Assembly: GCF_016595525.1 (NCBI RefSeq)
Contig: NZ_JAENII010000007.1
Location: forward strand, 186,001 to 250,000
DNA length: 64,000 nucleotides
Direction: 5' to 3'
DNA from: Haloferula rosea
GTDB lineage: Bacteria; Verrucomicrobiota; Verrucomicrobiia; Verrucomicrobiales; Akkermansiaceae
The position numbers and the translations under genes are program-made. This document shows, one piece after another, positions 1 to 64,000 of this stretch. The notes below the pieces were generated by a model, which ran no database searches, was not told the DNA's origin, and saw only the letters and a program-made list of their open reading frames with translations. Numbering within the stretch: the stretch's first letter is position 1; each line of letters opens with the position of its first letter.

Positions 1-843
1 CTGACGATCGGCGAGGCGTGGGCTGGCACCCTTGCCTACACCCTGCAGATCTACTTCGATTTCTCAGGCTACTCGGACATTGCGATCGGGTCCGCCCGCC
101 TCTTCGGCATCCGCCTCCCGCTCAACTTCGCCTCGCCTTACAAGGCGACTTCAGTGGTCGACTTCTGGCGTCGCTGGCACATGACTCTTTCGCGGTTCCT
201 TCGCGACTACCTCTACATCCCCCTCGGCGGCAGTCGGTGCGGGAAAACGCGTCGGTACATCAACCTGATGCTCACGATGCTCCTTGGCGGCTTCTGGCAC
301 GGCGCTGGATGGACCTTCATCCTCTGGGGCCTGCTCCATGGCAGCTACCTCTGTGCGAACCACGCATGGTTCCACGTTCGCAAGAAACTGGATTGGAAAC
401 CGATGCCCAAACCCATCGCGATCGGGCTCACCTTCTTTGCCGTCGCGCTCGCCTGGATTCCCTTCCGTTCGGGCAACTACGAGCTCGGCCCCGAGGGGTC
501 CACCACTGCGGCACTCTCGTCGACGTGGTCGATTCTCGAGACCATGTTCGGAGCTCAAGGATTCACCTTCTGGCCACCCGACGCCGCGGTGGTCGTCAAG
601 GACTCCAAGGCCATCCGGCCGATCCTTGCCGGACTCATCGTCGTGTTCCTGCTTCCCAGCACCCAGGAGTTCATGCGCCGATACACTCCCGCCATCGGGC
701 TCAGAAAACCCTCCAAGGATGGGCCACGACGCAGCTGGCAATGGCGCCCGACGGTGCCGTGGGCCCTTTTCAGCCTCGCGATGCTCTACCTCGTCGGTCG
801 AGAGTTCGACCAACTCAGCGAGTTCATCTACTTCCAGTTCTAA
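1..843 (+). CDS. MBOAT family O-acyltransferase (AlgI-like), 5' truncated
   Basis: The frame is open from base 1, so the gene begins upstream of the window; 280 C-terminal residues are visible. The protein is a multi-pass membrane O-acyltransferase of the alginate O-acetyltransferase AlgI type, which transfers acetyl groups across the inner membrane onto exported polysaccharide. Family hallmarks are the YFDFSGYSDIAIG segment, the FWRRWHMTLS motif and the WHGAGWTF segment carrying the conserved histidine of MBOAT enzymes. Several hydrophobic helices follow. The stop codon overlaps the end of the convergent mnmA by three bases. The acceptor cannot be told; no AlgJ/AlgX-like partner lies on this side, so it may be upstream. 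Confidence 0.9.
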   Translation: MTIGEAWAGTLAYTLQIYFDFSGYSDIAIGSARLFGIRLPLNFASPYKATSVVDFWRRWHMTLSRFLRDYLYIPLGGSRCGKTRRYINLMLTMLLGGFWHGAGWTFILWGLLHGSYLCANHAWFHVRKKLDWKPMPKPIAIGLTFFAVALAWIPFRSGNYELGPEGSTTAALSSTWSILETMFGAQGFTFWPPDAAVVVKDSKAIRPILAGLIVVFLLPSTQEFMRRYTPAIGLRKPSKDGPRRSWQWRPTVPWALFSLAMLYLVGREFDQLSEFIYFQF

Positions 844-1928
844 GAAACGCCGCCAATCTGCTCGAACACGCCGCCGCCCAGCAGGCGCCCTCCGTCGTAG
901 AAGGCGCAGATCTGCCCTGCTGCGAGCGCGCGCTGGGGGTTCTCGAAGAGCACTTCGACCCGTCCGTCCTCCATCGGCGTGACCCGACACGGTTCGGGTT
1001 TCGAACGGTAACGCGGTTGAGCTTCGACCCGCCGCTGCCGATCAAAGGGCTCGTTGATGGTCGAAACGCTGCCCACCACCGCCGACGTGACATAGAGCCC
1101 CGGGGTCTCCCCTTCGTCCCACCCGAGGACGAGCTGGTTCAGCTCGAGGTTCTTCCCGACCACGACATAAGCCATCCCTTCCCGGGGCGATGCAACTCCA
1201 TGCCCCTTGCGCTGACCCAGCGTGTAAAGGTGCAGGCCATCGTGGCGCCCGAGCACCTTGCCATCGAGATTCACGATGTCGCCCGGATTGTCCGGAATGT
1301 AGTGGCTGATGAAATCCCGCATCTTGATCTCACCGATGAAGCAGATCCCCTGGCTGTCCTTCTTTCCCGCCGTGGGCAGATCGTGGCGGCGAGCCACCTC
1401 ACGGACCTCGGGCTTGAGCATCTCCCCGGCTGGAAACATGGCGTGGGAAACCTGGTGCTGGGTCATCAGGGAGAGAAAATAGCTTTGATCCTTGTTGGGA
1501 TCCGCCCCCTTGAGGATGGCCGCCCCACCCCCGGCGAGGTCACGGCGACGCGCGTAGTGCCCGGTCGCCACATACTCGAACTCCTGCTCGAGCGCATAGT
1601 CGAGAAACACGCCGAACTTCATCTCCCGGTTGCACCAGACATCGGGATTCGGCGTGATGCCCTCCCGATATCCATCCACCAGATAATCGACAATCCGCGC
1701 CTTGTATTGATCGATCAGGTCCACCACCCGGAACTCGATGCCGAGTTTGCGGGCGACCGCCAGCGCATCATCCAGATCCGTCTCCCACGGACAATCCCCC
1801 GGGAGTCCTTCCGCATTGATCCAGTTCTTCATGAAGGCACCCGTCACCTCATGTCCCTGCTCAATGAGCAAGGCTGCCGCCGCGGAGCTGTCCACTCCGC
1901 CGGAAAGACCCACCAGCACCTTCGCCAT
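840..1928 (-). CDS. mnmA: tRNA-specific 2-thiouridylase MnmA
   Basis: This enzyme inserts sulphur at U34 of tRNAs for Lys, Glu and Gln in the cytoplasm, using ATP and a relayed persulphide. The N-terminal PP-loop GLSGGVDSSAAA begins nine residues after the chosen ATG. The NPDVWCNREMKF segment carries the first catalytic cysteine, and GICFIGE carries the second, as in the family. The length of 362 residues is normal. The frame stays open upstream for 46 more codons, but the sequence MAKVLVGLSGG matches family N-termini, so the ATG at 1928 is preferred. There is no clear Shine-Dalgarno sequence. It is convergent with the MBOAT gene and divergent from the membrane protein at 2042. Confidence 0.96.
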   Translation of the reverse strand: MAKVLVGLSGGVDSSAAAALLIEQGHEVTGAFMKNWINAEGLPGDCPWETDLDDALAVARKLGIEFRVVDLIDQYKARIVDYLVDGYREGITPNPDVWCNREMKFGVFLDYALEQEFEYVATGHYARRRDLAGGGAAILKGADPNKDQSYFLSLMTQHQVSHAMFPAGEMLKPEVREVARRHDLPTAGKKDSQGICFIGEIKMRDFISHYIPDNPGDIVNLDGKVLGRHDGLHLYTLGQRKGHGVASPREGMAYVVVGKNLELNQLVLGWDEGETPGLYVTSAVVGSVSTINEPFDRQRRVEAQPRYRSKPEPCRVTPMEDGRVEVLFENPQRALAAGQICAFYDGGRLLGGGVFEQIGGVS

Positions 1929-2041
1929 GCCGCGAAAAGAGAGTGCCCACCGCAACCTGCCAAGCGGGAATTTGCCGATCTTGCGCTTCTTGGGCAATTT
2001 TCGCATTGGGCGATCCGGAGAATTCGGTGCAGCCTCCCGCC

Positions 2042-2908
2042 GTGTCCGACTCCGCTCGCTCTCCACTTTCCGGCTGCGCCATCCTGATCGCCGCCGTACT
2101 GATGCTCGTTTTCCTCATCGGCTTCTCCGTGTGGCTCCCGTTCCGCCAGGCGGACGAAATTGAAAAGTTCACTCAAGAACAACCCGCGCCAGTCCCCGCG
2201 CTTCAGATCTCGGATTTCGAAACCGAAACCACCTCGCTCGTCGAGCGGCTGGAGAACTTCCGCAGCAGCCTCGCCGATCAGGATGCCGAAGCCATCATCG
2301 AACTCGACGCCCAAGACCTGAATCTGGCAATCGCCCAGTTCGAGCCCCTCGAAGAGCTTCGCGGAACTTTCCATGTCGATGCAGTCAAGGACGACCTTCT
2401 TCACGTCTCGATCTGCTACCAACTCAACGGCCGACCACGCCTTGCGAAAGAAGGTGAGGACGGTCCCATCACCGCGGATCCACGCTATCTGGTCGGCACC
2501 CTGAAAGCTCGTCCCTTGCTGACCAAACGCGAGTTGGTGCTTTCGGTCGATGCTCTGGAAGTCCCGAATTCCGAGGTCCCCGAAGGTTTCATGGGGCATT
2601 TCTCCACACTCCGGATCTTTGAAGCGGCCAAGGATCACGAAGTGATTGGTCCGGCCATGGCTCAACTCACTAGCGCTCAAATCGAGGGCGACAAGCTGGT
2701 TCTGTCCCGAATTCCGGGAGCCCCCATCCCCGATGTCGTCACCGACGAGCAGTTCCAGAAAAGCGGCGGGAAGATCGCCATCTTCCTCGGAGCAGGCGTT
2801 TTGGTCTTCCTGATCTTTGCGGGTTTGGTGCTATTCATCGGATATCGCACCCAACTCCGAAAAATCCAGGAACAGGAAAAGACAAACTTCGGCGAGGAGG
2901 ACGCTTGA
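2042..2908 (+). CDS. Hypothetical protein with N- and C-terminal membrane helices
   Basis: I do not recognise a family. The 288-residue protein has a hydrophobic helix at about residues 10-30, a soluble middle of about 210 residues, and a second hydrophobic helix near residues 245-270 followed by a basic and acidic tail. The middle would therefore lie in the periplasm with both ends cytoplasmic. A GTG at 2042 is chosen because it gives a short polar lead into the first helix; an ATG at 2102 would cut into the helix, and the longer frame from 1943 runs into the divergent mnmA leader. The gene is alone on its strand before the ClpP-like pair. Confidence 0.7.
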   Translation: MSDSARSPLSGCAILIAAVLMLVFLIGFSVWLPFRQADEIEKFTQEQPAPVPALQISDFETETTSLVERLENFRSSLADQDAEAIIELDAQDLNLAIAQFEPLEELRGTFHVDAVKDDLLHVSICYQLNGRPRLAKEGEDGPITADPRYLVGTLKARPLLTKRELVLSVDALEVPNSEVPEGFMGHFSTLRIFEAAKDHEVIGPAMAQLTSAQIEGDKLVLSRIPGAPIPDVVTDEQFQKSGGKIAIFLGAGVLVFLIFAGLVLFIGYRTQLRKIQEQEKTNFGEEDA

Positions 2909-2970
2909 CGCGAGACGTCGGCAATCCGAGTTGATTTGGACCGAAGTCTGCTCATACCTAATCCCATCCT

Positions 2971-4278
2971 ATGAAATCGAATGTCACCCGGACTGCCCTG
3001 CTGAGTCTAGCACTCGCCGGCGGCCTCCACGCCCAAGATAGCAACGCTTCCGCGGCCTCGACTGCGGTCACCCCCCCGGTGGAGGTGAAGCAGGAAGCCG
3101 AAAAGCAAGCTCCGAAGCCGAAGCCGAAGTCCAATGAGGAGAAGCGCCAGGCCGAGATGAAGAAAGAGCAGGAGCGCCTCGCCCTTGAGAACGCCTTGGT
3201 GGACGAGCGCGTGAAGTACGAAACCGCAAAAATGCGTGCGGAGGCCGCTCGCCTGAAGGCGGAGAAGGACCTCATTGCCGAGCGCTTGTCACACGCCACC
3301 ATGAAGCGGAAGGCAGAAGAGGAAGCCAAAAACGCCAAGATGGAAGTCGAGCGTGAGCGTCTCACCCGCGAGGCCGCCATTGCGAAGGCCAAAGCCGAAT
3401 CCCTTGGCAACCAACTCAAGGCGCTGCAAGCCGAGCACAGCATCGAACTCTCCAAGCTCGACGCCCAGATCAAGAAGATCGAGGCAACCGAGCGCCGCAA
3501 GGGCTACGCAAATGCCAAACCGGAGTACCTCAAGAACCCCCTCCGCAAGGACGGCACCGTGGTCATCTCTGACCGCCGGATCGCCCTGAACGGACCGATT
3601 TCCGGCGGCACTGCGGACTTCGTTACCGACCGGATCCACTACTACAACAATGCCAACCGCCAGCATCCGATCTTCATCGTCATCGACGAGTGTCCGGGTG
3701 GCTCGGTGATGGCTGGATACCGCATCCTCAAGGCGATGGAAGCCAGCGATGCGCCCGTGCACGTCGTCGTCAAATCCTTCGCGGCCTCCATGGCGGCAGC
3801 AATCACGACCCTGGCCGAGGAGTCCTACGCGTATCCGAACGCGGTCATCCTCCACCACCAGATCAGCTCGACGCTGTTCGGACGCCTGAACCTGACACAG
3901 CAGAAGGAATTCCTCGCCGAGAGCAATCGCTGGTGGGAGCGCCTTGCCACCCCCATCGCCGATGAGATGGGCATCACGAAGGAAGAATTTATCGAGAGGA
4001 TGTATGAACACTCTTCCAGTGGTGACTGGAGCGAATTCGGTGTCGAAGCCCAGAAGCTCAAGTGGGTGAAACACATTGTGAGTGGTATCGACGAATCCTC
4101 GTTCCTGCGGGATCCGGACGCCAAGAAGACGACTCCGACCACCACCACGACGACCCGCACAGGTGAAGTCGAAGCTGGCGTCGACGAAGATGGTCGCCCC
4201 GTGATGTATCTCCCTCGCCTCAACCCGAAGGATGTCTACTTCATCTACAATCCGGACGGCTACTACCGCCTGCGCTGA
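2971..4278 (+). CDS. Exported ClpP-like serine protease with N-terminal coiled coil (paralog 1)
   Basis: The 435-residue protein starts with a probable signal peptide (residues 1-22, ending LHAQ). A proline/lysine-rich linker and a long charged coiled coil follow at about 50-180. The C-terminal half, about 190-380, has the ClpP/crotonase fold signature: IDECPGGSVMAG, then AASMAA with the expected nucleophile Ser273, then LHHQ with His296, and GDW with Asp352 in the place of the ClpP aspartate. ClpP is normally cytoplasmic and works with an AAA+ unfoldase; an exported version with its own coiled coil must act differently, perhaps like SppA or membrane-linked ClpP homologues. The next gene is a close paralog, so the two may form a mixed complex. 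Catalysis is inferred from motifs only. Confidence 0.82.
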   Translation: MKSNVTRTALLSLALAGGLHAQDSNASAASTAVTPPVEVKQEAEKQAPKPKPKSNEEKRQAEMKKEQERLALENALVDERVKYETAKMRAEAARLKAEKDLIAERLSHATMKRKAEEEAKNAKMEVERERLTREAAIAKAKAESLGNQLKALQAEHSIELSKLDAQIKKIEATERRKGYANAKPEYLKNPLRKDGTVVISDRRIALNGPISGGTADFVTDRIHYYNNANRQHPIFIVIDECPGGSVMAGYRILKAMEASDAPVHVVVKSFAASMAAAITTLAEESYAYPNAVILHHQISSTLFGRLNLTQQKEFLAESNRWWERLATPIADEMGITKEEFIERMYEHSSSGDWSEFGVEAQKLKWVKHIVSGIDESSFLRDPDAKKTTPTTTTTTRTGEVEAGVDEDGRPVMYLPRLNPKDVYFIYNPDGYYRLR

Positions 4279-4302
4279 GCCGACTTCAGCCTGATTTTCT
4301 CG

Positions 4303-4334
4303 AAAGACGGGGCCCCCAAGGCCCCGTCTTTTTT
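4303..4334 (+). terminator. Intrinsic terminator after the first ClpP-like gene
   Basis: A perfect 11-bp stem (4303-4313 with 4321-4331) with a 7-base loop, running into a T tract. It lies between the two ClpP-like genes, so the downstream paralog either has its own promoter in a very short gap or depends on read-through. Confidence 0.9.
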
Positions 4335-4356
4335 ATGAGCCCCCGCCCCTGCCTCC

Positions 4357-5556
4357 ATGTATCGCTCCATCCTCCAACTCACCCTCGTTCTCTCCCTGGC
4401 TCCATCGCTCCTCGCGGAGGACGAGAAAGTGAATGCCAGCGACGAACGGCAACGTTTGGAACTTGAGAACAGTCTGATCGACGAACGGACGAGGTTTGAA
4501 ACCGCAGGGATGCGCGCCGAGATCGAACGACTCAAGGCCGAGAAGGAACTTCTCACAGCGCGGCTCAATCTGGCTTCGGCCAAACGCAGGTCGACCGACC
4601 TCAAGAATCATGCAACTTTGGAACTCGAGAAGCAGCGCTTGGAACGCGAGGCTGCCATCTCCAAAGCCCGGGCGGACAAACTCGAAGGCCGACTCAAGGC
4701 CGCTCAAGCCCAGTCCAGCCTGAGGATTTCCCGCCTTCAGAACGAGATCCAGAGGCTGGAAATGGAAAAGAAGCGGCACAATTACGCGGACGCTGAGACC
4801 CAGTATCTGCTCAACCCGCTTCGTCCTGACGGCACCCTCGTCATCTCCGATCGGAGAATCGCTCTCAACGAAACCATCACGACTTCCACCGCGGACTACA
4901 TCACCGACCGCATTCACTACTACAACAATGCGAGCCGGGAATACCCCATCTTCATCGTCATCGATGAGTGCCCGGGCGGCTCGGTCATGGCAGGCTGCCG
5001 GATCCAACAGGCAATGAAGGCCAGCGACGCTCCGGTCCATGTGGTGGTCAAATCATTCGCCGCCTCGATGGCAGCCGCCATCACCACTCTGGCCGAAGAA
5101 TCCTACGCCTACCCGGACGCCATGATTCTCCATCACCAGATCAGCTGGGATCACCGCACGGAGCGGAACCTGACCGAACAAAAGGACTTCTTGAAGAACT
5201 GCAACCGGTGGTGGAACCGCTTTGGCACGCCAATCGCCGAACACATGGGAATCACTTCCGAGGAATTCATTCGTCGAATGTATGCCCATTCCAGCAGCGG
5301 CGACTGGAGGGAATTTGCTCCGGAGGCCAAGCAACTGAAGTGGATCAAGCACGTCGTGAACGCCATCGAGGAATCATCCTTTGTGAAGCATCCGGATGCC
5401 CGCGACTCGCCCCGAACCGATTCCTCCACTCCGAGCGCAAATGGGGTCCAACAGGGGGTCGATGCCACGGGGAAGCCCATCATGATCCTTCCCCGGATCA
5501 ATCCGCTCGACGTATACTTCCTCTACAATCCGGACGGCTACTACCGCCAACGCTGA
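4357..5556 (+). CDS. Exported ClpP-like serine protease with N-terminal coiled coil (paralog 2)
   Basis: Tandem paralog of the preceding gene, 399 residues. It has a signal peptide (about 1-20, ending LLAED), a coiled coil at about 30-145 and a ClpP-like domain at about 155-345. The triad candidates are Ser237 in AASMAA, His260 in LHHQ and Asp316 in GDW, all conserved with the first copy, and the final residues (FLYNPDGYYRQR versus FIYNPDGYYRLR) are nearly the same. The N-terminal linker is shorter and lacks the KPKPK stretch. The catalytic half is much more conserved than the coiled coil, suggesting selection on the protease fold. Partner and substrate are unknown. Confidence 0.82.
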   Translation: MYRSILQLTLVLSLAPSLLAEDEKVNASDERQRLELENSLIDERTRFETAGMRAEIERLKAEKELLTARLNLASAKRRSTDLKNHATLELEKQRLEREAAISKARADKLEGRLKAAQAQSSLRISRLQNEIQRLEMEKKRHNYADAETQYLLNPLRPDGTLVISDRRIALNETITTSTADYITDRIHYYNNASREYPIFIVIDECPGGSVMAGCRIQQAMKASDAPVHVVVKSFAASMAAAITTLAEESYAYPDAMILHHQISWDHRTERNLTEQKDFLKNCNRWWNRFGTPIAEHMGITSEEFIRRMYAHSSSGDWREFAPEAKQLKWIKHVVNAIEESSFVKHPDARDSPRTDSSTPSANGVQQGVDATGKPIMILPRINPLDVYFLYNPDGYYRQR

Positions 5557-5712
5557 GATGCCACCGAAATTCAGTGGACGAGGCATCCGACACAGCGCTT
5601 TTCCCGGTCTCACTACTCGTCATCCACGGTCGTTCTCGAACTTTTCGCAAACGACCACTTGAATGCTTAAGTTTTCTTGATAGTTTTGGTTCGTGATTTA
5701 ACACACGAAACC

Positions 5713-6348
5713 ATGAGCACGCACACCCTCCAAGACGTCAATATCGATCTCGGGACCCCCGCCGAGACCTCCGAAACTCCGTCCGCCAAGCCACGCCGCT
5801 GGTGGAATCCATTCCAACGCTCCGACGCTCCCCGCCGCCCTTGGCTGCGCCGGGGTCGTGCCTTGGAAGAACTCCGGGCCGAGCATCTCAAGCTGATCGA
5901 GACCATTGAGCAGTTGAACGAGCGGATTAGTGCTCGTGAAGACAACCCTTCCATGGAACTTGATCCGATGCCGGTCATCCGTGGAATCGAGAGCATCAGC
6001 AGCGGTCAGGCAAAAATTTCCGAGAGCCTTGAGTCCTTGAATGGTTTCATGGAGCGCGCCAGCGCAAGCGGTGAGCGCCTGACGGAAGCAGTCAGTCAGG
6101 TCGATCAGACTCTCGTTGCCGTCCAAGGAACCCATTCCGAAACCGTTGGTGCCCTGGGCCAGGTGTCGGACCGAATGGACGATGTGACGCTGCGCTTCGA
6201 GACGCTCTTTGACCGCATGGCCGAGTCCGAAAAGTCACTGGCCGAGGACTATCGCAAGCTCCAACATCGGACGCTGCTTTCCGTGGCAGCCATCAGTGCA
6301 GCCGTCATCGTGGTGCTCTCCCTGTTCATGACCGCGCCTTGGGCATAA
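5713..6348 (+). CDS. Coiled-coil protein with C-terminal membrane anchor
   Basis: A 211-residue protein of unknown function. It has a polar start, a basic RRWWNPFQRSDAPRRPWLRR stretch, a long predicted coiled coil covering about residues 55-185, and one hydrophobic helix at the extreme C-terminus (about 190-208). This layout is that of a tail-anchored cytoplasmic coiled-coil protein, reminiscent of methyl-accepting or filament-like proteins, but no named domain was recognised. The ATG at 5713 is preferred over one at 5677. The 5640-5712 leader is clearly more AT-rich than its surroundings and probably holds a promoter, although no convincing -35/-10 pair was found. It follows the ClpP-like pair on the same strand. 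Confidence 0.75.
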   Translation: MSTHTLQDVNIDLGTPAETSETPSAKPRRWWNPFQRSDAPRRPWLRRGRALEELRAEHLKLIETIEQLNERISAREDNPSMELDPMPVIRGIESISSGQAKISESLESLNGFMERASASGERLTEAVSQVDQTLVAVQGTHSETVGALGQVSDRMDDVTLRFETLFDRMAESEKSLAEDYRKLQHRTLLSVAAISAAVIVVLSLFMTAPWA

Positions 6349-6405
6349 TCGCCAGAGGTTGGCATTCCCTCACGCCTTGGTTTTCATCCGGGACTCGCTC
6401 GGTGC

Positions 6406-9400
6406 TCATGGAGTGCGCACCCGGATGAAAAGGCTGGCGGGGACTTCCCCGCCCAGTTCCTCCTCCGTCATCACGACCCTCGTGGTGCTCGCCGGCCAGT
6501 CGGCCGCCTGAACGAATCCTGCTTCGTTCCAACCGCCCAGGTCTGCGGACCAATCGATCAGGTAAGTCCGCCCCGGCACCGATCGGAATTCGAGGCTCGC
6601 TCCCACACCGGCCTCAGGCAGGGCGGTCAACACTTCAAATCGACTGGAGGCATCCGTCGGGTCCGTCCCTGCCTCCTTCTCGTCCGCATCCAGCACACCG
6701 TCCCCATCGGCATCTCCGGCTCCGAGCAAATCCAGGTCGGGGGCGTAGACAAGCTCCCACGAATCCGCCAAGCCGTCCTCGTCCTCATCAGCGCTGCCAC
6801 CGAAGCCGAGGCTCACGCTGAACAGGTAGGTCCGGTTGCTGAATTCGGGCGGAGCTTCGTAAATGTGGGGAATGACCGGTGGCTGCCCGAGCTCCAGGAC
6901 GGCACCCACATGATCCGGGTCGTGATAGCGATAAAAAGGCTGGTCTCCGCCCCACACAAATGCCATCGCACCGGCATCATCCCCCCCTGATCCGTCGGCA
7001 AAGGAGTCCACGAAGCCCGCGGCCACCGTTTCACCCGGAGCAATCGAGATCAGGGTCGTTGAGGCTCCGAACGGCCGGTCGTTTTGACCGACGAGGTAGC
7101 TATCCTGCGTATTCCCGATCGCAAGCACGGTGAAATCATCCCCACCATTCAACCTGACCACGAACGGGGTGATCGGATCAGTCAACCGGGTCGTCTCGAA
7201 CTTGAACCGATCCACGCTCACAGTGAGGGTATCGGGCGTCGTATTGGTAAAGGTCTCATCGAGATTGATCACGAAATTCGACGGGGCGCCATCAACGTTC
7301 CGAGTCCCCGGCAGTGAGGAATCCGCACCGACGCCCACCGCTGCCACCCGGTAGCTGATCGAGAAGTCATAATCGCGGTTCTGCCCGGTCTCCAGATTGG
7401 CACCTACCTGCGGCTGCAGCCCGACCACGACCGACCCTGCATCTCCTTCGAAGGGACCACCACTTCGCCAAATCTCAGCTCCACCCGGCGACCACGACAC
7501 CACCTCGCCGCCGCTCCCTCCGGACCCATCCGGGTTCGCATCGAGGAAGCCGACTGCCAGCGTTTCTCCAGCCGCCAGAACGACATTCTCCACCCCGTCT
7601 GCGAAAGGAAACTCGTTGGCTCCCACGGCGTATCCGGTCCGAGTTTGCCCAATCGCCATCACGGTGAACTCGTTGTCCCCGTTCACCTTCACCACGAAGG
7701 GCGTGACAGGGTCTCCCACCGACATGGCCGAGAACCGGAACTGATCCAGCTGGACCACGCACTCCACCCCACTCGTGTTCGTATAGGTCGCGTCTTCGTT
7801 GATGACCAGATTCGCCACCCATCCATCGATCCCGCTGCCTGCGGGATCCGCCACTGCACCCAACTCACCTCCCTGATAGAAGCTCTGGGCGTTCGTACAC
7901 GCATCCGGAGTCATCCCGAGAATCCACTCCGCCAGCTCGACCACCGCTGCCTGATCGACCCTTCCCTTGGCCAGCGGCGGCATCGCGCAGCAATCGTCGG
8001 TCGTATTGAGACGGTGGAACAGCACGGAGTTCTCCAAGCTCCCCGGCTTGATCACCGCTGGAGCGGGAAGCCCGAGTGACTCGATCACAGGACCACAAAC
8101 CAGTCCCTGATTGGTGAGTGGGGTCGTCAAACGAGCGTCAAAGAACGCCCGTGAACTACCACCAGGATGATGGCAGTGCGCACAATTACTATCAACGTAG
8201 GACCTCACCCTCGTTTCCACATCGCTCGATGGATCGCCCAACGACACCGAGGTAATGACATTCACCAGGTCCTCTTCCTTGAGCTCCTGCTGGATGAATC
8301 CGGCTGCGCTGAGCGATTCGATCTGATGTCCCGACACCCCTGATGGATAAGTCACGGTCTGATTCAACTGCCGGGTGTTGTATCCAAGCACAAAGCCAGC
8401 CGAAGGAGTGTGGCACAGGTTGCACTGACTTCTGGACGGGTACTGGTAGTCGAAGATCTCACCCTCAACCGTCAGCAATTCCTCCGCTCCATCCTCGAGG
8501 AGATCCGCATCGCTTCCGTCCGCACGCCACTTGTAGGTCACCCCGCCCCATCCATCGACACCATGGACCAACAGCCGGGTCTCAACCGGGGTCCCGTCAT
8601 CAGGTTGTTCGAAATGCTTCACAAACACCGTTCCGACCGGGAAGGCCCAAGCCTGATTCTCACTGTAACCGATCAGTTCGTCCGGAGCATCCGGGAAACC
8701 GTCACTCGGAATCATCACCCATCGACGCTTCGCAAGCCCTGCGCTCCAGAGCGGCGTATTCACCTCATAGGGGATCATCGCCGGTGCTGCCGTCAACGAG
8801 GGCACATCCGAAAACAAGCCCGTCTCGGACAACAGCATCGGATATTCCCAGTTCAGCGGCGATGTGCTCCCCGCCGGTTGGATCCGTGAAATCTGGCCAC
8901 CTCCAGCGACACCCCCTCCCATCTGAAGCACAAACGGCTCACCCTGGGCATCCAATCCGAACGAACTGATCCCCACCCAGATGCCTCCCGCACGGGCCGC
9001 GCCCAGGGCTTGCACGCCGATGGCCTCGCCGGTCACTCCATCCACTTCAAGCGCACGGACCTGCTGGTTCCCGTTGTCGCCGAACAGATACTTCCCTTGC
9101 AGATCCGGAATCAAGCTTCCGCGATAGACGAAGCCTCCGATGATGCAGTTCCCTTCGTCGCGGAGATACTGATACACCGGCTCCTTCTCGACCCCGATCA
9201 ACGGGTCCGGGGTATCGCGAAAGCCGGCCCCGAGGCCCTCCTTGTAGTTCCACTGAAAGTTCAGCCCCGGTGCATCCATCACATCGATCTCTTCGGCGAC
9301 ATTCGCCCCGACATCCCCGATCCAGAATTTCCCCGTCACCGGGTCGCAGCTCATGCGGTGCGGCTCGCGCAACCCGATCGCATAGAACTCCTCCAACACG

Positions 9401-11115
9401 CTGCCATCGGGATTCACCCAGGGGTTGTCGGACGGCACGTAATACCCCTGCGTGAAGGAATCATGCTGTGGCAGCGCCTTCTGGGGCTGCCGACGTATCG
9501 GATGGGAAACCGTGCCACCAATCTGATCCACATCAATGCGCCAGACACCCGACCGCGGCCGGTCATTGATCGTCTGGCTGTGAATGTCCGCATCCTCGGC
9601 GGCCGTTCCTTCGTCCCCGAATGGAATGTAGAGGAAACCATCCGGGCCGAACACCAGGGACCCACCGTCGTGGCCCTTCACCGTATCGTATTGCTGGATG
9701 AGGATCCCGGCATTGGCCGCGGCAATCTCGAACTCCTCCGACAGTGGGTTCCAGATGAACCTTTCAACCCGCTGGTAATAGTAGCTCACCTCGTCCGGAT
9801 CGTCCGTGGGATGGTGAAGGTAGAAGATGAACAGCTCATCTTTCCCGACACCCATTCCAAACTGCGGGTGGAACGCACACGACATGATTCCGCCGTGCTT
9901 CGTGGTGGGATCCCCCGAATTCCAGTTCATGTACCACGCGCGGTCACGGATATCGAGCACCAGGTCCCTGACGGTGGTCGAGTCATCGTTATCGACTCGA
10001 TAGACCCTGCCATCCATCTCGGCGATCAGGAGTTCGTCGGTCCCGCCGGGCCAGGGCCGGAGATCGATCGGCGAGTCCCACGACAGATTGGGAAACGCCG
10101 GCACAAACTCCACGCCAGTTGGAACGATCGACGAATCGGGAAGCACTCCATCCGCAAAAGGGCCGACCGCCACGGCGCCGCCAAAGCCGGTGAACCCCTC
10201 CGTGTGCTGCCGCAGAACCACCTCGCTGACGCCGGGAAAGTCCGGTGGCACTTCAGAGCCCACCACCTCTCCGGCACACCATCGGAGCGCCCTCACCAAG
10301 GTCTCCTGAAAGGCTGCGCAACGCATCCCCTCGGGCTCCGCCTGAAAGTCGTCCAAATGACCATAGGTCGAGGCGTAGACGCGTCCAGTTCCATGGTTGA
10401 CCACCCATTCGACCGGCCATTGCAGGGCTGGGTTGCCCGCGCCCGGGTCCGGATCCTCCGCGTAGGAGATCACCGAGAAGTTCGTGGCGGGCCCCCGCGG
10501 ATACCTCACCACCTCCAGATCGGCCGCCATCCACGATGCAGGGAATCCGGCATGAATCGGGTGATTCCCCAGTCGGGTGACCAAGGAGTCCGCCCGAGCC
10601 CCGTGACCGGTGATGCTCCCGACACCTGTTGGATAGAAAATAAGCGAGGTATCGACCGCCACTCCCACGCCGGTATCCACCACGGCGTCGGTCCTCCAGC
10701 CCAAGGCCAGCATGGATTGGTAAGCGGGCCAGTTGGGGAATGCCTGGGTCGCCTCGTGGAACGCCACGAAACCGCCACCTCCCGTGACAAACGCTTCGAA
10801 TCCAGCCTTCGCTGGAGCCGACCATTCCGGCACGCCATCCACCCCGCCCCGATAGCCGGACACGACCACATCGTAAGCTCCGAAATCCGGGGACCACGTC
10901 GCCCATTCCGGGTCGCTGGCATTTGCGGGAGCCAACTCGACCTCAAGGGTGAACCCTCCCTCCTTCGACAAGATCGATTCAAGGATGGCAATCCGGTTCT
11001 CCCACCCGTGATTGCTCGCCCCTTCAATGAGCAGAACGCGCACCTGGGCCTGCCCGATATCGAGCAGCAAGACGGCACAGATCAGCCAGAGAAAAGGACG
11101 GTTCAGCAGGTGCAT
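6406..11115 (-). CDS. Giant ThuA / sorbosone-dehydrogenase / c-type cytochrome fusion protein
   Basis: A 1569-residue exported protein starting with a signal peptide (1-23). In order I see a ThuA-like domain (about 24-285), a glucose/sorbosone dehydrogenase beta-propeller (about 330-745), and a cytochrome c-like region (about 750-1080). That region has heme motifs CNLCH (898-902) and CAHCH (978-982) and an MPPL segment that may supply the axial methionine. Two related beta-sandwich repeats follow (about 1095-1208 and 1270-1387), then a calcium-binding DADGDGVLDADE stretch near 1475 and a C-terminal beta domain. The likely role is periplasmic or surface oxidation of a sugar with electrons passed to the hemes; the substrate is unknown. 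Each module is common in PVC bacteria. The ATG at 11115 precedes the signal peptide; a longer frame to 11154 adds nothing recognisable. Confidence 0.85.
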   Translation of the reverse strand: MHLLNRPFLWLICAVLLLDIGQAQVRVLLIEGASNHGWENRIAILESILSKEGGFTLEVELAPANASDPEWATWSPDFGAYDVVVSGYRGGVDGVPEWSAPAKAGFEAFVTGGGGFVAFHEATQAFPNWPAYQSMLALGWRTDAVVDTGVGVAVDTSLIFYPTGVGSITGHGARADSLVTRLGNHPIHAGFPASWMAADLEVVRYPRGPATNFSVISYAEDPDPGAGNPALQWPVEWVVNHGTGRVYASTYGHLDDFQAEPEGMRCAAFQETLVRALRWCAGEVVGSEVPPDFPGVSEVVLRQHTEGFTGFGGAVAVGPFADGVLPDSSIVPTGVEFVPAFPNLSWDSPIDLRPWPGGTDELLIAEMDGRVYRVDNDDSTTVRDLVLDIRDRAWYMNWNSGDPTTKHGGIMSCAFHPQFGMGVGKDELFIFYLHHPTDDPDEVSYYYQRVERFIWNPLSEEFEIAAANAGILIQQYDTVKGHDGGSLVFGPDGFLYIPFGDEGTAAEDADIHSQTINDRPRSGVWRIDVDQIGGTVSHPIRRQPQKALPQHDSFTQGYYVPSDNPWVNPDGSVLEEFYAIGLREPHRMSCDPVTGKFWIGDVGANVAEEIDVMDAPGLNFQWNYKEGLGAGFRDTPDPLIGVEKEPVYQYLRDEGNCIIGGFVYRGSLIPDLQGKYLFGDNGNQQVRALEVDGVTGEAIGVQALGAARAGGIWVGISSFGLDAQGEPFVLQMGGGVAGGGQISRIQPAGSTSPLNWEYPMLLSETGLFSDVPSLTAAPAMIPYEVNTPLWSAGLAKRRWVMIPSDGFPDAPDELIGYSENQAWAFPVGTVFVKHFEQPDDGTPVETRLLVHGVDGWGGVTYKWRADGSDADLLEDGAEELLTVEGEIFDYQYPSRSQCNLCHTPSAGFVLGYNTRQLNQTVTYPSGVSGHQIESLSAAGFIQQELKEEDLVNVITSVSLGDPSSDVETRVRSYVDSNCAHCHHPGGSSRAFFDARLTTPLTNQGLVCGPVIESLGLPAPAVIKPGSLENSVLFHRLNTTDDCCAMPPLAKGRVDQAAVVELAEWILGMTPDACTNAQSFYQGGELGAVADPAGSGIDGWVANLVINEDATYTNTSGVECVVQLDQFRFSAMSVGDPVTPFVVKVNGDNEFTVMAIGQTRTGYAVGANEFPFADGVENVVLAAGETLAVGFLDANPDGSGGSGGEVVSWSPGGAEIWRSGGPFEGDAGSVVVGLQPQVGANLETGQNRDYDFSISYRVAAVGVGADSSLPGTRNVDGAPSNFVINLDETFTNTTPDTLTVSVDRFKFETTRLTDPITPFVVRLNGGDDFTVLAIGNTQDSYLVGQNDRPFGASTTLISIAPGETVAAGFVDSFADGSGGDDAGAMAFVWGGDQPFYRYHDPDHVGAVLELGQPPVIPHIYEAPPEFSNRTYLFSVSLGFGGSADEDEDGLADSWELVYAPDLDLLGAGDADGDGVLDADEKEAGTDPTDASSRFEVLTALPEAGVGASLEFRSVPGRTYLIDWSADLGGWNEAGFVQAADWPASTTRVVMTEEELGGEVPASLFIRVRTP

Positions 11116-11194
11116 GGGAGGGGGGTGAGGGGTTCGCAGCACAGAGTCTGCCAACCCACGCCTCTCCTGTAATCACAGCGCCTGAAAATGACCA

Positions 11195-11224
11195 GAACCT
11201 AGAACCACGTAAACACGTAGGTTC
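11195..11224. repeat. Inverted repeat between gpmI and the ThuA fusion gene
   Basis: A perfect 7-bp dyad (11195-11201 with 11218-11224) with weaker inner pairing. It sits 30 bases past the gpmI stop and 80 bases upstream of the next minus-strand start, so it may be a terminator or an operator. There is no T tract. Confidence 0.45.
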
Positions 11225-11253
11225 CAGCACCACAAAAGATCAGATGCTCCGAA

Positions 11254-12801
11254 CTACTTGCGCGCAATCAACGATGATCCGGTCATTTCTGACGGAGCTT
11301 CCAATCCCATCATGTCGAGCAGCGTTGGCGCCACGTCCGCGAGAATGCCATCATTCACTGTCACCTCATCGGCATCTTCCCCCACGTATACCGCATGGAC
11401 CAAGTTGGTCGTGTGAGCCGTATGGGGCGAGCCATCCGCATTGATCATGAACTCGCAGTTTCCGTGGTCCGCCGTGATGAGCAATTTGCCACCAAGGCGC
11501 AGAGTCTCCTCCACGACCGCCTTCACGTCGGCATCAATGGTCTCGCATGCCTTCATCGCAGCCTCCACCACACCGGTGTGACCGACCATGTCGGGGTTCG
11601 CGAAGTTGAGGATCACCAGATCGTAGTCCTTGAGCTTGGATACCACCGTGTCGGTGACTTCCTGAGCACTCATCTCAGGCTTCATGTCGTAGGTCGCCAC
11701 TTCCTTCGGTGAGGGAATGATGAATCGGTCCTCACCATCGTAGCTGGTCTCGACCCCCCCATTGAAGAAGTAGGTCACGTGCGGATACTTCTCGGTCTCG
11801 GCAATGCGCATCTGCTTCTTGCCAGCCTCCGAGACCACTTCACCCAGGACCATGTCGAGTCGCTCGGGTGCGAAAATCACATCACAATCGTAATCCGCAT
11901 CGTACTCGGTCAGCGTCACGTAGTGCACCTTCGGTCGACGTCCCGCCTTGAAATCGGTGAAGCGACCTTCGGAGAGAAACACTTCACTGAGTTGACGGGC
12001 GCGGTCCGCGCGGAAGTTGAAGAAGACCACCACGTCTCCGGTTTTCACCCGCTGCTTGTTCGCGTCGCAGAAGACCATGGGCGACATGAATTCATCCGTG
12101 GTGTCCTGCCCGTACTTCTCCGCGACCGCCTCCGAGGCGAGGATCTCCTTCGACTCGCCCTTGCCATGCACGATCGCATCCCATGCCAGCTTCACCCGGT
12201 CCCAGCGTTTGTCGCGATCCATGGCGTAGTAGCGACCTATCACCGTGGCAATCCGGGCACCATGTTCCGCAATCCGATCCTCCACTTCGGAAAGATAACC
12301 GGCACCGGCGGTTGGTGAGGTATCACGGCCGTCGGTGATTGCATGGACCAGAATGTCCTTCGCCCCACCCTTGGCGGCCATGCCGACCATGGCACACAGA
12401 TGTTCCTGATGGCTGTGGACTCCACCGTCAGAGACGAGACCCACGAAATGCAGGCGGCGACCTCGCTTGGAAGCCTGCTGGATCGCATCAGCAAAGACCT
12501 GATTCTCAGCCAGTGACCCATCCTCGATCGACTTGTTGATCCGGGTGAGGTCCTGATAAACGATCCGGCCGGCGCCGAGATTCAAGTGCCCGACCTCCGA
12601 ATTCCCCATCTGTCCCTCCGGCAGACCGACATCGAGACCCGACGCGCTGACAAATCCTTTCGGATACTTTTCCAGCATCACATCATGGAAAGGCGTGTTG
12701 GCAAGAAGCGACGCATTGCCGTCCTTCTTGGCTGTTTTCTCTCCACCTGGGTTCACGCCCCAGCCATCGCGAATGATCAACACTACAGGTTGTTTTTCCA
12801 T
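11254..12801 (-). CDS. gpmI: 2,3-bisphosphoglycerate-independent phosphoglycerate mutase
   Basis: This enzyme interconverts 3- and 2-phosphoglycerate in glycolysis using two manganese ions and a phosphoserine intermediate. Visible hallmarks are the metal-binding DGWG at residues 12-15, GNSEVGHLNLGAGR with the phosphorylated Ser68, HSHQEH, DGRDTSP, RADRARQL and, near the C-terminus, TADHGNCE and HTTNLVHAVYVG. The length of 515 residues is normal. The start at 12801 is chosen because MEKQPVVLIIRDGWG matches family N-termini; the upstream extension to 12984 runs into the tRNA region. It is close to tpiA and pgk, but the tRNA gene on the opposite strand separates them. Confidence 0.97.
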   Translation of the reverse strand: MEKQPVVLIIRDGWGVNPGGEKTAKKDGNASLLANTPFHDVMLEKYPKGFVSASGLDVGLPEGQMGNSEVGHLNLGAGRIVYQDLTRINKSIEDGSLAENQVFADAIQQASKRGRRLHFVGLVSDGGVHSHQEHLCAMVGMAAKGGAKDILVHAITDGRDTSPTAGAGYLSEVEDRIAEHGARIATVIGRYYAMDRDKRWDRVKLAWDAIVHGKGESKEILASEAVAEKYGQDTTDEFMSPMVFCDANKQRVKTGDVVVFFNFRADRARQLSEVFLSEGRFTDFKAGRRPKVHYVTLTEYDADYDCDVIFAPERLDMVLGEVVSEAGKKQMRIAETEKYPHVTYFFNGGVETSYDGEDRFIIPSPKEVATYDMKPEMSAQEVTDTVVSKLKDYDLVILNFANPDMVGHTGVVEAAMKACETIDADVKAVVEETLRLGGKLLITADHGNCEFMINADGSPHTAHTTNLVHAVYVGEDADEVTVNDGILADVAPTLLDMMGLEAPSEMTGSSLIARK

Positions 12802-12916
12802 GACGGCCCGCGTGTACCTCCGCCCAGCGAGCGAGTCCAGTCCAAGCCAGAATGCAGGCAGAAAAACGCAAGCGATACGTCGCGGATCATTCCTCCCGAA
12901 ACATGAAATTTCCGCA

Positions 12917-12945
12917 TTGACAGAACCCCCATCGAGTGGCTTTCT
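12917..12945 (+). promoter_or_regulatory. Possible promoter of tRNA-Lys
   Basis: A perfect TTGACA hexamer at 12917-12922 lies 17 bases before a pyrimidine-rich hexamer that fits the -10 consensus poorly. It is about 70 bases upstream of the tRNA. Only the -35 match is good, so this is tentative. Confidence 0.25.
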
Positions 12946-12985
12946 CCCCGCCCCGTCCACCGCATGGCGGATGGGACCCACCAAC

Positions 12986-13061
12986 GCCTCGTTAGCTCAG
13001 TTGGTAGAGCAGAAGACTCTTAATCTTTTGGTCCTTGGTTCGAGTCCAAGACGGGGTACCA
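12986..13061 (+). tRNA. tRNA-Lys (anticodon CTT)
   Basis: A full cloverleaf can be folded by eye: a 7-bp acceptor stem with two G-U pairs, a D arm of four pairs, an anticodon stem with loop CTCTTAA giving anticodon CTT (codon AAG), and a T arm of five pairs around TTCGAGT. The CCA end is encoded (13059-13061). It is the only tRNA in the window. It stands on the plus strand between gpmI and tpiA, both on the minus strand. Confidence 0.97.
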
Positions 13062-13063
13062 AT

Positions 13064-13097
13064 GAAAGCCGCAAACCTTCCAAGGTTCGCGGCTTTC
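13064..13097 (+). terminator. Hairpin just after tRNA-Lys
   Basis: A 9-bp stem extended by a further 4 bp after one mismatch (13064-13077 with 13084-13097), with a 6-base loop, directly after the CCA. No strong T tract follows. It probably ends or shapes the tRNA precursor. Confidence 0.65.
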
Positions 13098-13151
13098 TCC
13101 ATTTTCAGGGACAGCTCGGAACGGCTCATCGTCCCTCACTGAAAACACGAA

Positions 13152-13214
13152 CGCACCCGATGAGGGTGCGTCTGGCTGGGTCCGAACCAGATTCTGCCAC
13201 CACCCTTCCGGCAG
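13152..13214. repeat. Three tandem hairpins in the tRNA-Lys/tpiA intergenic region
   Basis: Consecutive inverted repeats lie at 13152-13158/13164-13170, 13171-13175/13187-13191 and 13194-13198/13210-13214, with almost no spacing. No coding sequence is credible here. The region could be a terminator for either strand or a small structured RNA; I do not recognise an RNA family. Confidence 0.5.
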
Positions 13215-13285
13215 CGACTTCCTCTGGGGGTTTCCCATCCTAGGGACGAGAAAGTATCGGACCCGAGATTTGCGAACCGACCCGC

Positions 13286-14053
13286 TCAGGCTGTGCCGTT
13301 CTCAATGATGCCAAGGAAGCTGGACGGCTCAAGAGCCGCACCACCGATCAGCGCACCGTCGATATCAGGGCAGGCCATCAACTCGGCTGCATTGCCCGGC
13401 TTCACACTTCCACCGTATTGGATGCGGACTTTCGCAGCTGCATCCGCACCGAATTGTTCGGCAATCAGAGAGCGAACAAACGCGTGAGCTTCCTGGGCTT
13501 GCGCGGCAGAAGCCGTGACGCCGGTACCAATGGCCCAAACGGGCTCGTAGGCGATCACCGTGTCACCAAGCCCCTTTTCCTCGAGGCCGGCAAGGCCCAC
13601 GGAAACCTGACGTCGGAGCACCTCCTCCAGCTTGCCCCCTTCACGCTCCTCAAGTGTCTCTCCGATGCAGAAGATCGGGCGAAGGTTCAGCTCGCGTGCC
13701 TTGAGCACCTTGGCGTTGATGAACTCATCGGTCTCACCATAGATCGCACGGCGCTCACTGTGACCGAGGATCACGTAGTGAACGAAGAACTCCTTGAGCA
13801 TCAAACCGCTGATCTCACCGGTGTAGGCCCCGGCGTCGAACTGCGAGCAGTTCTGCACGGCCAGTGCGACCGACGACACGTTGCCAAACATCTCGCTCGC
13901 CTTGGCAAGGGAGACGAAAGGTGGCGCGATCACGATGTCGCATGGGAAAGTCTTGTGCTCGACATTCGGCAGGAAGCCCTTGGCAAAGTCCTCGGTCTCC
14001 GAAGGACCTTTGTTCATCTTCCAGTTGGCGGCAAAGATTGGCTTGCGATTCAT
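13286..14053 (-). CDS. tpiA: Triosephosphate isomerase
   Basis: Interconverts dihydroxyacetone phosphate and glyceraldehyde 3-phosphate; cytoplasmic dimer in most bacteria. The catalytic residues are all present: Asn10 and Lys12 in AANWKMN, His98 in GHSERR and Glu170 in AYEPVWAIGTG. The phosphate-binding GGSVKPGN segment is near the C-terminus. The length of 255 residues is typical. It follows pgk on the same strand after 36 bases, the classic pgk-tpiA order, so the two are probably co-transcribed. Confidence 0.98.
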   Translation of the reverse strand: MNRKPIFAANWKMNKGPSETEDFAKGFLPNVEHKTFPCDIVIAPPFVSLAKASEMFGNVSSVALAVQNCSQFDAGAYTGEISGLMLKEFFVHYVILGHSERRAIYGETDEFINAKVLKARELNLRPIFCIGETLEEREGGKLEEVLRRQVSVGLAGLEEKGLGDTVIAYEPVWAIGTGVTASAAQAQEAHAFVRSLIAEQFGADAAAKVRIQYGGSVKPGNAAELMACPDIDGALIGGAALEPSSFLGIIENGTA

Positions 14054-14089
14054 GATATTGGGATGCGTTGAGGGATCGTATGCGGGGGT

Positions 14090-15286
14090 TCAGGCGTCGG
14101 TCAGTGCGGCGACTCCAGGGAGTTCCTTCCCTTCGAGAAGTTCCAGGGATGCGCCACCCCCGGTGGAAATGAATGTCATCTGGTCCTCGAGACCAAACTT
14201 CTTCACGGCAGTCACGGAGTCACCACCTCCGACGATCGTGATGGCATCGGTCTTGCCCACAGCCTTCGCGACCTCCTCGGTGCCCTTCGCAAAGGATCCG
14301 ATCTCGAATACCCCCATCGGGCCGTTCCACAGGATGGTCTTGGCTGCGGCAACTTCGGCACAGAACTCTTCGATCGCCTTGTCACCGATATCAATTCCTT
14401 CCCAGTCGGCAGGAATGCCACCGCCATCCGCGTAGGCATCCGTGACCCGGGTCTCGGCCCCGTCCTTGAACTCCTGCGTGATGCGGGTATCTGCGGGAAG
14501 CAGGAACCGGACACCTTGATCCTCGGCATTCTTGAGAATCTCCTTCGCCAGATCCAGCTTGTCGTCCTCCACGAGGCTCATGCCGATCTCGTAACCCTGG
14601 GCCTTGCGGAAAGTGTAGGCCATCGCCCCACCGATGATGAATGCATCGGCCTTCGCCATCAGGGAATTGATGACCTGAATCTTGTCGGAAACCTTGGCTC
14701 CTCCCATGATCACGAGGAAGGGCTTTTCGGGGCTCTCAAGTTTACCGACGAGGTAGTCGAGTTCACGCGCGAGTAGGAAACCCATCGCGCTGGTGGAAAC
14801 ATGGTGCGTCACCCCTTCCGTCGACCCGTGGGCGCGGTGAGCAGTTCCGAAAGCGTCGTTGACGAAGATCTCCGCGTTCCCGGCAAGAGCCTTGGCGAAG
14901 CCGGCATCGTTTGCCGTTTCCTCGGCATGAAAGCGGGTGTTCTCCAACAGCAGCGCCTGACCCGCCCCAACAGAGGCACGCAGGGCTTCGGTTTCTTCGC
15001 CGATGCAGTCAGGAGCCAGCTTGACCTCCGACCCGAGCAATTCCGTCAGACGTTGGGCCACGGGTGCCAGCGAGAAGTCGGGATTGGCCTCGCCCTTCGG
15101 CCTACCGAGGTGCGAGCAGAGAACCAGTTTTGCGCCATTCTCCAGCAGGTGTTTGATGGACGGCAGCGCCGCCTGGATCCGGGTGTCGTCCGTGATGGTC
15201 CCATCCTTGAGCGGCACGTTGAAATCGGCACGCATGAGAACTTCCTTACCCTGAACATCCAGCCCTTGAATCGACAACTTCGACAT
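14090..15286 (-). CDS. pgk: Phosphoglycerate kinase
   Basis: Transfers phosphate from 1,3-bisphosphoglycerate to ADP, the first ATP-yielding step of glycolysis. The 398-residue length is normal. Characteristic segments are LMRADFNVPL near the N-terminus, CSHLGRPKG, ENTRFHAEE, the hinge and nucleotide segment MGGAKVSDKI, WNGPMGVFE and the C-terminal TIVGGGDSVTAV. The ATG at 15286 gives MSKLSIQGLDVQGKEVLMR, which matches family starts; the extension to 15406 is not credible. It is first in a pgk-tpiA pair and divergent from eda. Confidence 0.98.
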   Translation of the reverse strand: MSKLSIQGLDVQGKEVLMRADFNVPLKDGTITDDTRIQAALPSIKHLLENGAKLVLCSHLGRPKGEANPDFSLAPVAQRLTELLGSEVKLAPDCIGEETEALRASVGAGQALLLENTRFHAEETANDAGFAKALAGNAEIFVNDAFGTAHRAHGSTEGVTHHVSTSAMGFLLARELDYLVGKLESPEKPFLVIMGGAKVSDKIQVINSLMAKADAFIIGGAMAYTFRKAQGYEIGMSLVEDDKLDLAKEILKNAEDQGVRFLLPADTRITQEFKDGAETRVTDAYADGGGIPADWEGIDIGDKAIEEFCAEVAAAKTILWNGPMGVFEIGSFAKGTEEVAKAVGKTDAITIVGGGDSVTAVKKFGLEDQMTFISTGGGASLELLEGKELPGVAALTDA

Positions 15287-15420
15287 GGCCGCAGTGCTGC
15301 ACCCACCGCACCTAGAAGTCAAGTGCGCGCTGGTTCCGCCCAAGTCACCCGGTTGCACCCGTCCACCTCCCATCAATGCGCTTGATCCTCCGCGCTTCTC
15401 CATCAAGGGTCAGCGCCAAG

Positions 15421-16044
15421 ATGATCGACCGCCTTCTTGCCAAACGCATCGTGCCCGTCGTTGTCCTCGATGATGCGGAGGACGCAGAACCACTCGCCAA
15501 AGCCCTTCTGGATGGAGGTCTCGATGTCATTGAGGTGACCTTCCGCACCGCAGCCGCCGAGGAATCCATCCGACGGATCGCCAAAGCATTCCCCGAGATC
15601 CTCCTCGGTGCCGGGACACTGCTTGAGACCCAACAGGTCGAGCAAGCCAAGGCAGCAGGCGCTTCGTTCGGGCTGGCCCCGGGCCTGAACCCGGAGATCG
15701 TCGCCAAGGCAAAGTCGGTCGGCATGGAATTCAGCCCCGGCGTGATGACGCCCGGCGAAATCGAAGCTGCCCTTGCCCTCGGCTGCAAACTCCAGAAGTT
15801 CTTCCCGGCCATGGCAGCAGGTGGTCCGGCCATGCTGAAGGCCCTCGCCGGCCCCTACTCGCACACCGGCGTGAAATTCGTTCCCACAGGCGGCATCAAC
15901 CGCGCCAACATGGGCGACTTCCTCGAACTGCCCGTCGTCGCGGCCATCGGGGGATCCTGGATGGTCGACCGCAAGCTCATCCAGTCGGGCAACTGGGCGG
16001 AGATCACCCGCCTGACCAAGGATGCGCTCGAAGCGGCATCCTAG
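15421..16044 (+). CDS. eda: Bifunctional KDPG / KHG aldolase
   Basis: A class I aldolase splitting 2-keto-3-deoxy-6-phosphogluconate to pyruvate and glyceraldehyde 3-phosphate (Entner-Doudoroff and hexuronate pathways). The Schiff-base lysine is Lys126 in LQKFFPA, and the general acid/base glutamate is Glu38 in VIEVTFRT. The GAGTLL and PTGGIN segments form the phosphate site. At 207 residues it has the usual length. The ATG at 15421 is chosen over upstream 15376 because family proteins start just before the first strand. No edd (6-phosphogluconate dehydratase) gene is in the window, so the pathway cannot be fixed. It is followed by ilvA after 63 bases. Confidence 0.94.
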   Translation: MIDRLLAKRIVPVVVLDDAEDAEPLAKALLDGGLDVIEVTFRTAAAEESIRRIAKAFPEILLGAGTLLETQQVEQAKAAGASFGLAPGLNPEIVAKAKSVGMEFSPGVMTPGEIEAALALGCKLQKFFPAMAAGGPAMLKALAGPYSHTGVKFVPTGGINRANMGDFLELPVVAAIGGSWMVDRKLIQSGNWAEITRLTKDALEAAS

Positions 16045-16107
16045 CCCGCTGACCTTCCACCGAGATCGGACTTTCGTCCACCTCGGTGAGCAACCAGTCT
16101 AACCCGC

Positions 16108-17661
16108 ATGGAGCGTCACCACGATCTCCCTCTCGATCGGCGATTGCGTCAGGAAACCCTCCTGGCGCGCGAGCGGGTCTACCATTTCGCCGACCCGACT
16201 CCGCTTGAACCGCTGGAGTGGGAAGGTCTCGACCTGTGGGTGAAGCGGGAAGATCGATCCCCGATCAAGGCCTACAAGTGGCGCGGTGCATGCAACCGGA
16301 TGTCCCTTCTCAGCGACGAGGAAAAGGAGCGGGGTGTCGTAACCGCCTCCGCAGGCAACCATGCCCAGGGCGTGGCACTCGCGGCATGCAAACTCGGGGT
16401 GAAGGCGCGCATCCACATGCCGCGCTCGACCCCCCGAGTGAAGCAGGACGCCGTGGCGAAGCTCGGAGGCGACCTTGTCCGGATCATCCTGTCGGGCGAC
16501 AGCTACGATGAAGCCGTGGCCTCGGCACGGGACGACGAAGCCCGCAGCGGTGCCGTTTACATTCACGCCTACGACGACCTTCACGTCATGGCTGGCCAAG
16601 CGACGCTGGCCGACGAAGTCGTGCTCTCCGGCAAGGGTCCGTTCGACGTTGCCTACCTGCAGATCGGCGGAGGTGGCATGGCCGCCGGGGTCGCCGAGTG
16701 GTTACGGACCTATTGGCCCGACATCGAGTTGGTTGGCGTGGAGGCTGAAGGCCAGGCCTCCATGAAGGCCGCCATCGAGGCTGGCACGCCCGTCACCCTC
16801 CAGGAACTCGACATCTTCTGCGACGGCACCGCGGTGCGGAAAGCCGGTGAGCTACCGTTCGAGATCCTGCGCAACCAGCTGTCGAGGGTGGAGACCGTGA
16901 CGAACAACGAAGTCAGCGCCGCAATCAAAACCCTGTGGGAAGGACTTCGCTGTATTTCGGAACCCGCCGGAGCGCTGGGACTGGCGGCGGCACTGAAGAA
17001 CCGCGACCAACTGCAGGGAAAGCGCGTTTTGCTTGTCCTTTGCGGAGCCAACATCGACTTCCTCCAGCTCGGGCACATCGCAGCATCCCAAGGGGCAGCG
17101 GCCCGCCATCAGCGAACGATCAGCGTGGCCATTCCCGAAACTCCGGGAACCATGCGCCAACTGTTGGACCGCGCCTTTGCCGGTCTCAACATCGCCGATT
17201 TCCAGTATGGCAAGGTCGACGGCACCGACGCACGGCCGGTCTTCACCCTCACTTCCGACCACCCGGAGGATTTGGAAGCCCTGCCTCAACGGCTGTCCGA
17301 GGATGGCTTCGCATGGCAGTCACTGGATGGGGCGATCGACGTCCAGTTCCGCGCCATCCCCCTGCGCTCTGATCTCCTCCTCCACCCTCTCTTTCTTCGG
17401 CTGGAGTTCTACGAGCGACCCGGTGCCCTGCACGACTTCCTCCATCAGCAGCTGCCGGATGACACCAACCTCTGCTACTTCAACTACCGGCAATCCGGAG
17501 AACGAATCGGCCGGGCACTCATTGGTCTGGATTTCACGACGCAGGCGAAGCTCGACCACTTCCTCACCGAACTCCAACCGCAGGGCGACGGATACCGTCT
17601 GTGCCAACCGCTCGACGCAGAAGCCGCCGACCGACTGATCGCAACCCGGACTGAAACATGA
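16108..17661 (+). CDS. ilvA: Threonine ammonia-lyase, biosynthetic (threonine dehydratase)
   Basis: A PLP enzyme making 2-oxobutanoate from threonine, the first step to isoleucine. The PLP lysine is Lys57 in IKAYKWRGA, followed by the SAGNHAQGVA loop and the glycine-rich GGGGMAAG phosphate site. The 517-residue length and the C-terminal portion (about 335-515) with two ACT-like regulatory halves mark the long, isoleucine-inhibited biosynthetic type rather than the short catabolic one. The stop overlaps the next start in ATGA, indicating translational coupling to the SASA esterase. Confidence 0.95.
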   Translation: MERHHDLPLDRRLRQETLLARERVYHFADPTPLEPLEWEGLDLWVKREDRSPIKAYKWRGACNRMSLLSDEEKERGVVTASAGNHAQGVALAACKLGVKARIHMPRSTPRVKQDAVAKLGGDLVRIILSGDSYDEAVASARDDEARSGAVYIHAYDDLHVMAGQATLADEVVLSGKGPFDVAYLQIGGGGMAAGVAEWLRTYWPDIELVGVEAEGQASMKAAIEAGTPVTLQELDIFCDGTAVRKAGELPFEILRNQLSRVETVTNNEVSAAIKTLWEGLRCISEPAGALGLAAALKNRDQLQGKRVLLVLCGANIDFLQLGHIAASQGAAARHQRTISVAIPETPGTMRQLLDRAFAGLNIADFQYGKVDGTDARPVFTLTSDHPEDLEALPQRLSEDGFAWQSLDGAIDVQFRAIPLRSDLLLHPLFLRLEFYERPGALHDFLHQQLPDDTNLCYFNYRQSGERIGRALIGLDFTTQAKLDHFLTELQPQGDGYRLCQPLDAEAADRLIATRTET

Positions 17662-18437
17662 TCCGGCTGATCATGATCATGGCCATCGTCGTCGTGGCCC
17701 GGGCAAGAACCTACGACCTCGTCGTGCTGGCGGGACAGAGCAACGCGCAAGGATGGGCGAGCAACGCGAAACACTATCCGCCAAGCGAAGCGCAGACGGG
17801 CATTCCGCTCTACTACGAGTTTCCGATGATGGGATCCTCTGAGGGAAATTGGATTCAACTGGGCCCCCAGCCCGGAAGGTTCCCCAAGGGGCACTTCGGC
17901 CCGGAAGTCAGCTTTGCCAGCGAACTTGCGAGCCGGGGACAGACCCCCGCCATCTTCAAGTTCACCCTCGCCGGGAGTTCGCTCGACACGGCATGGAAAG
18001 CGCCGGGTGGTGGGGGGCTCTACGATCAGATGCGCCGGTCCCTTGACCAGGCGGTTCGCGCGTTGGAGGCCGACGGCCACCAGGTCCGCCTGCGGGCGTT
18101 GATCTGGATTCAAGGCGAAGCGGATGCCATCGACCCGGGATCGGCGGCCCGTTATGAGGAGAACCTGACCACCCTCGTGAAGCACTTCCGTAGCCGCGTC
18201 GCCAAGAACACGAGGCTTCCGGTGCTACTCGGCGTGGATGAGCAGAATCCCTATGTGGTCCGACGCCCCATCATCGTCGCTGCGCAGAAGAACCTCGCCA
18301 ACCGGGATGCACAGATCGTCCGGACCTCCATGCTCGGCTTGAAGAAGGCGGATCGAACGCACCTGAAACCCAAGGCTGTGATCCAACACGGCAAGCGCCT
18401 TGCGGATGCCTATTTTGATTTGCTCAGCCGCCGATGA
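17658..18437 (+). CDS. SASA-type carbohydrate esterase (sialate O-acetylesterase domain)
   Basis: A 259-residue probable secreted esterase with a short hydrophobic leader (about 1-16). The SASA/DUF303 hallmark LAGQSNAQGWA carries the nucleophile Ser28, and IWIQGEADA is the second conserved block of this SGNH-like family. A late His in the RTHLKPKA segment may complete the active site. Family members remove acetyl groups from sialic acids or plant glycans; the substrate here is unknown. Its start overlaps the ilvA stop by four bases and its end overlaps the agmatine deiminase frame, so the three genes look like one transcript despite unrelated roles. Confidence 0.88.
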   Translation: MIRLIMIMAIVVVARARTYDLVVLAGQSNAQGWASNAKHYPPSEAQTGIPLYYEFPMMGSSEGNWIQLGPQPGRFPKGHFGPEVSFASELASRGQTPAIFKFTLAGSSLDTAWKAPGGGGLYDQMRRSLDQAVRALEADGHQVRLRALIWIQGEADAIDPGSAARYEENLTTLVKHFRSRVAKNTRLPVLLGVDEQNPYVVRRPIIVAAQKNLANRDAQIVRTSMLGLKKADRTHLKPKAVIQHGKRLADAYFDLLSRR

Positions 18438-19510
18438 CCCTCCACCCACTGAACGCAAACATGTCCCCATACCCCTCGGAACTCGGTTTCGTCATGCCCG
18501 CGGAATGGTCACCGCAGGAAGCGGTCTGGCTGTCGTGGCCGGTCGCAGATCCCCGCCACTGGGGCGGAACGAAGCAGCAAAGAATCGAGGGGATTTTTGC
18601 CAACCTGGCAGCGACCCTCTCCCGCTACGAAACCGTCCGCATCAATGTGAACCCGGGCGAAATCGACACCGTCCGCCAAGGCTGTCTGAGCGCCGGGGCC
18701 GACCCGGATCGACTCGAGCTTTTCGATCACGAGCACAATGACGTCTGGTGCCGTGACCACGGTCCGATCTTCCTGAAACACCGGGAGTCCGGCGAAGTGG
18801 CCATCGCGGATTGGATGTTCAACGCGTGGGGCGGGAAGTTCCCCCCATGGGATGCAGACAACACCATCCCTGAGAAAATCGCCGACTCCCTCTCGCTCCG
18901 GCGATTTCCCAGCCGCATAATCCTCGAAGGCGGCGCCATCGAGGTGAATGGAAACGGCCAGCTGCTCACCACCGAGGCGGTCCTGCTGAATCCCAATCGG
19001 AATCCGGCCATGAGTCGCGGCGAGATCGAAACCGAGCTCAAGCGGATGCTCGGGATTCACCAAGTGCTTTGGCTCAAAGAAGGGATCGAAGGCGACGATA
19101 CCGATGGTCACATTGACGACCTCGTTCGCTTCACCGGACCCGACACGCTGGTTGCTGCCGTCGACGCCACCGGGACGCCGAACGGTCGCATCCTCGAAGA
19201 GAACCTCCGCTGCCTGAAAACCTTCCGCAGCGCCTCGGGAAGCCCATTCGAGTTGGTGGAAATCCCACTTCCCGAAGCCTGCGAGGTGCCTGGATGGAGA
19301 CTCCCCGTTCTACCCGCCTCCTACGTGAACTTCCTGATCCTGAACGATGGGGTTGTCGTTCCTACCTTCCGTCAGCCTCGCAACGACGACCGCGCCCTCG
19401 GAATGCTCCGCGAGTTGTTCCCCGGGCGGGAGGTCGTCGGATTCGATGCACTCGAACTGGTCGAGGAAGGTGGCACCATCCACTGCCTCACCCAGCAGCA
19501 ACCCGCCTGA
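18434..19510 (+). CDS. aguA: Agmatine deiminase (peptidyl-arginine deiminase family)
   Basis: Hydrolyses agmatine to N-carbamoylputrescine and ammonia in putrescine synthesis. Family motifs visible are LGFVMPAEW at the N-terminus, WCRDHGP, EGGAIEVNGNG, DTDGHIDDLVRF with the catalytic Asp/His, and the terminal GGTIHCLTQQ with the nucleophile Cys351. The ATG at 18434 overlaps the previous stop (ATGA); an ATG at 18461 gives a start closer to family N-termini and is equally possible. The length of 358 residues is normal. It is convergent with the vWA gene, whose stop is 8 bases away. No aguB is nearby, so the pathway partner is elsewhere. Confidence 0.93.
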   Translation: MTLHPLNANMSPYPSELGFVMPAEWSPQEAVWLSWPVADPRHWGGTKQQRIEGIFANLAATLSRYETVRINVNPGEIDTVRQGCLSAGADPDRLELFDHEHNDVWCRDHGPIFLKHRESGEVAIADWMFNAWGGKFPPWDADNTIPEKIADSLSLRRFPSRIILEGGAIEVNGNGQLLTTEAVLLNPNRNPAMSRGEIETELKRMLGIHQVLWLKEGIEGDDTDGHIDDLVRFTGPDTLVAAVDATGTPNGRILEENLRCLKTFRSASGSPFELVEIPLPEACEVPGWRLPVLPASYVNFLILNDGVVVPTFRQPRNDDRALGMLRELFPGREVVGFDALELVEEGGTIHCLTQQQPA

Positions 19511-19518
19511 GGCGTGCT

Positions 19519-20589
19519 TCACTTGATCGGCACTAACTCCACCTTGCCGTTTTCCTTCACGATGGTGAACTGACCGCCCGTGCGTTTGGCCAGCTCCTTC
19601 ATCGCCGCCTCAGCCTTCGGCTGCATCATCGCGACCGTGTTGATGATGGTGCCTTTCGTCTTGGCGCGGTGCCCCAGCCTTTTTGCCAGCTTCACCATAT
19701 CGCCACCGACCGCTCCATCGGTCATGAAGAAGATGATCTGTGGTGCCGGATCCATATCCAAAGCCATCTCCAAGGGATTCTCCCAATTGGTTCCCCAGAT
19801 CAGAGGCGACCCCTTGACCTGCTTGAGGGCTTCCTGGCGCGTCCCGGGACCTCCGGAAATCCACTCCGGCTTCTGCTTCGTTCCCACGCTGTCCCAGTTG
19901 TAAGCTCCGCCGGGTGACTTCCACTTGAAGCTCTTGCCATCGAGTTTGACCTGAGCGGACTTCTTGTCCTTGGCCATGCTCACGTCGGAACCAGCAACCC
20001 AAGCGGGCCCGGCAAAGAATATCATTTGGAACTGCAGACCCACCCCCAGTTGCTCGACCGACTTCGTCAGCTCCTTGCGCATCAGTCGGTCACGAACCCC
20101 ATTCATCGAACCCGAGTAATCGATCACGTAGCAAATCCTCTGCGCGGAAACCTGCTGGCGGAAGAAAGTGGTTCCCCCACCTCCCATGCCATCGCCGCTC
20201 CCATTTCCCCAGCCGTCGCCGAAGTCATCGCCGATTCCAAAGTCCAAAGACGGCTCGGTGATCTCCACGTCAGGCACCGGGATCGCTGTTGGAGAGACCG
20301 TATTGGCAGCAATCACCTTGGCCGAGGCCGACGAAGGCGCCGAAGGCTTGGACCTTTGCATGGAAACCGTCTTTTGCTGAATCTGCTGCTCGGGGTCGAC
20401 CGGTGCGTTGTACGAAACCAGCACATGCTCCTCTCTCATGAAGGAGGGAAGCAATACGAACGCAAGAATGATCAGCAGCAGGGCAAGGGTGAGCAACGCG
20501 ATCAGCAGACTCGTCAACGAAGACACCCTCCGCTGGTGTTTCACCATCGCTTCCTGCGCTTGAAAACTGTTCAGGGAGATTTTGGACAT
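19519..20589 (-). CDS. von Willebrand factor A domain membrane protein
   Basis: A 356-residue protein with one N-terminal transmembrane helix (about 25-48). A proline/serine-rich linker follows, then a glycine/aspartate-rich stretch (about 117-139) and a vWA domain (about 150-356). The MIDAS metal site is visible as DYSGS (157-161) with a later MTDGAVGG. Such proteins bind metal-dependent ligands; in Verrucomicrobia and Planctomycetes similar anchored vWA proteins are frequent, with no settled role. No MoxR-type ATPase or other vWA partner is adjacent. It is divergent from the M32 carboxypeptidase, with a promoter-like element in between. Confidence 0.82.
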   Translation of the reverse strand: MSKISLNSFQAQEAMVKHQRRVSSLTSLLIALLTLALLLIILAFVLLPSFMREEHVLVSYNAPVDPEQQIQQKTVSMQRSKPSAPSSASAKVIAANTVSPTAIPVPDVEITEPSLDFGIGDDFGDGWGNGSGDGMGGGGTTFFRQQVSAQRICYVIDYSGSMNGVRDRLMRKELTKSVEQLGVGLQFQMIFFAGPAWVAGSDVSMAKDKKSAQVKLDGKSFKWKSPGGAYNWDSVGTKQKPEWISGGPGTRQEALKQVKGSPLIWGTNWENPLEMALDMDPAPQIIFFMTDGAVGGDMVKLAKRLGHRAKTKGTIINTVAMMQPKAEAAMKELAKRTGGQFTIVKENGKVELVPIK

Positions 20590-20618
20590 GATCTGAAAAC
20601 GTGTGAAGGGAGCGATTC

Positions 20619-20649
20619 CTTAGAGCTCCCGATGCGCTGATAATGTCAA
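20619..20649 (-). promoter_or_regulatory. Putative sigma-70-type promoter of the vWA gene
   Basis: On the minus strand a perfect TTGACA (plus positions 20644-20649) lies 19 bases before TCTAAG (20619-20624), a 4-of-6 match to the -10 box. It is about 30 bases upstream of the vWA start codon. The spacing is slightly long. Confidence 0.4.
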
Positions 20650-20731
20650 CCCGCGCGAGAATGTTACAACTTCTTTCCAAAATCCACGTCACCGCTTGCG
20701 ACCACCGGCCGAATCTTTGAGGATCCGCGCC

Positions 20732-22213
20732 ATGCCCGACTCCCCTTCATTCCGCGAGCTAGCCATTGAAGCTGCGTTGATCCGCTCCAGCGCGTCCGTG
20801 CTCGGATGGGATCAGGAAACCTACCTACCCACCCACGCCCAGACGTGGCGGGCCCGGCAACTGAGCTGGCTTTCCGGCCGCCACCACGAACTCACCACAT
20901 CCGAAGATTGGAAGTTGGCCCTGCAACAGGCGATCGAGGCCGCCGATTCACCCCGCGAGCAAGACTCCCTGAACGAAGCCCTGCGCCAGCTTCAGCGATC
21001 CACCCGCCTGCCCACGTCCTTGGTCGAGCGCGAAAGCGAAGTCACCTCGCTGGCGAAGCACGCCTGGGCAAGCGCTCGCGAGCGCAGCGATTTCCCCGCT
21101 TTCGCCCCGGAGTTTGAGAAGATCCTGCAAATCAGTCGCGAAAAGGCCGATCTCTGGGGATACCAAAACGAGCCCTACGACGCGCTTCTGGAGACTTACG
21201 AACGCGGCGCCAGCGCCGCCTCGGTCGCTGCCATCTTCGACGCCGTTGAGCCGGAATTGGTGAAAATCGCCAAAGCCGCCTGCGCACACACCACCACCAC
21301 CCGTCCATCGCTGCCTCCAGGACCCTACCCGGTCGAAGCACAGCAGACATTCAACCGGAAAGTCGCTGCAGCCCTCGGCTTCGACTTCGACGGCGGACGC
21401 ATTGACACGACCACCCACCCGTTCTGCACCACTCTTGGGCCAAACGACGTCCGCCTGACCACCCGCTACGACGAGGCCGACTTCACCTCATCCCTCTTCG
21501 GAGTGATGCATGAGGTCGGCCACGGTCTCTACGAACAGGGACTTGAGCCCGATGACTTCGGCACTCCGGCTGGATCCGCGGTTTCGCTGGGCATCCACGA
21601 ATCCCAATCCCGCCTTTGGGAGAATCACATCGGGCGCTCCCGCGCATTCTGGAGCCACTGGCTTCCGGTTGCTGCCGAGCACTTTCCGCAGCTCGGCAAG
21701 ATCGGGTTGGACGACTTCCTTGCCGCCATCCACCGCTCGGAATTCAGCTACATCCGGGTGGAAGCGGATGAAGCGACTTATGATCTGCACATTATCCTCC
21801 GGTTCAAGATCGAGCGCGCCTTGGTGAACGGCGAGTTGGCCGTCAGCGAAGTGCCGACCGCCTGGAACGAGGCATTCCATTCGTCCTTCGGCCTGACTCC
21901 GCCCGACGACCGCCGCGGTTGCCTCCAAGACATCCATTGGTCGATGGGAGGACTCGGCTACTTCCCCACCTATTCACTCGGCAATTTCAATGCCGCCCAG
22001 ATCTACGCATCCGCGACGCGGAACAAGAACATCCGCGACGCCATTGAGAACGCAGACTACCGCCCGCTTCTCGAGTGGCTCCAATGCCGGATCCACCAAC
22101 CCGGCAGCACCCTGAACCCAGCAGCCTTGGTCGAGCACGCGACAGGAAAAGCCCCGGGTGTCGAGGATCACCTCGCCCACCTGCGCCGGCGCTACGTCGA
22201 GCACACTACTTGA
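20732..22213 (+). CDS. Metallocarboxypeptidase, M32 family (thermostable carboxypeptidase 1 type)
   Basis: A 493-residue cytoplasmic zinc carboxypeptidase. The zinc motif HEVGH is at residues 260-264, followed by the family's GIHESQSRLWEN block containing the third metal ligand Glu, and YIRVEADEATYDLHIILRF and GYFPTYSLGN further on. Length and order of motifs match the family (about 500 residues). The ATG at 20732 has a GAGG sequence nine bases upstream, one of the few clear ribosome binding sites here; the in-frame ATG at 20696 lies before it and is rejected. Its last 8 bases overlap the end of the convergent gene at 22206. Confidence 0.94.
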   Translation: MPDSPSFRELAIEAALIRSSASVLGWDQETYLPTHAQTWRARQLSWLSGRHHELTTSEDWKLALQQAIEAADSPREQDSLNEALRQLQRSTRLPTSLVERESEVTSLAKHAWASARERSDFPAFAPEFEKILQISREKADLWGYQNEPYDALLETYERGASAASVAAIFDAVEPELVKIAKAACAHTTTTRPSLPPGPYPVEAQQTFNRKVAAALGFDFDGGRIDTTTHPFCTTLGPNDVRLTTRYDEADFTSSLFGVMHEVGHGLYEQGLEPDDFGTPAGSAVSLGIHESQSRLWENHIGRSRAFWSHWLPVAAEHFPQLGKIGLDDFLAAIHRSEFSYIRVEADEATYDLHIILRFKIERALVNGELAVSEVPTAWNEAFHSSFGLTPPDDRRGCLQDIHWSMGGLGYFPTYSLGNFNAAQIYASATRNKNIRDAIENADYRPLLEWLQCRIHQPGSTLNPAALVEHATGKAPGVEDHLAHLRRRYVEHTT

Positions 22214-23033
22214 TCTCCATGCCACTCTTGGGCCAGATCCACTTGATGACTTTGCCATCCTTGATCAGAGCCTGAGCCTGGATGTTCTTCACGCCGAAAA
22301 TCGTCTCCGCTTTGTAGGCCACGGTGCCGGTCTGGTATTTCGCACCATCGTGTTCCTCCTCCTCGCCCGCCTTCCAGCCGAGCACTTGGTCAAAGGTGAA
22401 TTCCTTGATCTGCCCGCCCTTGATGCTGTCCTGCATCACGGCAACGATGCCCTCCGCATCCAGACCTGCCGCAGCAGGCTCAGGGGCTGGCGTTGGAGTC
22501 GGGGCTGGAGCAGGAGCTGGCTCAGGCATGGGCGTCACCGCAGCAACAGGCTCGGGCTCAGGAGCAGGAGGCTTGTTGCCGAATCGCGTCAGCAGGTCGG
22601 TCTGCATCACCGGAACCTTCCCTTCGATCGGGCCGGCAAACGGGCTGATGACCAGATCCTGTCCTTCGATACGAACGGGAGTCACAGGAGCCCCCGCAGG
22701 AAGAATCATCGGCTCTGCCGAACCCGGTAGAGGCAGTTCCACCTTGGTTTTCAAGGTCACCTTCTCCGGCAACTGCGAAGGCTTCACATCCGCGATCCAC
22801 GCTGGTGGGGCAGGAACCGGAGCGGGCGCTGGCTCTGGAGCGGGTGCAGGCGCTGGAGTCGGCGGCTTGACCTCCGGGTCGGCGTTCTCTCCACCACCGT
22901 TTTCTGCGAGTTCCACTTCCTCCGGCTGATCCACCGCATTGAACGAAAGCAGCGTCGGACGCAACATCGGTTCGAGAAAATAGCCAGCAGCGCCAGCCAC
23001 AGCGACACCAATCAGGGTGGGAACAAGTCTCAT
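22206..23033 (-). CDS. Hypothetical anchored protein with proline/alanine-rich linkers
   Basis: The 275-residue protein has an N-terminal hydrophobic helix (about 5-20), then two low-complexity Ala-Pro-Glu stretches (about 58-78 and 157-188) flanking two small globular parts. The first (about 85-150) resembles a small beta domain; the second (about 190-275) includes WKAGEEEEHDG and ends KWIWPKSGMEIK. No family was recognised. Ala-Pro linkers of this kind usually span the periplasm. It is convergent with the M32 gene and divergent from polA. Confidence 0.75.
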   Translation of the reverse strand: MRLVPTLIGVAVAGAAGYFLEPMLRPTLLSFNAVDQPEEVELAENGGGENADPEVKPPTPAPAPAPEPAPAPVPAPPAWIADVKPSQLPEKVTLKTKVELPLPGSAEPMILPAGAPVTPVRIEGQDLVISPFAGPIEGKVPVMQTDLLTRFGNKPPAPEPEPVAAVTPMPEPAPAPAPTPTPAPEPAAAGLDAEGIVAVMQDSIKGGQIKEFTFDQVLGWKAGEEEEHDGAKYQTGTVAYKAETIFGVKNIQAQALIKDGKVIKWIWPKSGMEIK

Positions 23034-23167
23034 GGGTGGTTCTTACGTAGATAGACCCGCAAATCTTTGCGAGTGTTTTCCATTCGTGGCCAAAATCCAT
23101 TTTCCACCCTCACCATGGCGGTCTTCTTCGCTCGACGCCCCCCTCTGCCGTCTGGTCTGCTTCGGGC

Positions 23168-25924
23168 ATGCCCCGGCTTTTCCTCCTCGATGGTATGGCG
23201 CTCGTCTACCGCGCCCACTTTGCCCTGATGCGCAACCCCATCCGCAATTCCAAAGGGGTCAACACCTCCGCTCTTTACGGCTTCACCAACACCCTGCTGA
23301 CCATTCTCGACAAGGAACAACCCACCCACCTCGGCGTGGCCTTCGACACCTCGGCACCCACACCCCGGCACGAGAAGTATCCGCAATACAAGGCCCAGAG
23401 GGAAGACATGCCCGAAGAGCTTGCCGCCGCCATTCCCGGCGTGAAGAAACTCTGCGAGGCCTTCCACATCCCGGTTCTGGAGATCGACGGTTATGAGGCC
23501 GATGACCTGATAGGAACTCTCGCGACCCGAGCGGCGAAGGAAGGCATCGACACCTACATGGTCACTCCGGACAAGGACTTTGCCCAGCTGATCGGCCCCC
23601 ACACCTACATGTGGAAACCCGGCAAGCAGGGTTCGGACCGGGAAATCATCGGCCTCGACGACCTGCATACCGTCTGGGGCGTTCAGGACCCCCACCAGAT
23701 CATCGACCTGCTGGGAATGATGGGCGACTCCGCCGACAACATCCCCGGCATCCCCGGCATCGGACCGAAGACCGCACAGAAGCTCATCGAGCGCTTCGGC
23801 TCGCTCGAAGGACTGCTGGCCAACACAGACCAACTGAAGGGCAAGCAGAAGGAAAAGGTCGTCGAGAACGCCGAGCTCGCCCGACTCTCCAAGGACCTCG
23901 CCACCATCATCGTGGATGCTCCGATCAACACCGGATGGGACGATCTGAAACTCAGCGAGCGGGACGACGAGGCTGTCCGTGCGATCTTCAACGAAAATGA
24001 ATTCCGCAGCCTCAGCAAGCGGCTCTTCGGGGAGAGCGTGAGCACGGTCGACGACGGAAAGGCCGAGGGCGATTCACCCGTGGCCCTCAAGACCATCGAA
24101 ACCACCCCGCACACCTACCAGCTCGCGGACACCCCGGAGAAACAGGAAGCCCTGTTCTCTGCTCTCGAAGGACTCGGCAGCTTCTGTTTTGACATCGAAA
24201 CCACCTCCCTGAATCGTTTCAACGCCAAGCTGTTGGGGATTGCCTTCAGCTGGAAAGAACACGAAGGGTGGTTCCTGCCCTACGATCCTTCGCAGCATGC
24301 ACGACTCCTGGAAATCTTCTCACGCGACTGTGAGAAGGTGGGGCACAACCTGAAGTATGACCTCTCGGTCCTGCTGAGCCACGAACTCCCCGTGCGCGGG
24401 CCGTTCTTCGACACCATGCTCGCCCACGCGCTGCTTCACCCGGATTCAAAGCACAGCATGGACTACCTGAGCGAAACCCTGCTGGGTTACCGCCCGGTTG
24501 CACTGGTCGATATTGCCAAGGAACCCGAGACCGACGCAGACGACCTCTTCAGTCATGCCGCGAAGAAGGACAAGAAGGAGATCGACATGGAGGCCATCCC
24601 GCTCGCCCGACTCGCGGAGTATGCGGCGGAGGATGCCGACGTCACCTGGCAACTCTCCCAACAGCTGAGGAAGGAACTCGATGACTCCTCCCTCGGCAAG
24701 GTCCACAAGACCATCGAATCCCCCCTGCTCCCCGTGCTCGTGCGGATGGAAATGGAAGGCATTCGTCTCGATCCGGATGCCTTGATCCAGATCTCCGGGC
24801 GACTCCAATCCCGAATCGATGAACTTGGACGCAGCATCACCGAACTTGCCGGCCGTGCCTTCAACCTGAAGTCACCCAAGCAACTCGGGCAAATCCTCTT
24901 CGATGAACTGAAGCTCGTCGAGAAACCGAAGAAAACCAAAACCGGACAGTTCAAGACCGACGAGCAAACGCTGCAGTCGCTCGCCGGCGTGCATCCCATC
25001 ATAGAAGCCATCCTCGAGTATCGTGAGGCGACCAAGCTCAAGTCGACCTACGTGGACACCCTCCCCGATCACCTCGAGCCCTCGACCGGTCGCATCCACA
25101 CCCACTTCCACCAGTTGGTCGCGGCCACCGGGCGGTTGGCATCGACCGATCCGAACCTGCAGAACATCCCCGTTCGCTCCGTCAACGGCAGGGAGATCCG
25201 CCGCGCCTTCGTCCCCAGGAAAGGATTCAAGCTCCTCAGCTGCGACTACTCGCAGGTTGAGCTACGCGTCATGGCGGCACTCGCTGAGGACGAGTCGATG
25301 ATCGAAGCCTTCCGTGAAGACCGCGACATTCACACCGCCACCGCCGCCAAGGTGTGGGGCGTCGATGATGACGATGTCACCAGCGAACAACGACGTGGCT
25401 CGAAGATGGTGAACTTCGGCATCATCTACGGAATCTCCGCATTCGGACTCAGCCAGCGACTTCGCATCGGCCGTGCCGAAGCCGCCGAAATCATCGACAA
25501 CTACTTCAAACAGTACCCTTCCATCCAGCGTTTCATGGAGCGGACAATCGAAACCGCTCGCGAAACGGGCTACGTCGAGACCCTGGCAGGACGCCGACGC
25601 AGCTTTCCAGACCTGCAGTCGTCGAATGCCACCATCCGAGGCAACGCCGAGCGCGCCGCCATCAACACACCGATCCAGGGGACCTCGGCGGACATGATCA
25701 AGCTGGCAATGATCCAGATCGACGAACTGCTCCGGGCACGGAACACCGACACGAAACTGCTACTCCAGATCCACGATGAACTGATCTTCGACCTGCATCC
25801 GGATGAATCCGATGCGCTCCTGCCAGAGATCATCCGCATCATGGAAACCGCCCTACCCCTGCCGGGCGGAGTCCCGCTCAAGGTCGACCACGGAACCGGC
25901 AACAACTGGCTCGAAGCCCATTAG
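23168..25924 (+). CDS. polA: DNA polymerase I
   Basis: Replicative repair and primer-removal polymerase, 918 residues. It has a 5'-3' exonuclease (about 1-290, with DTSAPTPRHEKYPQYKAQR and GDSADNIPG), a 3'-5' exonuclease (about 320-510) and a family A polymerase (about 520-918). The proofreading site looks intact: DIETTS with Asp342, GHNLKYDLSVL and YAAEDADVTWQL. Polymerase motifs A (DYSQVELR, Asp693), B (RRGSKMVNFGIIYG) and C (IHDELIF, His869-Asp870) are present. The N-terminus MPRLFLLDGMALVYRAHFA matches the family. It stands alone, divergent from the Pro/Ala-rich protein gene. Confidence 0.98.
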   Translation: MPRLFLLDGMALVYRAHFALMRNPIRNSKGVNTSALYGFTNTLLTILDKEQPTHLGVAFDTSAPTPRHEKYPQYKAQREDMPEELAAAIPGVKKLCEAFHIPVLEIDGYEADDLIGTLATRAAKEGIDTYMVTPDKDFAQLIGPHTYMWKPGKQGSDREIIGLDDLHTVWGVQDPHQIIDLLGMMGDSADNIPGIPGIGPKTAQKLIERFGSLEGLLANTDQLKGKQKEKVVENAELARLSKDLATIIVDAPINTGWDDLKLSERDDEAVRAIFNENEFRSLSKRLFGESVSTVDDGKAEGDSPVALKTIETTPHTYQLADTPEKQEALFSALEGLGSFCFDIETTSLNRFNAKLLGIAFSWKEHEGWFLPYDPSQHARLLEIFSRDCEKVGHNLKYDLSVLLSHELPVRGPFFDTMLAHALLHPDSKHSMDYLSETLLGYRPVALVDIAKEPETDADDLFSHAAKKDKKEIDMEAIPLARLAEYAAEDADVTWQLSQQLRKELDDSSLGKVHKTIESPLLPVLVRMEMEGIRLDPDALIQISGRLQSRIDELGRSITELAGRAFNLKSPKQLGQILFDELKLVEKPKKTKTGQFKTDEQTLQSLAGVHPIIEAILEYREATKLKSTYVDTLPDHLEPSTGRIHTHFHQLVAATGRLASTDPNLQNIPVRSVNGREIRRAFVPRKGFKLLSCDYSQVELRVMAALAEDESMIEAFREDRDIHTATAAKVWGVDDDDVTSEQRRGSKMVNFGIIYGISAFGLSQRLRIGRAEAAEIIDNYFKQYPSIQRFMERTIETARETGYVETLAGRRRSFPDLQSSNATIRGNAERAAINTPIQGTSADMIKLAMIQIDELLRARNTDTKLLLQIHDELIFDLHPDESDALLPEIIRIMETALPLPGGVPLKVDHGTGNNWLEAH

Positions 25925-25973
25925 AGCAAACCATAAGCCTTGTGGCTCAGGACAACTCAGATAGTCTTTTCGT

Positions 25974-26615
25974 ATGTCTAGAAGCGTCTGGGCGATCACC
26001 ATCGCCGCAACTTGCGTCTCTCATGCGGCGATCATCGTAGGCGATGCAGCCATACTTGCGCCGGACGACAACAATCCTTACCCGCAGTATCTTTCACCGC
26101 CCGAAAATTTCGAGAGCATCTTCCTACAGTCCCAACCCGGTGCAAGAACCTTCATTCTAACGACAACAGGTGGTAATCTTGCATATGACGTTAGACTGGA
26201 CTTCCTTTCAAACAGCGCGACTTTTTCGGGACTTGCCATCGCCGAGCCCTACTCCCTGATGCGGGTCCCTCAAGGCACTCTATTGGATGCCGCTTTCTTT
26301 CTTGGCAACCGGAACAGTGGGATCGATTTAGAAGCAGCCCCCCTGAACCTCTCCGACGTCACCTCCAGTCGCATCTTCCTCGGCTTCGCCGCGGACCGGG
26401 ACAACAGCTACTTCCTGAACCCCGGAACTCCACTGTTTGACGATGGCGACAAATTCGGCTGGGCTGAACTTGCGCTAATCGGTTCGGAATTGGTCGTAAT
26501 CAACAGCGCCACCTCAACCGATGGACCCATCATCGTAGGGATACCCGAACCCGCCTGCTCTCTGTTGGCAGTCTCTGGCCTCGCCATGATTACGGCACTA
26601 CGCAAAAGACACTGA
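25974..26615 (+). CDS. PEP-CTERM sorting-signal protein
   Basis: A 213-residue exported protein. The N-terminus has a short hydrophobic signal peptide (about 1-19). The C-terminus (190-213) reads as a PEP-CTERM tail: IPEP, a hydrophobic helix and a basic ALRKRH end. Such tails are cut and processed by exosortase, usually in exopolysaccharide-producing bacteria. The body is rich in Asn, Ser, Leu and has no recognised domain. Its base composition looks less GC-rich than its neighbours, typical of fast-evolving surface proteins. No exosortase is in the window. Confidence 0.8.
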   Translation: MSRSVWAITIAATCVSHAAIIVGDAAILAPDDNNPYPQYLSPPENFESIFLQSQPGARTFILTTTGGNLAYDVRLDFLSNSATFSGLAIAEPYSLMRVPQGTLLDAAFFLGNRNSGIDLEAAPLNLSDVTSSRIFLGFAADRDNSYFLNPGTPLFDDGDKFGWAELALIGSELVVINSATSTDGPIIVGIPEPACSLLAVSGLAMITALRKRH

Positions 26616-26623
26616 CAAATCCC

Positions 26624-27109
26624 TCAGGGCGAGACCGGCAAACGTTCGGGCTCGTCGGGCTCTTCAAGCAGGAAGCCGTTCTCCTTATACGCCTTCAAAC
26701 GAAAATGAGTGGCCGTGGATAATACGCCATCCATCGTACTAAGTTTCTCGGACACGAAGCGCGCCACATCCCTGAGATCCTCGCCCTCGACGACAACCAT
26801 CAGGTCGTAGCCACCACTGGCGAGATAACAACTCGTGACCTGGTCGAAGCGTGCGATCCGTGTGGCCAACCGGTCGAACCCACCACCGCGCTCGGGTGTG
26901 AGTTTCACCTCGATGAAAGCGGACACGTCCTCGTCACCGGCACGAACCGGGTCGATGACCGCCTGGTAGCCGACAATGGTGCCGTCACGCTCCCACTCAG
27001 CCACCCTGGCCCGCACGTCCTCTTCACTCAGGGAGAGGATTTCCGCGAGTTCCTTGTGGGTGTGCCGGGCCTTGCGCCGGAGCAACTGAAGCAGTGGATC
27101 AATGGTCAT
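26624..27109 (-). CDS. Lrp/AsnC family transcriptional regulator
   Basis: 161 residues with an N-terminal winged helix-turn-helix (about 3-50; HTHKELAEILSLSEEDVRARV is the helix-turn-helix) and a C-terminal RAM/ACT-like ligand domain (about 60-145). Family members respond to amino acids and form octamers. The domain order and length are normal, with a polar C-terminal extension ending LPVSP. It lies 40 bases downstream of pfkA on the same strand, so it may be transcribed with it. The effector and targets cannot be told from sequence. Confidence 0.88.
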   Translation of the reverse strand: MTIDPLLQLLRRKARHTHKELAEILSLSEEDVRARVAEWERDGTIVGYQAVIDPVRAGDEDVSAFIEVKLTPERGGGFDRLATRIARFDQVTSCYLASGGYDLMVVVEGEDLRDVARFVSEKLSTMDGVLSTATHFRLKAYKENGFLLEEPDEPERLPVSP

Positions 27110-27149
27110 CGCCCTTGCTGGTAACCCCTACGCACGGCAACGGCAAGAC

Positions 27150-28223
27150 TCAGTCGCCAAGACAGATGCCCACCGCTTTCGCCGCACGGACCATCTCGCC
27201 GTCCGGGTCGACCAGGCGCAACTGGTGCACGGCATCCTCGATCGGCACGGAATCCACATGATACGCCTGATAGCTCACCATCCGGCCGAAGCGGCCTTCC
27301 TTGGCGAGATTCACGGCCATCACCCCAAAACGGGTTCCAAGAATGCGGTCGAGGGCAGTCGGACCACCTCCGCGCTGGAGGTGACCCAGCGTGCATGCCC
27401 GCGTTTCCTTGCCGGTAAGTTGTTCGATCCGCTGCGCGACCTTCTCACCCACGCCACCCAGACGGACTTCCCCACCGCTGTTCTCGGCAATCGTGGTCAA
27501 CTCGCCATCGGAGAGTTTCGCACCTTCCGCCACCACGACCAGCGTGCTGTGCTGTCCCTGCGCATCGCGCTCCTTGATCACCGCGGCGACCTTCTCCATG
27601 TCGAAGGCGATTTCGGGAATCAGGATCACGCTTGCGCCACCCGCGATGCCGCCCCACAGGGCGATCCATCCGGCGTGACGGCCCATGACTTCCAGAACCA
27701 TCACCCGCTTGTGACTCTCCGCCGTCGTATGCAGACGGTCCAGACCCTCCACCACACTGCTGACCGCGCTGTCGAAGCCGAAAGTCATGGCCGTAGCCTG
27801 AAGATCGTTATCGATCGTCTTCGGCACACCGATGACCGGCCAGCCGAGACGATGAAGCTGGAGCGCCGTGGTCAGTGACCCGTCACCACCGACGATGACC
27901 AAGGCTCCGATTCCAAGATCATCGATCGTGGCCTTCGCCTTGTCGACGATCTCCATGGGAACCTCGGCAATGTCACCCTTGCCCACTTTTGCCGCGAAGT
28001 GACCTTTGTTGGTCGTGCCGAGGATGGTCCCACCCAGCTTGAGAATACCGATCGTATCCTGCGGCTTGAGTTCGAGGTAATCCCCCGGAGGCAGGAGCCC
28101 CTCGAAACCATCTTTGAACCCGACGACTTCCCAGCCAAGTTGGGCCGCGGCGCCAACCACACCGTGGATCACCGCATTCAGACCTGGGCAATCGCCCCCG
28201 CTGTTGAGAATTCCGATACGCAT
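27150..28223 (-). CDS. pfkA: 6-phosphofructokinase (group A, probably ATP-dependent)
   Basis: Phosphorylates fructose 6-phosphate, the committing step of glycolysis. It has 357 residues with the N-terminal LNSGGDCPGLNAVI, GGDGS at 112-116 and VPKTIDND at 134-140 or so. The residue after GGD is Gly115, as in ATP users, but Lys135 replaces the Gly of the Escherichia coli GTIDND, as in pyrophosphate users and some ATP users. The Gly/Lys combination is known mainly from ATP-dependent actinobacterial enzymes, so ATP is the likely donor. The ATG at 28223 has AAAGG seven bases upstream and is preferred to the in-frame GTG at 28229. Confidence 0.93.
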   Translation of the reverse strand: MRIGILNSGGDCPGLNAVIHGVVGAAAQLGWEVVGFKDGFEGLLPPGDYLELKPQDTIGILKLGGTILGTTNKGHFAAKVGKGDIAEVPMEIVDKAKATIDDLGIGALVIVGGDGSLTTALQLHRLGWPVIGVPKTIDNDLQATAMTFGFDSAVSSVVEGLDRLHTTAESHKRVMVLEVMGRHAGWIALWGGIAGGASVILIPEIAFDMEKVAAVIKERDAQGQHSTLVVVAEGAKLSDGELTTIAENSGGEVRLGGVGEKVAQRIEQLTGKETRACTLGHLQRGGGPTALDRILGTRFGVMAVNLAKEGRFGRMVSYQAYHVDSVPIEDAVHQLRLVDPDGEMVRAAKAVGICLGD

Positions 28224-28277
28224 CGACACGCCTTTGCCTCAATTTGCTTGGTGTTGTCAGTCAAAAAAGCCGGGATT

Positions 28278-29234
28278 TTAGCGAGGATTCGGCACATCGA
28301 GGATTTCCCTCCGCCGATCCTGGACCTGAGCGCCGCCCCTTACCCAGGCATCATAAATCCCCCACCCCTTCGGTATCAGCGCCTTGGCTCGCCCAAAGCG
28401 ATCCGGAGAGTTGAGCAGCACGATGATCAACCGCCGCGGTGTGACACCTTTGCTACCATCCGCCTTGGGACGGATCAGCGGCGCACGCTCCACCCCGATC
28501 GCCACGCACTCACCCGCCGCCCGGGTCGTGCCGGTCTTGAGCCCGATGACACTTTCTGATACCAATTCGTTGGTGTTCTTCACCCGATACCCACGCGGCC
28601 CCTCGGCCCCCTTCACCGTGACCTGGCGCTCCTTCTGACGGGTGATGAAATTGAATCCGGGCCGCCTCATCGCGTAGATCGACAGCTTCGCGATGTCGGC
28701 CGCCGTCGACAGCCCGACCTGCTTGGGCAATTCCAAGCCGTGGGGATTGTAGAACTTGGTCTTTTTCATCCCGAGTGCCTTGGCGAGGACATTCATCTCG
28801 CCCACGAAGGCCGCGACCGGATCCCCGGACCGGCCCTTGCGGGCGAGGAATTCCCTACCCACATGATCGGCCAGGGATAGTGCCGCCGCGTTGTCCGAAC
28901 CCAGAAGGGTCGAGGCCATCGCATCCCTCAGGCTGAGGCGCTCACCGGGCACCAGGCGCATCGGATTGGCCCCGGGAAGGCCAGCGACCGAGGCAGGCAC
29001 GACAAGTTCACGCTCCTCGAGGTTCACCCCCGCGGCTTCTGCCCAATCCACCACCAGCACTCCGGTGGCGATCTTGGTAAGGCTCGCCACAGGCCGCTTC
29101 ACGGTCGAATTCGTCCCAATCAGGACCTTCCCCGAGTGGGCCTCCACCACCATCACTGCTTCACCTTGCGCCTCCACCACTGGAGACCCCATGGAAACCC
29201 ATGCTGCGATGCAGCCGATTAATGCACGTTTCAT
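28278..29234 (-). CDS. D-alanyl-D-alanine carboxypeptidase (S11 family)
   Basis: A penicillin-binding-type serine peptidase acting on peptidoglycan stem peptides in the periplasm. The 318-residue protein has a signal peptide (about 1-23, ending EAQ) and all three catalytic motifs: SLTK (Ser51, Lys54), SDN (113-115) in place of SxN, and KTG (233-235). It lacks the C-terminal domain and amphipathic anchor of DacA-type enzymes, so it is probably soluble, like the short S11 type. A second ATG sits three bases upstream at 29237. It is 54 bases upstream of pfkA on the same strand. Confidence 0.92.
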   Translation of the reverse strand: MKRALIGCIAAWVSMGSPVVEAQGEAVMVVEAHSGKVLIGTNSTVKRPVASLTKIATGVLVVDWAEAAGVNLEERELVVPASVAGLPGANPMRLVPGERLSLRDAMASTLLGSDNAAALSLADHVGREFLARKGRSGDPVAAFVGEMNVLAKALGMKKTKFYNPHGLELPKQVGLSTAADIAKLSIYAMRRPGFNFITRQKERQVTVKGAEGPRGYRVKNTNELVSESVIGLKTGTTRAAGECVAIGVERAPLIRPKADGSKGVTPRRLIIVLLNSPDRFGRAKALIPKGWGIYDAWVRGGAQVQDRRREILDVPNPR

Positions 29235-29237
29235 CAT

Positions 29238-29566
29238 CGTGGCGCGCACTCTACCGAGGGTCTCCCGGCACTCAATACCTAATGATGGCCACCGAAAATC
29301 CCGCCTTGCCAAGGTTGGGCATTCCCCTAGCCTCCGCCGGTCGGGCGGGCTCCAACCCCCTGACAACCAAATGGGCTTGGCGCAAGTCGAAGCTGCCCGC
29401 AGACGCATTGGCGCATCCTCCATCCCGCATGACAAAGGACGGTGCGCCCCGACACCAAAAAGTCGGAGTGTCCGCAGGGATCACATCAGCCGGTGGCACT
29501 CCGACTCCGGAGTTCTCGAAAACTGCCTCCACCGACTGCGCCGCCCTCAACATAACGAACAAACAC
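29238..29566. other. Non-coding leader region before the RRM gene
   Basis: About 330 bases without a credible gene, between the divergent D,D-carboxypeptidase and RRM genes. It must hold both promoters, but no clear -35/-10 pair was recognised. It contains the palindromic element at 29462-29513, and open frames through it have no recognisable protein features. Confidence 0.7.
29462..29513. repeat. Palindromic element, possible interspersed repeat
   Basis: A perfect 9-bp inverted repeat (29462-29470 with 29497-29505) encloses 26 bases, and a second palindrome, ACTCCGGAGT, overlaps its right arm at 29504-29513. I recall GC-rich palindromic intergenic repeats of this kind (encoding VGVPPAD-like peptides when translated) from Verrucomicrobia. 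No second copy was seen in this window. Confidence 0.5.
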
Positions 29567-30586
29567 ATGTCAGACGAAACATCCGCAAACTCGGGCAATG
29601 GCCAGCGCCGTCGCTCCCGGGGCGGGCGCAACCGAAACCGCAATCGCAACCGCCAGAATGGCGAAAACCGTGGGCAGGGAGAAAATCGCAACCAAGGCGA
29701 CCACTCCAACAGGGGCGAAGGCGAGAACCGCAACAGGAACAGAAACCGCAATCGCAACCGCAACAGAAACCGCGACGGTCAAGGCGGTGGCAATCGCACC
29801 CGCAAACCGGCACCAAAGCCTGTCCCACTCACCTGGTGGCAAAAGCTCCTCAAGGCGATCGGCCTCTACACCCCACCCGCACCCAAGGGTCGCGGTGGCG
29901 ACAAGCCACGGTCCAGCAAGCCTGCACCCAAAAGCAACACTCGTGACACCCGTCGAGAAAATCAGGACGGCGACGAGCGCCCACCACGCAAGAAGCGGGA
30001 GCGCAAGCCCCGCGAACCTCGTGAAGAGCGCCCGACACCCTCCACTGAGGACATTGATTCCAAGCGACTCTACCTCGGCAACCTTTCTTACGAGGCGTCC
30101 GAAACCGACCTCGAGGAACTGTTCCGCGGCATCGGCAGCGTGCGCCGCGTCGAGATTGTCTACAATCGCCAGACGCACCGCTCGAAGGGCTACGGCTTCA
30201 TCGAAATGCTGAACGTCGACGAGGCCAAGAAGGCCGTCGAAGTCCTCCACGACCAGTTCTTCATGGGACGCAAGCTCGTCGTCGGAAGCGCAAAGTCGGA
30301 CGGCCCGGCCAAAGAGTCGGATGGCCCCGAAGAGTTCCGCCCCGAGGACGTGGCTCCAGAGCCAGCTCCGAAGCCAGCCGAACCCACCCCAGCCGCTGAA
30401 CCTGCCGCTGAGGAGAAACCCGCTGAGACTCCGGCTCCCGAGCCCGCCAAGGACGAACCGAAGGCCGAGACCGTCGTCGAGGCCCCGGCCGAGACCGAAG
30501 CTCCGGCTCCTGCCGAGCCTGCTGCAGAAGCTCCTTCCGAGGAAGCTCCCGCAGCCAGCGAACCGGTCGCCGAAAAGAAGGACTGA
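29567..30586 (+). CDS. RNA-binding protein with one RRM and disordered RN-rich and PAE-rich tails
   Basis: A 339-residue protein with three parts. The N-terminus (about 10-160) is strongly basic and low in complexity, with (RN)n runs at 21-29 and 54-69. One RNA recognition motif covers 167-244, with RNP2 LYLGNL (168-173) and RNP1 KGYGFIEM (207-214). The C-terminus (about 255-339) is acidic and rich in Pro-Ala-Glu. Bacterial RRM proteins are usually short cold-shock-type proteins; here long disordered tails of opposite charge flank the domain. The ATG at 29567 is chosen because it gives a polar start MSDETSANSG and the frame upstream is in the leader. A terminator follows, so miaA is probably separate. 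Confidence 0.88.
   Translation: MSDETSANSGNGQRRRSRGGRNRNRNRNRQNGENRGQGENRNQGDHSNRGEGENRNRNRNRNRNRNRNRDGQGGGNRTRKPAPKPVPLTWWQKLLKAIGLYTPPAPKGRGGDKPRSSKPAPKSNTRDTRRENQDGDERPPRKKRERKPREPREERPTPSTEDIDSKRLYLGNLSYEASETDLEELFRGIGSVRRVEIVYNRQTHRSKGYGFIEMLNVDEAKKAVEVLHDQFFMGRKLVVGSAKSDGPAKESDGPEEFRPEDVAPEPAPKPAEPTPAAEPAAEEKPAETPAPEPAKDEPKAETVVEAPAETEAPAPAEPAAEAPSEEAPAASEPVAEKKD
29723..29774 (+). repeat. Imperfect 6- and 12-base tandem repeat coding (RN)n
   Basis: Repeats of the kind AACCGCAACAGG in the RRM gene give alternating Arg-Asn. Codon variation between units shows it is not a fresh slippage product. Confidence 0.7.
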
Positions 30587-30604
30587 TCGGAACCCATCAT
30601 TTCC

Positions 30605-30641
30605 ACACCCCGCCGGCCTTGCCGAGCGGGGTGTTTCTTTT
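30605..30641 (+). terminator. Intrinsic terminator after the RRM gene
   Basis: A 9-bp stem (30605-30613 with 30626-30634) with additional inner pairs in the loop, followed by TTTCTTTT. It ends 13 bases before the miaA start. Confidence 0.85.
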
Positions 30642-30653
30642 CATACCCCCCTC

Positions 30654-31559
30654 ATGAAACACCCGCTCTTCCTCTGTGGCCCCACCGCATCGGGCAAGAG
30701 CAGCTTGGCGCTCGCCATCGCCGAGGCCCTCGACGGCGAGATTGTCAATGGCGATGCCTTCCAACTTTACGACGCCATTCCCACCCTTACCGCAGCCCCA
30801 AGCGCGGAGGAAATGGCCACCTGTCCCCACCATCTCTACGGCGTGTTGTCGCCCACCCAGCCCTGCGATGCCATGCGCTACCGCGAAATGGCGCTGCCCG
30901 TCATCGCCGAAATCCAATCCCGGGGACGGCTTCCCATCGTCGTCGGGGGCTCGGGACTCTACCTGAAATTCCTCAGTCACGGACCATCGCCCGTCCCGTC
31001 CGGCGATCCCGAACTGCGCGCCAACCTCGACACGCGCACCCTCGACGATCTGGTGGACGAGTTCACCCGCCTCGACCCGGTCGAGGCCGCCCGTACGGAC
31101 CTCGCGAACCGTCGTTTTGTCACCCGCGCTCTCGAGATCTGCCTGCTGTCCGGTCAGCCGTGTTCGAGCCTCCGGGACAAATGGAAAACCCGCCAGGCCG
31201 AGATCGACTCCGAACTGGCCGGCATCTTCATCCAGCGCCAGCGCGGCGACCTGCGCGAACGCATCGGCATCCGAACCCGGCAGATGCTCACCTCCGGAGC
31301 CATCGAGGAAGTCGCCGCCCTCGACGCCCCCGAACATGGCCTCGCCAAGGCCATCGGCGTCGCCCAGATCCGGAGCCATGTCGAGGGAGCCATCGACCTC
31401 CAGACCTGCGAAGACGACATCACCACCGCCACCCGGCAGTACGCCAAACGACAGGAAACCTGGTTCAGGCGGGAGACCTGGCTCAAGCAGGTTGATTGGG
31501 CGCCTGAGGCTCCACCACCACTCGATGCCGCGCTGAAAGCGGTATCCAACAGGCTTTGA
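30654..31559 (+). CDS. miaA: tRNA dimethylallyltransferase MiaA
   Basis: Adds an isoprenyl group to A37 of tRNAs that read UNN codons. The P-loop GPTASGKSS is at residues 9-17, with VVGGSGLYLKF and KRQETWFRRE as later signature blocks; the latter matches the family's RRQLTWFR. The DSxQVYRxxDIGTAKP block usual after the P-loop is diverged to DAFQLYDAIPTLTAAP. At 301 residues the length is typical. It closely follows a terminator, so its promoter must lie in or near the short gap or inside the RRM gene. Confidence 0.93.
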   Translation: MKHPLFLCGPTASGKSSLALAIAEALDGEIVNGDAFQLYDAIPTLTAAPSAEEMATCPHHLYGVLSPTQPCDAMRYREMALPVIAEIQSRGRLPIVVGGSGLYLKFLSHGPSPVPSGDPELRANLDTRTLDDLVDEFTRLDPVEAARTDLANRRFVTRALEICLLSGQPCSSLRDKWKTRQAEIDSELAGIFIQRQRGDLRERIGIRTRQMLTSGAIEEVAALDAPEHGLAKAIGVAQIRSHVEGAIDLQTCEDDITTATRQYAKRQETWFRRETWLKQVDWAPEAPPPLDAALKAVSNRL

Positions 31560-31593
31560 CGGCGCCCGCGGAAGCATCCACAGTTTTCCCCAC

Positions 31594-31998
31594 ATGCAAG
31601 CGGCCCAATTCGAACACGCAGTCGAGAACATCCTCAAGCGGGACAGCCGCTTCGAGCCGCATGCCTACCTGTTCCTCAAGGATTCGCTCGATTTCACCCT
31701 GAAACGCGCGGCCGAGGACAATGAAGGCAAAGCCCGCCACGTGTCGGGGCGCGAACTGCTCTTCGGGTTCCGCGATCTTGCCCTGCAGGAATTCGGTCCC
31801 ATGGCGTCCACCCTCATGGCCGAGTGGGGTCTGACCGAAACCAAGAACGTCGGCGAAATGGTCTTCCACCTGATCGACGAACAGATGTTCGGGAAGCAGG
31901 ACAGCGACACCCTGGAGGACTTCGTCGATGCCTTCGATTTCCACGAAGCCTTCGTCGTGCCCTTCACCCCGAAGAGCCGGCTGTCGAAAACCCAGTGA
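31594..31998 (+). CDS. Small protein resembling the Verrucomicrobia/Planctomycetes-restricted Minf_1886 family
   Basis: A 134-residue soluble protein, rich in acidic and aromatic residues, with the segments FEPHAYLFLKDSLDF, HVSGRELLFGFRDLALQEFG and NVGEMVFHLI. I recognise it as similar to the TIGR04138-type family (Verruc_Plancto-restricted, Minf_1886). No function is known. The gene is 34 bases past miaA and its stop overlaps the next gene's start, so the three may be one transcript. Confidence 0.8.
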   Translation: MQAAQFEHAVENILKRDSRFEPHAYLFLKDSLDFTLKRAAEDNEGKARHVSGRELLFGFRDLALQEFGPMASTLMAEWGLTETKNVGEMVFHLIDEQMFGKQDSDTLEDFVDAFDFHEAFVVPFTPKSRLSKTQ

Positions 31999-32465
31999 AC
32001 GAATCCCCGGCGAGCGGCGTGATCACCATCCGCCAGAACCGCTGCAGCTGGTGGACCGCCGCCAGCCTGATCGCGGCCGTCGCCATGCTTGGCCTCTCGG
32101 TTGTCGGCATGCTCGGCAACCTTCCACCCAGCGCATCCTTCGAGTGGGGATTGCTGCCGCTGCTGTTCCTCGTCTCCGCAGCCATGGCGGTGAATTACGG
32201 CCATCAGATTCTCCATCCGCGGGACCACATCATCTCGATCGCGGCAGACTCGATCCGCATCGTCGACTCCAACTACGGCAAGTGGCGTGACTTCACCCTC
32301 GCGCCTGATCAAGTCGACCAGTTCGCGGACTACGAGGAAGGAGCCATCTTCATCATGAAGAGCCGCAAGGCCTTCGCCCTGAGCTCCACGCTCAGCATCC
32401 GCAGCCGGGAAATTGCTGAGGCTCTGAAGCAGCGACACCCACACATCAGCTGTGTCAACCGCTGA
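31995..32465 (+). CDS. Hypothetical membrane protein with two transmembrane helices
   Basis: 156 residues from a GTG at 31995 whose GTGA overlaps the preceding stop, a sign of translational coupling. Two hydrophobic helices span about residues 19-42 and 50-68, followed by a cytoplasmic or periplasmic C-terminal domain of about 85 residues with the look of a small PH-like beta domain (SIAADSIRIVDS, ADYEEGAIFIM). No family was recognised for certain. It overlaps the 3' end of the convergent purine nucleoside phosphorylase gene by 11 bases. Confidence 0.72.
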   Translation: MNESPASGVITIRQNRCSWWTAASLIAAVAMLGLSVVGMLGNLPPSASFEWGLLPLLFLVSAAMAVNYGHQILHPRDHIISIAADSIRIVDSNYGKWRDFTLAPDQVDQFADYEEGAIFIMKSRKAFALSSTLSIRSREIAEALKQRHPHISCVNR

Positions 32466-33192
32466 GACTGCGCTCAATCACATCGATCATCGCCTGCGCC
32501 GCCCCCTTGCCCGTCTTCATCACATCGCTGTGATCAAGCAAGGCTCCGGGCAGCCCGGCCGCGAAGTTGGTCAGGCACGACAGCCCCAGCACCTTCATGC
32601 CCAGCGCCTTCGCCTGCATCGCCTCAAGCACCGTACTCATCCCCACCGCATCCGCACCGAGTCGACCGAGCATCCGGACTTCCGCCGGAGTTTCGTACTG
32701 CGGTCCCCGTAGACCCGCATAGACGCCCTGCGCCAGAGGAAGACCGGAAGCATCCGCGATCTCCCGCACCCTGGCCCTCCACCCGGCATCATAGACTTCG
32801 CTCATGTCGACGAAGTTCGGCCCGCCCTCCAAGGGCGAAGTCCCGGTCAGGTTCAGATGATCCGTCAGCACCATCCACGAGCCCGGAGGGTTCTCCTCAT
32901 GGAGGCTGCCAGCCGCATTGGTCAGAATCACTTGCTCGACTCCCTGCTCCGACATCCAGCGGATTCCCGCCGTCACTGCCTTGGCGTCATGGCCTTCGTA
33001 GAGATGAATCCGTCCGCGCATCACCACCACCGGTGCATCACCGAGCCGACCAAATACAAAGGCCCCGTCATGCCCGGGCACCCCCGAGGCCGGCAAGCCG
33101 GCATCCACGAAAGTAACTTCGCGCTCCACCGCCATCCGGTCAACCAGGGATCCAAGTCCCGAGCCCAGCACCATTCCTACCAGCCGATTCAT
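32455..33192 (-). CDS. Purine nucleoside phosphorylase (trimeric, PunA/PNP type)
   Basis: Phosphorolysis of purine nucleosides to base and ribose 1-phosphate. Family segments are VLGSGLGSL at the N-terminus, GRIHLYEGH, LTNAAGSL, YAGLRGPQYETPAE and VGMSTVLEAMQAKALG, with CLTNFAAG near the end containing the base-contacting Asn. At 245 residues it is somewhat shorter than usual (about 270), mainly at the N-terminus. It is the last gene of the minus-strand run that starts with the DUF4212 symporter subunit, 45 bases after the panE-like gene. Confidence 0.9.
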   Translation of the reverse strand: MNRLVGMVLGSGLGSLVDRMAVEREVTFVDAGLPASGVPGHDGAFVFGRLGDAPVVVMRGRIHLYEGHDAKAVTAGIRWMSEQGVEQVILTNAAGSLHEENPPGSWMVLTDHLNLTGTSPLEGGPNFVDMSEVYDAGWRARVREIADASGLPLAQGVYAGLRGPQYETPAEVRMLGRLGADAVGMSTVLEAMQAKALGMKVLGLSCLTNFAAGLPGALLDHSDVMKTGKGAAQAMIDVIERSLSG

Positions 33193-33237
33193 GATTCATG
33201 GTCTAGCAGGCAAGCCCGCGCCTGACCAGTCGGCAGG

Positions 33238-34179
33238 CTACTCGCCCGACTCCAGCCGCCGCCGAATCCGTTCGGCAAGCCGCTCGAGGTGTGGCACCCC
33301 AACGCCCGCGTCATGCGCCTGCTTCAGCGGCTCTCCCCAGATCGCCTCAAATTCGACCGGCCGGTCCTCGACGAAATCAATCATGCTCGACGGCCGATAG
33401 GCACCCATCTTCCGAGTCCGATCAATCTCGAACTCCACTACCGAATCCTCAATCGTGTGACCCTTCGCAGACGCCACCGCGATCACCTCGCGCATCAGCG
33501 CGACCACTTCGTCCTCCAACCCCAACTCGTCGAGAATCCGATCGGTCGTCACGCCGCCCTCCGCAATGGCCAGACCATTGAACGGGATGTTCCAAACCAG
33601 CTTCCGCCACTGCGCATGCTCGAGGCTGTCCGCCGCCGTGCTTGGAATCCCCGCCGCCTTCAGCGCCGCACTCACCGTCTTGGCACGCGGATTCCCCTCC
33701 TCGGGCACATACTCCCCCACGGTGATTTTTCCTCCGGCGGTATGCTCCACCCTCCCCGGCGCCACCCGGTTGATGCACACGAAACACAAGCCGCCCAGGA
33801 TCCGCTCGGGACCGAAAAGTTCCGCGAGAAGCGCATCATTCCCCAAACCATTCTGCAGCGTCAGAATCCGCGTCCCGGGCCCCACCAGCGGACCCAGCAC
33901 TTCCTTGAATCGCCCGTTCGCGGTCGCCTTCCAGGCCACCAGCACCCAATCCATCGACCCCATTTCCTCAGGCGTCCGATATGCCTGAACCGGATGCACA
34001 TGCAGATCTCCATCGACACTCTCGACCCGGATCCCTTCGCGGCACACCACGTCGTAGTCGCTGCGCAGGAGGAAATGCACATCCTCCCCACGGGCCACGA
34101 GACGGGCACCGTAGTACAATCCGATCGCACCCGCTCCAATGATGGCAATCCTGCCACCCAGCATCGGTTCGCCCGCCAT
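33238..34179 (-). CDS. panE: 2-dehydropantoate 2-reductase family protein
   Basis: An NADPH-dependent ketopantoate reductase in pantothenate synthesis, or a related reductase. The Rossmann motif IAIIGAGAIGLYYGARL starts at about residue 11. LTLQNGLGN and the C-terminal KLVWNIPFNG block with the catalytic Lys follow, then PSSMIDFVEDRPVEFEAIWG, as in the family. The length of 313 residues is normal. PanE-type genes often have paralogs acting on other ketoacids, so the substrate is uncertain. It starts four bases after the stop of the deacetylase-family gene. Confidence 0.85.
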   Translation of the reverse strand: MAGEPMLGGRIAIIGAGAIGLYYGARLVARGEDVHFLLRSDYDVVCREGIRVESVDGDLHVHPVQAYRTPEEMGSMDWVLVAWKATANGRFKEVLGPLVGPGTRILTLQNGLGNDALLAELFGPERILGGLCFVCINRVAPGRVEHTAGGKITVGEYVPEEGNPRAKTVSAALKAAGIPSTAADSLEHAQWRKLVWNIPFNGLAIAEGGVTTDRILDELGLEDEVVALMREVIAVASAKGHTIEDSVVEFEIDRTRKMGAYRPSSMIDFVEDRPVEFEAIWGEPLKQAHDAGVGVPHLERLAERIRRRLESGE

Positions 34180-34183
34180 GATC

Positions 34184-35098
34184 TCAGATTCCCTTCAGTG
34201 ACTCCGACAAGCGCTTCGCCGTCGCCACGGTGTTGCGGTGGATCTTCGCCGTGAACTCGGTCTGGCGGTTGTAGCCGCCGCCATAGAGCACGGCCACCGG
34301 CACACGGTTGCGCATGAAGGCGCCGAGGAGCACCTCGTCCCGTCGTTGCAGGTCCTTGACCGAAAGGTGCATCTGACCAAACCGGTCGTTGCTATGGTTG
34401 TCGGCCCCGGCGATCCAGATCACGAGATCAGGTGAAAACGTATCCAATCCCGCCGCCAACGTGCTGAAGAGTTGCTTCAAATACATCTCACCCTCCACAT
34501 AGCGCACCGTCTCCACATCCATCGACCCCTGCACCTTCTTCGTCGGATAGTTCTGCCCGACGTGGATCGAATAGGTGAATACCCGCGGGTCATCCGCGAG
34601 GAGAGAGGCCGTGCCATTTCCCTGATGGGCATCGGTATCCACCACCATCACCCGGATGCCCGGCCGGTGCACCTGGAGGTCACGGATCGCGATCGCGACA
34701 TCGTTGAAAACGCAGTAGCCCTCGCCATGATCCTCGAAGGCATGATGGGTCCCGCCGGCGAGGCAGACCGCCACTCCTTCCTCAAGCGCCGCGTAGCAGG
34801 TCTGACGCGTTGCCTCCACCTCGGTCGCACTGCGCTGATAAAGTTTCGGCGTCACCGGCAGCCCCAGCCGGAGTTGCTCCTTCGGGTCGAGCTGGCCCCG
34901 GTAGATTTTTGACAGGTAGGCCGGATCGTGCACGCTCTTCAGCAGGTGCGGCTGCACCTCGGAGACATCCACGATCTCTTCCGGTTTCAAGATGCCTCCC
35001 CCCAGCAGCATGTCTTTCGACACCCGGAATTTTTCCATGGGAAACGGATGCCCCTTGGGCAGTTCCAGTTCCAGATCCTGAGAATAAAAGCAGCGCAT
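34184..35098 (-). CDS. Histone deacetylase / AcuC family protein
   Basis: A 304-residue zinc hydrolase of the arginase/deacetylase fold. Motifs are GGTHHAFEDHGEGYCVFNDVA with the paired histidines, DTDAHQGNGT with the metal-binding Asp/His, and AGADNHSNDRFG with the second metal Asp in place of DPLGR. Bacterial members remove acetyl groups from proteins, polyamines or small molecules. The ATG at 35098 is chosen because MRCFYSQDLELE is close to family starts and the extension to 35209 has low-complexity Arg/Gly. It is in a run with an SSS-type symporter, PanE-like reductase and PNP. Confidence 0.85.
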   Translation of the reverse strand: MRCFYSQDLELELPKGHPFPMEKFRVSKDMLLGGGILKPEEIVDVSEVQPHLLKSVHDPAYLSKIYRGQLDPKEQLRLGLPVTPKLYQRSATEVEATRQTCYAALEEGVAVCLAGGTHHAFEDHGEGYCVFNDVAIAIRDLQVHRPGIRVMVVDTDAHQGNGTASLLADDPRVFTYSIHVGQNYPTKKVQGSMDVETVRYVEGEMYLKQLFSTLAAGLDTFSPDLVIWIAGADNHSNDRFGQMHLSVKDLQRRDEVLLGAFMRNRVPVAVLYGGGYNRQTEFTAKIHRNTVATAKRLSESLKGI

Positions 35099-35205
35099 CG
35101 TCCCGCCCGAAACAACCACACCCCCGCCGCCTTGCCTACCGGAAAAGCGACGGGCACGGGAGTCTCTGCCTACAATCGCCGGGGATGCCCCCCCGGCCCT
35201 CGGAA

Positions 35206-37017
35206 TCAATGGTCCACCGGACCGGCGTCTTCCTCGCCGAAAGCAGCCCGCGGCAGCCTCACACGGTCGACCAGATCGCGGATCTCCTGCGGCGGATGAG
35301 GCGTGGCCAGTGACACCAGAATCGTCACCACGAAGTTCACCAGCATGCCAACCGTGCCGATGCCCTCAGGCGAGATGCCCCACCAGAGCGTGCCTCCCGC
35401 ATTGATGAACTTGAAGTAGATGATGTAGCTGGCCGTGAAGGTCAGACCGCTGATCATGCCAGCGATCACCCCCTGCATCGTCGTCCGTTTCGAGAAAATC
35501 CCAAGAATGATGGCCGGGAAGAAGGACGAAGCCGCCAAGCCGAAGGCAAACGCCACCACCTCGGCCACGAATCCCGGCGGATTGATGCCGAAATAGCCGG
35601 CCACAATCACCGCCGCTGCCGCCGCACAACGGGCGAGAATCAACTCACTCTTCTCCGACAGCCCGGGCACGAAGGTCTTCTTCACCAGATCGTGGGCCAC
35701 CGAGGTGGAAATCACCAGCAGCAGGCCCGCAGCCGTCGACAGCGCAGCTGCCAGGCCACCCGCAGCCACCAGCGCAATCACCCAGTTCGGCAACTGACCG
35801 ATCTCCGGGTTGGCGAGCACGATGATATCGCGGTCGATGTACAGCTCGTTCGTGCCATCCGTCGGCGGATTCTCCAGCAGGCGTTCGCCGAACTCCCCAC
35901 GCTCCGCGTCGTCCCGCTTGCCCTTGAATCTGGGGATGAACTTCGGATCCCCCTCGAGCGCCGCGAAAGCCGCGCCGTCACCATTATACTGAATCTTCCC
36001 GTCCCCGTTCTTGTCGACCCACGCGATCAATTCGGAGTCCTCCCAATTCTTGAACCACTCAGGCACCTCGGTGTAGGAAGTCTCACTCACCGTCTTCAGC
36101 AGATTGACGCGGGCAAAGACGGCAATCGCCGGAGCCGTCGTGTAGAGAATCGCAATGAAGAGCAGCGCCCACAGGGCGGACGTACGCGCCGCGCTCGCCT
36201 TCTTCACGGTGTAAAAACGCACGATCACGTGCGGCAGCCCCGCGGTGCCACACATCAGCGCTGCCGTGATGCAGAACACATCAAAAGTCGACTTCTGCCC
36301 CTCCGTGTAGGTGTTGAATCCGAGCTCCTCACTCAGTCCGTCCAGCTTCTCCAGCAAGGGCATCCCCGTATCGAGATACTCCCCCCCCATGCCGATCTGC
36401 GGCACGGGATTCCCGGTCATCTGGAAGGAAAGGAAGATCGCCGGCACCATGAATGCGAAGATCAGCACACAATACTGCGCCACCTGGGTGTAGGTGATGC
36501 CCTTCATCCCACCCAGCACCGCGTAGAACAGCACAATCACCATCCCGATGATCACGCCGGTATTCACGTCGACCTCGAGGAAACGGGAGAACACCACACC
36601 CACCCCGCGCATCTGGCCAGCCACGTAGGTGAAGGATACGAAGATCGCGCAGATCACCGCCACGAATCGAGCCAACCTTGAGTAATAGCGGTCGCCGATG
36701 AAGTCCGGCACCGTGAACTTGCCGAAACGTCTCAAATACGGCGCCAGCAGTAGGGCCAGCAGGACATAGCCACCCGTCCATCCCATCAGATAGACCGAGC
36801 CGTCGCGACCCGCGAAGGAAATGATCCCCGCCATCGAGATGAACGATGCCGCGCTCATCCAGTCCGCCGCCGTCGCCATCCCGTTGGCGATACTCGGTAC
36901 GCCGCCACCCGCGACATAGAACTCCTTGGTCGATCCGGCCCGCGACCAGATCGCGATGCCGATGTAGAGAGCGAAAGTGAGGCCTACCAGAATGTAGGTC
37001 CAGTAACGTACGTCCAT
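35206..37017 (-). CDS. Sodium:solute symporter, large subunit (acetate permease-like)
   Basis: A 603-residue SSS family permease with about 13 transmembrane helices. The first third resembles cation/acetate symporter ActP: AGGGVPSIANGMATAADWMSAASF and GWTGGYVLLALLLAPYLRRFGKFTVPDFIGDR. A large hydrophilic loop of about 110 residues (roughly residues 310-420) sits between helices, which is typical of the subgroup paired with a DUF4212 small subunit. That partner is directly upstream, ten bases away. Substrate is probably a small carboxylate such as acetate, by homology only. Confidence 0.88.
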   Translation of the reverse strand: MDVRYWTYILVGLTFALYIGIAIWSRAGSTKEFYVAGGGVPSIANGMATAADWMSAASFISMAGIISFAGRDGSVYLMGWTGGYVLLALLLAPYLRRFGKFTVPDFIGDRYYSRLARFVAVICAIFVSFTYVAGQMRGVGVVFSRFLEVDVNTGVIIGMVIVLFYAVLGGMKGITYTQVAQYCVLIFAFMVPAIFLSFQMTGNPVPQIGMGGEYLDTGMPLLEKLDGLSEELGFNTYTEGQKSTFDVFCITAALMCGTAGLPHVIVRFYTVKKASAARTSALWALLFIAILYTTAPAIAVFARVNLLKTVSETSYTEVPEWFKNWEDSELIAWVDKNGDGKIQYNGDGAAFAALEGDPKFIPRFKGKRDDAERGEFGERLLENPPTDGTNELYIDRDIIVLANPEIGQLPNWVIALVAAGGLAAALSTAAGLLLVISTSVAHDLVKKTFVPGLSEKSELILARCAAAAAVIVAGYFGINPPGFVAEVVAFAFGLAASSFFPAIILGIFSKRTTMQGVIAGMISGLTFTASYIIYFKFINAGGTLWWGISPEGIGTVGMLVNFVVTILVSLATPHPPQEIRDLVDRVRLPRAAFGEEDAGPVDH

Positions 37018-37027
37018 GATCCTTGAT

Positions 37028-37312
37028 TCAGTCCTGTTCTCCTCCGAGCAACTGCCGGTCGAGCCGGTTCATTACCACCACATAGACGCCGATCAGCACC
37101 AGGAATACGTAGATGCTCCCCTGCTGCGCGAACCAGAAGCCCAGCTTGAACCCCGTCCCCGGAATCCGGATCTTGTCGAGTTGGTCGACAAAAAGAATGC
37201 CGCAGCCATACGAGACCACGAACCAGATCGACAGCAGGATGCCGAGCCACGTGAGATTTTTTCGCCAGTAGAGGCTCTTGGCCTCCTCAGACGGCAGATT
37301 GGGTTTGCTCAT
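37028..37312 (-). CDS. DUF4212 small subunit of sodium/substrate symporter
   Basis: A 94-residue protein with two transmembrane helices (about 20-42 and 60-82) and a polar C-terminus. The WRKNLTWLGILLSIWFVVS and GFKLGFWFAQQGSI segments match the DUF4212 family, which is encoded just upstream of an SSS permease in many bacteria and is thought to be its small subunit. It is the first gene of the minus-strand run ending with the purine nucleoside phosphorylase gene. Confidence 0.92.
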   Translation of the reverse strand: MSKPNLPSEEAKSLYWRKNLTWLGILLSIWFVVSYGCGILFVDQLDKIRIPGTGFKLGFWFAQQGSIYVFLVLIGVYVVVMNRLDRQLLGGEQD

Positions 37313-37488
37313 GAGTAAGCCATGGACCTACCAGCCCATCCCCCCCACGCAAAGCCCGATCTGCATCACCCGGTTGAGGGATGACACTCCTGCTGACTTT
37401 ACCATGCCCGGGGAGGCGACTGGAAAATCGGCTCGGGATTCTTCTGGCGCGGTCGCGGGGTGTGGCACAGGTTCGCCCCATCGCGACC

Positions 37489-38496
37489 ATGAACCAACAA
37501 GGACCACCCGATTTCCCGCCCCGGACGCCGGAGATGCCGCAGCTGCCGAAACTTCCCGAGCTGCCATTCTCACCAAAGCTTCTGCTTTTCATCCCCGTCG
37601 TTCTCGTTCTCCTCCTCGCCGTCTGGCGCTCCTTCTACACGGTCCAGGCCGAGGAAGTGGCCGTCGTCCTCCGCTTCGGTGCCTACCACAGCACCCAGGA
37701 GCCCGGCCTGCGCTTCAAGATCCCCTTCGTCGATGAAAAGCTGATCGTCCCGGTCCGCCGCCAGATGAAGCAGGAATTCGGCTTCTCCACCCCGGGCGCC
37801 ACCAATCGCCACCAGTATTCCCGCGGCAACGAGCAGGAATCCGAGAAGCAGATGGTCACCGGCGACCTCAATGCCGCCCTCGTCGAATGGGTGGTCCAGT
37901 ACCGGATCAGCGAACCCAGCGAGTATCTCTTCAACGTGAAGAACCCCGACGAGACGCTGCGCAATGCGTCGGAATCGGTCATGCGCGAGACCGTCGGCGA
38001 CCGCACGGTCGACGAAGTCATCACCATTGGCCGTCAGGAAATCGAAGCCGAGGCATTGCTGAAGCTCCAGGAACTGACGAACAAATACGCCATGGGCCTC
38101 CGTATCGACCAAGTCCAACTCAAGAACGTGAACCCTCCGGTTCCAGTGCAAGCCTCCTTCAACGAGGTCAACCAGGCCGAGCAGGAGCGCGAGAAGTCGA
38201 TCAACCAGGCCAACGGCAAATACAACCGCGCGGTGCCCCAGGCACGAGGCGAGGCGGAGCGCAAGATCTCGGACGCCCAAGGTTATGCCATCCAACGGGT
38301 CAACGAAGCCGAGGGTGACGCCGCCCGTTTCAATGCCCTCTACACCGAATACATGAAGGCACCCGCCATCACCAAAAGGCGCATCTATCTGGAAACCATG
38401 ACCAAGGTCATTCCCGAAATCGGCAAGAAGGTCATCCTCGATGAGGAGGCCAAGCAGATCCTCCCCCTTCTCAACCTCGACACCCCCTCCAAGTAA
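37489..38496 (+). CDS. hflK: HflK-like SPFH membrane protease modulator
   Basis: With HflC it forms the large periplasmic complex that surrounds and controls the membrane protease FtsH. The 335-residue protein has a proline-rich cytoplasmic tail (about 5-28), a transmembrane helix (about 30-46), and an SPFH/band-7 domain (about 50-260) with EEVAVVLRFGAYHSTQEPGL near its start. A coiled coil then follows to the end. ATG 37489 gives the typical proline-rich N-terminus; the open frame upstream to 37381 is not credible. The stop overlaps the hflC start (TAATG). Confidence 0.92.
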   Translation: MNQQGPPDFPPRTPEMPQLPKLPELPFSPKLLLFIPVVLVLLLAVWRSFYTVQAEEVAVVLRFGAYHSTQEPGLRFKIPFVDEKLIVPVRRQMKQEFGFSTPGATNRHQYSRGNEQESEKQMVTGDLNAALVEWVVQYRISEPSEYLFNVKNPDETLRNASESVMRETVGDRTVDEVITIGRQEIEAEALLKLQELTNKYAMGLRIDQVQLKNVNPPVPVQASFNEVNQAEQEREKSINQANGKYNRAVPQARGEAERKISDAQGYAIQRVNEAEGDAARFNALYTEYMKAPAITKRRIYLETMTKVIPEIGKKVILDEEAKQILPLLNLDTPSK

Positions 38497-39491
38497 TGAG
38501 CAACCCAAACAAGAACGCTGCCAAGGGCTGCCTCGGAGTCATCGTCGGGCTCGTCCTTCTGACCCTGCTTTCGGCATCCCTCTACACGATCAACGAGACC
38601 CAGCAGGCCATCATCACCCAGTTCGGCAAGCCGGTGGGCGAGCCGAAGACGGAGTCCGGTCTGAAGTTCAAGACGCCCTTCATTCAGAAGGTCAACATGA
38701 TCGACAAGCGCATCCTCGCCTGGGACGGCACCCCCAACGAGATGCCGACGAAGGACAAGACCTACATCCTGGTCGACACCTTCGGCCGCTGGCGCATCTC
38801 GGAGCCACTGAAGTATTTCGAACGCCTGCGTGATGAACGCAGCGCGCTCTCACGGCTCGATGACATTCTCGGCTCTGAAACCCGCAACACGATCGCCAAA
38901 CATGAGTTGATCGAGGTGGTGCGCACCACCAAGGACCGCCAACCCGAGCAGTCGACCGACATCGTTGACTCGGACATGACCGGCAAGATCGGAACGCTTC
39001 GTCCGATCCGCAAGGGTCGCTCCTTGCTCGAACAGGAGATCCTCAGCAAGGCGGCACCGAAGCTGCAGGAGTTCGGCATCGAACTGCTCGATGTCCGCTT
39101 CAAACGGATCAACTACAACCGCTCTGTCCAGCAGCAGATCTTCCAGCGGATGATCTCCGAGCGCCAGCAGATCGCCGAGCGATTCCGCTCAGAAGGCGCG
39201 GGTGAGGCCGCCAAGATCATGGGCAACATGGAGCGCGACCTCCGCGAAATCGAGTCCGGCGCCTACCGCACGGTCGAAGAGATCCGGGGTGATGCCGACG
39301 CGAAGGCCACGGCCATCTACGCGAACTCCTACAACCAGACCGCCGAGGCCGCCGATTTGTACGACTTCACCCGTACTTTGAAGGTGTATGAGGACGTGAT
39401 CGATTCCGATACGACCCTCATCCTGTCGACCGACAGCGAGCTCTTCCACATGCTGAAGAGCATGGGTCCGGTTCCTGAGCCCGAGCCCTGA
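38496..39491 (+). CDS. hflC: HflC-like SPFH membrane protease modulator
   Basis: Partner of HflK, 331 residues. It has an N-terminal transmembrane helix (about 10-30) and an SPFH domain with INETQQAIITQFGKPVGEPK, IDKRILAWDGTP and a long coiled coil containing RMISERQQIAERFRSEGAGEAAKI. The helix and the EGAGEAAKI block are family hallmarks. Its start overlaps the hflK stop by one base, so translation is coupled. A strong terminator follows. FtsH itself is not in the window. Confidence 0.93.
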   Translation: MSNPNKNAAKGCLGVIVGLVLLTLLSASLYTINETQQAIITQFGKPVGEPKTESGLKFKTPFIQKVNMIDKRILAWDGTPNEMPTKDKTYILVDTFGRWRISEPLKYFERLRDERSALSRLDDILGSETRNTIAKHELIEVVRTTKDRQPEQSTDIVDSDMTGKIGTLRPIRKGRSLLEQEILSKAAPKLQEFGIELLDVRFKRINYNRSVQQQIFQRMISERQQIAERFRSEGAGEAAKIMGNMERDLREIESGAYRTVEEIRGDADAKATAIYANSYNQTAEAADLYDFTRTLKVYEDVIDSDTTLILSTDSELFHMLKSMGPVPEPEP

Positions 39492-39555
39492 AGAGCTCGC
39501 CGGCTCCTCCCGCTCGTAGCGGGGTCGCCCGAATCCGGTGAACGCGAATCGATTC

Positions 39556-39583
39556 AGGCAGGGCATGCGTGCCCTGCCTTTTT
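39556..39583 (+). terminator. Intrinsic terminator after hflC
   Basis: A perfect 10-bp stem (39556-39565 with 39570-39579), a 4-base loop and a T run to 39583. It lies between hflC and the convergent AEC transporter, and could act in both directions. Confidence 0.92.
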
Positions 39584-39590
39584 CGTGCCC

Positions 39591-40592
39591 CTAGAAGCCA
39601 ACGAAGACCCGTCCCCACAAGAGAACGAAGGGCAAGGTGACCATGCTCACGACCGTGGTGGCGACGACGATCTCCACTGCGACCGCAGGTCGACCGCCAT
39701 ACAGCTTCGCGAGAAGGATCGGCGTCATTGCAGCGGGCATGGCGGACTGAACGATCAGCACCTGTTTCAGCTCGTCCGGCGACGGCAGGAACCGCGCCAT
39801 CACCAGCATCACCGCGGGAATCAGCGCCAATCTCACGCCGACCCCACCCAGCGTGGCTCGCCAACTGGGACGTTCCTTCCCGATCAAATCCATCATGACC
39901 GCGCCGGTGGTGAAGATGGCCACCGGGAAGGCCCCGGCTCCGAGCCAACTCATCGTCCGCCTCAGCACTCCGGGCACCGGCTCACCGCCATCAGCGGCTT
40001 CCCTCATGCCGTCCCAATTCAGCGCCACGAGGATGAGGCCGAGCACGACCGCGACCAGCGGCCCATTCAGCAAGTGCCTCCACGGAATCTCCTTGCGACC
40101 TGAAATCAGCATCACGCCGACCGACCAGATCGCGATCTCCACGCCGAGGTTGTGCACGAAGAGCATGGCAAGCGCTCCACTGCCGGCCCACATGAGTTCG
40201 ACCACGGGAATCGCTGTGTAGCCGAAGTTCTGGATGCCGGCCGTGAGGGCGAAGGTCCGCTTCCCCGTGCCATGCTCGTAGCGAAGCAGGCTCGCCACCA
40301 ACCACGCGAGCGCCATCCCGATCACCGGGATACTGAAACCCAAACCAATCCCCCAGGCCACGGCCGAGACATCGCGCACGCTCTCGTTGCCGAGGATCTT
40401 GTCGATGATGAAACAGGGATACATCACCGTGAAGACCAGATGGAGAATCCCATCATCGTTCTCCCGCTTGGTGATGCCCACCCGCCGCAGGAACGCACCC
40501 ACCGCGATCAGCAGATACACCGGCAACATCTGCCGCAGGACTTCGATCGCCGCTTCCACGGCGGGAGCATCATGCCGGGACCCACCTGCCAC
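39591..40592 (-). CDS. Auxin efflux carrier (AEC) family transporter
   Basis: 333 residues with about ten transmembrane helices. The family's N-terminal half has LPVYLLIAVGAFLRRVGI and TAGIQNFGYTAIPVVELMW, and the C-terminal half has SAMPAAMTPILLAKLYGG. AEC proteins move malate, malonate or other small anions in bacteria. The start is unclear: a GTG at 40592 is used here, with another GTG at 40559 giving a start closer to the first helix. The gene is convergent with hflC. Confidence 0.88.
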   Translation of the reverse strand: MAGGSRHDAPAVEAAIEVLRQMLPVYLLIAVGAFLRRVGITKRENDDGILHLVFTVMYPCFIIDKILGNESVRDVSAVAWGIGLGFSIPVIGMALAWLVASLLRYEHGTGKRTFALTAGIQNFGYTAIPVVELMWAGSGALAMLFVHNLGVEIAIWSVGVMLISGRKEIPWRHLLNGPLVAVVLGLILVALNWDGMREAADGGEPVPGVLRRTMSWLGAGAFPVAIFTTGAVMMDLIGKERPSWRATLGGVGVRLALIPAVMLVMARFLPSPDELKQVLIVQSAMPAAMTPILLAKLYGGRPAVAVEIVVATTVVSMVTLPFVLLWGRVFVGF

Positions 40593-40734
40593 AAGCCTGA
40601 GTTTCGCACGTCAGGAGCCGGCCCCTCCACTTCGAGGCAAGCCTGCTGATCAAAACACCAGAAGTGAGGCGAAAGGATCCACTCGTGATGTGCGGGGTTG
40701 CCATCACCGCCCGTTCCAGCCCATCTTTCAGGCG

Positions 40735-41904
40735 ATGAATGCCCTCGGTCTTCTTCCCATCCTTGCCACGGTCGTGATGGAGACGGAGGATCAATCGGAC
40801 GAGCAGGCAGACGGAGCCCAGTCCGCCCCCTTTGTCGCCGCGGAATCGACCGAAGTGGACAGCATGTTGAAGCCCGTCGATTGGGTTCGGGAGCACAGCA
40901 AGTTCACCTTCAGCGGAAGTCTCGACACGCTCTTCATGGGAGTCGTTGGAGGGGATGGAGCCGACTCGGCTACGGGCATGGATGCCACCCTCATCTTCGA
41001 GCATCCCTTGCTGAGTCGATCGTGGGACAAGCACCTCACCCTGTATGGAAGACTCCGCTACCGCAGCGGACTCTGGAATCAGGCGCCAGCAGCCCTCGGG
41101 CCATCCATTGGTACCGCCTGGGGTGTCATCGATGGTTTCAATGATGTCGGCTTTGAGATTCCCGACTTCTTTCTCCGCCAGCTCTTTCCCAGCAAGGATC
41201 TGGAACTGCGATACGGCCAGATGGTCATCGACTCACAACTCGACGGCCAACCCGTGGGAGGTGCCAAGAGTGCCTTTCACAACCGCGCCTTCGCCAGCAA
41301 CCCCGCCGCTGCATTCCCACGCCTCGGCGCCGGGGCCACAATCGCATGGGATCCGGATGGCCCATGGGACCTCGTCTACGCCCTCACCACCGTGCAGGGC
41401 TCCGAGTCCGGCGATCAGGTGGACTTCAAGTTCTCATCCAGCAACTTCTTCCAGGCCCTTCAGTTCAGCTACAGCTTCCCCGGCGACGACCCGGGCCCGC
41501 GCCGGCTGCAGTTGATGCTGTGGCATTCGGATGAGGCACCCGAAAGCGACAAAGCTCCCGGCGAGGGCCTTAGTCTCACCTATTCGCACCGTTTCGACGA
41601 TCCGATCACTTCGGCATTCTGCCGCATTGCCTACGCTTCCGGCGAGGTCTCGGAGGCGAGTCTCATCGTCGTTGGCGGAATCACCGCGGAGCGCTCCGAG
41701 AAGGAGGTCGTCGGGATCGGAATCGGGATCGGCGAGGGCAACCTGACCAACAACTGGAACGGTGTCGTTGAAGGATTCTATCGACGCAGCATCGGAGACC
41801 ACGGCAGCGCAGCCATCAATGGCCAACTGCTCGTGGGTGAGGGATTCAATGACTCTGGATCGGTGAGGCTTCTGCTCGGCGCGTCGGCCCGCGTCAGCTT
41901 TTGA
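40735..41904 (+). CDS. Outer-membrane porin (carbohydrate-selective OprB-like)
   Basis: A 389-residue probable beta-barrel ending in Phe, as outer-membrane proteins usually do. A hydrophobic leader and an acidic stretch precede the barrel. The LTLYGRLRYRSG, QLFPSKDLELRYGQMVIDS and SAFHNRAFASNP segments look like OprB-type porins, with alternating strand patterns to the end. A sharp signal peptide cleavage site is not obvious; MNALGLLPILATVVM is the only hydrophobic start. It is 66 bases upstream of the RND operon on the same strand, perhaps independently transcribed. Confidence 0.72.
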   Translation: MNALGLLPILATVVMETEDQSDEQADGAQSAPFVAAESTEVDSMLKPVDWVREHSKFTFSGSLDTLFMGVVGGDGADSATGMDATLIFEHPLLSRSWDKHLTLYGRLRYRSGLWNQAPAALGPSIGTAWGVIDGFNDVGFEIPDFFLRQLFPSKDLELRYGQMVIDSQLDGQPVGGAKSAFHNRAFASNPAAAFPRLGAGATIAWDPDGPWDLVYALTTVQGSESGDQVDFKFSSSNFFQALQFSYSFPGDDPGPRRLQLMLWHSDEAPESDKAPGEGLSLTYSHRFDDPITSAFCRIAYASGEVSEASLIVVGGITAERSEKEVVGIGIGIGEGNLTNNWNGVVEGFYRRSIGDHGSAAINGQLLVGEGFNDSGSVRLLLGASARVSF

Positions 41905-41970
41905 AATGGTCCGATCGCCGTTGAAAGTGGACATACCCGTGGCTTCGGGCAATTCTTCGCCACCGTTTTC

Positions 41971-43434
41971 ATGAGCACCCGATCTTCTCTCTCTCGCTCA
42001 GTATTTCGAGCAGTCCCCCTTTCGGCTCTGATCTTCTCCAGCTGCATGGTGGTCGGCACCGACTACAGCAGCCCTGACATGATCACCCCGGACTCCTGGC
42101 ATCAGAGTCTGAGTTCGGATCTTGCATCAGGAAGTTCCAGCCTCGATTCGTGGTGGAGAAAATTCAATGATCCCACGCTGAATCGCCTCATCCAGACGGC
42201 CCGGGACTCGAACCGCACATTGGCCGTTGCCTACGAGCGGATCAACGAGGCACGCGCCGGGTTGGGCGTGTCCCGCAGCCAGCTCTTCCCCACCATCGAT
42301 TTCGGCGGAGCCGTCTCACGGGGACGCACCAGCCAGAACCTGGGGTCCCCGTCTCCGCCAGCAGGGAAGACCACCGACGTCTACTCGACGGGATTGACCG
42401 CTGGCTGGGAGATCGACGTCTTCGGCGGGGTCCGCCGCTCGATCGAGTCCGCCAATGCCACCGTGGAAGGCACGGAAGAACTCTATCGCGATACCCTCGT
42501 CAGTCTGCTGGCCGATGTCGCACTCAGCTACATCGAGATCCGGACCTTCGAAGAACGCCTCGCAGTGGCACAACGGAACCTGACCGCCCAGCAGAAGTCG
42601 CTGGATCTCACCAAGGCTCGTCTCGACGCCGGTCTTTCTCCGGAGCTCGATGTCGCCCAGGCCGAAACGAACTTGTCCAATACCCGCGCCATCCTTCCCC
42701 AGCTCCGGAACGGGCGCAGCCTCGCCGTCAACCGCCTCTCCATCCTCCTGGGCAAGTATTCCTCGGCGACCGAAACCCTGCTGAAAGGCTCCAAGGGCAT
42801 CCCCTCGGCTCCCAACTCATCCTTCGTCGGCATTCCCGCCAACCTGGTCCGCGCCCGTCCGGACATCCGGGCCGCCGAACGGAATCTCGCGGCACAGAAC
42901 GCCCTCGTCGGCGTCGCCGAAGCCGAGCTGTATCCGCGCTTCGTCCTCGCAGGCACCTTCGACCTCCAGTCACTCGCCGCCAGCAGCTTGTTGGAATCCA
43001 ACTCACGCAACTATGCGTTTGGCCCCAACTTCCAGTGGAACATCTTCAATGCCGGCCGGGTCCGCAGTCAGATCGCGATCCAGGAATCCCGGACCAAGCA
43101 ACTCTACATGACCTATGAGCAAACCGTGCTCGCCGCCGTTGCCCAGGTCGAGGACAGCCTCTCCAGTGTCCGCAACGAACGCGATCGGATCGCGGAACTC
43201 CGCAATGCCACCGCCTCCGCGACGAAGGCTGAGGAGCTCGTGACCACGAACTACACGGAAGGCCTGGTCGACTTCCAGAACGTCCTCGACGCGCAACGCA
43301 CCGTCTTCTCCACCGAGGATGCACTCGCAGCCAGCCGCGGAACCATCGCAGCAGGATACGTCTCCCTCTTCAAGGCACTCGGTGGTGGCACTCCCATGAA
43401 GCCCGGCCCTGTTGATCAAAACGGCAAGCCCTGA
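41971..43434 (+). CDS. RND efflux outer-membrane lipoprotein (NodT/OprM family)
   Basis: Outer-membrane channel of a tripartite pump, 487 residues. The signal peptide ends at a lipobox-like IFSSC (Cys25), so it is probably lipidated. Two TolC-like repeats follow, with GWEIDVFGGVRRSIESANA, LGVSRSQLFPTIDFG and FGPNFQWNIFNAGRVRSQI as the family's characteristic stretches. Together with the two following genes it makes up an envelope-spanning exporter. The stop overlaps the next start (TGATG), so translation is coupled. Confidence 0.94.
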   Translation: MSTRSSLSRSVFRAVPLSALIFSSCMVVGTDYSSPDMITPDSWHQSLSSDLASGSSSLDSWWRKFNDPTLNRLIQTARDSNRTLAVAYERINEARAGLGVSRSQLFPTIDFGGAVSRGRTSQNLGSPSPPAGKTTDVYSTGLTAGWEIDVFGGVRRSIESANATVEGTEELYRDTLVSLLADVALSYIEIRTFEERLAVAQRNLTAQQKSLDLTKARLDAGLSPELDVAQAETNLSNTRAILPQLRNGRSLAVNRLSILLGKYSSATETLLKGSKGIPSAPNSSFVGIPANLVRARPDIRAAERNLAAQNALVGVAEAELYPRFVLAGTFDLQSLAASSLLESNSRNYAFGPNFQWNIFNAGRVRSQIAIQESRTKQLYMTYEQTVLAAVAQVEDSLSSVRNERDRIAELRNATASATKAEELVTTNYTEGLVDFQNVLDAQRTVFSTEDALAASRGTIAAGYVSLFKALGGGTPMKPGPVDQNGKP

Positions 43435-44660
43435 TGAAACCTTCCTCACCCCATCCCGTGAAGCTGCTTTCCGCAGCCGCCCTGCCGCTGCTCGCCTTCC
43501 TGTCGTGCAGCAAGGAAAACGAATTCGTCCAACCGCCACCTCCGCCAGTGACCGTCGAAACGCCGGACACCCGCGAGGTCACCATTTACAAGACCGCACC
43601 CGCGACCATCGAAGGCCTGGCCGAAGTGGATATCCGGGCGCGGGTCCGCGGGATCCTCGAGTCGAAACACTTCGAAGAAGGCAAACCCATTTCCAAGGGT
43701 GACCTGCTGTTCAAGATCGAGGAGGAGCCATTCGTCGCCGCTCTCCAGGGCGCTCAGGCAAACCTTGCCAATGCCAAGGCCGCCCAAGGACTCGCCGCCG
43801 CCAAACTTGCCCGACTCGAAAAGGCTGGCGCCGGCGCCGTCTCGGAACTCGACGTGGAGATCGCACGCGCCGAACTCGATCAGGCCGCCGCCGCGGTCAG
43901 TCAGAACGAGGCGATCGTCGCCGATGCCAAAATCAACCTTTCCTACACCAAGATCACCGCTCCGACATCTGGACGGATGTCGGAGTCCTACGTCGACATC
44001 GGCAACCTCGTCGACGGCAGCCAATCGACCCTGCTCGCCCATGTCACGGCAGATGAACAGATCCGCGCCTACTTCGAGGTCCCGGAACGAGAGATGCTTT
44101 CCATCCTTCAGGGGAAGGATGGCCGCACCATCAAGATCGAGGAACTCAATGCCGTCCAACTGACCCTCGCAGATGGATCGGTCTATCCGGAAGAAGGACG
44201 GATCGACCTGCTCGACAGTCGTGTCGACCCGCAGACACGCACCGCGACGGTGCGCGCTGTATTTCCCAATCCAAACGGCACGCTTCGCTCAGGACTCTTC
44301 GGCACGATCGGTTATCCCGTCACCTTCCCGAATGAGAACTTCCCGAATTCAGTTCTCGTCCCTTCCGCGAGTGTTCTGCGTGACGTCGCCGGGGAATTCG
44401 TCTGGGTCGTTGACGAAACGGACACCGTCCGGCGATGCGGAGTCGAAGCGAAGGACACCGTCATCAAGCCGAACGATGACCCGAATGCCGTCGATGAGCG
44501 ACAGCGACTCATCGTCAAGGGGCTCGAGAAGACGGATCGCGTGATCACCGTGGGAATTCAACGGGCCCGGGAGAGCGCCAAGGTCAGCCCCCAGACAGCG
44601 AACGCTGCCGGACCATCAACCCCCAAGGAGGAGTCAGCCGCCCCTGAAGCGGAGAACTGA
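43434..44660 (+). CDS. RND efflux periplasmic adaptor (MFP, AcrA/MexA family)
   Basis: A 408-residue membrane fusion protein linking the inner-membrane pump to the outer channel. The leader ends AFLSCS (Cys25), lipobox-like. It has the lipoyl/barrel-sandwich part (PATIEGLAEVDIRARVRGILES), an alpha hairpin (about 100-165), TAPTSGRMSESYVDIGNLVDG, and a beta-barrel. The C-terminus is proline-rich and acidic. It is the middle gene of the three-gene operon. Confidence 0.95.
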   Translation: MKPSSPHPVKLLSAAALPLLAFLSCSKENEFVQPPPPPVTVETPDTREVTIYKTAPATIEGLAEVDIRARVRGILESKHFEEGKPISKGDLLFKIEEEPFVAALQGAQANLANAKAAQGLAAAKLARLEKAGAGAVSELDVEIARAELDQAAAAVSQNEAIVADAKINLSYTKITAPTSGRMSESYVDIGNLVDGSQSTLLAHVTADEQIRAYFEVPEREMLSILQGKDGRTIKIEELNAVQLTLADGSVYPEEGRIDLLDSRVDPQTRTATVRAVFPNPNGTLRSGLFGTIGYPVTFPNENFPNSVLVPSASVLRDVAGEFVWVVDETDTVRRCGVEAKDTVIKPNDDPNAVDERQRLIVKGLEKTDRVITVGIQRARESAKVSPQTANAAGPSTPKEESAAPEAEN

Positions 44661-44686
44661 TTGCTGGGAGCCAGCAACGCCTCGTC

Positions 44687-47600
44687 ATGTTCAGTCTCTT
44701 CTTCATCAAGCGCCCGATCTTCGCCGCGGTCATTTCGATCGTCACGGTCGTCCTCGGGCTCGTCGCGCTGACCACGCTGCCGGTTTCCCGCTACCCGGAA
44801 CTCTCGCCGCCGACCATCAGCGTGTCCTGCGTCTACCCGGGTGCCGATGCCACCACGGTCGCCGAAACCGTGGGCGCGACCATTGAGAAGGAAGTCAACG
44901 GAGTCGAAGACTCGATCTACATGTCCAGTGTCTCCGGGAATAGCGGAGACTACAACCTGACCATCACCTTCGAACCGGGAACCGATCTCGATACCGCCAA
45001 CGTGCTGGTTCAGAACCGGGTCACGGTCGCCGAATCACGCCTCCCCGAAGAGGTGAAGCGCACCGGTGTGACGGTGCGGAAGAAGTCCACCGACACCGTC
45101 ATGTTTCTCGGCCTGGTGTCTCCAAACGGCACCTACGACAATGCTTTCCTCAGCAACTACGCCAATCTTCGAATGCGGGACGAACTGGCCCGTGTCGATG
45201 GAGTTGGTGATGCATTCGTCTACGGAGTGGGCATGTTCAGCATGCGAATCTGGCTCGACCCGGACCAGCTGCGCGCCCGCCAGATCCCTCCGGCCGAGGT
45301 CCTCGCCGCGATCCGTGGCCAGAACGTCCAAGTCGCGGCAGGTCGGGTTGGCGCAGCACCCGCTCCCGAGGGCACCGCCTACGAGTATGTTCTCCGCACC
45401 GCCGGACGCCTCACGGAGGTCGAGGAGTTCGAAAACATCGTCGTCCGGACCGATGAGCAAGGGCGCAGCATCCGCGTGCGCGACGTCGCCCGCGTCGAAC
45501 TCGGTGGTGAGAGCTACAACTTCGACTCCGCCCTCAACGGCCAACCCGCCGCCTGCTTTGCCATCTATCAGGTCCCCGGGAGCAATCTGATCGAGGTGGC
45601 CGCAGGGGTCCGCGAGAAGGTCAAGGAGCTGAGCGAGTCCTTTCCGGATGACGTTGAGATTGATATCGTGTACGACGCCACGGATGTGGTCACGGCTTCG
45701 ATCCGCGAGGTGATCATCACACTTGGCGCCACCCTGATTCTCGTGGTGTTGACGGTATTCCTTTTCCTGCAGAATTTCCGGGCCACCCTGGTCCCAGCCG
45801 TCACCATTCCGGTTTCCCTGATCGGCACCTTCCTCGTGCTGAATGCCTTGGGCTTCTCGCTCAACGTCCTGACCCTCTTCGGTCTGGTGCTTGTCATCGG
45901 TATCGTGGTCGACGATGCCATCGTCGTGGTCGAGAACTGCTTCGTCCACCTCAGCAAGGGCTTGAAACCGAAGGAAGCAGCCGCGGCCGCCATGAAGGAG
46001 GTTTCCGGTCCGGTGGTCGCGACCACCCTCGTATTGCTCTCCGTCTTCGTGCCGACGCTCGCCTTGGGCGGCATCACCGGAACGATGTTCAAGCAGTTCG
46101 CGGTCACGATCTCCGTGGCCACGGTCTTCTCATCGATCAACGCGCTCACCCTCAGTCCCGCCCTGTGCGGCGTCCTGCTCAAGGCCAACCCCAAGGAACC
46201 CAAGGGCTTCTTCCGCTTGTTCAATCGTGGACTTGATGGAGCCACCGCTGGATACGTGAAGATTGTCCGCATCGCCATTCGCATGGCGGTGGTCAGCGTG
46301 CTCGGCTTTTGCGGACTGACGGCTCTGTCGGTGGCCGGTCTCGGTGGCCTGCCCACCGGATTCGTTCCTCAGGAGGACGAAGGCTATTGCCTGGTGAGTG
46401 TTCAGCTTCCGGACGGCGCCGCTCTCGAGCGGACCAATGCCGTCCTCTCTGAAGCCCAGCAACTGATCTCAGGCATCGAGGGTGTCTCTGATTGCCTTCA
46501 GGTCTCCGGATTCTCTCCTCTCGACAACGCATCCACATCCAGTGCCGGTTTCTGCGTCGTCACTTTCAACAACTGGTCGGAGCGCCCCGACGATCACCTG
46601 AAACAGGATGCGCTGATCGCGGAAATCAATCGTCGGCTCGCCTCGCTTCAGGAGGCTCGGGCCTTCGCCTTCCCGATGCCATCCCTGCCGGGTGTCGGTG
46701 TCTCCGGCGGCTTCAGTTTCATGCTTCAGGACCGGGGTGGGGTCGGCATCGAACAGCTTCAAACCGTATCCAATGACGTCGTCGCCGCCGCAAATGCCCA
46801 GACTGGATTGCAGAACGTCAGCTCGACCTTCCGGGCAACCGTTCCACAGTATTACATCGACTTCGACCGCGAGCAGATCCAGCGCACCGGCGCCTCGATG
46901 AGTTCCGTCTTCGAAACGATTCAGATCTACCTGGGCTCGGCGTATGTCAACGACTTCACCCTCTTCGGTCAGGTGTTCAAAGTGACCGCACAAGCCGACG
47001 CACCGTTCAGGGCGACTCCGGACGACATCGGCAAGCTGCAGTTCACCGGAGCTGACGGCCGGATGATCCCGATTGCAGCGGTCGCCGACATCAAGGAGGC
47101 GCTGGGCCCTCAAACGATCACTCGCTTCAATCTCTACCCTGCCGTCAAGATCATCGGCAGCCCCGCTCCCGGCTTCAGTTCAGGTCAGGCCATTCAACTC
47201 ATGGAAGACATGGCCGACCCCAAAGGCGGCGGCATGCTGCCACCCTCCATGGGATACGAATGGACGGAGCTCTCGTATCAGGAGAAGCAGGCCGGCGGTG
47301 GCATGATGGCCATCTTCGGCTTTGCCATTCTCATGGTATATCTCGTTCTTGCAGCTCAATACGAGAGTTGGACCCTCCCGATTTCCGTCTGCCTGTCGGT
47401 CCCGACCGCTCTCTTTGGCCTCATCTTGGCCGTCATGGCCCGGAACATGGACAACAACGTCTACACCCAGATCGGGATTGTCCTGCTCATCGGACTGTCC
47501 ACCAAGACCGCCATCCTTCTGACTGAGTTCGCCAAGCTCAAACGCGAGGAAGGCATGAGCATCTTCGATTCGGCGGTTGAATCCGTTCGACTCCGTTTCC

Positions 47601-47824
47601 GTGCGGTGATGATGACCGCCCTTTCCTTCGTACTTGGGGTCATTCCTCTCCTCGTCGCATCGGGTGCGGGCGCAGAATCCCGAAAAATTCTCGGTACTGC
47701 CGTCTGTGGCGGGATGCTGGCAGCCACCGCCTTCAGTCTCGCCGTGGTCCCCATGCTCTACTACGTCGTTCAGAAACTGTCGGAAGGACGCCAGCATGCT
47801 TCCGAGGACAGCCCATCCGGGTAG
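44687..47824 (+). CDS. RND multidrug efflux permease (HAE1, AcrB/MexB family)
   Basis: A 1045-residue inner-membrane proton/drug antiporter with 12 transmembrane helices and two large periplasmic loops. The N-terminus MFSLFFIKRPIFAAVISIV is typical. The proton-relay aspartates sit at Asp409 and Asp410 (VVDDAIVVVENC) and the relay lysine at Lys940 (STKTAILLTEFAK), as in AcrB, so the pump looks active. Substrates are unknown. It ends the RND operon. No TetR-type repressor is in the window, so regulation is unknown. Confidence 0.97.
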   Translation: MFSLFFIKRPIFAAVISIVTVVLGLVALTTLPVSRYPELSPPTISVSCVYPGADATTVAETVGATIEKEVNGVEDSIYMSSVSGNSGDYNLTITFEPGTDLDTANVLVQNRVTVAESRLPEEVKRTGVTVRKKSTDTVMFLGLVSPNGTYDNAFLSNYANLRMRDELARVDGVGDAFVYGVGMFSMRIWLDPDQLRARQIPPAEVLAAIRGQNVQVAAGRVGAAPAPEGTAYEYVLRTAGRLTEVEEFENIVVRTDEQGRSIRVRDVARVELGGESYNFDSALNGQPAACFAIYQVPGSNLIEVAAGVREKVKELSESFPDDVEIDIVYDATDVVTASIREVIITLGATLILVVLTVFLFLQNFRATLVPAVTIPVSLIGTFLVLNALGFSLNVLTLFGLVLVIGIVVDDAIVVVENCFVHLSKGLKPKEAAAAAMKEVSGPVVATTLVLLSVFVPTLALGGITGTMFKQFAVTISVATVFSSINALTLSPALCGVLLKANPKEPKGFFRLFNRGLDGATAGYVKIVRIAIRMAVVSVLGFCGLTALSVAGLGGLPTGFVPQEDEGYCLVSVQLPDGAALERTNAVLSEAQQLISGIEGVSDCLQVSGFSPLDNASTSSAGFCVVTFNNWSERPDDHLKQDALIAEINRRLASLQEARAFAFPMPSLPGVGVSGGFSFMLQDRGGVGIEQLQTVSNDVVAAANAQTGLQNVSSTFRATVPQYYIDFDREQIQRTGASMSSVFETIQIYLGSAYVNDFTLFGQVFKVTAQADAPFRATPDDIGKLQFTGADGRMIPIAAVADIKEALGPQTITRFNLYPAVKIIGSPAPGFSSGQAIQLMEDMADPKGGGMLPPSMGYEWTELSYQEKQAGGGMMAIFGFAILMVYLVLAAQYESWTLPISVCLSVPTALFGLILAVMARNMDNNVYTQIGIVLLIGLSTKTAILLTEFAKLKREEGMSIFDSAVESVRLRFRAVMMTALSFVLGVIPLLVASGAGAESRKILGTAVCGGMLAATAFSLAVVPMLYYVVQKLSEGRQHASEDSPSG

Positions 47825-47999
47825 AACCGCCACACAGCCATTTCTGCTCTCCTCTCACGGGCACTCCATCGTCCCATGAGGTCCTGTGGCCCCCGCCGAG
47901 TTGATGAATGCGTCTCCAAGTTCTTGCGCCCTGCCGGATGATCCGCTTAGCTAGCCATTGGCCGCGGCATTCTTTCCGGGGTCCATCTCGCTCAAGATT

Positions 48000-48911
48000 A
48001 TGAAGTTCATCCCTACTCTGGTCATCGCGGCCACGGTGCTGATCGCTCCCAGCCGAGCCGACGAAACCGAAGAAGCCACCGAAAAGCTGCGACAAGGTGC
48101 CACACGCTACATTGAGGCATTCAACAGCAAAGATGCCAAGGCCATCGCCTCACTCTTCCTTCCTGAAGGAGAAATCCACACCGCCTCCGGCGAAGTCGTA
48201 TCGGGCCGTGAAGCGATCGAAGCGCAGTATCAGGCGATTTTTGACGAAGACGAATCGTCCCAAGCCGCGCTCGAAGTCGGCGACGTCCGCTTTGTCGCAC
48301 CGGGAATCGCCGTCGAAGATGGTGTGGTTCACATCACCCGCGCCGATGGCGAACTCGCTTCCTACAGCTACACCGCACTCCATGTCGCCCAAGAGGATGG
48401 AAGCTGGCTCACCGCCAGGGTCCGTGACGAAGCTCGGGATCTCGCGGGAGGTCACGCCAAACTGCAGGCCCTCGACTGGCTGATCGGGGACTGGTTGATC
48501 GAGAACGAGGGAGCCAAGACCTACATCTCATTCGACTGGAGCGAAGACGGACCCTTCATCGATGCCCGGGCGCTGTCGGAATCCCCGGACGCTCTCAACT
48601 CGAGAGCCACCATGCGGATCGGCTGGGATGCAGCGAAAGAGACCTTCATCTCATGGAGTTTCGATATCGATGGCGGACATAACACCGGCACTTGGACTTC
48701 CGCCGGAGACAACGCATGGCTGATTCGCGTCGAAGGTGTCACCGCGGACGGAGAACGCCTCCAAGCGACACGCAAGGTCGAGGTCTCTCCAAACGGGCAA
48801 TCCTTCACCTGGCACTCACAAGATATGGCGATCAACGGCGAACTACTGCCCGATCGCGATATCAAGGTCGTCAAGCGGCCACCCTCGCCAACCACTGACG
48901 CCGGTGAATAA
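48000..48911 (+). CDS. Exported SnoaL-like (DUF4440) protein with C-terminal beta domain
   Basis: A 303-residue protein with a signal peptide (about 1-19, ending SRA). The first half (about 25-145) matches the SnoaL/DUF4440 group (YIEAFNSKDAKAIASLFLPEGEI, VSGREAIEAQYQAIFDED). The C-terminal half (about 155-300) is a lipocalin-like or DUF1579-type beta domain containing ALDWLIGDWLIE. Catalysis is not evident; SnoaL-like folds also bind ligands. It is 18 bases upstream of the repeat-TPR gene on the same strand, so they are probably a pair. Confidence 0.82.
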   Translation: MKFIPTLVIAATVLIAPSRADETEEATEKLRQGATRYIEAFNSKDAKAIASLFLPEGEIHTASGEVVSGREAIEAQYQAIFDEDESSQAALEVGDVRFVAPGIAVEDGVVHITRADGELASYSYTALHVAQEDGSWLTARVRDEARDLAGGHAKLQALDWLIGDWLIENEGAKTYISFDWSEDGPFIDARALSESPDALNSRATMRIGWDAAKETFISWSFDIDGGHNTGTWTSAGDNAWLIRVEGVTADGERLQATRKVEVSPNGQSFTWHSQDMAINGELLPDRDIKVVKRPPSPTTDAGE

Positions 48912-48929
48912 TCCCAGCACGATCCCATC

Positions 48930-51062
48930 ATGAACACTCTCATCAAACTCATCACGATTCTCGTGGCCTGCGGACCACTCATGGTGACTGACGCCATGGC
49001 ACGAAGCTTCGGTGCAGGTGGAGGCGGCGGAAACCGCAGCTCAGGCGCCGCTCGTGGCGGCGGCATGTCGCGCGCACCGAGCCGATCGAACTTTTCCCGC
49101 TCGTCCAGCTCCCGAAACGCCTTCACCGGCTCGAAGGCCCGACCCACTGCGAGGCCCGCCACCAGGCCCACCACGCGTCCGTCCGTCCAGCGCCCCACGA
49201 CGAGACCTTCCATACAACGGCCGACAACCAAGCCAACGACCCGTCCGACAACTCGGCCGACGACCCGACCCACAACTCGGCCAACGACGAAACCAACCAC
49301 CCGGCCGACGACACGCCCATCCGTGCCGACTCAGCGTCCGTCCACAAAACCCACGCTTCCGACCCAGCGACCCTCGACCAAACCCACGCTGCCGACCCAG
49401 CGGCCTTCCACCAAGCCCTCGGTGCCGTCCCAGCGGCCGTCGACGAAGCCGACGCTACCAACGCAGCGGCCCAGCACGAGACCAAGCACACCCACGACGC
49501 GGCCTTCCACGCGCCCGGGGAATGTCACCTATCCCAAGCCCGTCAAGCCGATGCCTCTGCCGGGGAACCGACCAAGCACCAAACCGGGCATCAAACCCGG
49601 CGAACGACCATCCACCCTTCCATCCACCCGACCCGGGATTGGAGACCGGCCCGGAACCGGCATCGGGGACCGACCCAACAACCGGCCCGGCAGCAAACCA
49701 TGGGTTCGCCCGGGCAGTGACCGCCCGACAACCCGGCCCATCAAGCACCCGGATTTCGGAAATAACCGGCCTGGAGGTGGCCGACCCGGCAGCGGCAACA
49801 ACAACTGGATCAACATCGGCAACCGCCCAGCCATCGGCAACAACATCAACGTCAACATCAACAATAACTTCAAACGGAACCTCAACTGGTCGACCAACCG
49901 CCGACACTGGGGCTACAACCCGTGGTGGAACCGCCCGTCACAACGTCCATGGTACGGAGGCTGTTGGGGCTATGGCTGGAACAACCGCTGGCACCACCAT
50001 CACCGCTACTACTGGGGTGGCTACCGACCATGGCCTGGCTACGGTGGACCCAGTACCGGTGAGATGATCGCATGGGGCCTCGTCGGCTGGGGTCTTGGCA
50101 AGCTGATCTTCGATAGTGGCTACCAATCCTACAGCAACCCCTACCCGGTCCAACCCGTCCAGACCATCTACAAGACGGAGGTCACCTATCAGGAACCGAT
50201 TACCACCGTCGCCGAGCAGACCGCCCCGACCGATGAGTCGACGGCCGAGAAGATGGCGGAGAACTCCGAATCGTTCATCGAAAAATCCCAGCAGGCATTC
50301 AAAACGAATGATTTCCTCACAGCACTCGACTACGCGAACAAGGCCGTTGCAGAATCACCTGGTGATGGCGCCCTGCACGAATACCGTGCACTCGTCCTCT
50401 TCGCACTCGGCAAGTTCGGCGAAGCCGCCGGGGTCCTCAATCCCGTCCTCGTCGGAAGCCCCGGCTGGGATTGGACCACCATGATCACGGTGTACGACAC
50501 CCAGGAGACCTACGTGAAACAACTGCAGGCCCTCGAGAATTACGTGAAGGGCAACGACGGCTCGGCCGACGGACATTTCCTGCTCGGCTATCACTACATG
50601 GTCTGCGGACACCTGGAAAATGCAGCCGATCAGTTCGAGGCTGCCGTGAAGATCCAACCCGCCGACACGGTTTCCAAACAACTGGCCGAACTGGCCCGTT
50701 CCTCCACCGCTTCAGGCGAAGAGGACGACACCGACACCGAAGACCTCGGGGATGTCCCGGAACCCAAGCCGGTCGACGCCGAGAAGCTTCCCGGCTCGTG
50801 GGTCTCGGACAAGGGCGAGGAAGGCAAGGTCACCCTCTCCTTGAAGGACGATGGAAAGTTCGAGTGGACCTTCAGCCGGAAGGGCAAGGAAGACAGTTCC
50901 TTCGGCGGGGAGTATACCATCAACGAAGAAGGACTGCTCGTCCTCGACGCCGGTGAATCGCAAATGGTCGGCACCATCCAGATGCCATCCGACAGCGAAC
51001 TCCAGTTCGTCCTCGCAGGTGGCCCGACCGGCGATCCCGGACTCAGCTTCAACCGCTCCTGA
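48930..51062 (+). CDS. Exported Thr-Arg-Pro repeat protein with TPR and C-terminal beta domain
   Basis: A 710-residue protein with a signal peptide (about 1-24, ending AMA). A Gly/Ser/Arg-rich start (25-70) leads into TTRP/TTKP repeats (about 75-130) and an 11-residue repeat of the kind PTQRPSTKPTL (132-185). A Pro/Gly/Asn-rich zone follows (about 190-300). A segment rich in Trp, Tyr and His (about 320-375) has a short hydrophobic helix at about 377-392. TPR-like repeats (about 445-590) and a C-terminal lipocalin-like beta domain (about 620-710) complete it. The basic repeats could bind cell wall or polyanions; the TPR part suggests a docking role. No function is known for the whole. Confidence 0.82.
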   Translation: MNTLIKLITILVACGPLMVTDAMARSFGAGGGGGNRSSGAARGGGMSRAPSRSNFSRSSSSRNAFTGSKARPTARPATRPTTRPSVQRPTTRPSIQRPTTKPTTRPTTRPTTRPTTRPTTKPTTRPTTRPSVPTQRPSTKPTLPTQRPSTKPTLPTQRPSTKPSVPSQRPSTKPTLPTQRPSTRPSTPTTRPSTRPGNVTYPKPVKPMPLPGNRPSTKPGIKPGERPSTLPSTRPGIGDRPGTGIGDRPNNRPGSKPWVRPGSDRPTTRPIKHPDFGNNRPGGGRPGSGNNNWINIGNRPAIGNNINVNINNNFKRNLNWSTNRRHWGYNPWWNRPSQRPWYGGCWGYGWNNRWHHHHRYYWGGYRPWPGYGGPSTGEMIAWGLVGWGLGKLIFDSGYQSYSNPYPVQPVQTIYKTEVTYQEPITTVAEQTAPTDESTAEKMAENSESFIEKSQQAFKTNDFLTALDYANKAVAESPGDGALHEYRALVLFALGKFGEAAGVLNPVLVGSPGWDWTTMITVYDTQETYVKQLQALENYVKGNDGSADGHFLLGYHYMVCGHLENAADQFEAAVKIQPADTVSKQLAELARSSTASGEEDDTDTEDLGDVPEPKPVDAEKLPGSWVSDKGEEGKVTLSLKDDGKFEWTFSRKGKEDSSFGGEYTINEEGLLVLDAGESQMVGTIQMPSDSELQFVLAGGPTGDPGLSFNRS
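49221..49485 (+). repeat. Tandem repeats coding TTRP and PTQRPSTKPTL units
   Basis: A 12-base unit coding TTRP or TTKP runs at about 49221-49320, followed by a 33-base unit coding an 11-residue repeat, about five copies, at 49323-49485. Copies vary mostly at third codon positions. Length variation between strains is likely but untested. Confidence 0.8.
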
Positions 51063-51072
51063 TCGACTCCAT

Positions 51073-51097
51073 CCGACCCGGCGCCTCGCCGGGTCGG
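51073..51097. terminator. Bidirectional hairpin between convergent genes
   Basis: A perfect 11-bp stem (51073-51083 with 51087-51097) with a 3-base loop. It lies between the repeat-TPR gene and the convergent fusion gene. The T tract is poor. Confidence 0.7.
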
Positions 51098-51103
51098 ACG
51101 GCT

Positions 51104-53095
51104 TCAGGCCGAAAGGCTGGCTTCTCCGTTCACAGGTTTCCTCATGCTTCCGGATTCCCGCGATGCGTGGTGATCCTGGCATGATCCCCTTGGCGGACCG
51201 CCCGATTGCGCATCAAGGAACTCTTCGTAGCTGATCAGCTCCATGCGCCCGTCGACGTGCTCGACGATGGCAGTGAGACTCTCCACCCAGTCGCCGGAAT
51301 TCAGGTAGTGAATCCCCTCCACCTGCTTGTCCTCAGGCGTGTGGATGTGACCACAGATGATCCCATCGCACTTCCGGTGCCGGGCATACTGCTGCAGCTG
51401 GAATTCATAGTTGTCGACAAAGCTGACCGCGGACTTCACCCGCGCCTTCACCTTCTTGCTCAGCGAGTAATATCCCTTGCCGCGCCACGCCCGGAATCTG
51501 TTGTAGAGGCGGTTCACCGAGAGCATCGAATCGTAGCAAACTGCCCCGAGCCTCGCGAGCCACTTGTGGTGGGTTGACACACTGTCGAAGCCATCCCCGT
51601 GCACCACCAGATACTTCTTTCCGTCCACGCCATGGTGAATGTGCTCCTTCACGAAGTTCACCGGACCGAAGGCCAGGGGAAGAAAGCGGTCGAGGATATC
51701 ATCGTGATTCCCACGACAGTAGATCACCTCGGTGTCCTCCTTCTCCACCTTCTTGAGGACCTGCCTGATGAATCGGCTATGGCGTTTCCTCCAACGCGAC
51801 CCCCGCTTGAGCGCCCAACCGTCGATGATGTCACCGTTCAGGACCAGTTTACGACACCGCACCTGCTTGAGGAAATCGATCACCTCATGCACCTTGCTGT
51901 CCGGTGTGCCGAGGTGGACATCTGAAATGAACACGGTCCGGTATTCCTTCTGAAGCTGCTGCTTGCGCTGCTTCAGGCTGAGTGATCGACGCCTCCCTTC
52001 ACGAGCGATCCGCCCGAGGTTGCCCTCGAAGACATCCACCACCCGGTCCCAACCCAGCTCACTGGTGGTCCGCAGCGCCTGCTCCCTCATCCCACCCTGC
52101 CAGCGAACCAGCGAATCCTCGGCCAATTCCACGAACTCGTGCGAATTTCCCTTCGTCGCCTTCAGCCCGTTGATCCCGTGGCGAACATGCTGGGCGGAGG
52201 CCGCGTAGTCGTAACTCACCGTCACCAACCCGGAAGCCATCGCCTCGAGCAGGACATTGCCGAATGTCTCGGTCTCACTGGGAAAGAGAAGAATATCACT
52301 AGAGGCATAGTATCTGGCGAGATCCCTACCCGTCCGCACGCCCGCGAAATGCACGAATGAATTCTTCTCCTTCAAGGTTTCAAGAAGAGGCCCACCGCCG
52401 ACACAGACACACTGGAGATCCGGCACCCGTTCCCGCATGCGACGGAAACACTCCATCGCGAGAACCAGATTCTTCTCCGCTGCCACACGCCCGACGATCA
52501 GCGCCACCGGAGAGCCCCCGCGGGCACCCCATTCCGCCCGTAGCGCAGGATCCCTCTTGGACGGTTGAAACAACCGGGTATCCACCCCCCGCCCCATCAA
52601 TGCAACATTCTCAAATCCCTCGTCCTCCAGCATCGACACCACCTCGGCGGTCGGTGCCATAGTGACATTGGCACGGCGATGCACCCTCTTCAGATACGCC
52701 ATCGCCGCCGGCTGCAAGCCGCCCAAACGATACTGTTCCATGTACTGGTGGAAATTCGTGTGAAACCCGGTCGCGGCCGGAATCTCGAGCGACTTGGCCG
52801 CCCTGATCGCGGAAACTCCCAGCGGGCTCTCGGTGGCCACGTAAATCGCGTCGGGACGACGCTTCATCCAGCGCTTCCTCAGCTTGAACGGCCCCGGCAA
52901 CCCGATCCGCACCTCCTTGTAGCCCGGCAACGAAACCGATGGGGCCACGGTCTGCCGGGCCCCGTTCGCCCCACCCGTGCGGATGATGTGCACCATGTGT
53001 CCCCGCTCACGCAGGCCATCCACCAACCGACTCAGGGTCATGGCCACCCCGTTGACGTCGGGCGCGAAGGTGTCTGTGACGATGTCAAATCTCAT
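51104..53095 (-). CDS. Fusion: GT4 glycosyltransferase + LpxH-like metallophosphatase
   Basis: A 663-residue protein joining two enzymes. Residues about 1-370 form a GT-B glycosyltransferase of family 4: TDTFAPDVNGVAMTLSRL at the start, VGRVAAEKN, and the EX7E motif with Glu276 and Glu284 (ETFGNVLLEAMASG). After a basic linker (about 368-384), residues 385-640 form a calcineurin-like phosphoesterase: SDVHLG (391-396), NGDIIDG (420-426), GNHDD (462-466), VHGDGFD and GHIHTPE. The second part resembles UDP-2,3-diacylglucosamine hydrolase. The pairing suggests glycolipid or lipid A-like synthesis at the inner membrane. The ATG at 53095 starts a normal GT4. Confidence 0.9.
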   Translation of the reverse strand: MRFDIVTDTFAPDVNGVAMTLSRLVDGLRERGHMVHIIRTGGANGARQTVAPSVSLPGYKEVRIGLPGPFKLRKRWMKRRPDAIYVATESPLGVSAIRAAKSLEIPAATGFHTNFHQYMEQYRLGGLQPAAMAYLKRVHRRANVTMAPTAEVVSMLEDEGFENVALMGRGVDTRLFQPSKRDPALRAEWGARGGSPVALIVGRVAAEKNLVLAMECFRRMRERVPDLQCVCVGGGPLLETLKEKNSFVHFAGVRTGRDLARYYASSDILLFPSETETFGNVLLEAMASGLVTVSYDYAASAQHVRHGINGLKATKGNSHEFVELAEDSLVRWQGGMREQALRTTSELGWDRVVDVFEGNLGRIAREGRRRSLSLKQRKQQLQKEYRTVFISDVHLGTPDSKVHEVIDFLKQVRCRKLVLNGDIIDGWALKRGSRWRKRHSRFIRQVLKKVEKEDTEVIYCRGNHDDILDRFLPLAFGPVNFVKEHIHHGVDGKKYLVVHGDGFDSVSTHHKWLARLGAVCYDSMLSVNRLYNRFRAWRGKGYYSLSKKVKARVKSAVSFVDNYEFQLQQYARHRKCDGIICGHIHTPEDKQVEGIHYLNSGDWVESLTAIVEHVDGRMELISYEEFLDAQSGGPPRGSCQDHHASRESGSMRKPVNGEASLSA

Positions 53096-53302
53096 GAATA
53101 GTCCGGGGTTGCTGACAAGTTCACTCCGCTTTTGCCCCCATCCCCCGGGCTCCACCACGTCCAATCCGGTGCCATTTCCGACACAAATCACTGATAATCT
53201 GCTTCATGGAGCGATGAGCCGCATGATGCCCGGCCACTGCTTTTTCTCCATCCTGACCTTGCCTGTCCTTGGCAGTCAGCCTAGTGGCTCTAAAGTCCGG
53301 GC

Positions 53303-54400
53303 ATGTCATCGACCTTCGGCACCCATTTCCGCATCCACACCTTTGGAGAGTCCCACGGAGGGGCTGTCGGCGTGACGATCGATGGATGCCCTCCGAAAAT
53401 CCCCGTGTCCGCAGAAGCGATCCAGCTCGAACTGGACCGCCGACGACCCGGACAATCCGAGATCGTCACTCCCCGCAAGGAAACGGATACCTGCCACATT
53501 CTCTCAGGCGTGCAGGACGGCGTCAGCCTTGGCACTCCGATCGCGATCATCGTCCACAACAAGGACCAGCGCCCCGGAGCTTACGACGAGATGGCCGCAA
53601 AGTACCGGCCTTCCCATGCGGACTACACCTACGATGCCAAGTACGGTGTGCGTGCGCTTTCCGGTGGCGGTCGGGCCTCGGCGCGGGAAACCATCGGTCG
53701 GGTCGCCGCCTCAGCCGTTGCCAAGGAAGTCCTCAACACCCTCGCCCCGGGAGTCGAAGTGCTCTCGTGGGTCAAGCGCATCCATGACATCGAAGCGGAC
53801 GTCGATCCAGCGACCGTCACCTCCGAGCAAATCGAAGCCAACATCGTCCGCACCGCCGATGCCGATGCAGCGGAACGAATGATCGAGCGAATCAAGGAAG
53901 TCCGCAGCGCCGGTGACTCGATTGGAGGCGTGATCGAATGCGTCGTCCGCGGATGCCCGGTCGGTTTGGGCGAACCCGTCTTCGACAAATTGGAGGCCGA
54001 ACTGGCCAAGGCCATGATGTCCCTCCCTGCCACCAAGGGATTCGAGATCGGATCCGGCTTCTCCGGAACCCTGCTGACCGGAAGCCAACACAATGACGCT
54101 TTCTTCATGGAGGGTGACAAGGTGCGTACTCGCTCGAACCGCTCCGGCGGCATCCAGGGCGGTATCTCCAACGGCGAAGACATCGTCTTCCGAGTCGCAT
54201 TCAAGCCCACCGCGACCATCATGAAATCTCAGGAAACCGTCACCAGCGACGGAGAAGACACCGAGTTGACCGGACGCGGTCGTCACGATGCGTGCGTGCT
54301 GCCACGCGCAGTCCCGATGGTTGATGCGATGGCAACACTTGTCCTGTGCGACCACCTCCTGCGCCAGCGGGCCCAGTGCGGAGGATTCCCGCACACTTGA
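53303..54400 (+). CDS. aroC: Chorismate synthase
   Basis: Last common step of the shikimate pathway, converting EPSP to chorismate with reduced FMN. The 365-residue protein starts [19 protein letters not shown], the family signature, with [39 protein letters not shown] and [11 protein letters not shown] are the later family blocks. It is followed after 19 bases by a membrane protein gene and then gatB; the three may share a transcript. Confidence 0.98.
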
Positions 54401-54419
54401 GCTGCCTCCACCGGCCTCC

Positions 54420-55235
54420 ATGTCCGATTTTCTCTCCGCCGTCAGTCTCGATCAGATCCCCAGCGTCAGCCTCGGGACGGCAGCCCTCTTGATCTTCGGA
54501 GCCATCGCAAGCCTCGCCGTCCTGCGTGGCCTGCTGAGAATCGTCTGGGGCACCTTGATCGTCTGTCTCTCCGGCCTGGCCGCCTTCTACTGTTGGCAAC
54601 ACGCCACCGATTGGGGCCGCACCCTGACCAGCAAGGAGATCGAGTGGCTGCCCTACGCACTGCCCGCAGCGGCTTTCGTCAGTGTGCTGCTCGGGCTTCG
54701 AGCCCTCGGCCGCTTCATCGTCAAACCCCTTGGTGAACCCAATGATGAGAACGCGGTGAAGAACCGTCGGTCACCCATCCGCTGGGCGCTCACACTCCTT
54801 TTCAGCCTCATCCCCACCGCTCTTCTCTGGTTCACCGGAGCAACTTTCCTGCGCCATTTCGGCTCGATCGCCGAGATCCAAACCTACGTCAATGAAGTCG
54901 CCCAACAACCGGACACCTCGGAGATCGGCTTCCTCGTCAAACTCAAGCATGACGTCGAGCAGGCATTCCCTGAGAACTGGTTCGCCGCTGTCGACCCCCT
55001 TGCCGACGAAGCACGCATCAAGCTCGCGAAACTCATCTCCGTCGCCGACGATCCCCCCCCGAAAGCCATCCCCGTCCTTGAGGTGCAGGCCATCCAGGAC
55101 CTCATTCTCAGCGACGACAGCCTGCGGCAGCTCGCCCGCGACGGCCGCTACGCGGAAATCCTCCGTGATCCACGGCTCGACGTCGCACTCGAGAACGATG
55201 ACCTGCGTGAAGTCATGCAGGGGCTTGAACTCTAG
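54420..55235 (+). CDS. Hypothetical membrane protein, CvpA-like arrangement
   Basis: A 271-residue protein with about four hydrophobic helices in the first 150 residues (near 22-37, 40-55, 78-95, 120-140), followed by a soluble C-terminal part of about 115 residues. The N-terminal half recalls CvpA-like proteins by helix pattern, but no motif is decisive. The ATG at 54420 is chosen since the open frame upstream overlaps aroC in another phase. It lies between aroC and gatB on the same strand with gaps of 19 and 33 bases. Confidence 0.75.
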   Translation: MSDFLSAVSLDQIPSVSLGTAALLIFGAIASLAVLRGLLRIVWGTLIVCLSGLAAFYCWQHATDWGRTLTSKEIEWLPYALPAAAFVSVLLGLRALGRFIVKPLGEPNDENAVKNRRSPIRWALTLLFSLIPTALLWFTGATFLRHFGSIAEIQTYVNEVAQQPDTSEIGFLVKLKHDVEQAFPENWFAAVDPLADEARIKLAKLISVADDPPPKAIPVLEVQAIQDLILSDDSLRQLARDGRYAEILRDPRLDVALENDDLREVMQGLEL

Positions 55236-55268
55236 CGCGACCGACGATTCACTCCCTCCTTTCTCATC

Positions 55269-56720
55269 ATGTATCTCGTGACCATCGGACTCGAAGTCCA
55301 CTGCCAGGTGAAAACCCGCACCAAGATGTTCTGTTCCTGCGAAACATCCTTCGCAGACGAACCGAACACCCACACCTGCCCCGTTTGCCTCGGCCTGCCC
55401 GGCGCCCTTCCCGTTCTGAACCGGCACGCGATTGAGAAAACCCTGCTCGCAGGACTCCAACTCGACTGCGGTGCCCCGGAAATCTCGAAGTGGGATCGGA
55501 AGAACTACTTCTATCCGGACATGCCCAAGAACTACCAGACCACCCAGATGGATCTGCCCTTGTGCATCGGTGGCGAAGTCCCCCTCTACCACCACAATTA
55601 TCCCACCGACGTCCGCAAGAACATCCCGCGCCCGGACTTCAAGTGCCGACTGAACCGCATCCACCTTGAAGAGGACGTCGCAAAATCCACCCACCTCGGC
55701 ACCAGCTCCATCATCGACTACAACCGCGCCGGCACTCCCCTGATGGAGATCGTGACCGAGCCCGACATCCAGTCGTCCGCCGAAGCCTTCGCCTTCCTCC
55801 GTTCGCTCCAGATGATCCTCCAGCAAGCAGGCATCTCCGATGCCGACATGGAGAAGGGTCAGCTGCGCTGTGATGTGAACATCTCCATCCGAAAAGAAGA
55901 GAGCGATCCACTCGGCAACCGAATCGAGCTGAAGAACCTCAATTCCATCTCGGCCGTGCGCCGCGCGATCGACTTCGAGATCGAGCGCCAGTCCGCCGAC
56001 CTCGATCAAGGCATCCCGCAGGTCCAGTCGACCTGCCGATGGGATGACGACCGCGGTGAATCGCAGCTCCTCCGCACCAAGGAAGACGCCCACGACTATC
56101 GCTACTTCCCGTGCCCCGACCTGCTTCCCATCCGCACGGCACCCATCCTCGAAAAGGTCCGCCCCCTGACGACCGAGCGACCGCATGATCGCGCCAGCCG
56201 CTACGAGGCAGATTATCAGCTGACCGCCTACGACGCCTCGGTCCTGTCATCCGACATCCCTTTGGCCACCTACTTCGAAACCCTCGCAGCCACTCCCAAG
56301 CTGCCCGGCAAGAAGGCCGCCAACTTCCTCATCAATACCCTCCTCGGTCTACTCAACGAGCGCTCGACCCCCGTCGCCGACTCGCCGGTCACCCCGGAGA
56401 AAACCGGTCAACTTCTCACTCTTGTCGAGTCCGGTCAACTCGCCCTGAACCAAGCCAAGGAAGTCCTGCTTGTCCTCCTGGATTCGCCGGACAAGGAACC
56501 GTCCACCGTGGCCAAGGAGATGGGTTTCGAACCCGCCGACGCCAGTGAGATCGAGGCATTCTGCGACCAGGCGATCGAGGCAAATCCCAAGCAGGTCGCC
56601 GAGATACAGGCAGGCAACGAGAAACTCGTCAACTTCCTCACCGGACAGGTCATGAAGCTCTCCAAGGGCAAGGCCAATCCGAAGCAGGTCACCGAGATCA
56701 TCCGCAGCAAGATTCTCTAG
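55269..56720 (+). CDS. gatB: Aspartyl/glutamyl-tRNA amidotransferase subunit B
   Basis: With GatA and GatC it converts misacylated Glu-tRNA(Gln) or Asp-tRNA(Asn) to the correct form. The 483-residue protein starts with the family segment YLVTIGLEVHCQVKTRTKMF. Zinc-binding cysteines appear as CSC and CPVC (FCSCETSF, TCPVCLGLPGALPVLN). HLEEDVAKS is the catalytic-domain signature, and the C-terminal YqeY-like tail (about 360-483) is present. GatA and GatC are not in the window, so the subunits are scattered. Confidence 0.97.
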   Translation: MYLVTIGLEVHCQVKTRTKMFCSCETSFADEPNTHTCPVCLGLPGALPVLNRHAIEKTLLAGLQLDCGAPEISKWDRKNYFYPDMPKNYQTTQMDLPLCIGGEVPLYHHNYPTDVRKNIPRPDFKCRLNRIHLEEDVAKSTHLGTSSIIDYNRAGTPLMEIVTEPDIQSSAEAFAFLRSLQMILQQAGISDADMEKGQLRCDVNISIRKEESDPLGNRIELKNLNSISAVRRAIDFEIERQSADLDQGIPQVQSTCRWDDDRGESQLLRTKEDAHDYRYFPCPDLLPIRTAPILEKVRPLTTERPHDRASRYEADYQLTAYDASVLSSDIPLATYFETLAATPKLPGKKAANFLINTLLGLLNERSTPVADSPVTPEKTGQLLTLVESGQLALNQAKEVLLVLLDSPDKEPSTVAKEMGFEPADASEIEAFCDQAIEANPKQVAEIQAGNEKLVNFLTGQVMKLSKGKANPKQVTEIIRSKIL

Positions 56721-56834
56721 CAGGAGGCGCGGTCCTCCCTCAGACGCAGCCCGCCCCCTCCATCGTCATCCTCGATGTTCCGCCATCGAGTTTCGATTCC
56801 ATGATTGATTCCCGGTCCCCTAGGCTACGGGGCG

Positions 56835-58610
56835 ATGAAATCATGTGCCCCCACTCCAGCATACACCATCGCCGAGGCCACCAGCTCCCAGCGCGACGCG
56901 ATCTATCGCCATCGTCATGATGTCTACGCCCGGGAGATCGGCCAGCACCCGGAGAACGAGTCCCGCACCCTCCAGGACGCGCTCGACCTTTCGAACCGCT
57001 ACCTCGTGGTCACCCACGGCTCCGATCTGGCCGGCTTCATCAGCATCACACCTCCCGGCGATCACGGTTACTCCATCGACAAGTATTTCGACCGCGAAGA
57101 CCTCCCCTTTCAAGTCGGTCGGCAATCATACGAGCTGAGACTGCTCACCGTCCTGCCTCAATTTCGTCATACCCCGACCGCTGCCATCCTCATGTTCGCC
57201 GCGTTCCGCTGGATCGAATCCCGGGGCGGACTCCAGATCATTGCCATTGGCCGACGCGAAGTCAGCGCCATGTATCGCCGCTGCGGCATGAACGAGGTCG
57301 GGCGATCCACCCGTTCAGGCGCCGTCACCTATGATCTCATGCATGGCTCCGTGCGCGATATCAGGCAGTCCATCGAAGACTCCCGCTTGCCCGCGCGCAT
57401 CGAGCACGACACCCACTGGCATCTTGAGATTCCCCTGCGAAAGCCCGCCGATTGCTTTCACGGTGGCGCCTTCTTTGAGGCCATTGGCACTGGCTTCAAG
57501 CATCTCGACCGACACCGGGACATCATCAATGCCGACGTCCTCGACGCCTGGTTCCCGCCGGCTCCCGCTGCTCTCGAAGCCCTTCACGCAGAGCTACCAT
57601 GGTTGCTTCGCACTTCCCCGCCCACCGACAGTGAAGGGCTCGTCCGAGCCATCGCAAGGGCTCGAGATATTCCCGAATCCTCCATCCTCGTGGGCGCCGG
57701 CTCTTCGGACCTGATCTACCGGGCCCTTCCTCGCTGGCTGGATTCCGGCTCGACCGCCCTCATTCTCGATCCGACCTACGGGGAGTATGCCCACATTCTG
57801 GAGAAGGTGATCGGTTGCAGCGTGGTTCGCGCCACCCTTGAGCGGGAGAACGACTACCTGCACGACTTCGAGCAACTTGCCGGGAAGATCGCAGCAGGCC
57901 CCGACCTCGTTGCCTTCGTCAACCCCAACAGCCCGACGGGCAAAGTCATCGACGCCGACACCCTCAAGGCCCTGATCTCCATCGCCCCGACCCGAACGCG
58001 CTTCTGGATCGACGAGACCTACATCGACTACGCGGGTGGCCCTTCACTGGAAAGGTTCGCCGCCGATCATGACCAACTGATCATTTGCAAGTCGATGTCG
58101 AAGGCCTACGCCCTGAGCGGCGCACGGGTCGCCTACCTCTGCGCCAGCCCGCACCAGCTGGAGGAACTTCGATCCCTCACCCCTCCATGGGTCATCGGAC
58201 TCCCCTCGCAGGTCGCCGCCGTCAAGGCACTCAAATCCCCCACCTACTACGAACACCGTTGGCAAGAGACGGCCAAGCTCAGAAGGGAACTGGAAGACAA
58301 ACTCGAAGAGCTCGACTTCCACGTGACCCCGGGCTGTGCGAACTTCGTCCTCGCCCATCTCCCGGACCGGCTTCCGGATGCCCGCTGGCTTGTCGAGACC
58401 TGCCGCGAACGGGGGCTCTTCATCCGCAATGCCAGCCCGATGGGCGAGAAGCTGGGCAGGAGGGCCATCCGCATCGCCGTCAAGGACCGTGAAACCCAAG
58501 GCCGAATTGTCCGAATCCTCCGCGAGGTGTTGGGAACCGCGGGGCCGTCCAGCGGGCCCACCGTCTCATGCACGACGACCGCATCCCATACCCCAAACCG
58601 CATCGTTTGA
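56835..58610 (+). CDS. Fusion: GNAT-like acyltransferase + PLP aminotransferase
   Basis: A 591-residue two-domain protein. The N-terminal domain (about 10-180) is GNAT-like and near the FeeM/autoinducer-synthase type: IYRHRHDVYAREIGQH, LRLLTVLPQFRHTPTAAILMFAAFRW and a C-terminal MYRRCGMNEVG. The second domain (about 205-585) is a fold-type I aminotransferase close to histidinol-phosphate aminotransferase: NPNSPTG (363-369), DETYIDY with Asp393 and Tyr396, and the PLP lysine Lys423 in SMSKAYALSGAR. The likely product is an acylated amino compound made from a 2-oxo or amino precursor. The ATG at 56835 starts the first strand; an ATG at 56805 is possible. The next gene is a DNA methyltransferase. 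Confidence 0.85.
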   Translation: MKSCAPTPAYTIAEATSSQRDAIYRHRHDVYAREIGQHPENESRTLQDALDLSNRYLVVTHGSDLAGFISITPPGDHGYSIDKYFDREDLPFQVGRQSYELRLLTVLPQFRHTPTAAILMFAAFRWIESRGGLQIIAIGRREVSAMYRRCGMNEVGRSTRSGAVTYDLMHGSVRDIRQSIEDSRLPARIEHDTHWHLEIPLRKPADCFHGGAFFEAIGTGFKHLDRHRDIINADVLDAWFPPAPAALEALHAELPWLLRTSPPTDSEGLVRAIARARDIPESSILVGAGSSDLIYRALPRWLDSGSTALILDPTYGEYAHILEKVIGCSVVRATLERENDYLHDFEQLAGKIAAGPDLVAFVNPNSPTGKVIDADTLKALISIAPTRTRFWIDETYIDYAGGPSLERFAADHDQLIICKSMSKAYALSGARVAYLCASPHQLEELRSLTPPWVIGLPSQVAAVKALKSPTYYEHRWQETAKLRRELEDKLEELDFHVTPGCANFVLAHLPDRLPDARWLVETCRERGLFIRNASPMGEKLGRRAIRIAVKDRETQGRIVRILREVLGTAGPSSGPTVSCTTTASHTPNRIV

Positions 58611-58646
58611 GGGCACCCGGCACACCCTTGGGTCCAGCGGCTTGAA

Positions 58647-59510
58647 ATGCCGAGCTGCCGCGCGCAGTCTCCCCCGGTGATTCCTGAATCCTTCCAGCTC
58701 CGACATGGCGATTGCCTTGAGGTTCTCCCTTCCCTGGATCCAGGCTCACACGACCTCGTCGTCACCTCTCCGCCCTACAACCTCGGGATCAACTATCGAT
58801 CCTTCGATGACACCGCCGGCCGCTCGGATTTCCTCGAATGGTGTCGCCTCTGGTCGGCTGAAGTGAAGCGTGTGCTGACCGATGACGGATCGTTTTTCCT
58901 CAACGTCGGAGCCGCACCGTCCAATCCCCTCTTCCCCCACCAGGTGATCCTCGCCCTGACCGGGGGGCCCGAGCCTCTCTTCGTCCTTCAGAACACCTTC
59001 CACTGGGTGAAGTCGATCACCGTCCAGACCCGCAAGGGCGAACAGATCAGCGCCGGGCATTTCAAACCGATCAACTCCAAACGCTACGTCAACGACTGCC
59101 ACGAGTATGTCTTCCACCTGACCAAGACCGGCGAGGTTCCACTCGACCGCCGCGGCGCCGGGGTTCCCTATCAGGACAAGTCCAACATCGTCCGCTGGGG
59201 CCACACCGATGGCATCGACAAGCGCTGCCGTGGAAACACCTGGTTCATTCCCTACGACACCATCGTCTCCCGGGACAAGGAACGCCCCCACCCGGCGACC
59301 TTCCCGATCGGCCTCGTCGAGCAGTGCATCCGGCTCCACGGAGTGGGCGAACGGACCCGCCTCCTCGATCCCTTTCTCGGCATCGGCACCTCGGCGGTCG
59401 CCGCGAAAAGAATGGGCGTCGCAGGCTTCACAGGCATCGAACTCGACGATTACTACCTCAGCGTGGCCCGCGAACGGCTCGACCCACCCGAGGGCGAGTT
59501 AAAGCTGTAG
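58647..59510 (+). CDS. DNA methyltransferase, beta-type (probable N4-cytosine or N6-adenine)
   Basis: A 287-residue SAM-dependent DNA methyltransferase. The catalytic TSPPYNLG motif (40-47) comes before the SAM-binding LLDPFLGIGTS (239-249), the beta-class order. SPPY rather than DPPY is usual for N4-cytosine enzymes, although some N6-adenine enzymes have it. The middle (about 85-235) is the target-recognition part. The start is uncertain: an ATG at 58647 is used; a GTG at 58677 gives MIPESFQLRHGDCLEVL, also credible. No restriction endonuclease is adjacent, so it is an orphan methyltransferase or its partner is elsewhere. Confidence 0.88.
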   Translation: MPSCRAQSPPVIPESFQLRHGDCLEVLPSLDPGSHDLVVTSPPYNLGINYRSFDDTAGRSDFLEWCRLWSAEVKRVLTDDGSFFLNVGAAPSNPLFPHQVILALTGGPEPLFVLQNTFHWVKSITVQTRKGEQISAGHFKPINSKRYVNDCHEYVFHLTKTGEVPLDRRGAGVPYQDKSNIVRWGHTDGIDKRCRGNTWFIPYDTIVSRDKERPHPATFPIGLVEQCIRLHGVGERTRLLDPFLGIGTSAVAAKRMGVAGFTGIELDDYYLSVARERLDPPEGELKL

Positions 59511-59548
59511 GGTCAACGTTCTCATTGGACCTTCCCGCTTCCTCGCCC

Positions 59549-60331
59549 ATGATCCCTCCCGTGAGCGAGCAAGTCCCTGTCGAAGAATTCACACGCGTCG
59601 AGTCCATCTTCGTGCGCCACCGAAACGTGCTGGCGGTCCGCGCCCAGTTCACGCCGATCTACACCGATCACTACCTGCACCTCATGCAGCAGGAGCTCCG
59701 GTATGGCGAGGAGCTCGACGGCATCCTGAAGGAACTCTACGCCATGCTGACCCTGCACGCAGTCGCCCGCCCGTGGGCGGAAACGATTGCTTGGACGGTC
59801 AACCTGCGTGCCCCTCGGGTGAACCTCTTCGTCACCGCGTCATCGACTCAGGAAATGGTGACCGGCCGCCTGTTCACCGAGGATGTCCGCGAACCGGACC
59901 GCAACCTGTTCTACTCGCAGACCACCACCCAGCCCGGCGCCGAACCCAGAACCTCCACCCTGCAGGTCGACGGCAAGGACCCGCTTTTCTGGGTGTCGCA
60001 GTACTACATGCAGTCAGAGCAACGCCCCGCCAAGGCCTTCCGCCTCCCGGACGAAACCTACGTCCTCATCGCCGCCCAGCCGGACTTCGACGAGGAGTGG
60101 TTCGAGAACCTCGACACCGAAGCAGTGACGAAGCTGCAGGAAACGGAAGAGACCAAGGTCCTTGAGACCCGGCGTTTCCGCTTTCACTGCGGCTGCACCC
60201 TCGAAAAGATTCTACCGATTCTGGGGTCCTGGAAGGAACGCCCCGACGAGCTCTTCGGAGACAGCGATCAAATCGTCGTCCAGTGCCCGCGGTGCGCCGC
60301 CCGCTACGGGGTGTCACGGGACATGCTCTAG
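59549..60331 (+). CDS. hslO: Hsp33-like redox-regulated chaperone
   Basis: A 260-residue protein resembling Hsp33, a cytoplasmic holdase activated by oxidation. The N-terminal domain (about 20-190) has the family's helical and beta parts but is strongly diverged. The C-terminal zinc site is intact: Cys214 and Cys216 in CGC, and Cys246 and Cys249 in CPRC, with the CGCTLEKILPILG block close to the family. The ATG at 59549 is chosen; the longer frame from 59324 overlaps the methyltransferase. It sits between that gene and a fructosamine-kinase-like gene. Confidence 0.85.
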   Translation: MIPPVSEQVPVEEFTRVESIFVRHRNVLAVRAQFTPIYTDHYLHLMQQELRYGEELDGILKELYAMLTLHAVARPWAETIAWTVNLRAPRVNLFVTASSTQEMVTGRLFTEDVREPDRNLFYSQTTTQPGAEPRTSTLQVDGKDPLFWVSQYYMQSEQRPAKAFRLPDETYVLIAAQPDFDEEWFENLDTEAVTKLQETEETKVLETRRFRFHCGCTLEKILPILGSWKERPDELFGDSDQIVVQCPRCAARYGVSRDML

Positions 60332-60346
60332 GCCTCGGCGCCGTCG

Positions 60347-61168
60347 ATGAAAGCCGCAGTCCTCCATCTCCTCGGCGAATGCCCGGCCGGTTCTCCCGTG
60401 CCCGTCTCCGGCGGCTGCATCCACCGGGCCCATCGCTGGGGGCCCTACTTCATCAAGTCGAACGACATTTCCCACGCTCCGGCCTTCCGCAGCGAAGCTA
60501 CTGGTCTCGGAGCCATCGCAGCAACCGGGGCGATCCGCACCCCGGAAGTGGTGGCGACAGGCACCGCGGACGGCACCGCCATCCTGATCCTGGAGCATCT
60601 CGACCTCCGGCCATCGGGCGACGAATCCCGCCTCGGAGAAGCCATGGCCGCGCTTCACCAAACCACCACATCGGTCTTCGGCTTCAGGGAGGACAATTTC
60701 ATTGGCTCGACCCCACAGGCCAATCCTCCGACGGCATCGTGGGGCGACTTCTTTGCCGACCATCGACTCGGGCGCATGTTCGACCTGCTCGGTGCACGGA
60801 AGATCACCTTCCGCGGCTCCGATCGCTTCCTTGAGCGCGTTGGATCGCTTCTCCCGGAAAATCCGCCGGCATCCCTGTTGCACGGCGACCTCTGGAGCGG
60901 CAACCGGGCCTACCTGCCGGATGGAGAACCGGTGATCTTCGATCCCGCCTGCTACCATGGTCACGCCGCGGCCGACCTTGCGATGACACGCCTGTTCGGC
61001 GGCTTCGGCCAATCATTCTACGAGGCCTACCGTAGCAACCACGGAGACGACGGCGAAGCGGACGATCTCGACGACATCTACAATCTCTACCACATCCTGA
61101 ATCACGCTCTCCTCTTCGGCGGGTCCTACATTTCCCAGGCCGACGCCATCATCCAGCGCTTTTCCTGA
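60347..61168 (+). CDS. Fructosamine-3-kinase family protein
   Basis: A 273-residue phosphotransferase of the choline/aminoglycoside kinase fold. The catalytic segment LLHGDLWSGN has Asp181, and VIFDPACYHGHAAADLAMTRLFGGFG with Asp199 is the family's second signature, typical of fructosamine kinases. These repair glycated lysines on proteins by phosphorylation. The nucleotide loop at the N-terminus (PVSGGCIHRAHRW) fits the family. It is 15 bases after the Hsp33-like gene and 3 bases before the NlpC/P60-like lipoprotein gene, so the three are probably co-transcribed. Confidence 0.9.
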   Translation: MKAAVLHLLGECPAGSPVPVSGGCIHRAHRWGPYFIKSNDISHAPAFRSEATGLGAIAATGAIRTPEVVATGTADGTAILILEHLDLRPSGDESRLGEAMAALHQTTTSVFGFREDNFIGSTPQANPPTASWGDFFADHRLGRMFDLLGARKITFRGSDRFLERVGSLLPENPPASLLHGDLWSGNRAYLPDGEPVIFDPACYHGHAAADLAMTRLFGGFGQSFYEAYRSNHGDDGEADDLDDIYNLYHILNHALLFGGSYISQADAIIQRFS

Positions 61169-61171
61169 GCC

Positions 61172-61882
61172 ATGAGAATCCTGTTCGCCCTGCTTGCTGC
61201 AGCCTCCTTCCTGAGTTCGTGCGCCACCGACCCTTGGGGCATCCCCGGGCCGGCGGACACCGTCACCGCCGCCGATGCGATCGCCACGGCGCATACCTAC
61301 AGTGCCCTGACCTGGATGCCGGAGACCCGCCATATCAAGCATGGACCCGATGAACGTGGGATTCTGGTTCACACCCCGGATCAGTCACTCAACCAACGCG
61401 GATTCGCAAACGGTTGGTGGAAACCCGGAACCGAAGCACGGGGCATGGCCTACCAATGGGGCGGCTTCGACACCCCGAGGGAGTTTTTGCGATCGCTCGA
61501 GGAGGGCGAGTTCGCAGGCGACATCTCCACATCCGCCAAACGCCGTCTCGGAGACTCAGGAACCAGCGAGAGTGCCTGTGGCATCGACTGCTCCGGCTTC
61601 GTTTCGCGCTGCTGGCGCCTCCCGAAGCCCTACTCGACCCGACAACTCCCGTCCATCTGCGTCCGGCTGAAATCCTGGCTCCAGCTTGCGCCCGGCGACA
61701 TCCTGCTCAACGACAAGCACGTGCTCCTGTTCGCCGGATGGGATTCCACCCGGCCAGGCTGCATCCTCGCCTACGAGGCCGGACCCTTCCCGGTATGGCG
61801 AGTCAATGCCGCAAGCATCCCGACAAGCAAGCTGGAGCGGGAAAATTACGCTCCCTGGCGCTACCGCGGAATGCGCCCATAG
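61172..61882 (+). CDS. NlpC/P60-like lipoprotein
   Basis: A 236-residue lipoprotein with a lipobox LSSC (Cys17). The NlpC/P60-type catalytic block GIDCSGFVSRCW is visible, with nucleophile Cys140, and a His183 in DKHVLLFAGW. Such enzymes cut peptidoglycan stem peptides or act on other amides. A region of about 110 residues precedes the catalytic domain without a named motif. The gene follows the fructosamine-kinase-like gene after 3 bases and is convergent with the DUF4013-like gene. Confidence 0.8.
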   Translation: MRILFALLAAASFLSSCATDPWGIPGPADTVTAADAIATAHTYSALTWMPETRHIKHGPDERGILVHTPDQSLNQRGFANGWWKPGTEARGMAYQWGGFDTPREFLRSLEEGEFAGDISTSAKRRLGDSGTSESACGIDCSGFVSRCWRLPKPYSTRQLPSICVRLKSWLQLAPGDILLNDKHVLLFAGWDSTRPGCILAYEAGPFPVWRVNAASIPTSKLERENYAPWRYRGMRP

Positions 61883-61904
61883 CCCGGCAACCCGCGCACC
61901 CCGC

Positions 61905-62564
61905 TCAAATCCAGCCCATCTCCTCGCGACGCTCCCGGTAGATGATTCCCAGCATCCGCCCATTGGTCATCAGGAGATACATCGACACCACGGCCGAGAC
62001 GATCTGGCCGAGAAACGGAATCCCCTCGACGGCGTCCACGACGTAGATTTGTCCAAGGTAGAGCATCAGCAGCAGAAACACCGACAGCCAGTAGAGCCCC
62101 CCTGCCCGGCAAATCGCCGGCACCACGATCTGCGGCCCCATTGCGCCGAGATAGCCCAACACGACGACCGCCATCATCGCCATCGGGAAATACACGGCCG
62201 CCGCCCCAGCCAGGGCGAACACCACTCCGGCGGACGGGGTGTCCACGGCGAACAAATACGCAATCAAGGGGCTGAACACCGCGAGAGCCACCCCGCACAC
62301 TTTGCACATCGGCACGAGGAGGTCTCCCACAGGGTTCGAGATCTCCGGAAACTCGGGAGCCTCTGTACTCCCCGTGGCGGTCGTTTCGATGATCTGAAAG
62401 TAGATCGCACAAAAATACGCGAACAGGATCCAGTTGGCGATGATTCCGATCAGCGGCGCGAAGCCCATCAGATAGGACATGACGTGGATCACCGACCCGA
62501 TGATCAGGATGAATTTCCCGTTCCCGCGCACCGCATAGCTGAAGACATCCTGAATCACACTCAT
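61905..62564 (-). CDS. DUF4013-like multi-pass membrane protein
   Basis: 219 residues with about five or six transmembrane helices and an N-terminal amphipathic segment ([18 protein letters not shown]) preceding the first helix. The helix arrangement and the [15 protein letters not shown] region recall DUF4013 proteins of unknown function. The ATG at 62564 is chosen because upstream extension to 62612 is not membrane-like. It is divergent from the SDR gene and convergent with the lipoprotein gene. Confidence 0.65.
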
Positions 62565-62694
62565 CGGCCCAAGGCTGCTTGAAGCCACCCGACTCTGGCC
62601 ATTCCAATGCATTCAAGCGATTCCACCCGCCCGGGTGACGCATTGTCATCCAATCCTGCTTGCCTCCCGGGCGATCCGAATGGAGCATTCGCCC

Positions 62695-63483
62695 ATGCCC
62701 AGCTCTCAATTTCTCACAGATCTTTTCGGACTCCGCAACAAGGTTGCCGTCGTCATTGGCGGAACCGGCGAACTCTGCGGAACCATGGCCATCGGCCTTG
62801 CCAAGGCAGGTGCTGAAGTCGTCATCGTCGGCCGATCGATCGAAAAAGCCGAAAACCGGATCGCCGAGATCGAAGAAGCCGGCGGCACGGCCTACTTCGT
62901 GCGCGCCGAGGCCACCGACCGGGATTCACTCAACGAATTGCTCAATCAGGTCGTCGAGAAATCCGGCCAGATCGACATCCTGATCAACGGCGCAGGCGTC
63001 AACTCACCAACCCCGGCCCTCGAGATCACCGACGACGAGTTCCACCGCATCCTCGACGTCAACCTCGTCGGCACCCTGCGGGCCTGCCAGATCTTCGCCA
63101 ACTACTTCCTGAGCCGGGAAATTCCGGGCTCCATCATCAACTTGGGATCGATTTCCGGGCTGAACCCGCTTTCGCGCGTGTTCTCCTACTCCGCAAGCAA
63201 AGCGGCCGTCCACAACCTCACCCGGAACCTCGCCCGCGAATGGGCCGACCGCGACATCCGCGTGAACACCCTGGTCCCCGGATTCTTCCCAGCCGAGCAG
63301 AACCGCGCGGTGCTCGACGAGTCCCGCGTCCTCGAAATCATGCGCCACACGCCATCGAGCCGCTTTGGCAGCCCCGAAGAACTGATCGGCGCCACCCTGC
63401 TGCTTGCCTCCAATGCAGCCGGTGGATTCATCACCGGCACCGAAGTGGTGGTGGACGGCGGATTCAACGCGATGTCGATCTGA
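62695..63483 (+). CDS. Short-chain dehydrogenase/reductase (classical SDR)
   Basis: A 262-residue NAD(P)-dependent oxidoreductase. The cofactor motif starts at about 21 ([19 protein letters not shown]), the NGAGVN segment is at about 98-103, and the catalytic Ser152, Tyr165 and Lys169 (YSASK) are present, with the C-terminal [10 protein letters not shown]. By family resemblance it is near D-mannonate or gluconate-type oxidoreductases, but the substrate is unsure. The ATG at 62695 gives a start like those of the family; 62680 is also possible. A strong hairpin follows before secA. Confidence 0.9.
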
Positions 63484-63515
63484 TCCCCGGCTGAGGGCCC
63501 ACGTTTCCGCACGGG

Positions 63516-63542
63516 GCGGCATTTCCGAAACGGAATTGCCGC
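63516..63542 (+). terminator. Hairpin between the SDR gene and secA
   Basis: A 12-bp stem with one T-T mismatch (63516-63527 with 63531-63542) and a 3-base loop. No T tract follows, so it may be a rho-independent terminator of the weak kind or an attenuator in front of secA. Confidence 0.6.
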
Positions 63543-63641
63543 TACAAATGCGGCGTTCGCTACCGCTTGCACGCGGGGCCGGAGCGGTGTATGGCCTCCG
63601 CCGCGGGACCTGAATTCAAGGTCGCCAAACTATTTTTTCAC

Positions 63642-64000
63642 ATGATCAAGTGGATCCTTCAGAAGATCGTTGGTTCGAAGAACGCGCGTGAACTGCGTCG
63701 AATCAAGCCGACCGTCGAACGCATCAAGGAAATCGAGGAGGCGCTCCAGCAGGAGCCCGAGGAAAAGCTGCGCGAGCTGACCACTAAGTGGAAGACCCAC
63801 CTGGCCCGCTATCACGACCTCGATGCCCCGGCCAAGCCCGTGCTTGAGCGCGCCGAGCAGGCCGTCGTCGAGGAAGCCGCCGCCGCTCTGGAAGCCCGAC
63901 TCGCCGACCTCCGCGAGGAATTCCCCGAGCTCCCTGCCAAGGTCGAGCCCACCGTCGATTCGATCGAAGCTGCCAAGGAAGCCTTCCGCGAAATCGAACC
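63642..64000 (+). CDS. secA: Preprotein translocase ATPase SecA, N-terminus only
   Basis: The start of the Sec motor that drives export across the inner membrane. MIKWILQKIVGSKNARELRR matches SecA N-termini, followed by the helix with IKEIEEALQQEPEEKLRELTTKWK. The frame is open to the window end, so the rest is missing. In Escherichia coli SecA the Walker A motif is reached at residue 102-109; here 119 residues are read without it, so there is an insertion of acidic and Ala-rich coiled-coil type after about residue 48. The upstream gap carries a hairpin and T-rich leader. Confidence 0.9.
   Translation, partial: MIKWILQKIVGSKNARELRRIKPTVERIKEIEEALQQEPEEKLRELTTKWKTHLARYHDLDAPAKPVLERAEQAVVEEAAAALEARLADLREEFPELPAKVEPTVDSIEAAKEAFREIE

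Follow-up and report, generated by a model that had tools for sequence, protein, structure and literature searches.

The window analysed here, a stretch of 64,000 nucleotides from Haloferula rosea, carries a gene in which a GNAT N-acyltransferase and a PLP-dependent enzyme are fused in a real, uninterrupted single frame. We give an even chance to the reading that this fusion synthesizes an N-acyl amino-alcohol phosphate on its own, the PLP half making the amine and the GNAT half acylating it. If true, one gene would supply both steps to an amide-bearing lipid phosphate, and a new membrane-lipid class could be sought by mass spectrometry in cultivable bacteria; amide lipids of this kind are expected to withstand ester-cleaving enzymes. 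What appears to be new is how widespread the family is, that its phosphate site is retained and that partners of phospholipid type accompany it. The formation of an N-acyl serinol by an N-acyl synthase is already known in kind, according to the accessible part of PMC11271093. The gene and its parts are as follows.

56835..58610, + strand: fusion gene, 591 amino acids plus stop, ATG start; full length conserved in relatives.
56856..57422, + strand: GNAT N-acyltransferase half, residues 8-196, supported by Pfam FeeM and Acetyltransf_5 and by the 78-sequence alignment.
57441..58544, + strand: PLP-dependent half, residues 203-570, CobD/HisC fold, assigned by Aminotran_1_2, structure comparison and residues.
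57441..57626, + strand: N-terminal arm of the PLP half, residues 203-264, with HGG at 209-211, then NADVLDAW and TSPPT.
58101..58103, + strand: codon of the Schiff-base lysine for PLP, Lys423, which aligns with its HisC/CobD counterpart.
58545..58607, + strand: C-terminal tail, residues 571-591, which aligns poorly and is modelled with low confidence (block pLDDT 47, 32 and 36).

An in-frame TTG upstream at 56805 would extend the protein to 601 residues. In a Pfam scan of the whole protein, Aminotran_1_2 (PF00155) covers residues 266-555 (E 1.2e-40, 140.3 bits vs a cut-off of 19.7), and this match together with the catalytic lysine places the window protein among the fold-type I PLP enzymes. 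The fusion of the two halves, as claimed in the first-pass annotation, is thus borne out by one frame, by matches to both domains and by copies in many genomes; full-length copies in other genomes, in loci of named records and on Streptomyces plasmids exclude an assembly artefact. An AlphaFold2 model computed from the 78-sequence alignment reached a mean pLDDT of 92.6 and a pTM of 0.84. This alignment comprises the window, five of 11 long loci considered (nine of which carry the fusion family) and 72 of 80 named-record loci; L037, L038, L039, L059, L060, L063, L070 and L101 were left out by eye as near-copies, duplicates or contig-edge copies. Two further alignments were used, one with 61 of the 78 rows plus two Streptomyces copies and one with 17 rows.

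Within the phylum, 9 of 387 genomes, that of the window among them, have a full-length copy. Beyond these nine, only the PLP half is present in genome G087, and the remaining eight genomes with a match are likewise hit in the PLP half alone. A scan of named records, built on a nine-sequence alignment, yielded 155 relatives in their contigs (80 loci kept; 45-60% identity), and eight Streptomyces plasmids carry the fusion at 43-47% identity. The 72 of these loci that entered the tree bear the labels Verrucomicrobiota, Planctomycetota, Bacteroidota, Kiritimatiellota, Chloroflexota, Acidobacteriota and others, many of them being metagenome bins whose phylum labels are possibly wrong. In a quick tree of 80 copies, grouping by phylum is partial (17 label changes vs a least possible 9), and the window copy groups with those of Haloferula, its own genus, and Luteolibacter. 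Records that carry the gene are titled Haloferula, Luteolibacter, Verrucomicrobium, Carboxylicivirga, Muriicola, Segetibacter, Occallatibacter and Streptomyces. No full-length relative was found in phages, where none of 40 matching records covers 80%. In the six annotated Streptomyces plasmid records the gene is named 'histidinol-phosphate transaminase', which hides the fusion.

Two variants of the PLP domain were met along the way. The PLP-only version in G087 (L032:9363-10511, - strand, 382 amino acids) lacks the GNAT half and is clustered with genes for an MFS-PlsC-AMP protein, a hydrolase, a membrane protein and a radical SAM protein; the rest of this genome yielded no good GNAT relative (best E 2.5e-4). 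A Sinorhizobium fredii plasmid encodes a different fusion (L151:757-2472) with a PLP domain of the same type at its C-terminus and a weak NTP-transferase match at its N-terminus (E 0.017), in the surroundings of genes for a phosphoenolpyruvate mutase, a CDP-alcohol phosphatidyltransferase and methyltransferases.

As for the PLP half, Lys423, already named as the PLP lysine in the first-pass annotation, aligns with the lysine of HisC and CobD and is invariant in all 78 aligned relatives. The designation of this half as HisC-like, in contrast, turned out to be too narrow, since HisC comes first by little in single-sequence and fold searches, whereas the balance tips toward CobD in the curated models, the family profile and a small tree. 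The comparison of the predicted structure ends in a tie, with VIA Z scores of 43.2 to HisC 8bj3 (rmsd 2.4 over 355) and 42.5 to CobD 1lc7 (rmsd 2.5 over 352); the VIA alignment to CobD 1lkc begins with model residue 209 paired to chain residue 8. A housekeeping HisC is ruled out by the missed equivalog cut-off of TIGR01141 (179.5 bits vs 276.55) in combination with two changed pocket residues (E317 and W452), and no housekeeping role, which the first-pass annotation had also considered, was found for the fusion. The window genome has a separate gene (L002/L115) that groups with the HisC rows of the small tree.

The nature of the substrate can be approached via the known HisC pocket. According to the available portion of PMC4703992, docked histidinol phosphate is bound in M. 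tuberculosis HisC with its phosphate held by Asn176, Arg337 and Arg346, and Asn103, Tyr127, Met129, Pro260 and Tyr261 are among the ring-pocket residues. These residues were transferred to the fusion by our own mapping via sequence alignments, in which spacings agree at several points. All three phosphate ligands are retained in 78 of 78 sequences as N365 (Asn176), R531 and R546 (Arg337 and Arg346), and two ring-pocket residues are kept as Y315 (Tyr127) and P451 (Pro260). Met129 and Tyr261, in contrast, are replaced by E317 and W452, again in 78 of 78, and neither exchange was found in any HisC or HisC-like row of the alignments inspected. The exchange of Asn103 for serine (S291) was dropped as a mark against HisC, because this position varies among HisC rows. 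Because the phosphate triad is retained, the substrate should carry a phosphate; it likely, though not provenly, lacks an imidazole. Hence, judging by these residues, the amine is probably a phosphate ester and not an amino acid or homoserine.

The triad, E317 and W452 fall outside the patterns of the named-record scan and are retained in Streptomyces as well. The invariance of HGG (78 of 78) and NADVLD, on the other hand, is partly built in, as both stretches served as scan patterns for the named-record loci; in the Streptomyces copies, which came from a different search, HGG and ADVLDAW are retained, with alanine in place of Asn232. HGG, which we read as a CobD mark from the aligned CobD rows, is common to the family and the CobD rows together with W452 and a basic residue at position 550, the last two being present also in 6oux. 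Owing to these features common to CobD, transamination is a tentative assignment.

Conceivably, the PLP half is instead a CobD-type decarboxylase that converts phosphoserine into ethanolamine phosphate or phosphothreonine into aminopropanol phosphate, with subsequent N-acylation by the GNAT half to an N-acylethanolamine phosphate-like compound. This alternative survives best, though we consider it unlikely. In addition to the residues just described, it is favoured by the curated models, among which CobD (TIGR01140) ranks first with 187.1 bits vs 179.5 bits for HisC, and by the family-profile search of the PDB, which is led by SMUL_1544 (6oux, titled a decarboxylase) with 130.5 bits and CobD with 128.2 bits, ahead of the best HisC with 120.6 bits. 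Moreover, in a tree of 23 hand-chosen rows (9 family members and 14 other sequences), the family joins the CobD rows at 87/87 under midpoint rooting. Yet, the same tree sets the family apart as one clade (100/100) on a long stem of 1.97 changes per column, the CobD score lies 103 bits under the equivalog cut-off of 290.55, and the single-sequence search puts HisC (95.3 bits) above 6oux and CobD (78.7 and 66.6 bits). W452 was dropped as a decarboxylase mark, since the S. fredii fusion, which need not be a decarboxylase, has the same tryptophan. In addition, an ethanolamine product would leave the PlsC domain encoded next to some copies (see below) without a hydroxyl group to acylate.

The GNAT half, for which the first-pass annotation proposed a place near FeeM and the acyl-homoserine-lactone synthases, is indeed close to the former. 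When the whole window protein was scanned with Pfam, FeeM (PF21926) matched residues 22-160 with 25.5 bits (cut-off 27) and Acetyltransf_5 residues 27-119 with 24.0 bits (cut-off 22.4); the GNAT half alone passes both cut-offs with 28.9 and 28.2 bits, respectively. Across 63 family members, FeeM is found in 47, Acetyltransf_5 in 44 and the generic Acetyltransf_1 in 62 (E 0.01 or better). The autoinducer synthase family Autoind_synth (PF00765) reaches this threshold in only seven of the 63, the window member not among them. The affinity to autoinducer synthases is weak, and a LuxI-like signal specifically is not supported. Proximity to the PEP-CTERM/exosortase-associated acyltransferases is supported by TIGR03694, which matches 27 of 63 members at the same threshold; the window GNAT half itself matches no NCBIfam model, TIGR03694 included, at E 0.01 or better. 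In the Streptomyces copy L124, scanned whole, this half is recognized by Acetyltransf_1 only (E 0.071) and by no FeeM model, and PDB sequence searches with the GNAT half gave weak GNAT matches only (best E 0.015 and 0.52). Ten of its residues are invariant in 78 of 78 sequences (R27, E34, Q37, T72, E100, R102, R111, R125, G151 and G162). These family matches point to a long-chain acyl donor, without proof.

Under the proposed N-acyl amino-alcohol phosphate synthase, the PLP half would generate a small phosphate-ester amine, the first choice being serinol phosphate from transamination of DHAP, and the GNAT half would then transfer a long-chain acyl group onto its nitrogen, with acyl-ACP or acyl-CoA as donor. 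The serinol product would be a lipid phosphate, i.e. an amide analogue of 2-acyl lysophosphatidate, to which PlsC/Aas-type enzymes could attach the second chain and whose phosphate could be activated with CTP by a CdsA-type enzyme, as in ordinary phospholipid synthesis. Serinol phosphate is preferred because its acylated product offers both a free hydroxyl group for PlsC/Aas and a phosphate for CdsA, partners that were found. We infer from sequence, fold and neighbourhood which two reactions take place and in which order, which amine and acyl donor are used and what becomes of the product; at this level, the two catalytic halves lend support to the earlier idea that one chain makes an amine and then acylates it. 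A further step, which we regard as doubtful, would be that many bacteria build phospholipids on serinol in place of glycerol, with an amide at the middle carbon. In that case, the fusion would convert DHAP into 2-N-acylserinol phosphate, a PlsC/Aas enzyme would attach the second chain and a CdsA-type enzyme would form the CDP-lipid, which would provide a phosphatidate analogue without glycerol-3-phosphate acylation.

The genes next to the fusion in the window, gatB upstream (55269-56720) and a DNA methyltransferase-like gene downstream (58647-59510), explain nothing of the enzyme. An operon conserved across all phyla was rejected: in a scan of 80 loci (scripted ORF calls, neighbours of at least 80 amino acids, E 1e-5), each of the 25 commonest Pfam families listed accounts for at most 4 of the 75 upstream and 5 of the 67 downstream neighbours, and S-methyl_trans, the commonest upstream family, stems from one planctomycete group. 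The majority of loci, the window included, thus have no neighbour in common. Automatic ORF clustering mixed genuine genes with shadow frames in the GC-rich DNA and was used for candidate picking only. Lipid-type neighbours do recur in separate clades of the tree. In seven of the eight Streptomyces plasmids, the 3' end of the fusion overlaps the start of a cytidylyltransferase gene by 4 bp. This gene is annotated as phosphatidate cytidylyltransferase in the six annotated records and was read directly in the unannotated L126; for the two encoded proteins that were scanned, CTP_transf_1 matches at 3.2e-31 and 1.6e-29 were obtained. In the eighth plasmid, L128, the sequence diverges and no CdsA-like gene was found. 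As the plasmids are related, the overlap is an arrangement of one lineage. One or two CTP_transf_1 genes are present in each of 10 genomes searched, with no clear relation to the fusion neighbourhood.

A second lipid-type partner is a relative of an MFS+PlsC+AMP-binding protein, which adjoins the gene or lies within about 2.4 kb of it in 10 of 87 distinct loci (89 searched, L060 and L063 apparently being the same contigs as L029 and L031). The three domains were scanned in L030 only and the other loci were assigned by tblastn, with some ORF calls splitting the protein. Six of the ten loci are Opitutaceae or family code f5, which includes a contig titled Opitutaceae; L030, L032 and L107 go with Kiritimatiellota, and in L054, labelled Nitrospirae, the partner is three genes away. 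The count includes the PLP-only locus L032, and it excludes L047 and L048, where only the PlsC part is weakly matched (26-27% identity) within 1.2 kb. Since such relatives also occur elsewhere in all 10 genomes searched, finding one of them near the gene carries less weight than it would for a rare protein. A lipase-like alpha/beta hydrolase is encoded in six of the ten loci, three of Opitutaceae/f5 and three of Kiritimatiellota, and is about 50% identical between the two groups. Gene order varies between and within groups, as expected for a kept association rather than plain synteny.

Other neighbours are recorded here as observations in their own right. A B12-binding radical SAM gene adjoins the fusion gene in Kiritimatiellota-type and Planctomycetota loci, mostly accompanied by a gene for a 120-aa membrane protein without Pfam family; a remnant is seen in L081.

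L085:4034-5365, strand not given: B12-binding radical SAM gene beside the gene.
L087:12159-13449, strand not given: B12-binding radical SAM gene beside the gene.
L104:130-1470, strand not given: B12-binding radical SAM gene beside the gene.
L107:3538-4890, strand not given: B12-binding radical SAM gene beside the gene.
L030:7150-8466, - strand: B12-binding radical SAM gene beside the gene.
L032:7692-9005, - strand: B12-binding radical SAM gene beside the gene.

LysR-type regulators stand beside the copies in L024 (7770-8690), L083 (8978-9868, - strand) and L109 (1288-2262, - strand), the one in L024 being called by reading; two upstream neighbours match LysR_substrate and HTH_1. A sigma-54 activator was identified by scanning in L087 (8166-9794, - strand), and that of L085 (41-1585, - strand) is similar. 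In L083, L109, L085 and L087, the regulator genes point away from the fusion gene. The window itself encodes a further chain that joins two lipid-type halves in one frame (51104-53191, - strand, 695 aa). The best model for its glycosyltransferase is GlcN-phosphatidylglycerol synthase (128.5 bits, below the cut-off of 480), and its metallophosphoesterase matches the UDP-2,3-diacylglucosamine diphosphatase model with 45.6 bits (cut-off 134). Next to it, 48930-51062 (+ strand) encodes a 710-aa protein with a long low-complexity repeat of the TRPTTRPS type and no NCBIfam match at E 1e-8.

By analogy with bacterial N-acyl amides that act on host receptors, the end product could also be an N-acyl amino acid or N-acyl serinol signal released without phosphate, which we regard as improbable. 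The proximity of the GNAT half to FeeM and, weakly, to autoinducer synthases is consistent with a signal, as are the lipase-like hydrolase and the LysR-type and sigma-54 regulators beside a few copies. A precedent is the Gemella N-acyl synthase, which yields N-palmitoyl serinol according to what is accessible of PMC11271093. On the other side, no phosphatase family is prominent among the most frequent neighbour families listed. Moreover, CdsA-like and PlsC/Aas-type proteins are generally known to act on lipid phosphates and membranes. Where the first-pass annotation left the choice between a signal and a lipid pathway, the lipid is favoured by the lipid-gene neighbours of some relatives, and a LuxI-like signal specifically is not supported, the retained phosphate triad making the amine probably a phosphate ester. 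Still less probable is an ordinary or unrelated task such as small-amine acetylation for a cofactor or capsule with coincidental lipid neighbours, for which the lack of a neighbour that recurs across phyla and the generic Acetyltransf_1 match in nearly all members could be cited, yet FeeM and Acetyltransf_5 match most members, and the lipid neighbours occur in separate tree clades and with translational overlap in Streptomyces.

A literature search gave no description of a GNAT-PLP fusion, an absence that is weak because most subscription papers were outside its scope. Among known enzymes, CobD (L-threonine-O-3-phosphate decarboxylase) resembles the PLP half in fold, HGG, W452 and the basic residue at 550; unlike CobD, the fusion has an attached GNAT half, scores below the CobD cut-off and forms its own clade. 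HisC (histidinol-phosphate aminotransferase) shares the fold, the PLP lysine, the phosphate triad, Y315 and P451, whereas the fusion falls below the HisC cut-off and carries E317 and W452 in place of Met129 and Tyr261. The GNAT half resembles FeeM/OlsB-type N-acyltransferases through its FeeM and Acetyltransf_5 matches, the latter being the family into which OlsB presumably falls. FeeM and OlsB-type enzymes acylate amino acids; the fusion, in contrast, probably produces the amine within its own chain.

Closer to the proposed chemistry are Cj1437, Cj1436 and the N-terminal domain of RtxA, which we take to belong to the HisC/CobD group of PLP enzymes. Cj1437 forms (S)-serinol phosphate from DHAP and Cj1436 forms ethanolamine phosphate by decarboxylation of phosphoserine (PMC11800397), while the N-terminal domain of RtxA, fused to a dihydrorhizobitoxine synthase, transaminates DHAP (PMC3222319). 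In contrast to the fusion with its GNAT half, no fused acyltransferase is named for Cj1437 or RtxA in the accessible parts of these two papers (PMC11800397, PMC3222319). The likeness of Cj1437 and the RtxA domain to the PLP half lies in the reaction proposed for the latter, from DHAP to serinol phosphate.

The Gemella N-acyl serinol synthase, a member of the human-microbiome N-acyl synthase family of Cohen et al. 2017, reportedly consists of an N-acyltransferase joined to an aminotransferase. It resembles the fusion in this reported make-up and in its serinol amide product, of the kind proposed for the fusion, and differs in that its N-palmitoyl serinol is without phosphate, whereas the fusion is proposed to make a phosphate. 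With Gemella N-palmitoyl serinol in print (PMC11271093, in the part available), the undescribed pathway envisaged in the first-pass annotation may be less new than thought. A review, in its accessible text, imagines that host enzymes convert such N-acyl amides into phospholipid-like molecules (PMC12594153). If the Gemella enzyme is an acyltransferase-aminotransferase pair, the fusion family would be its relative in logic and possibly in descent.
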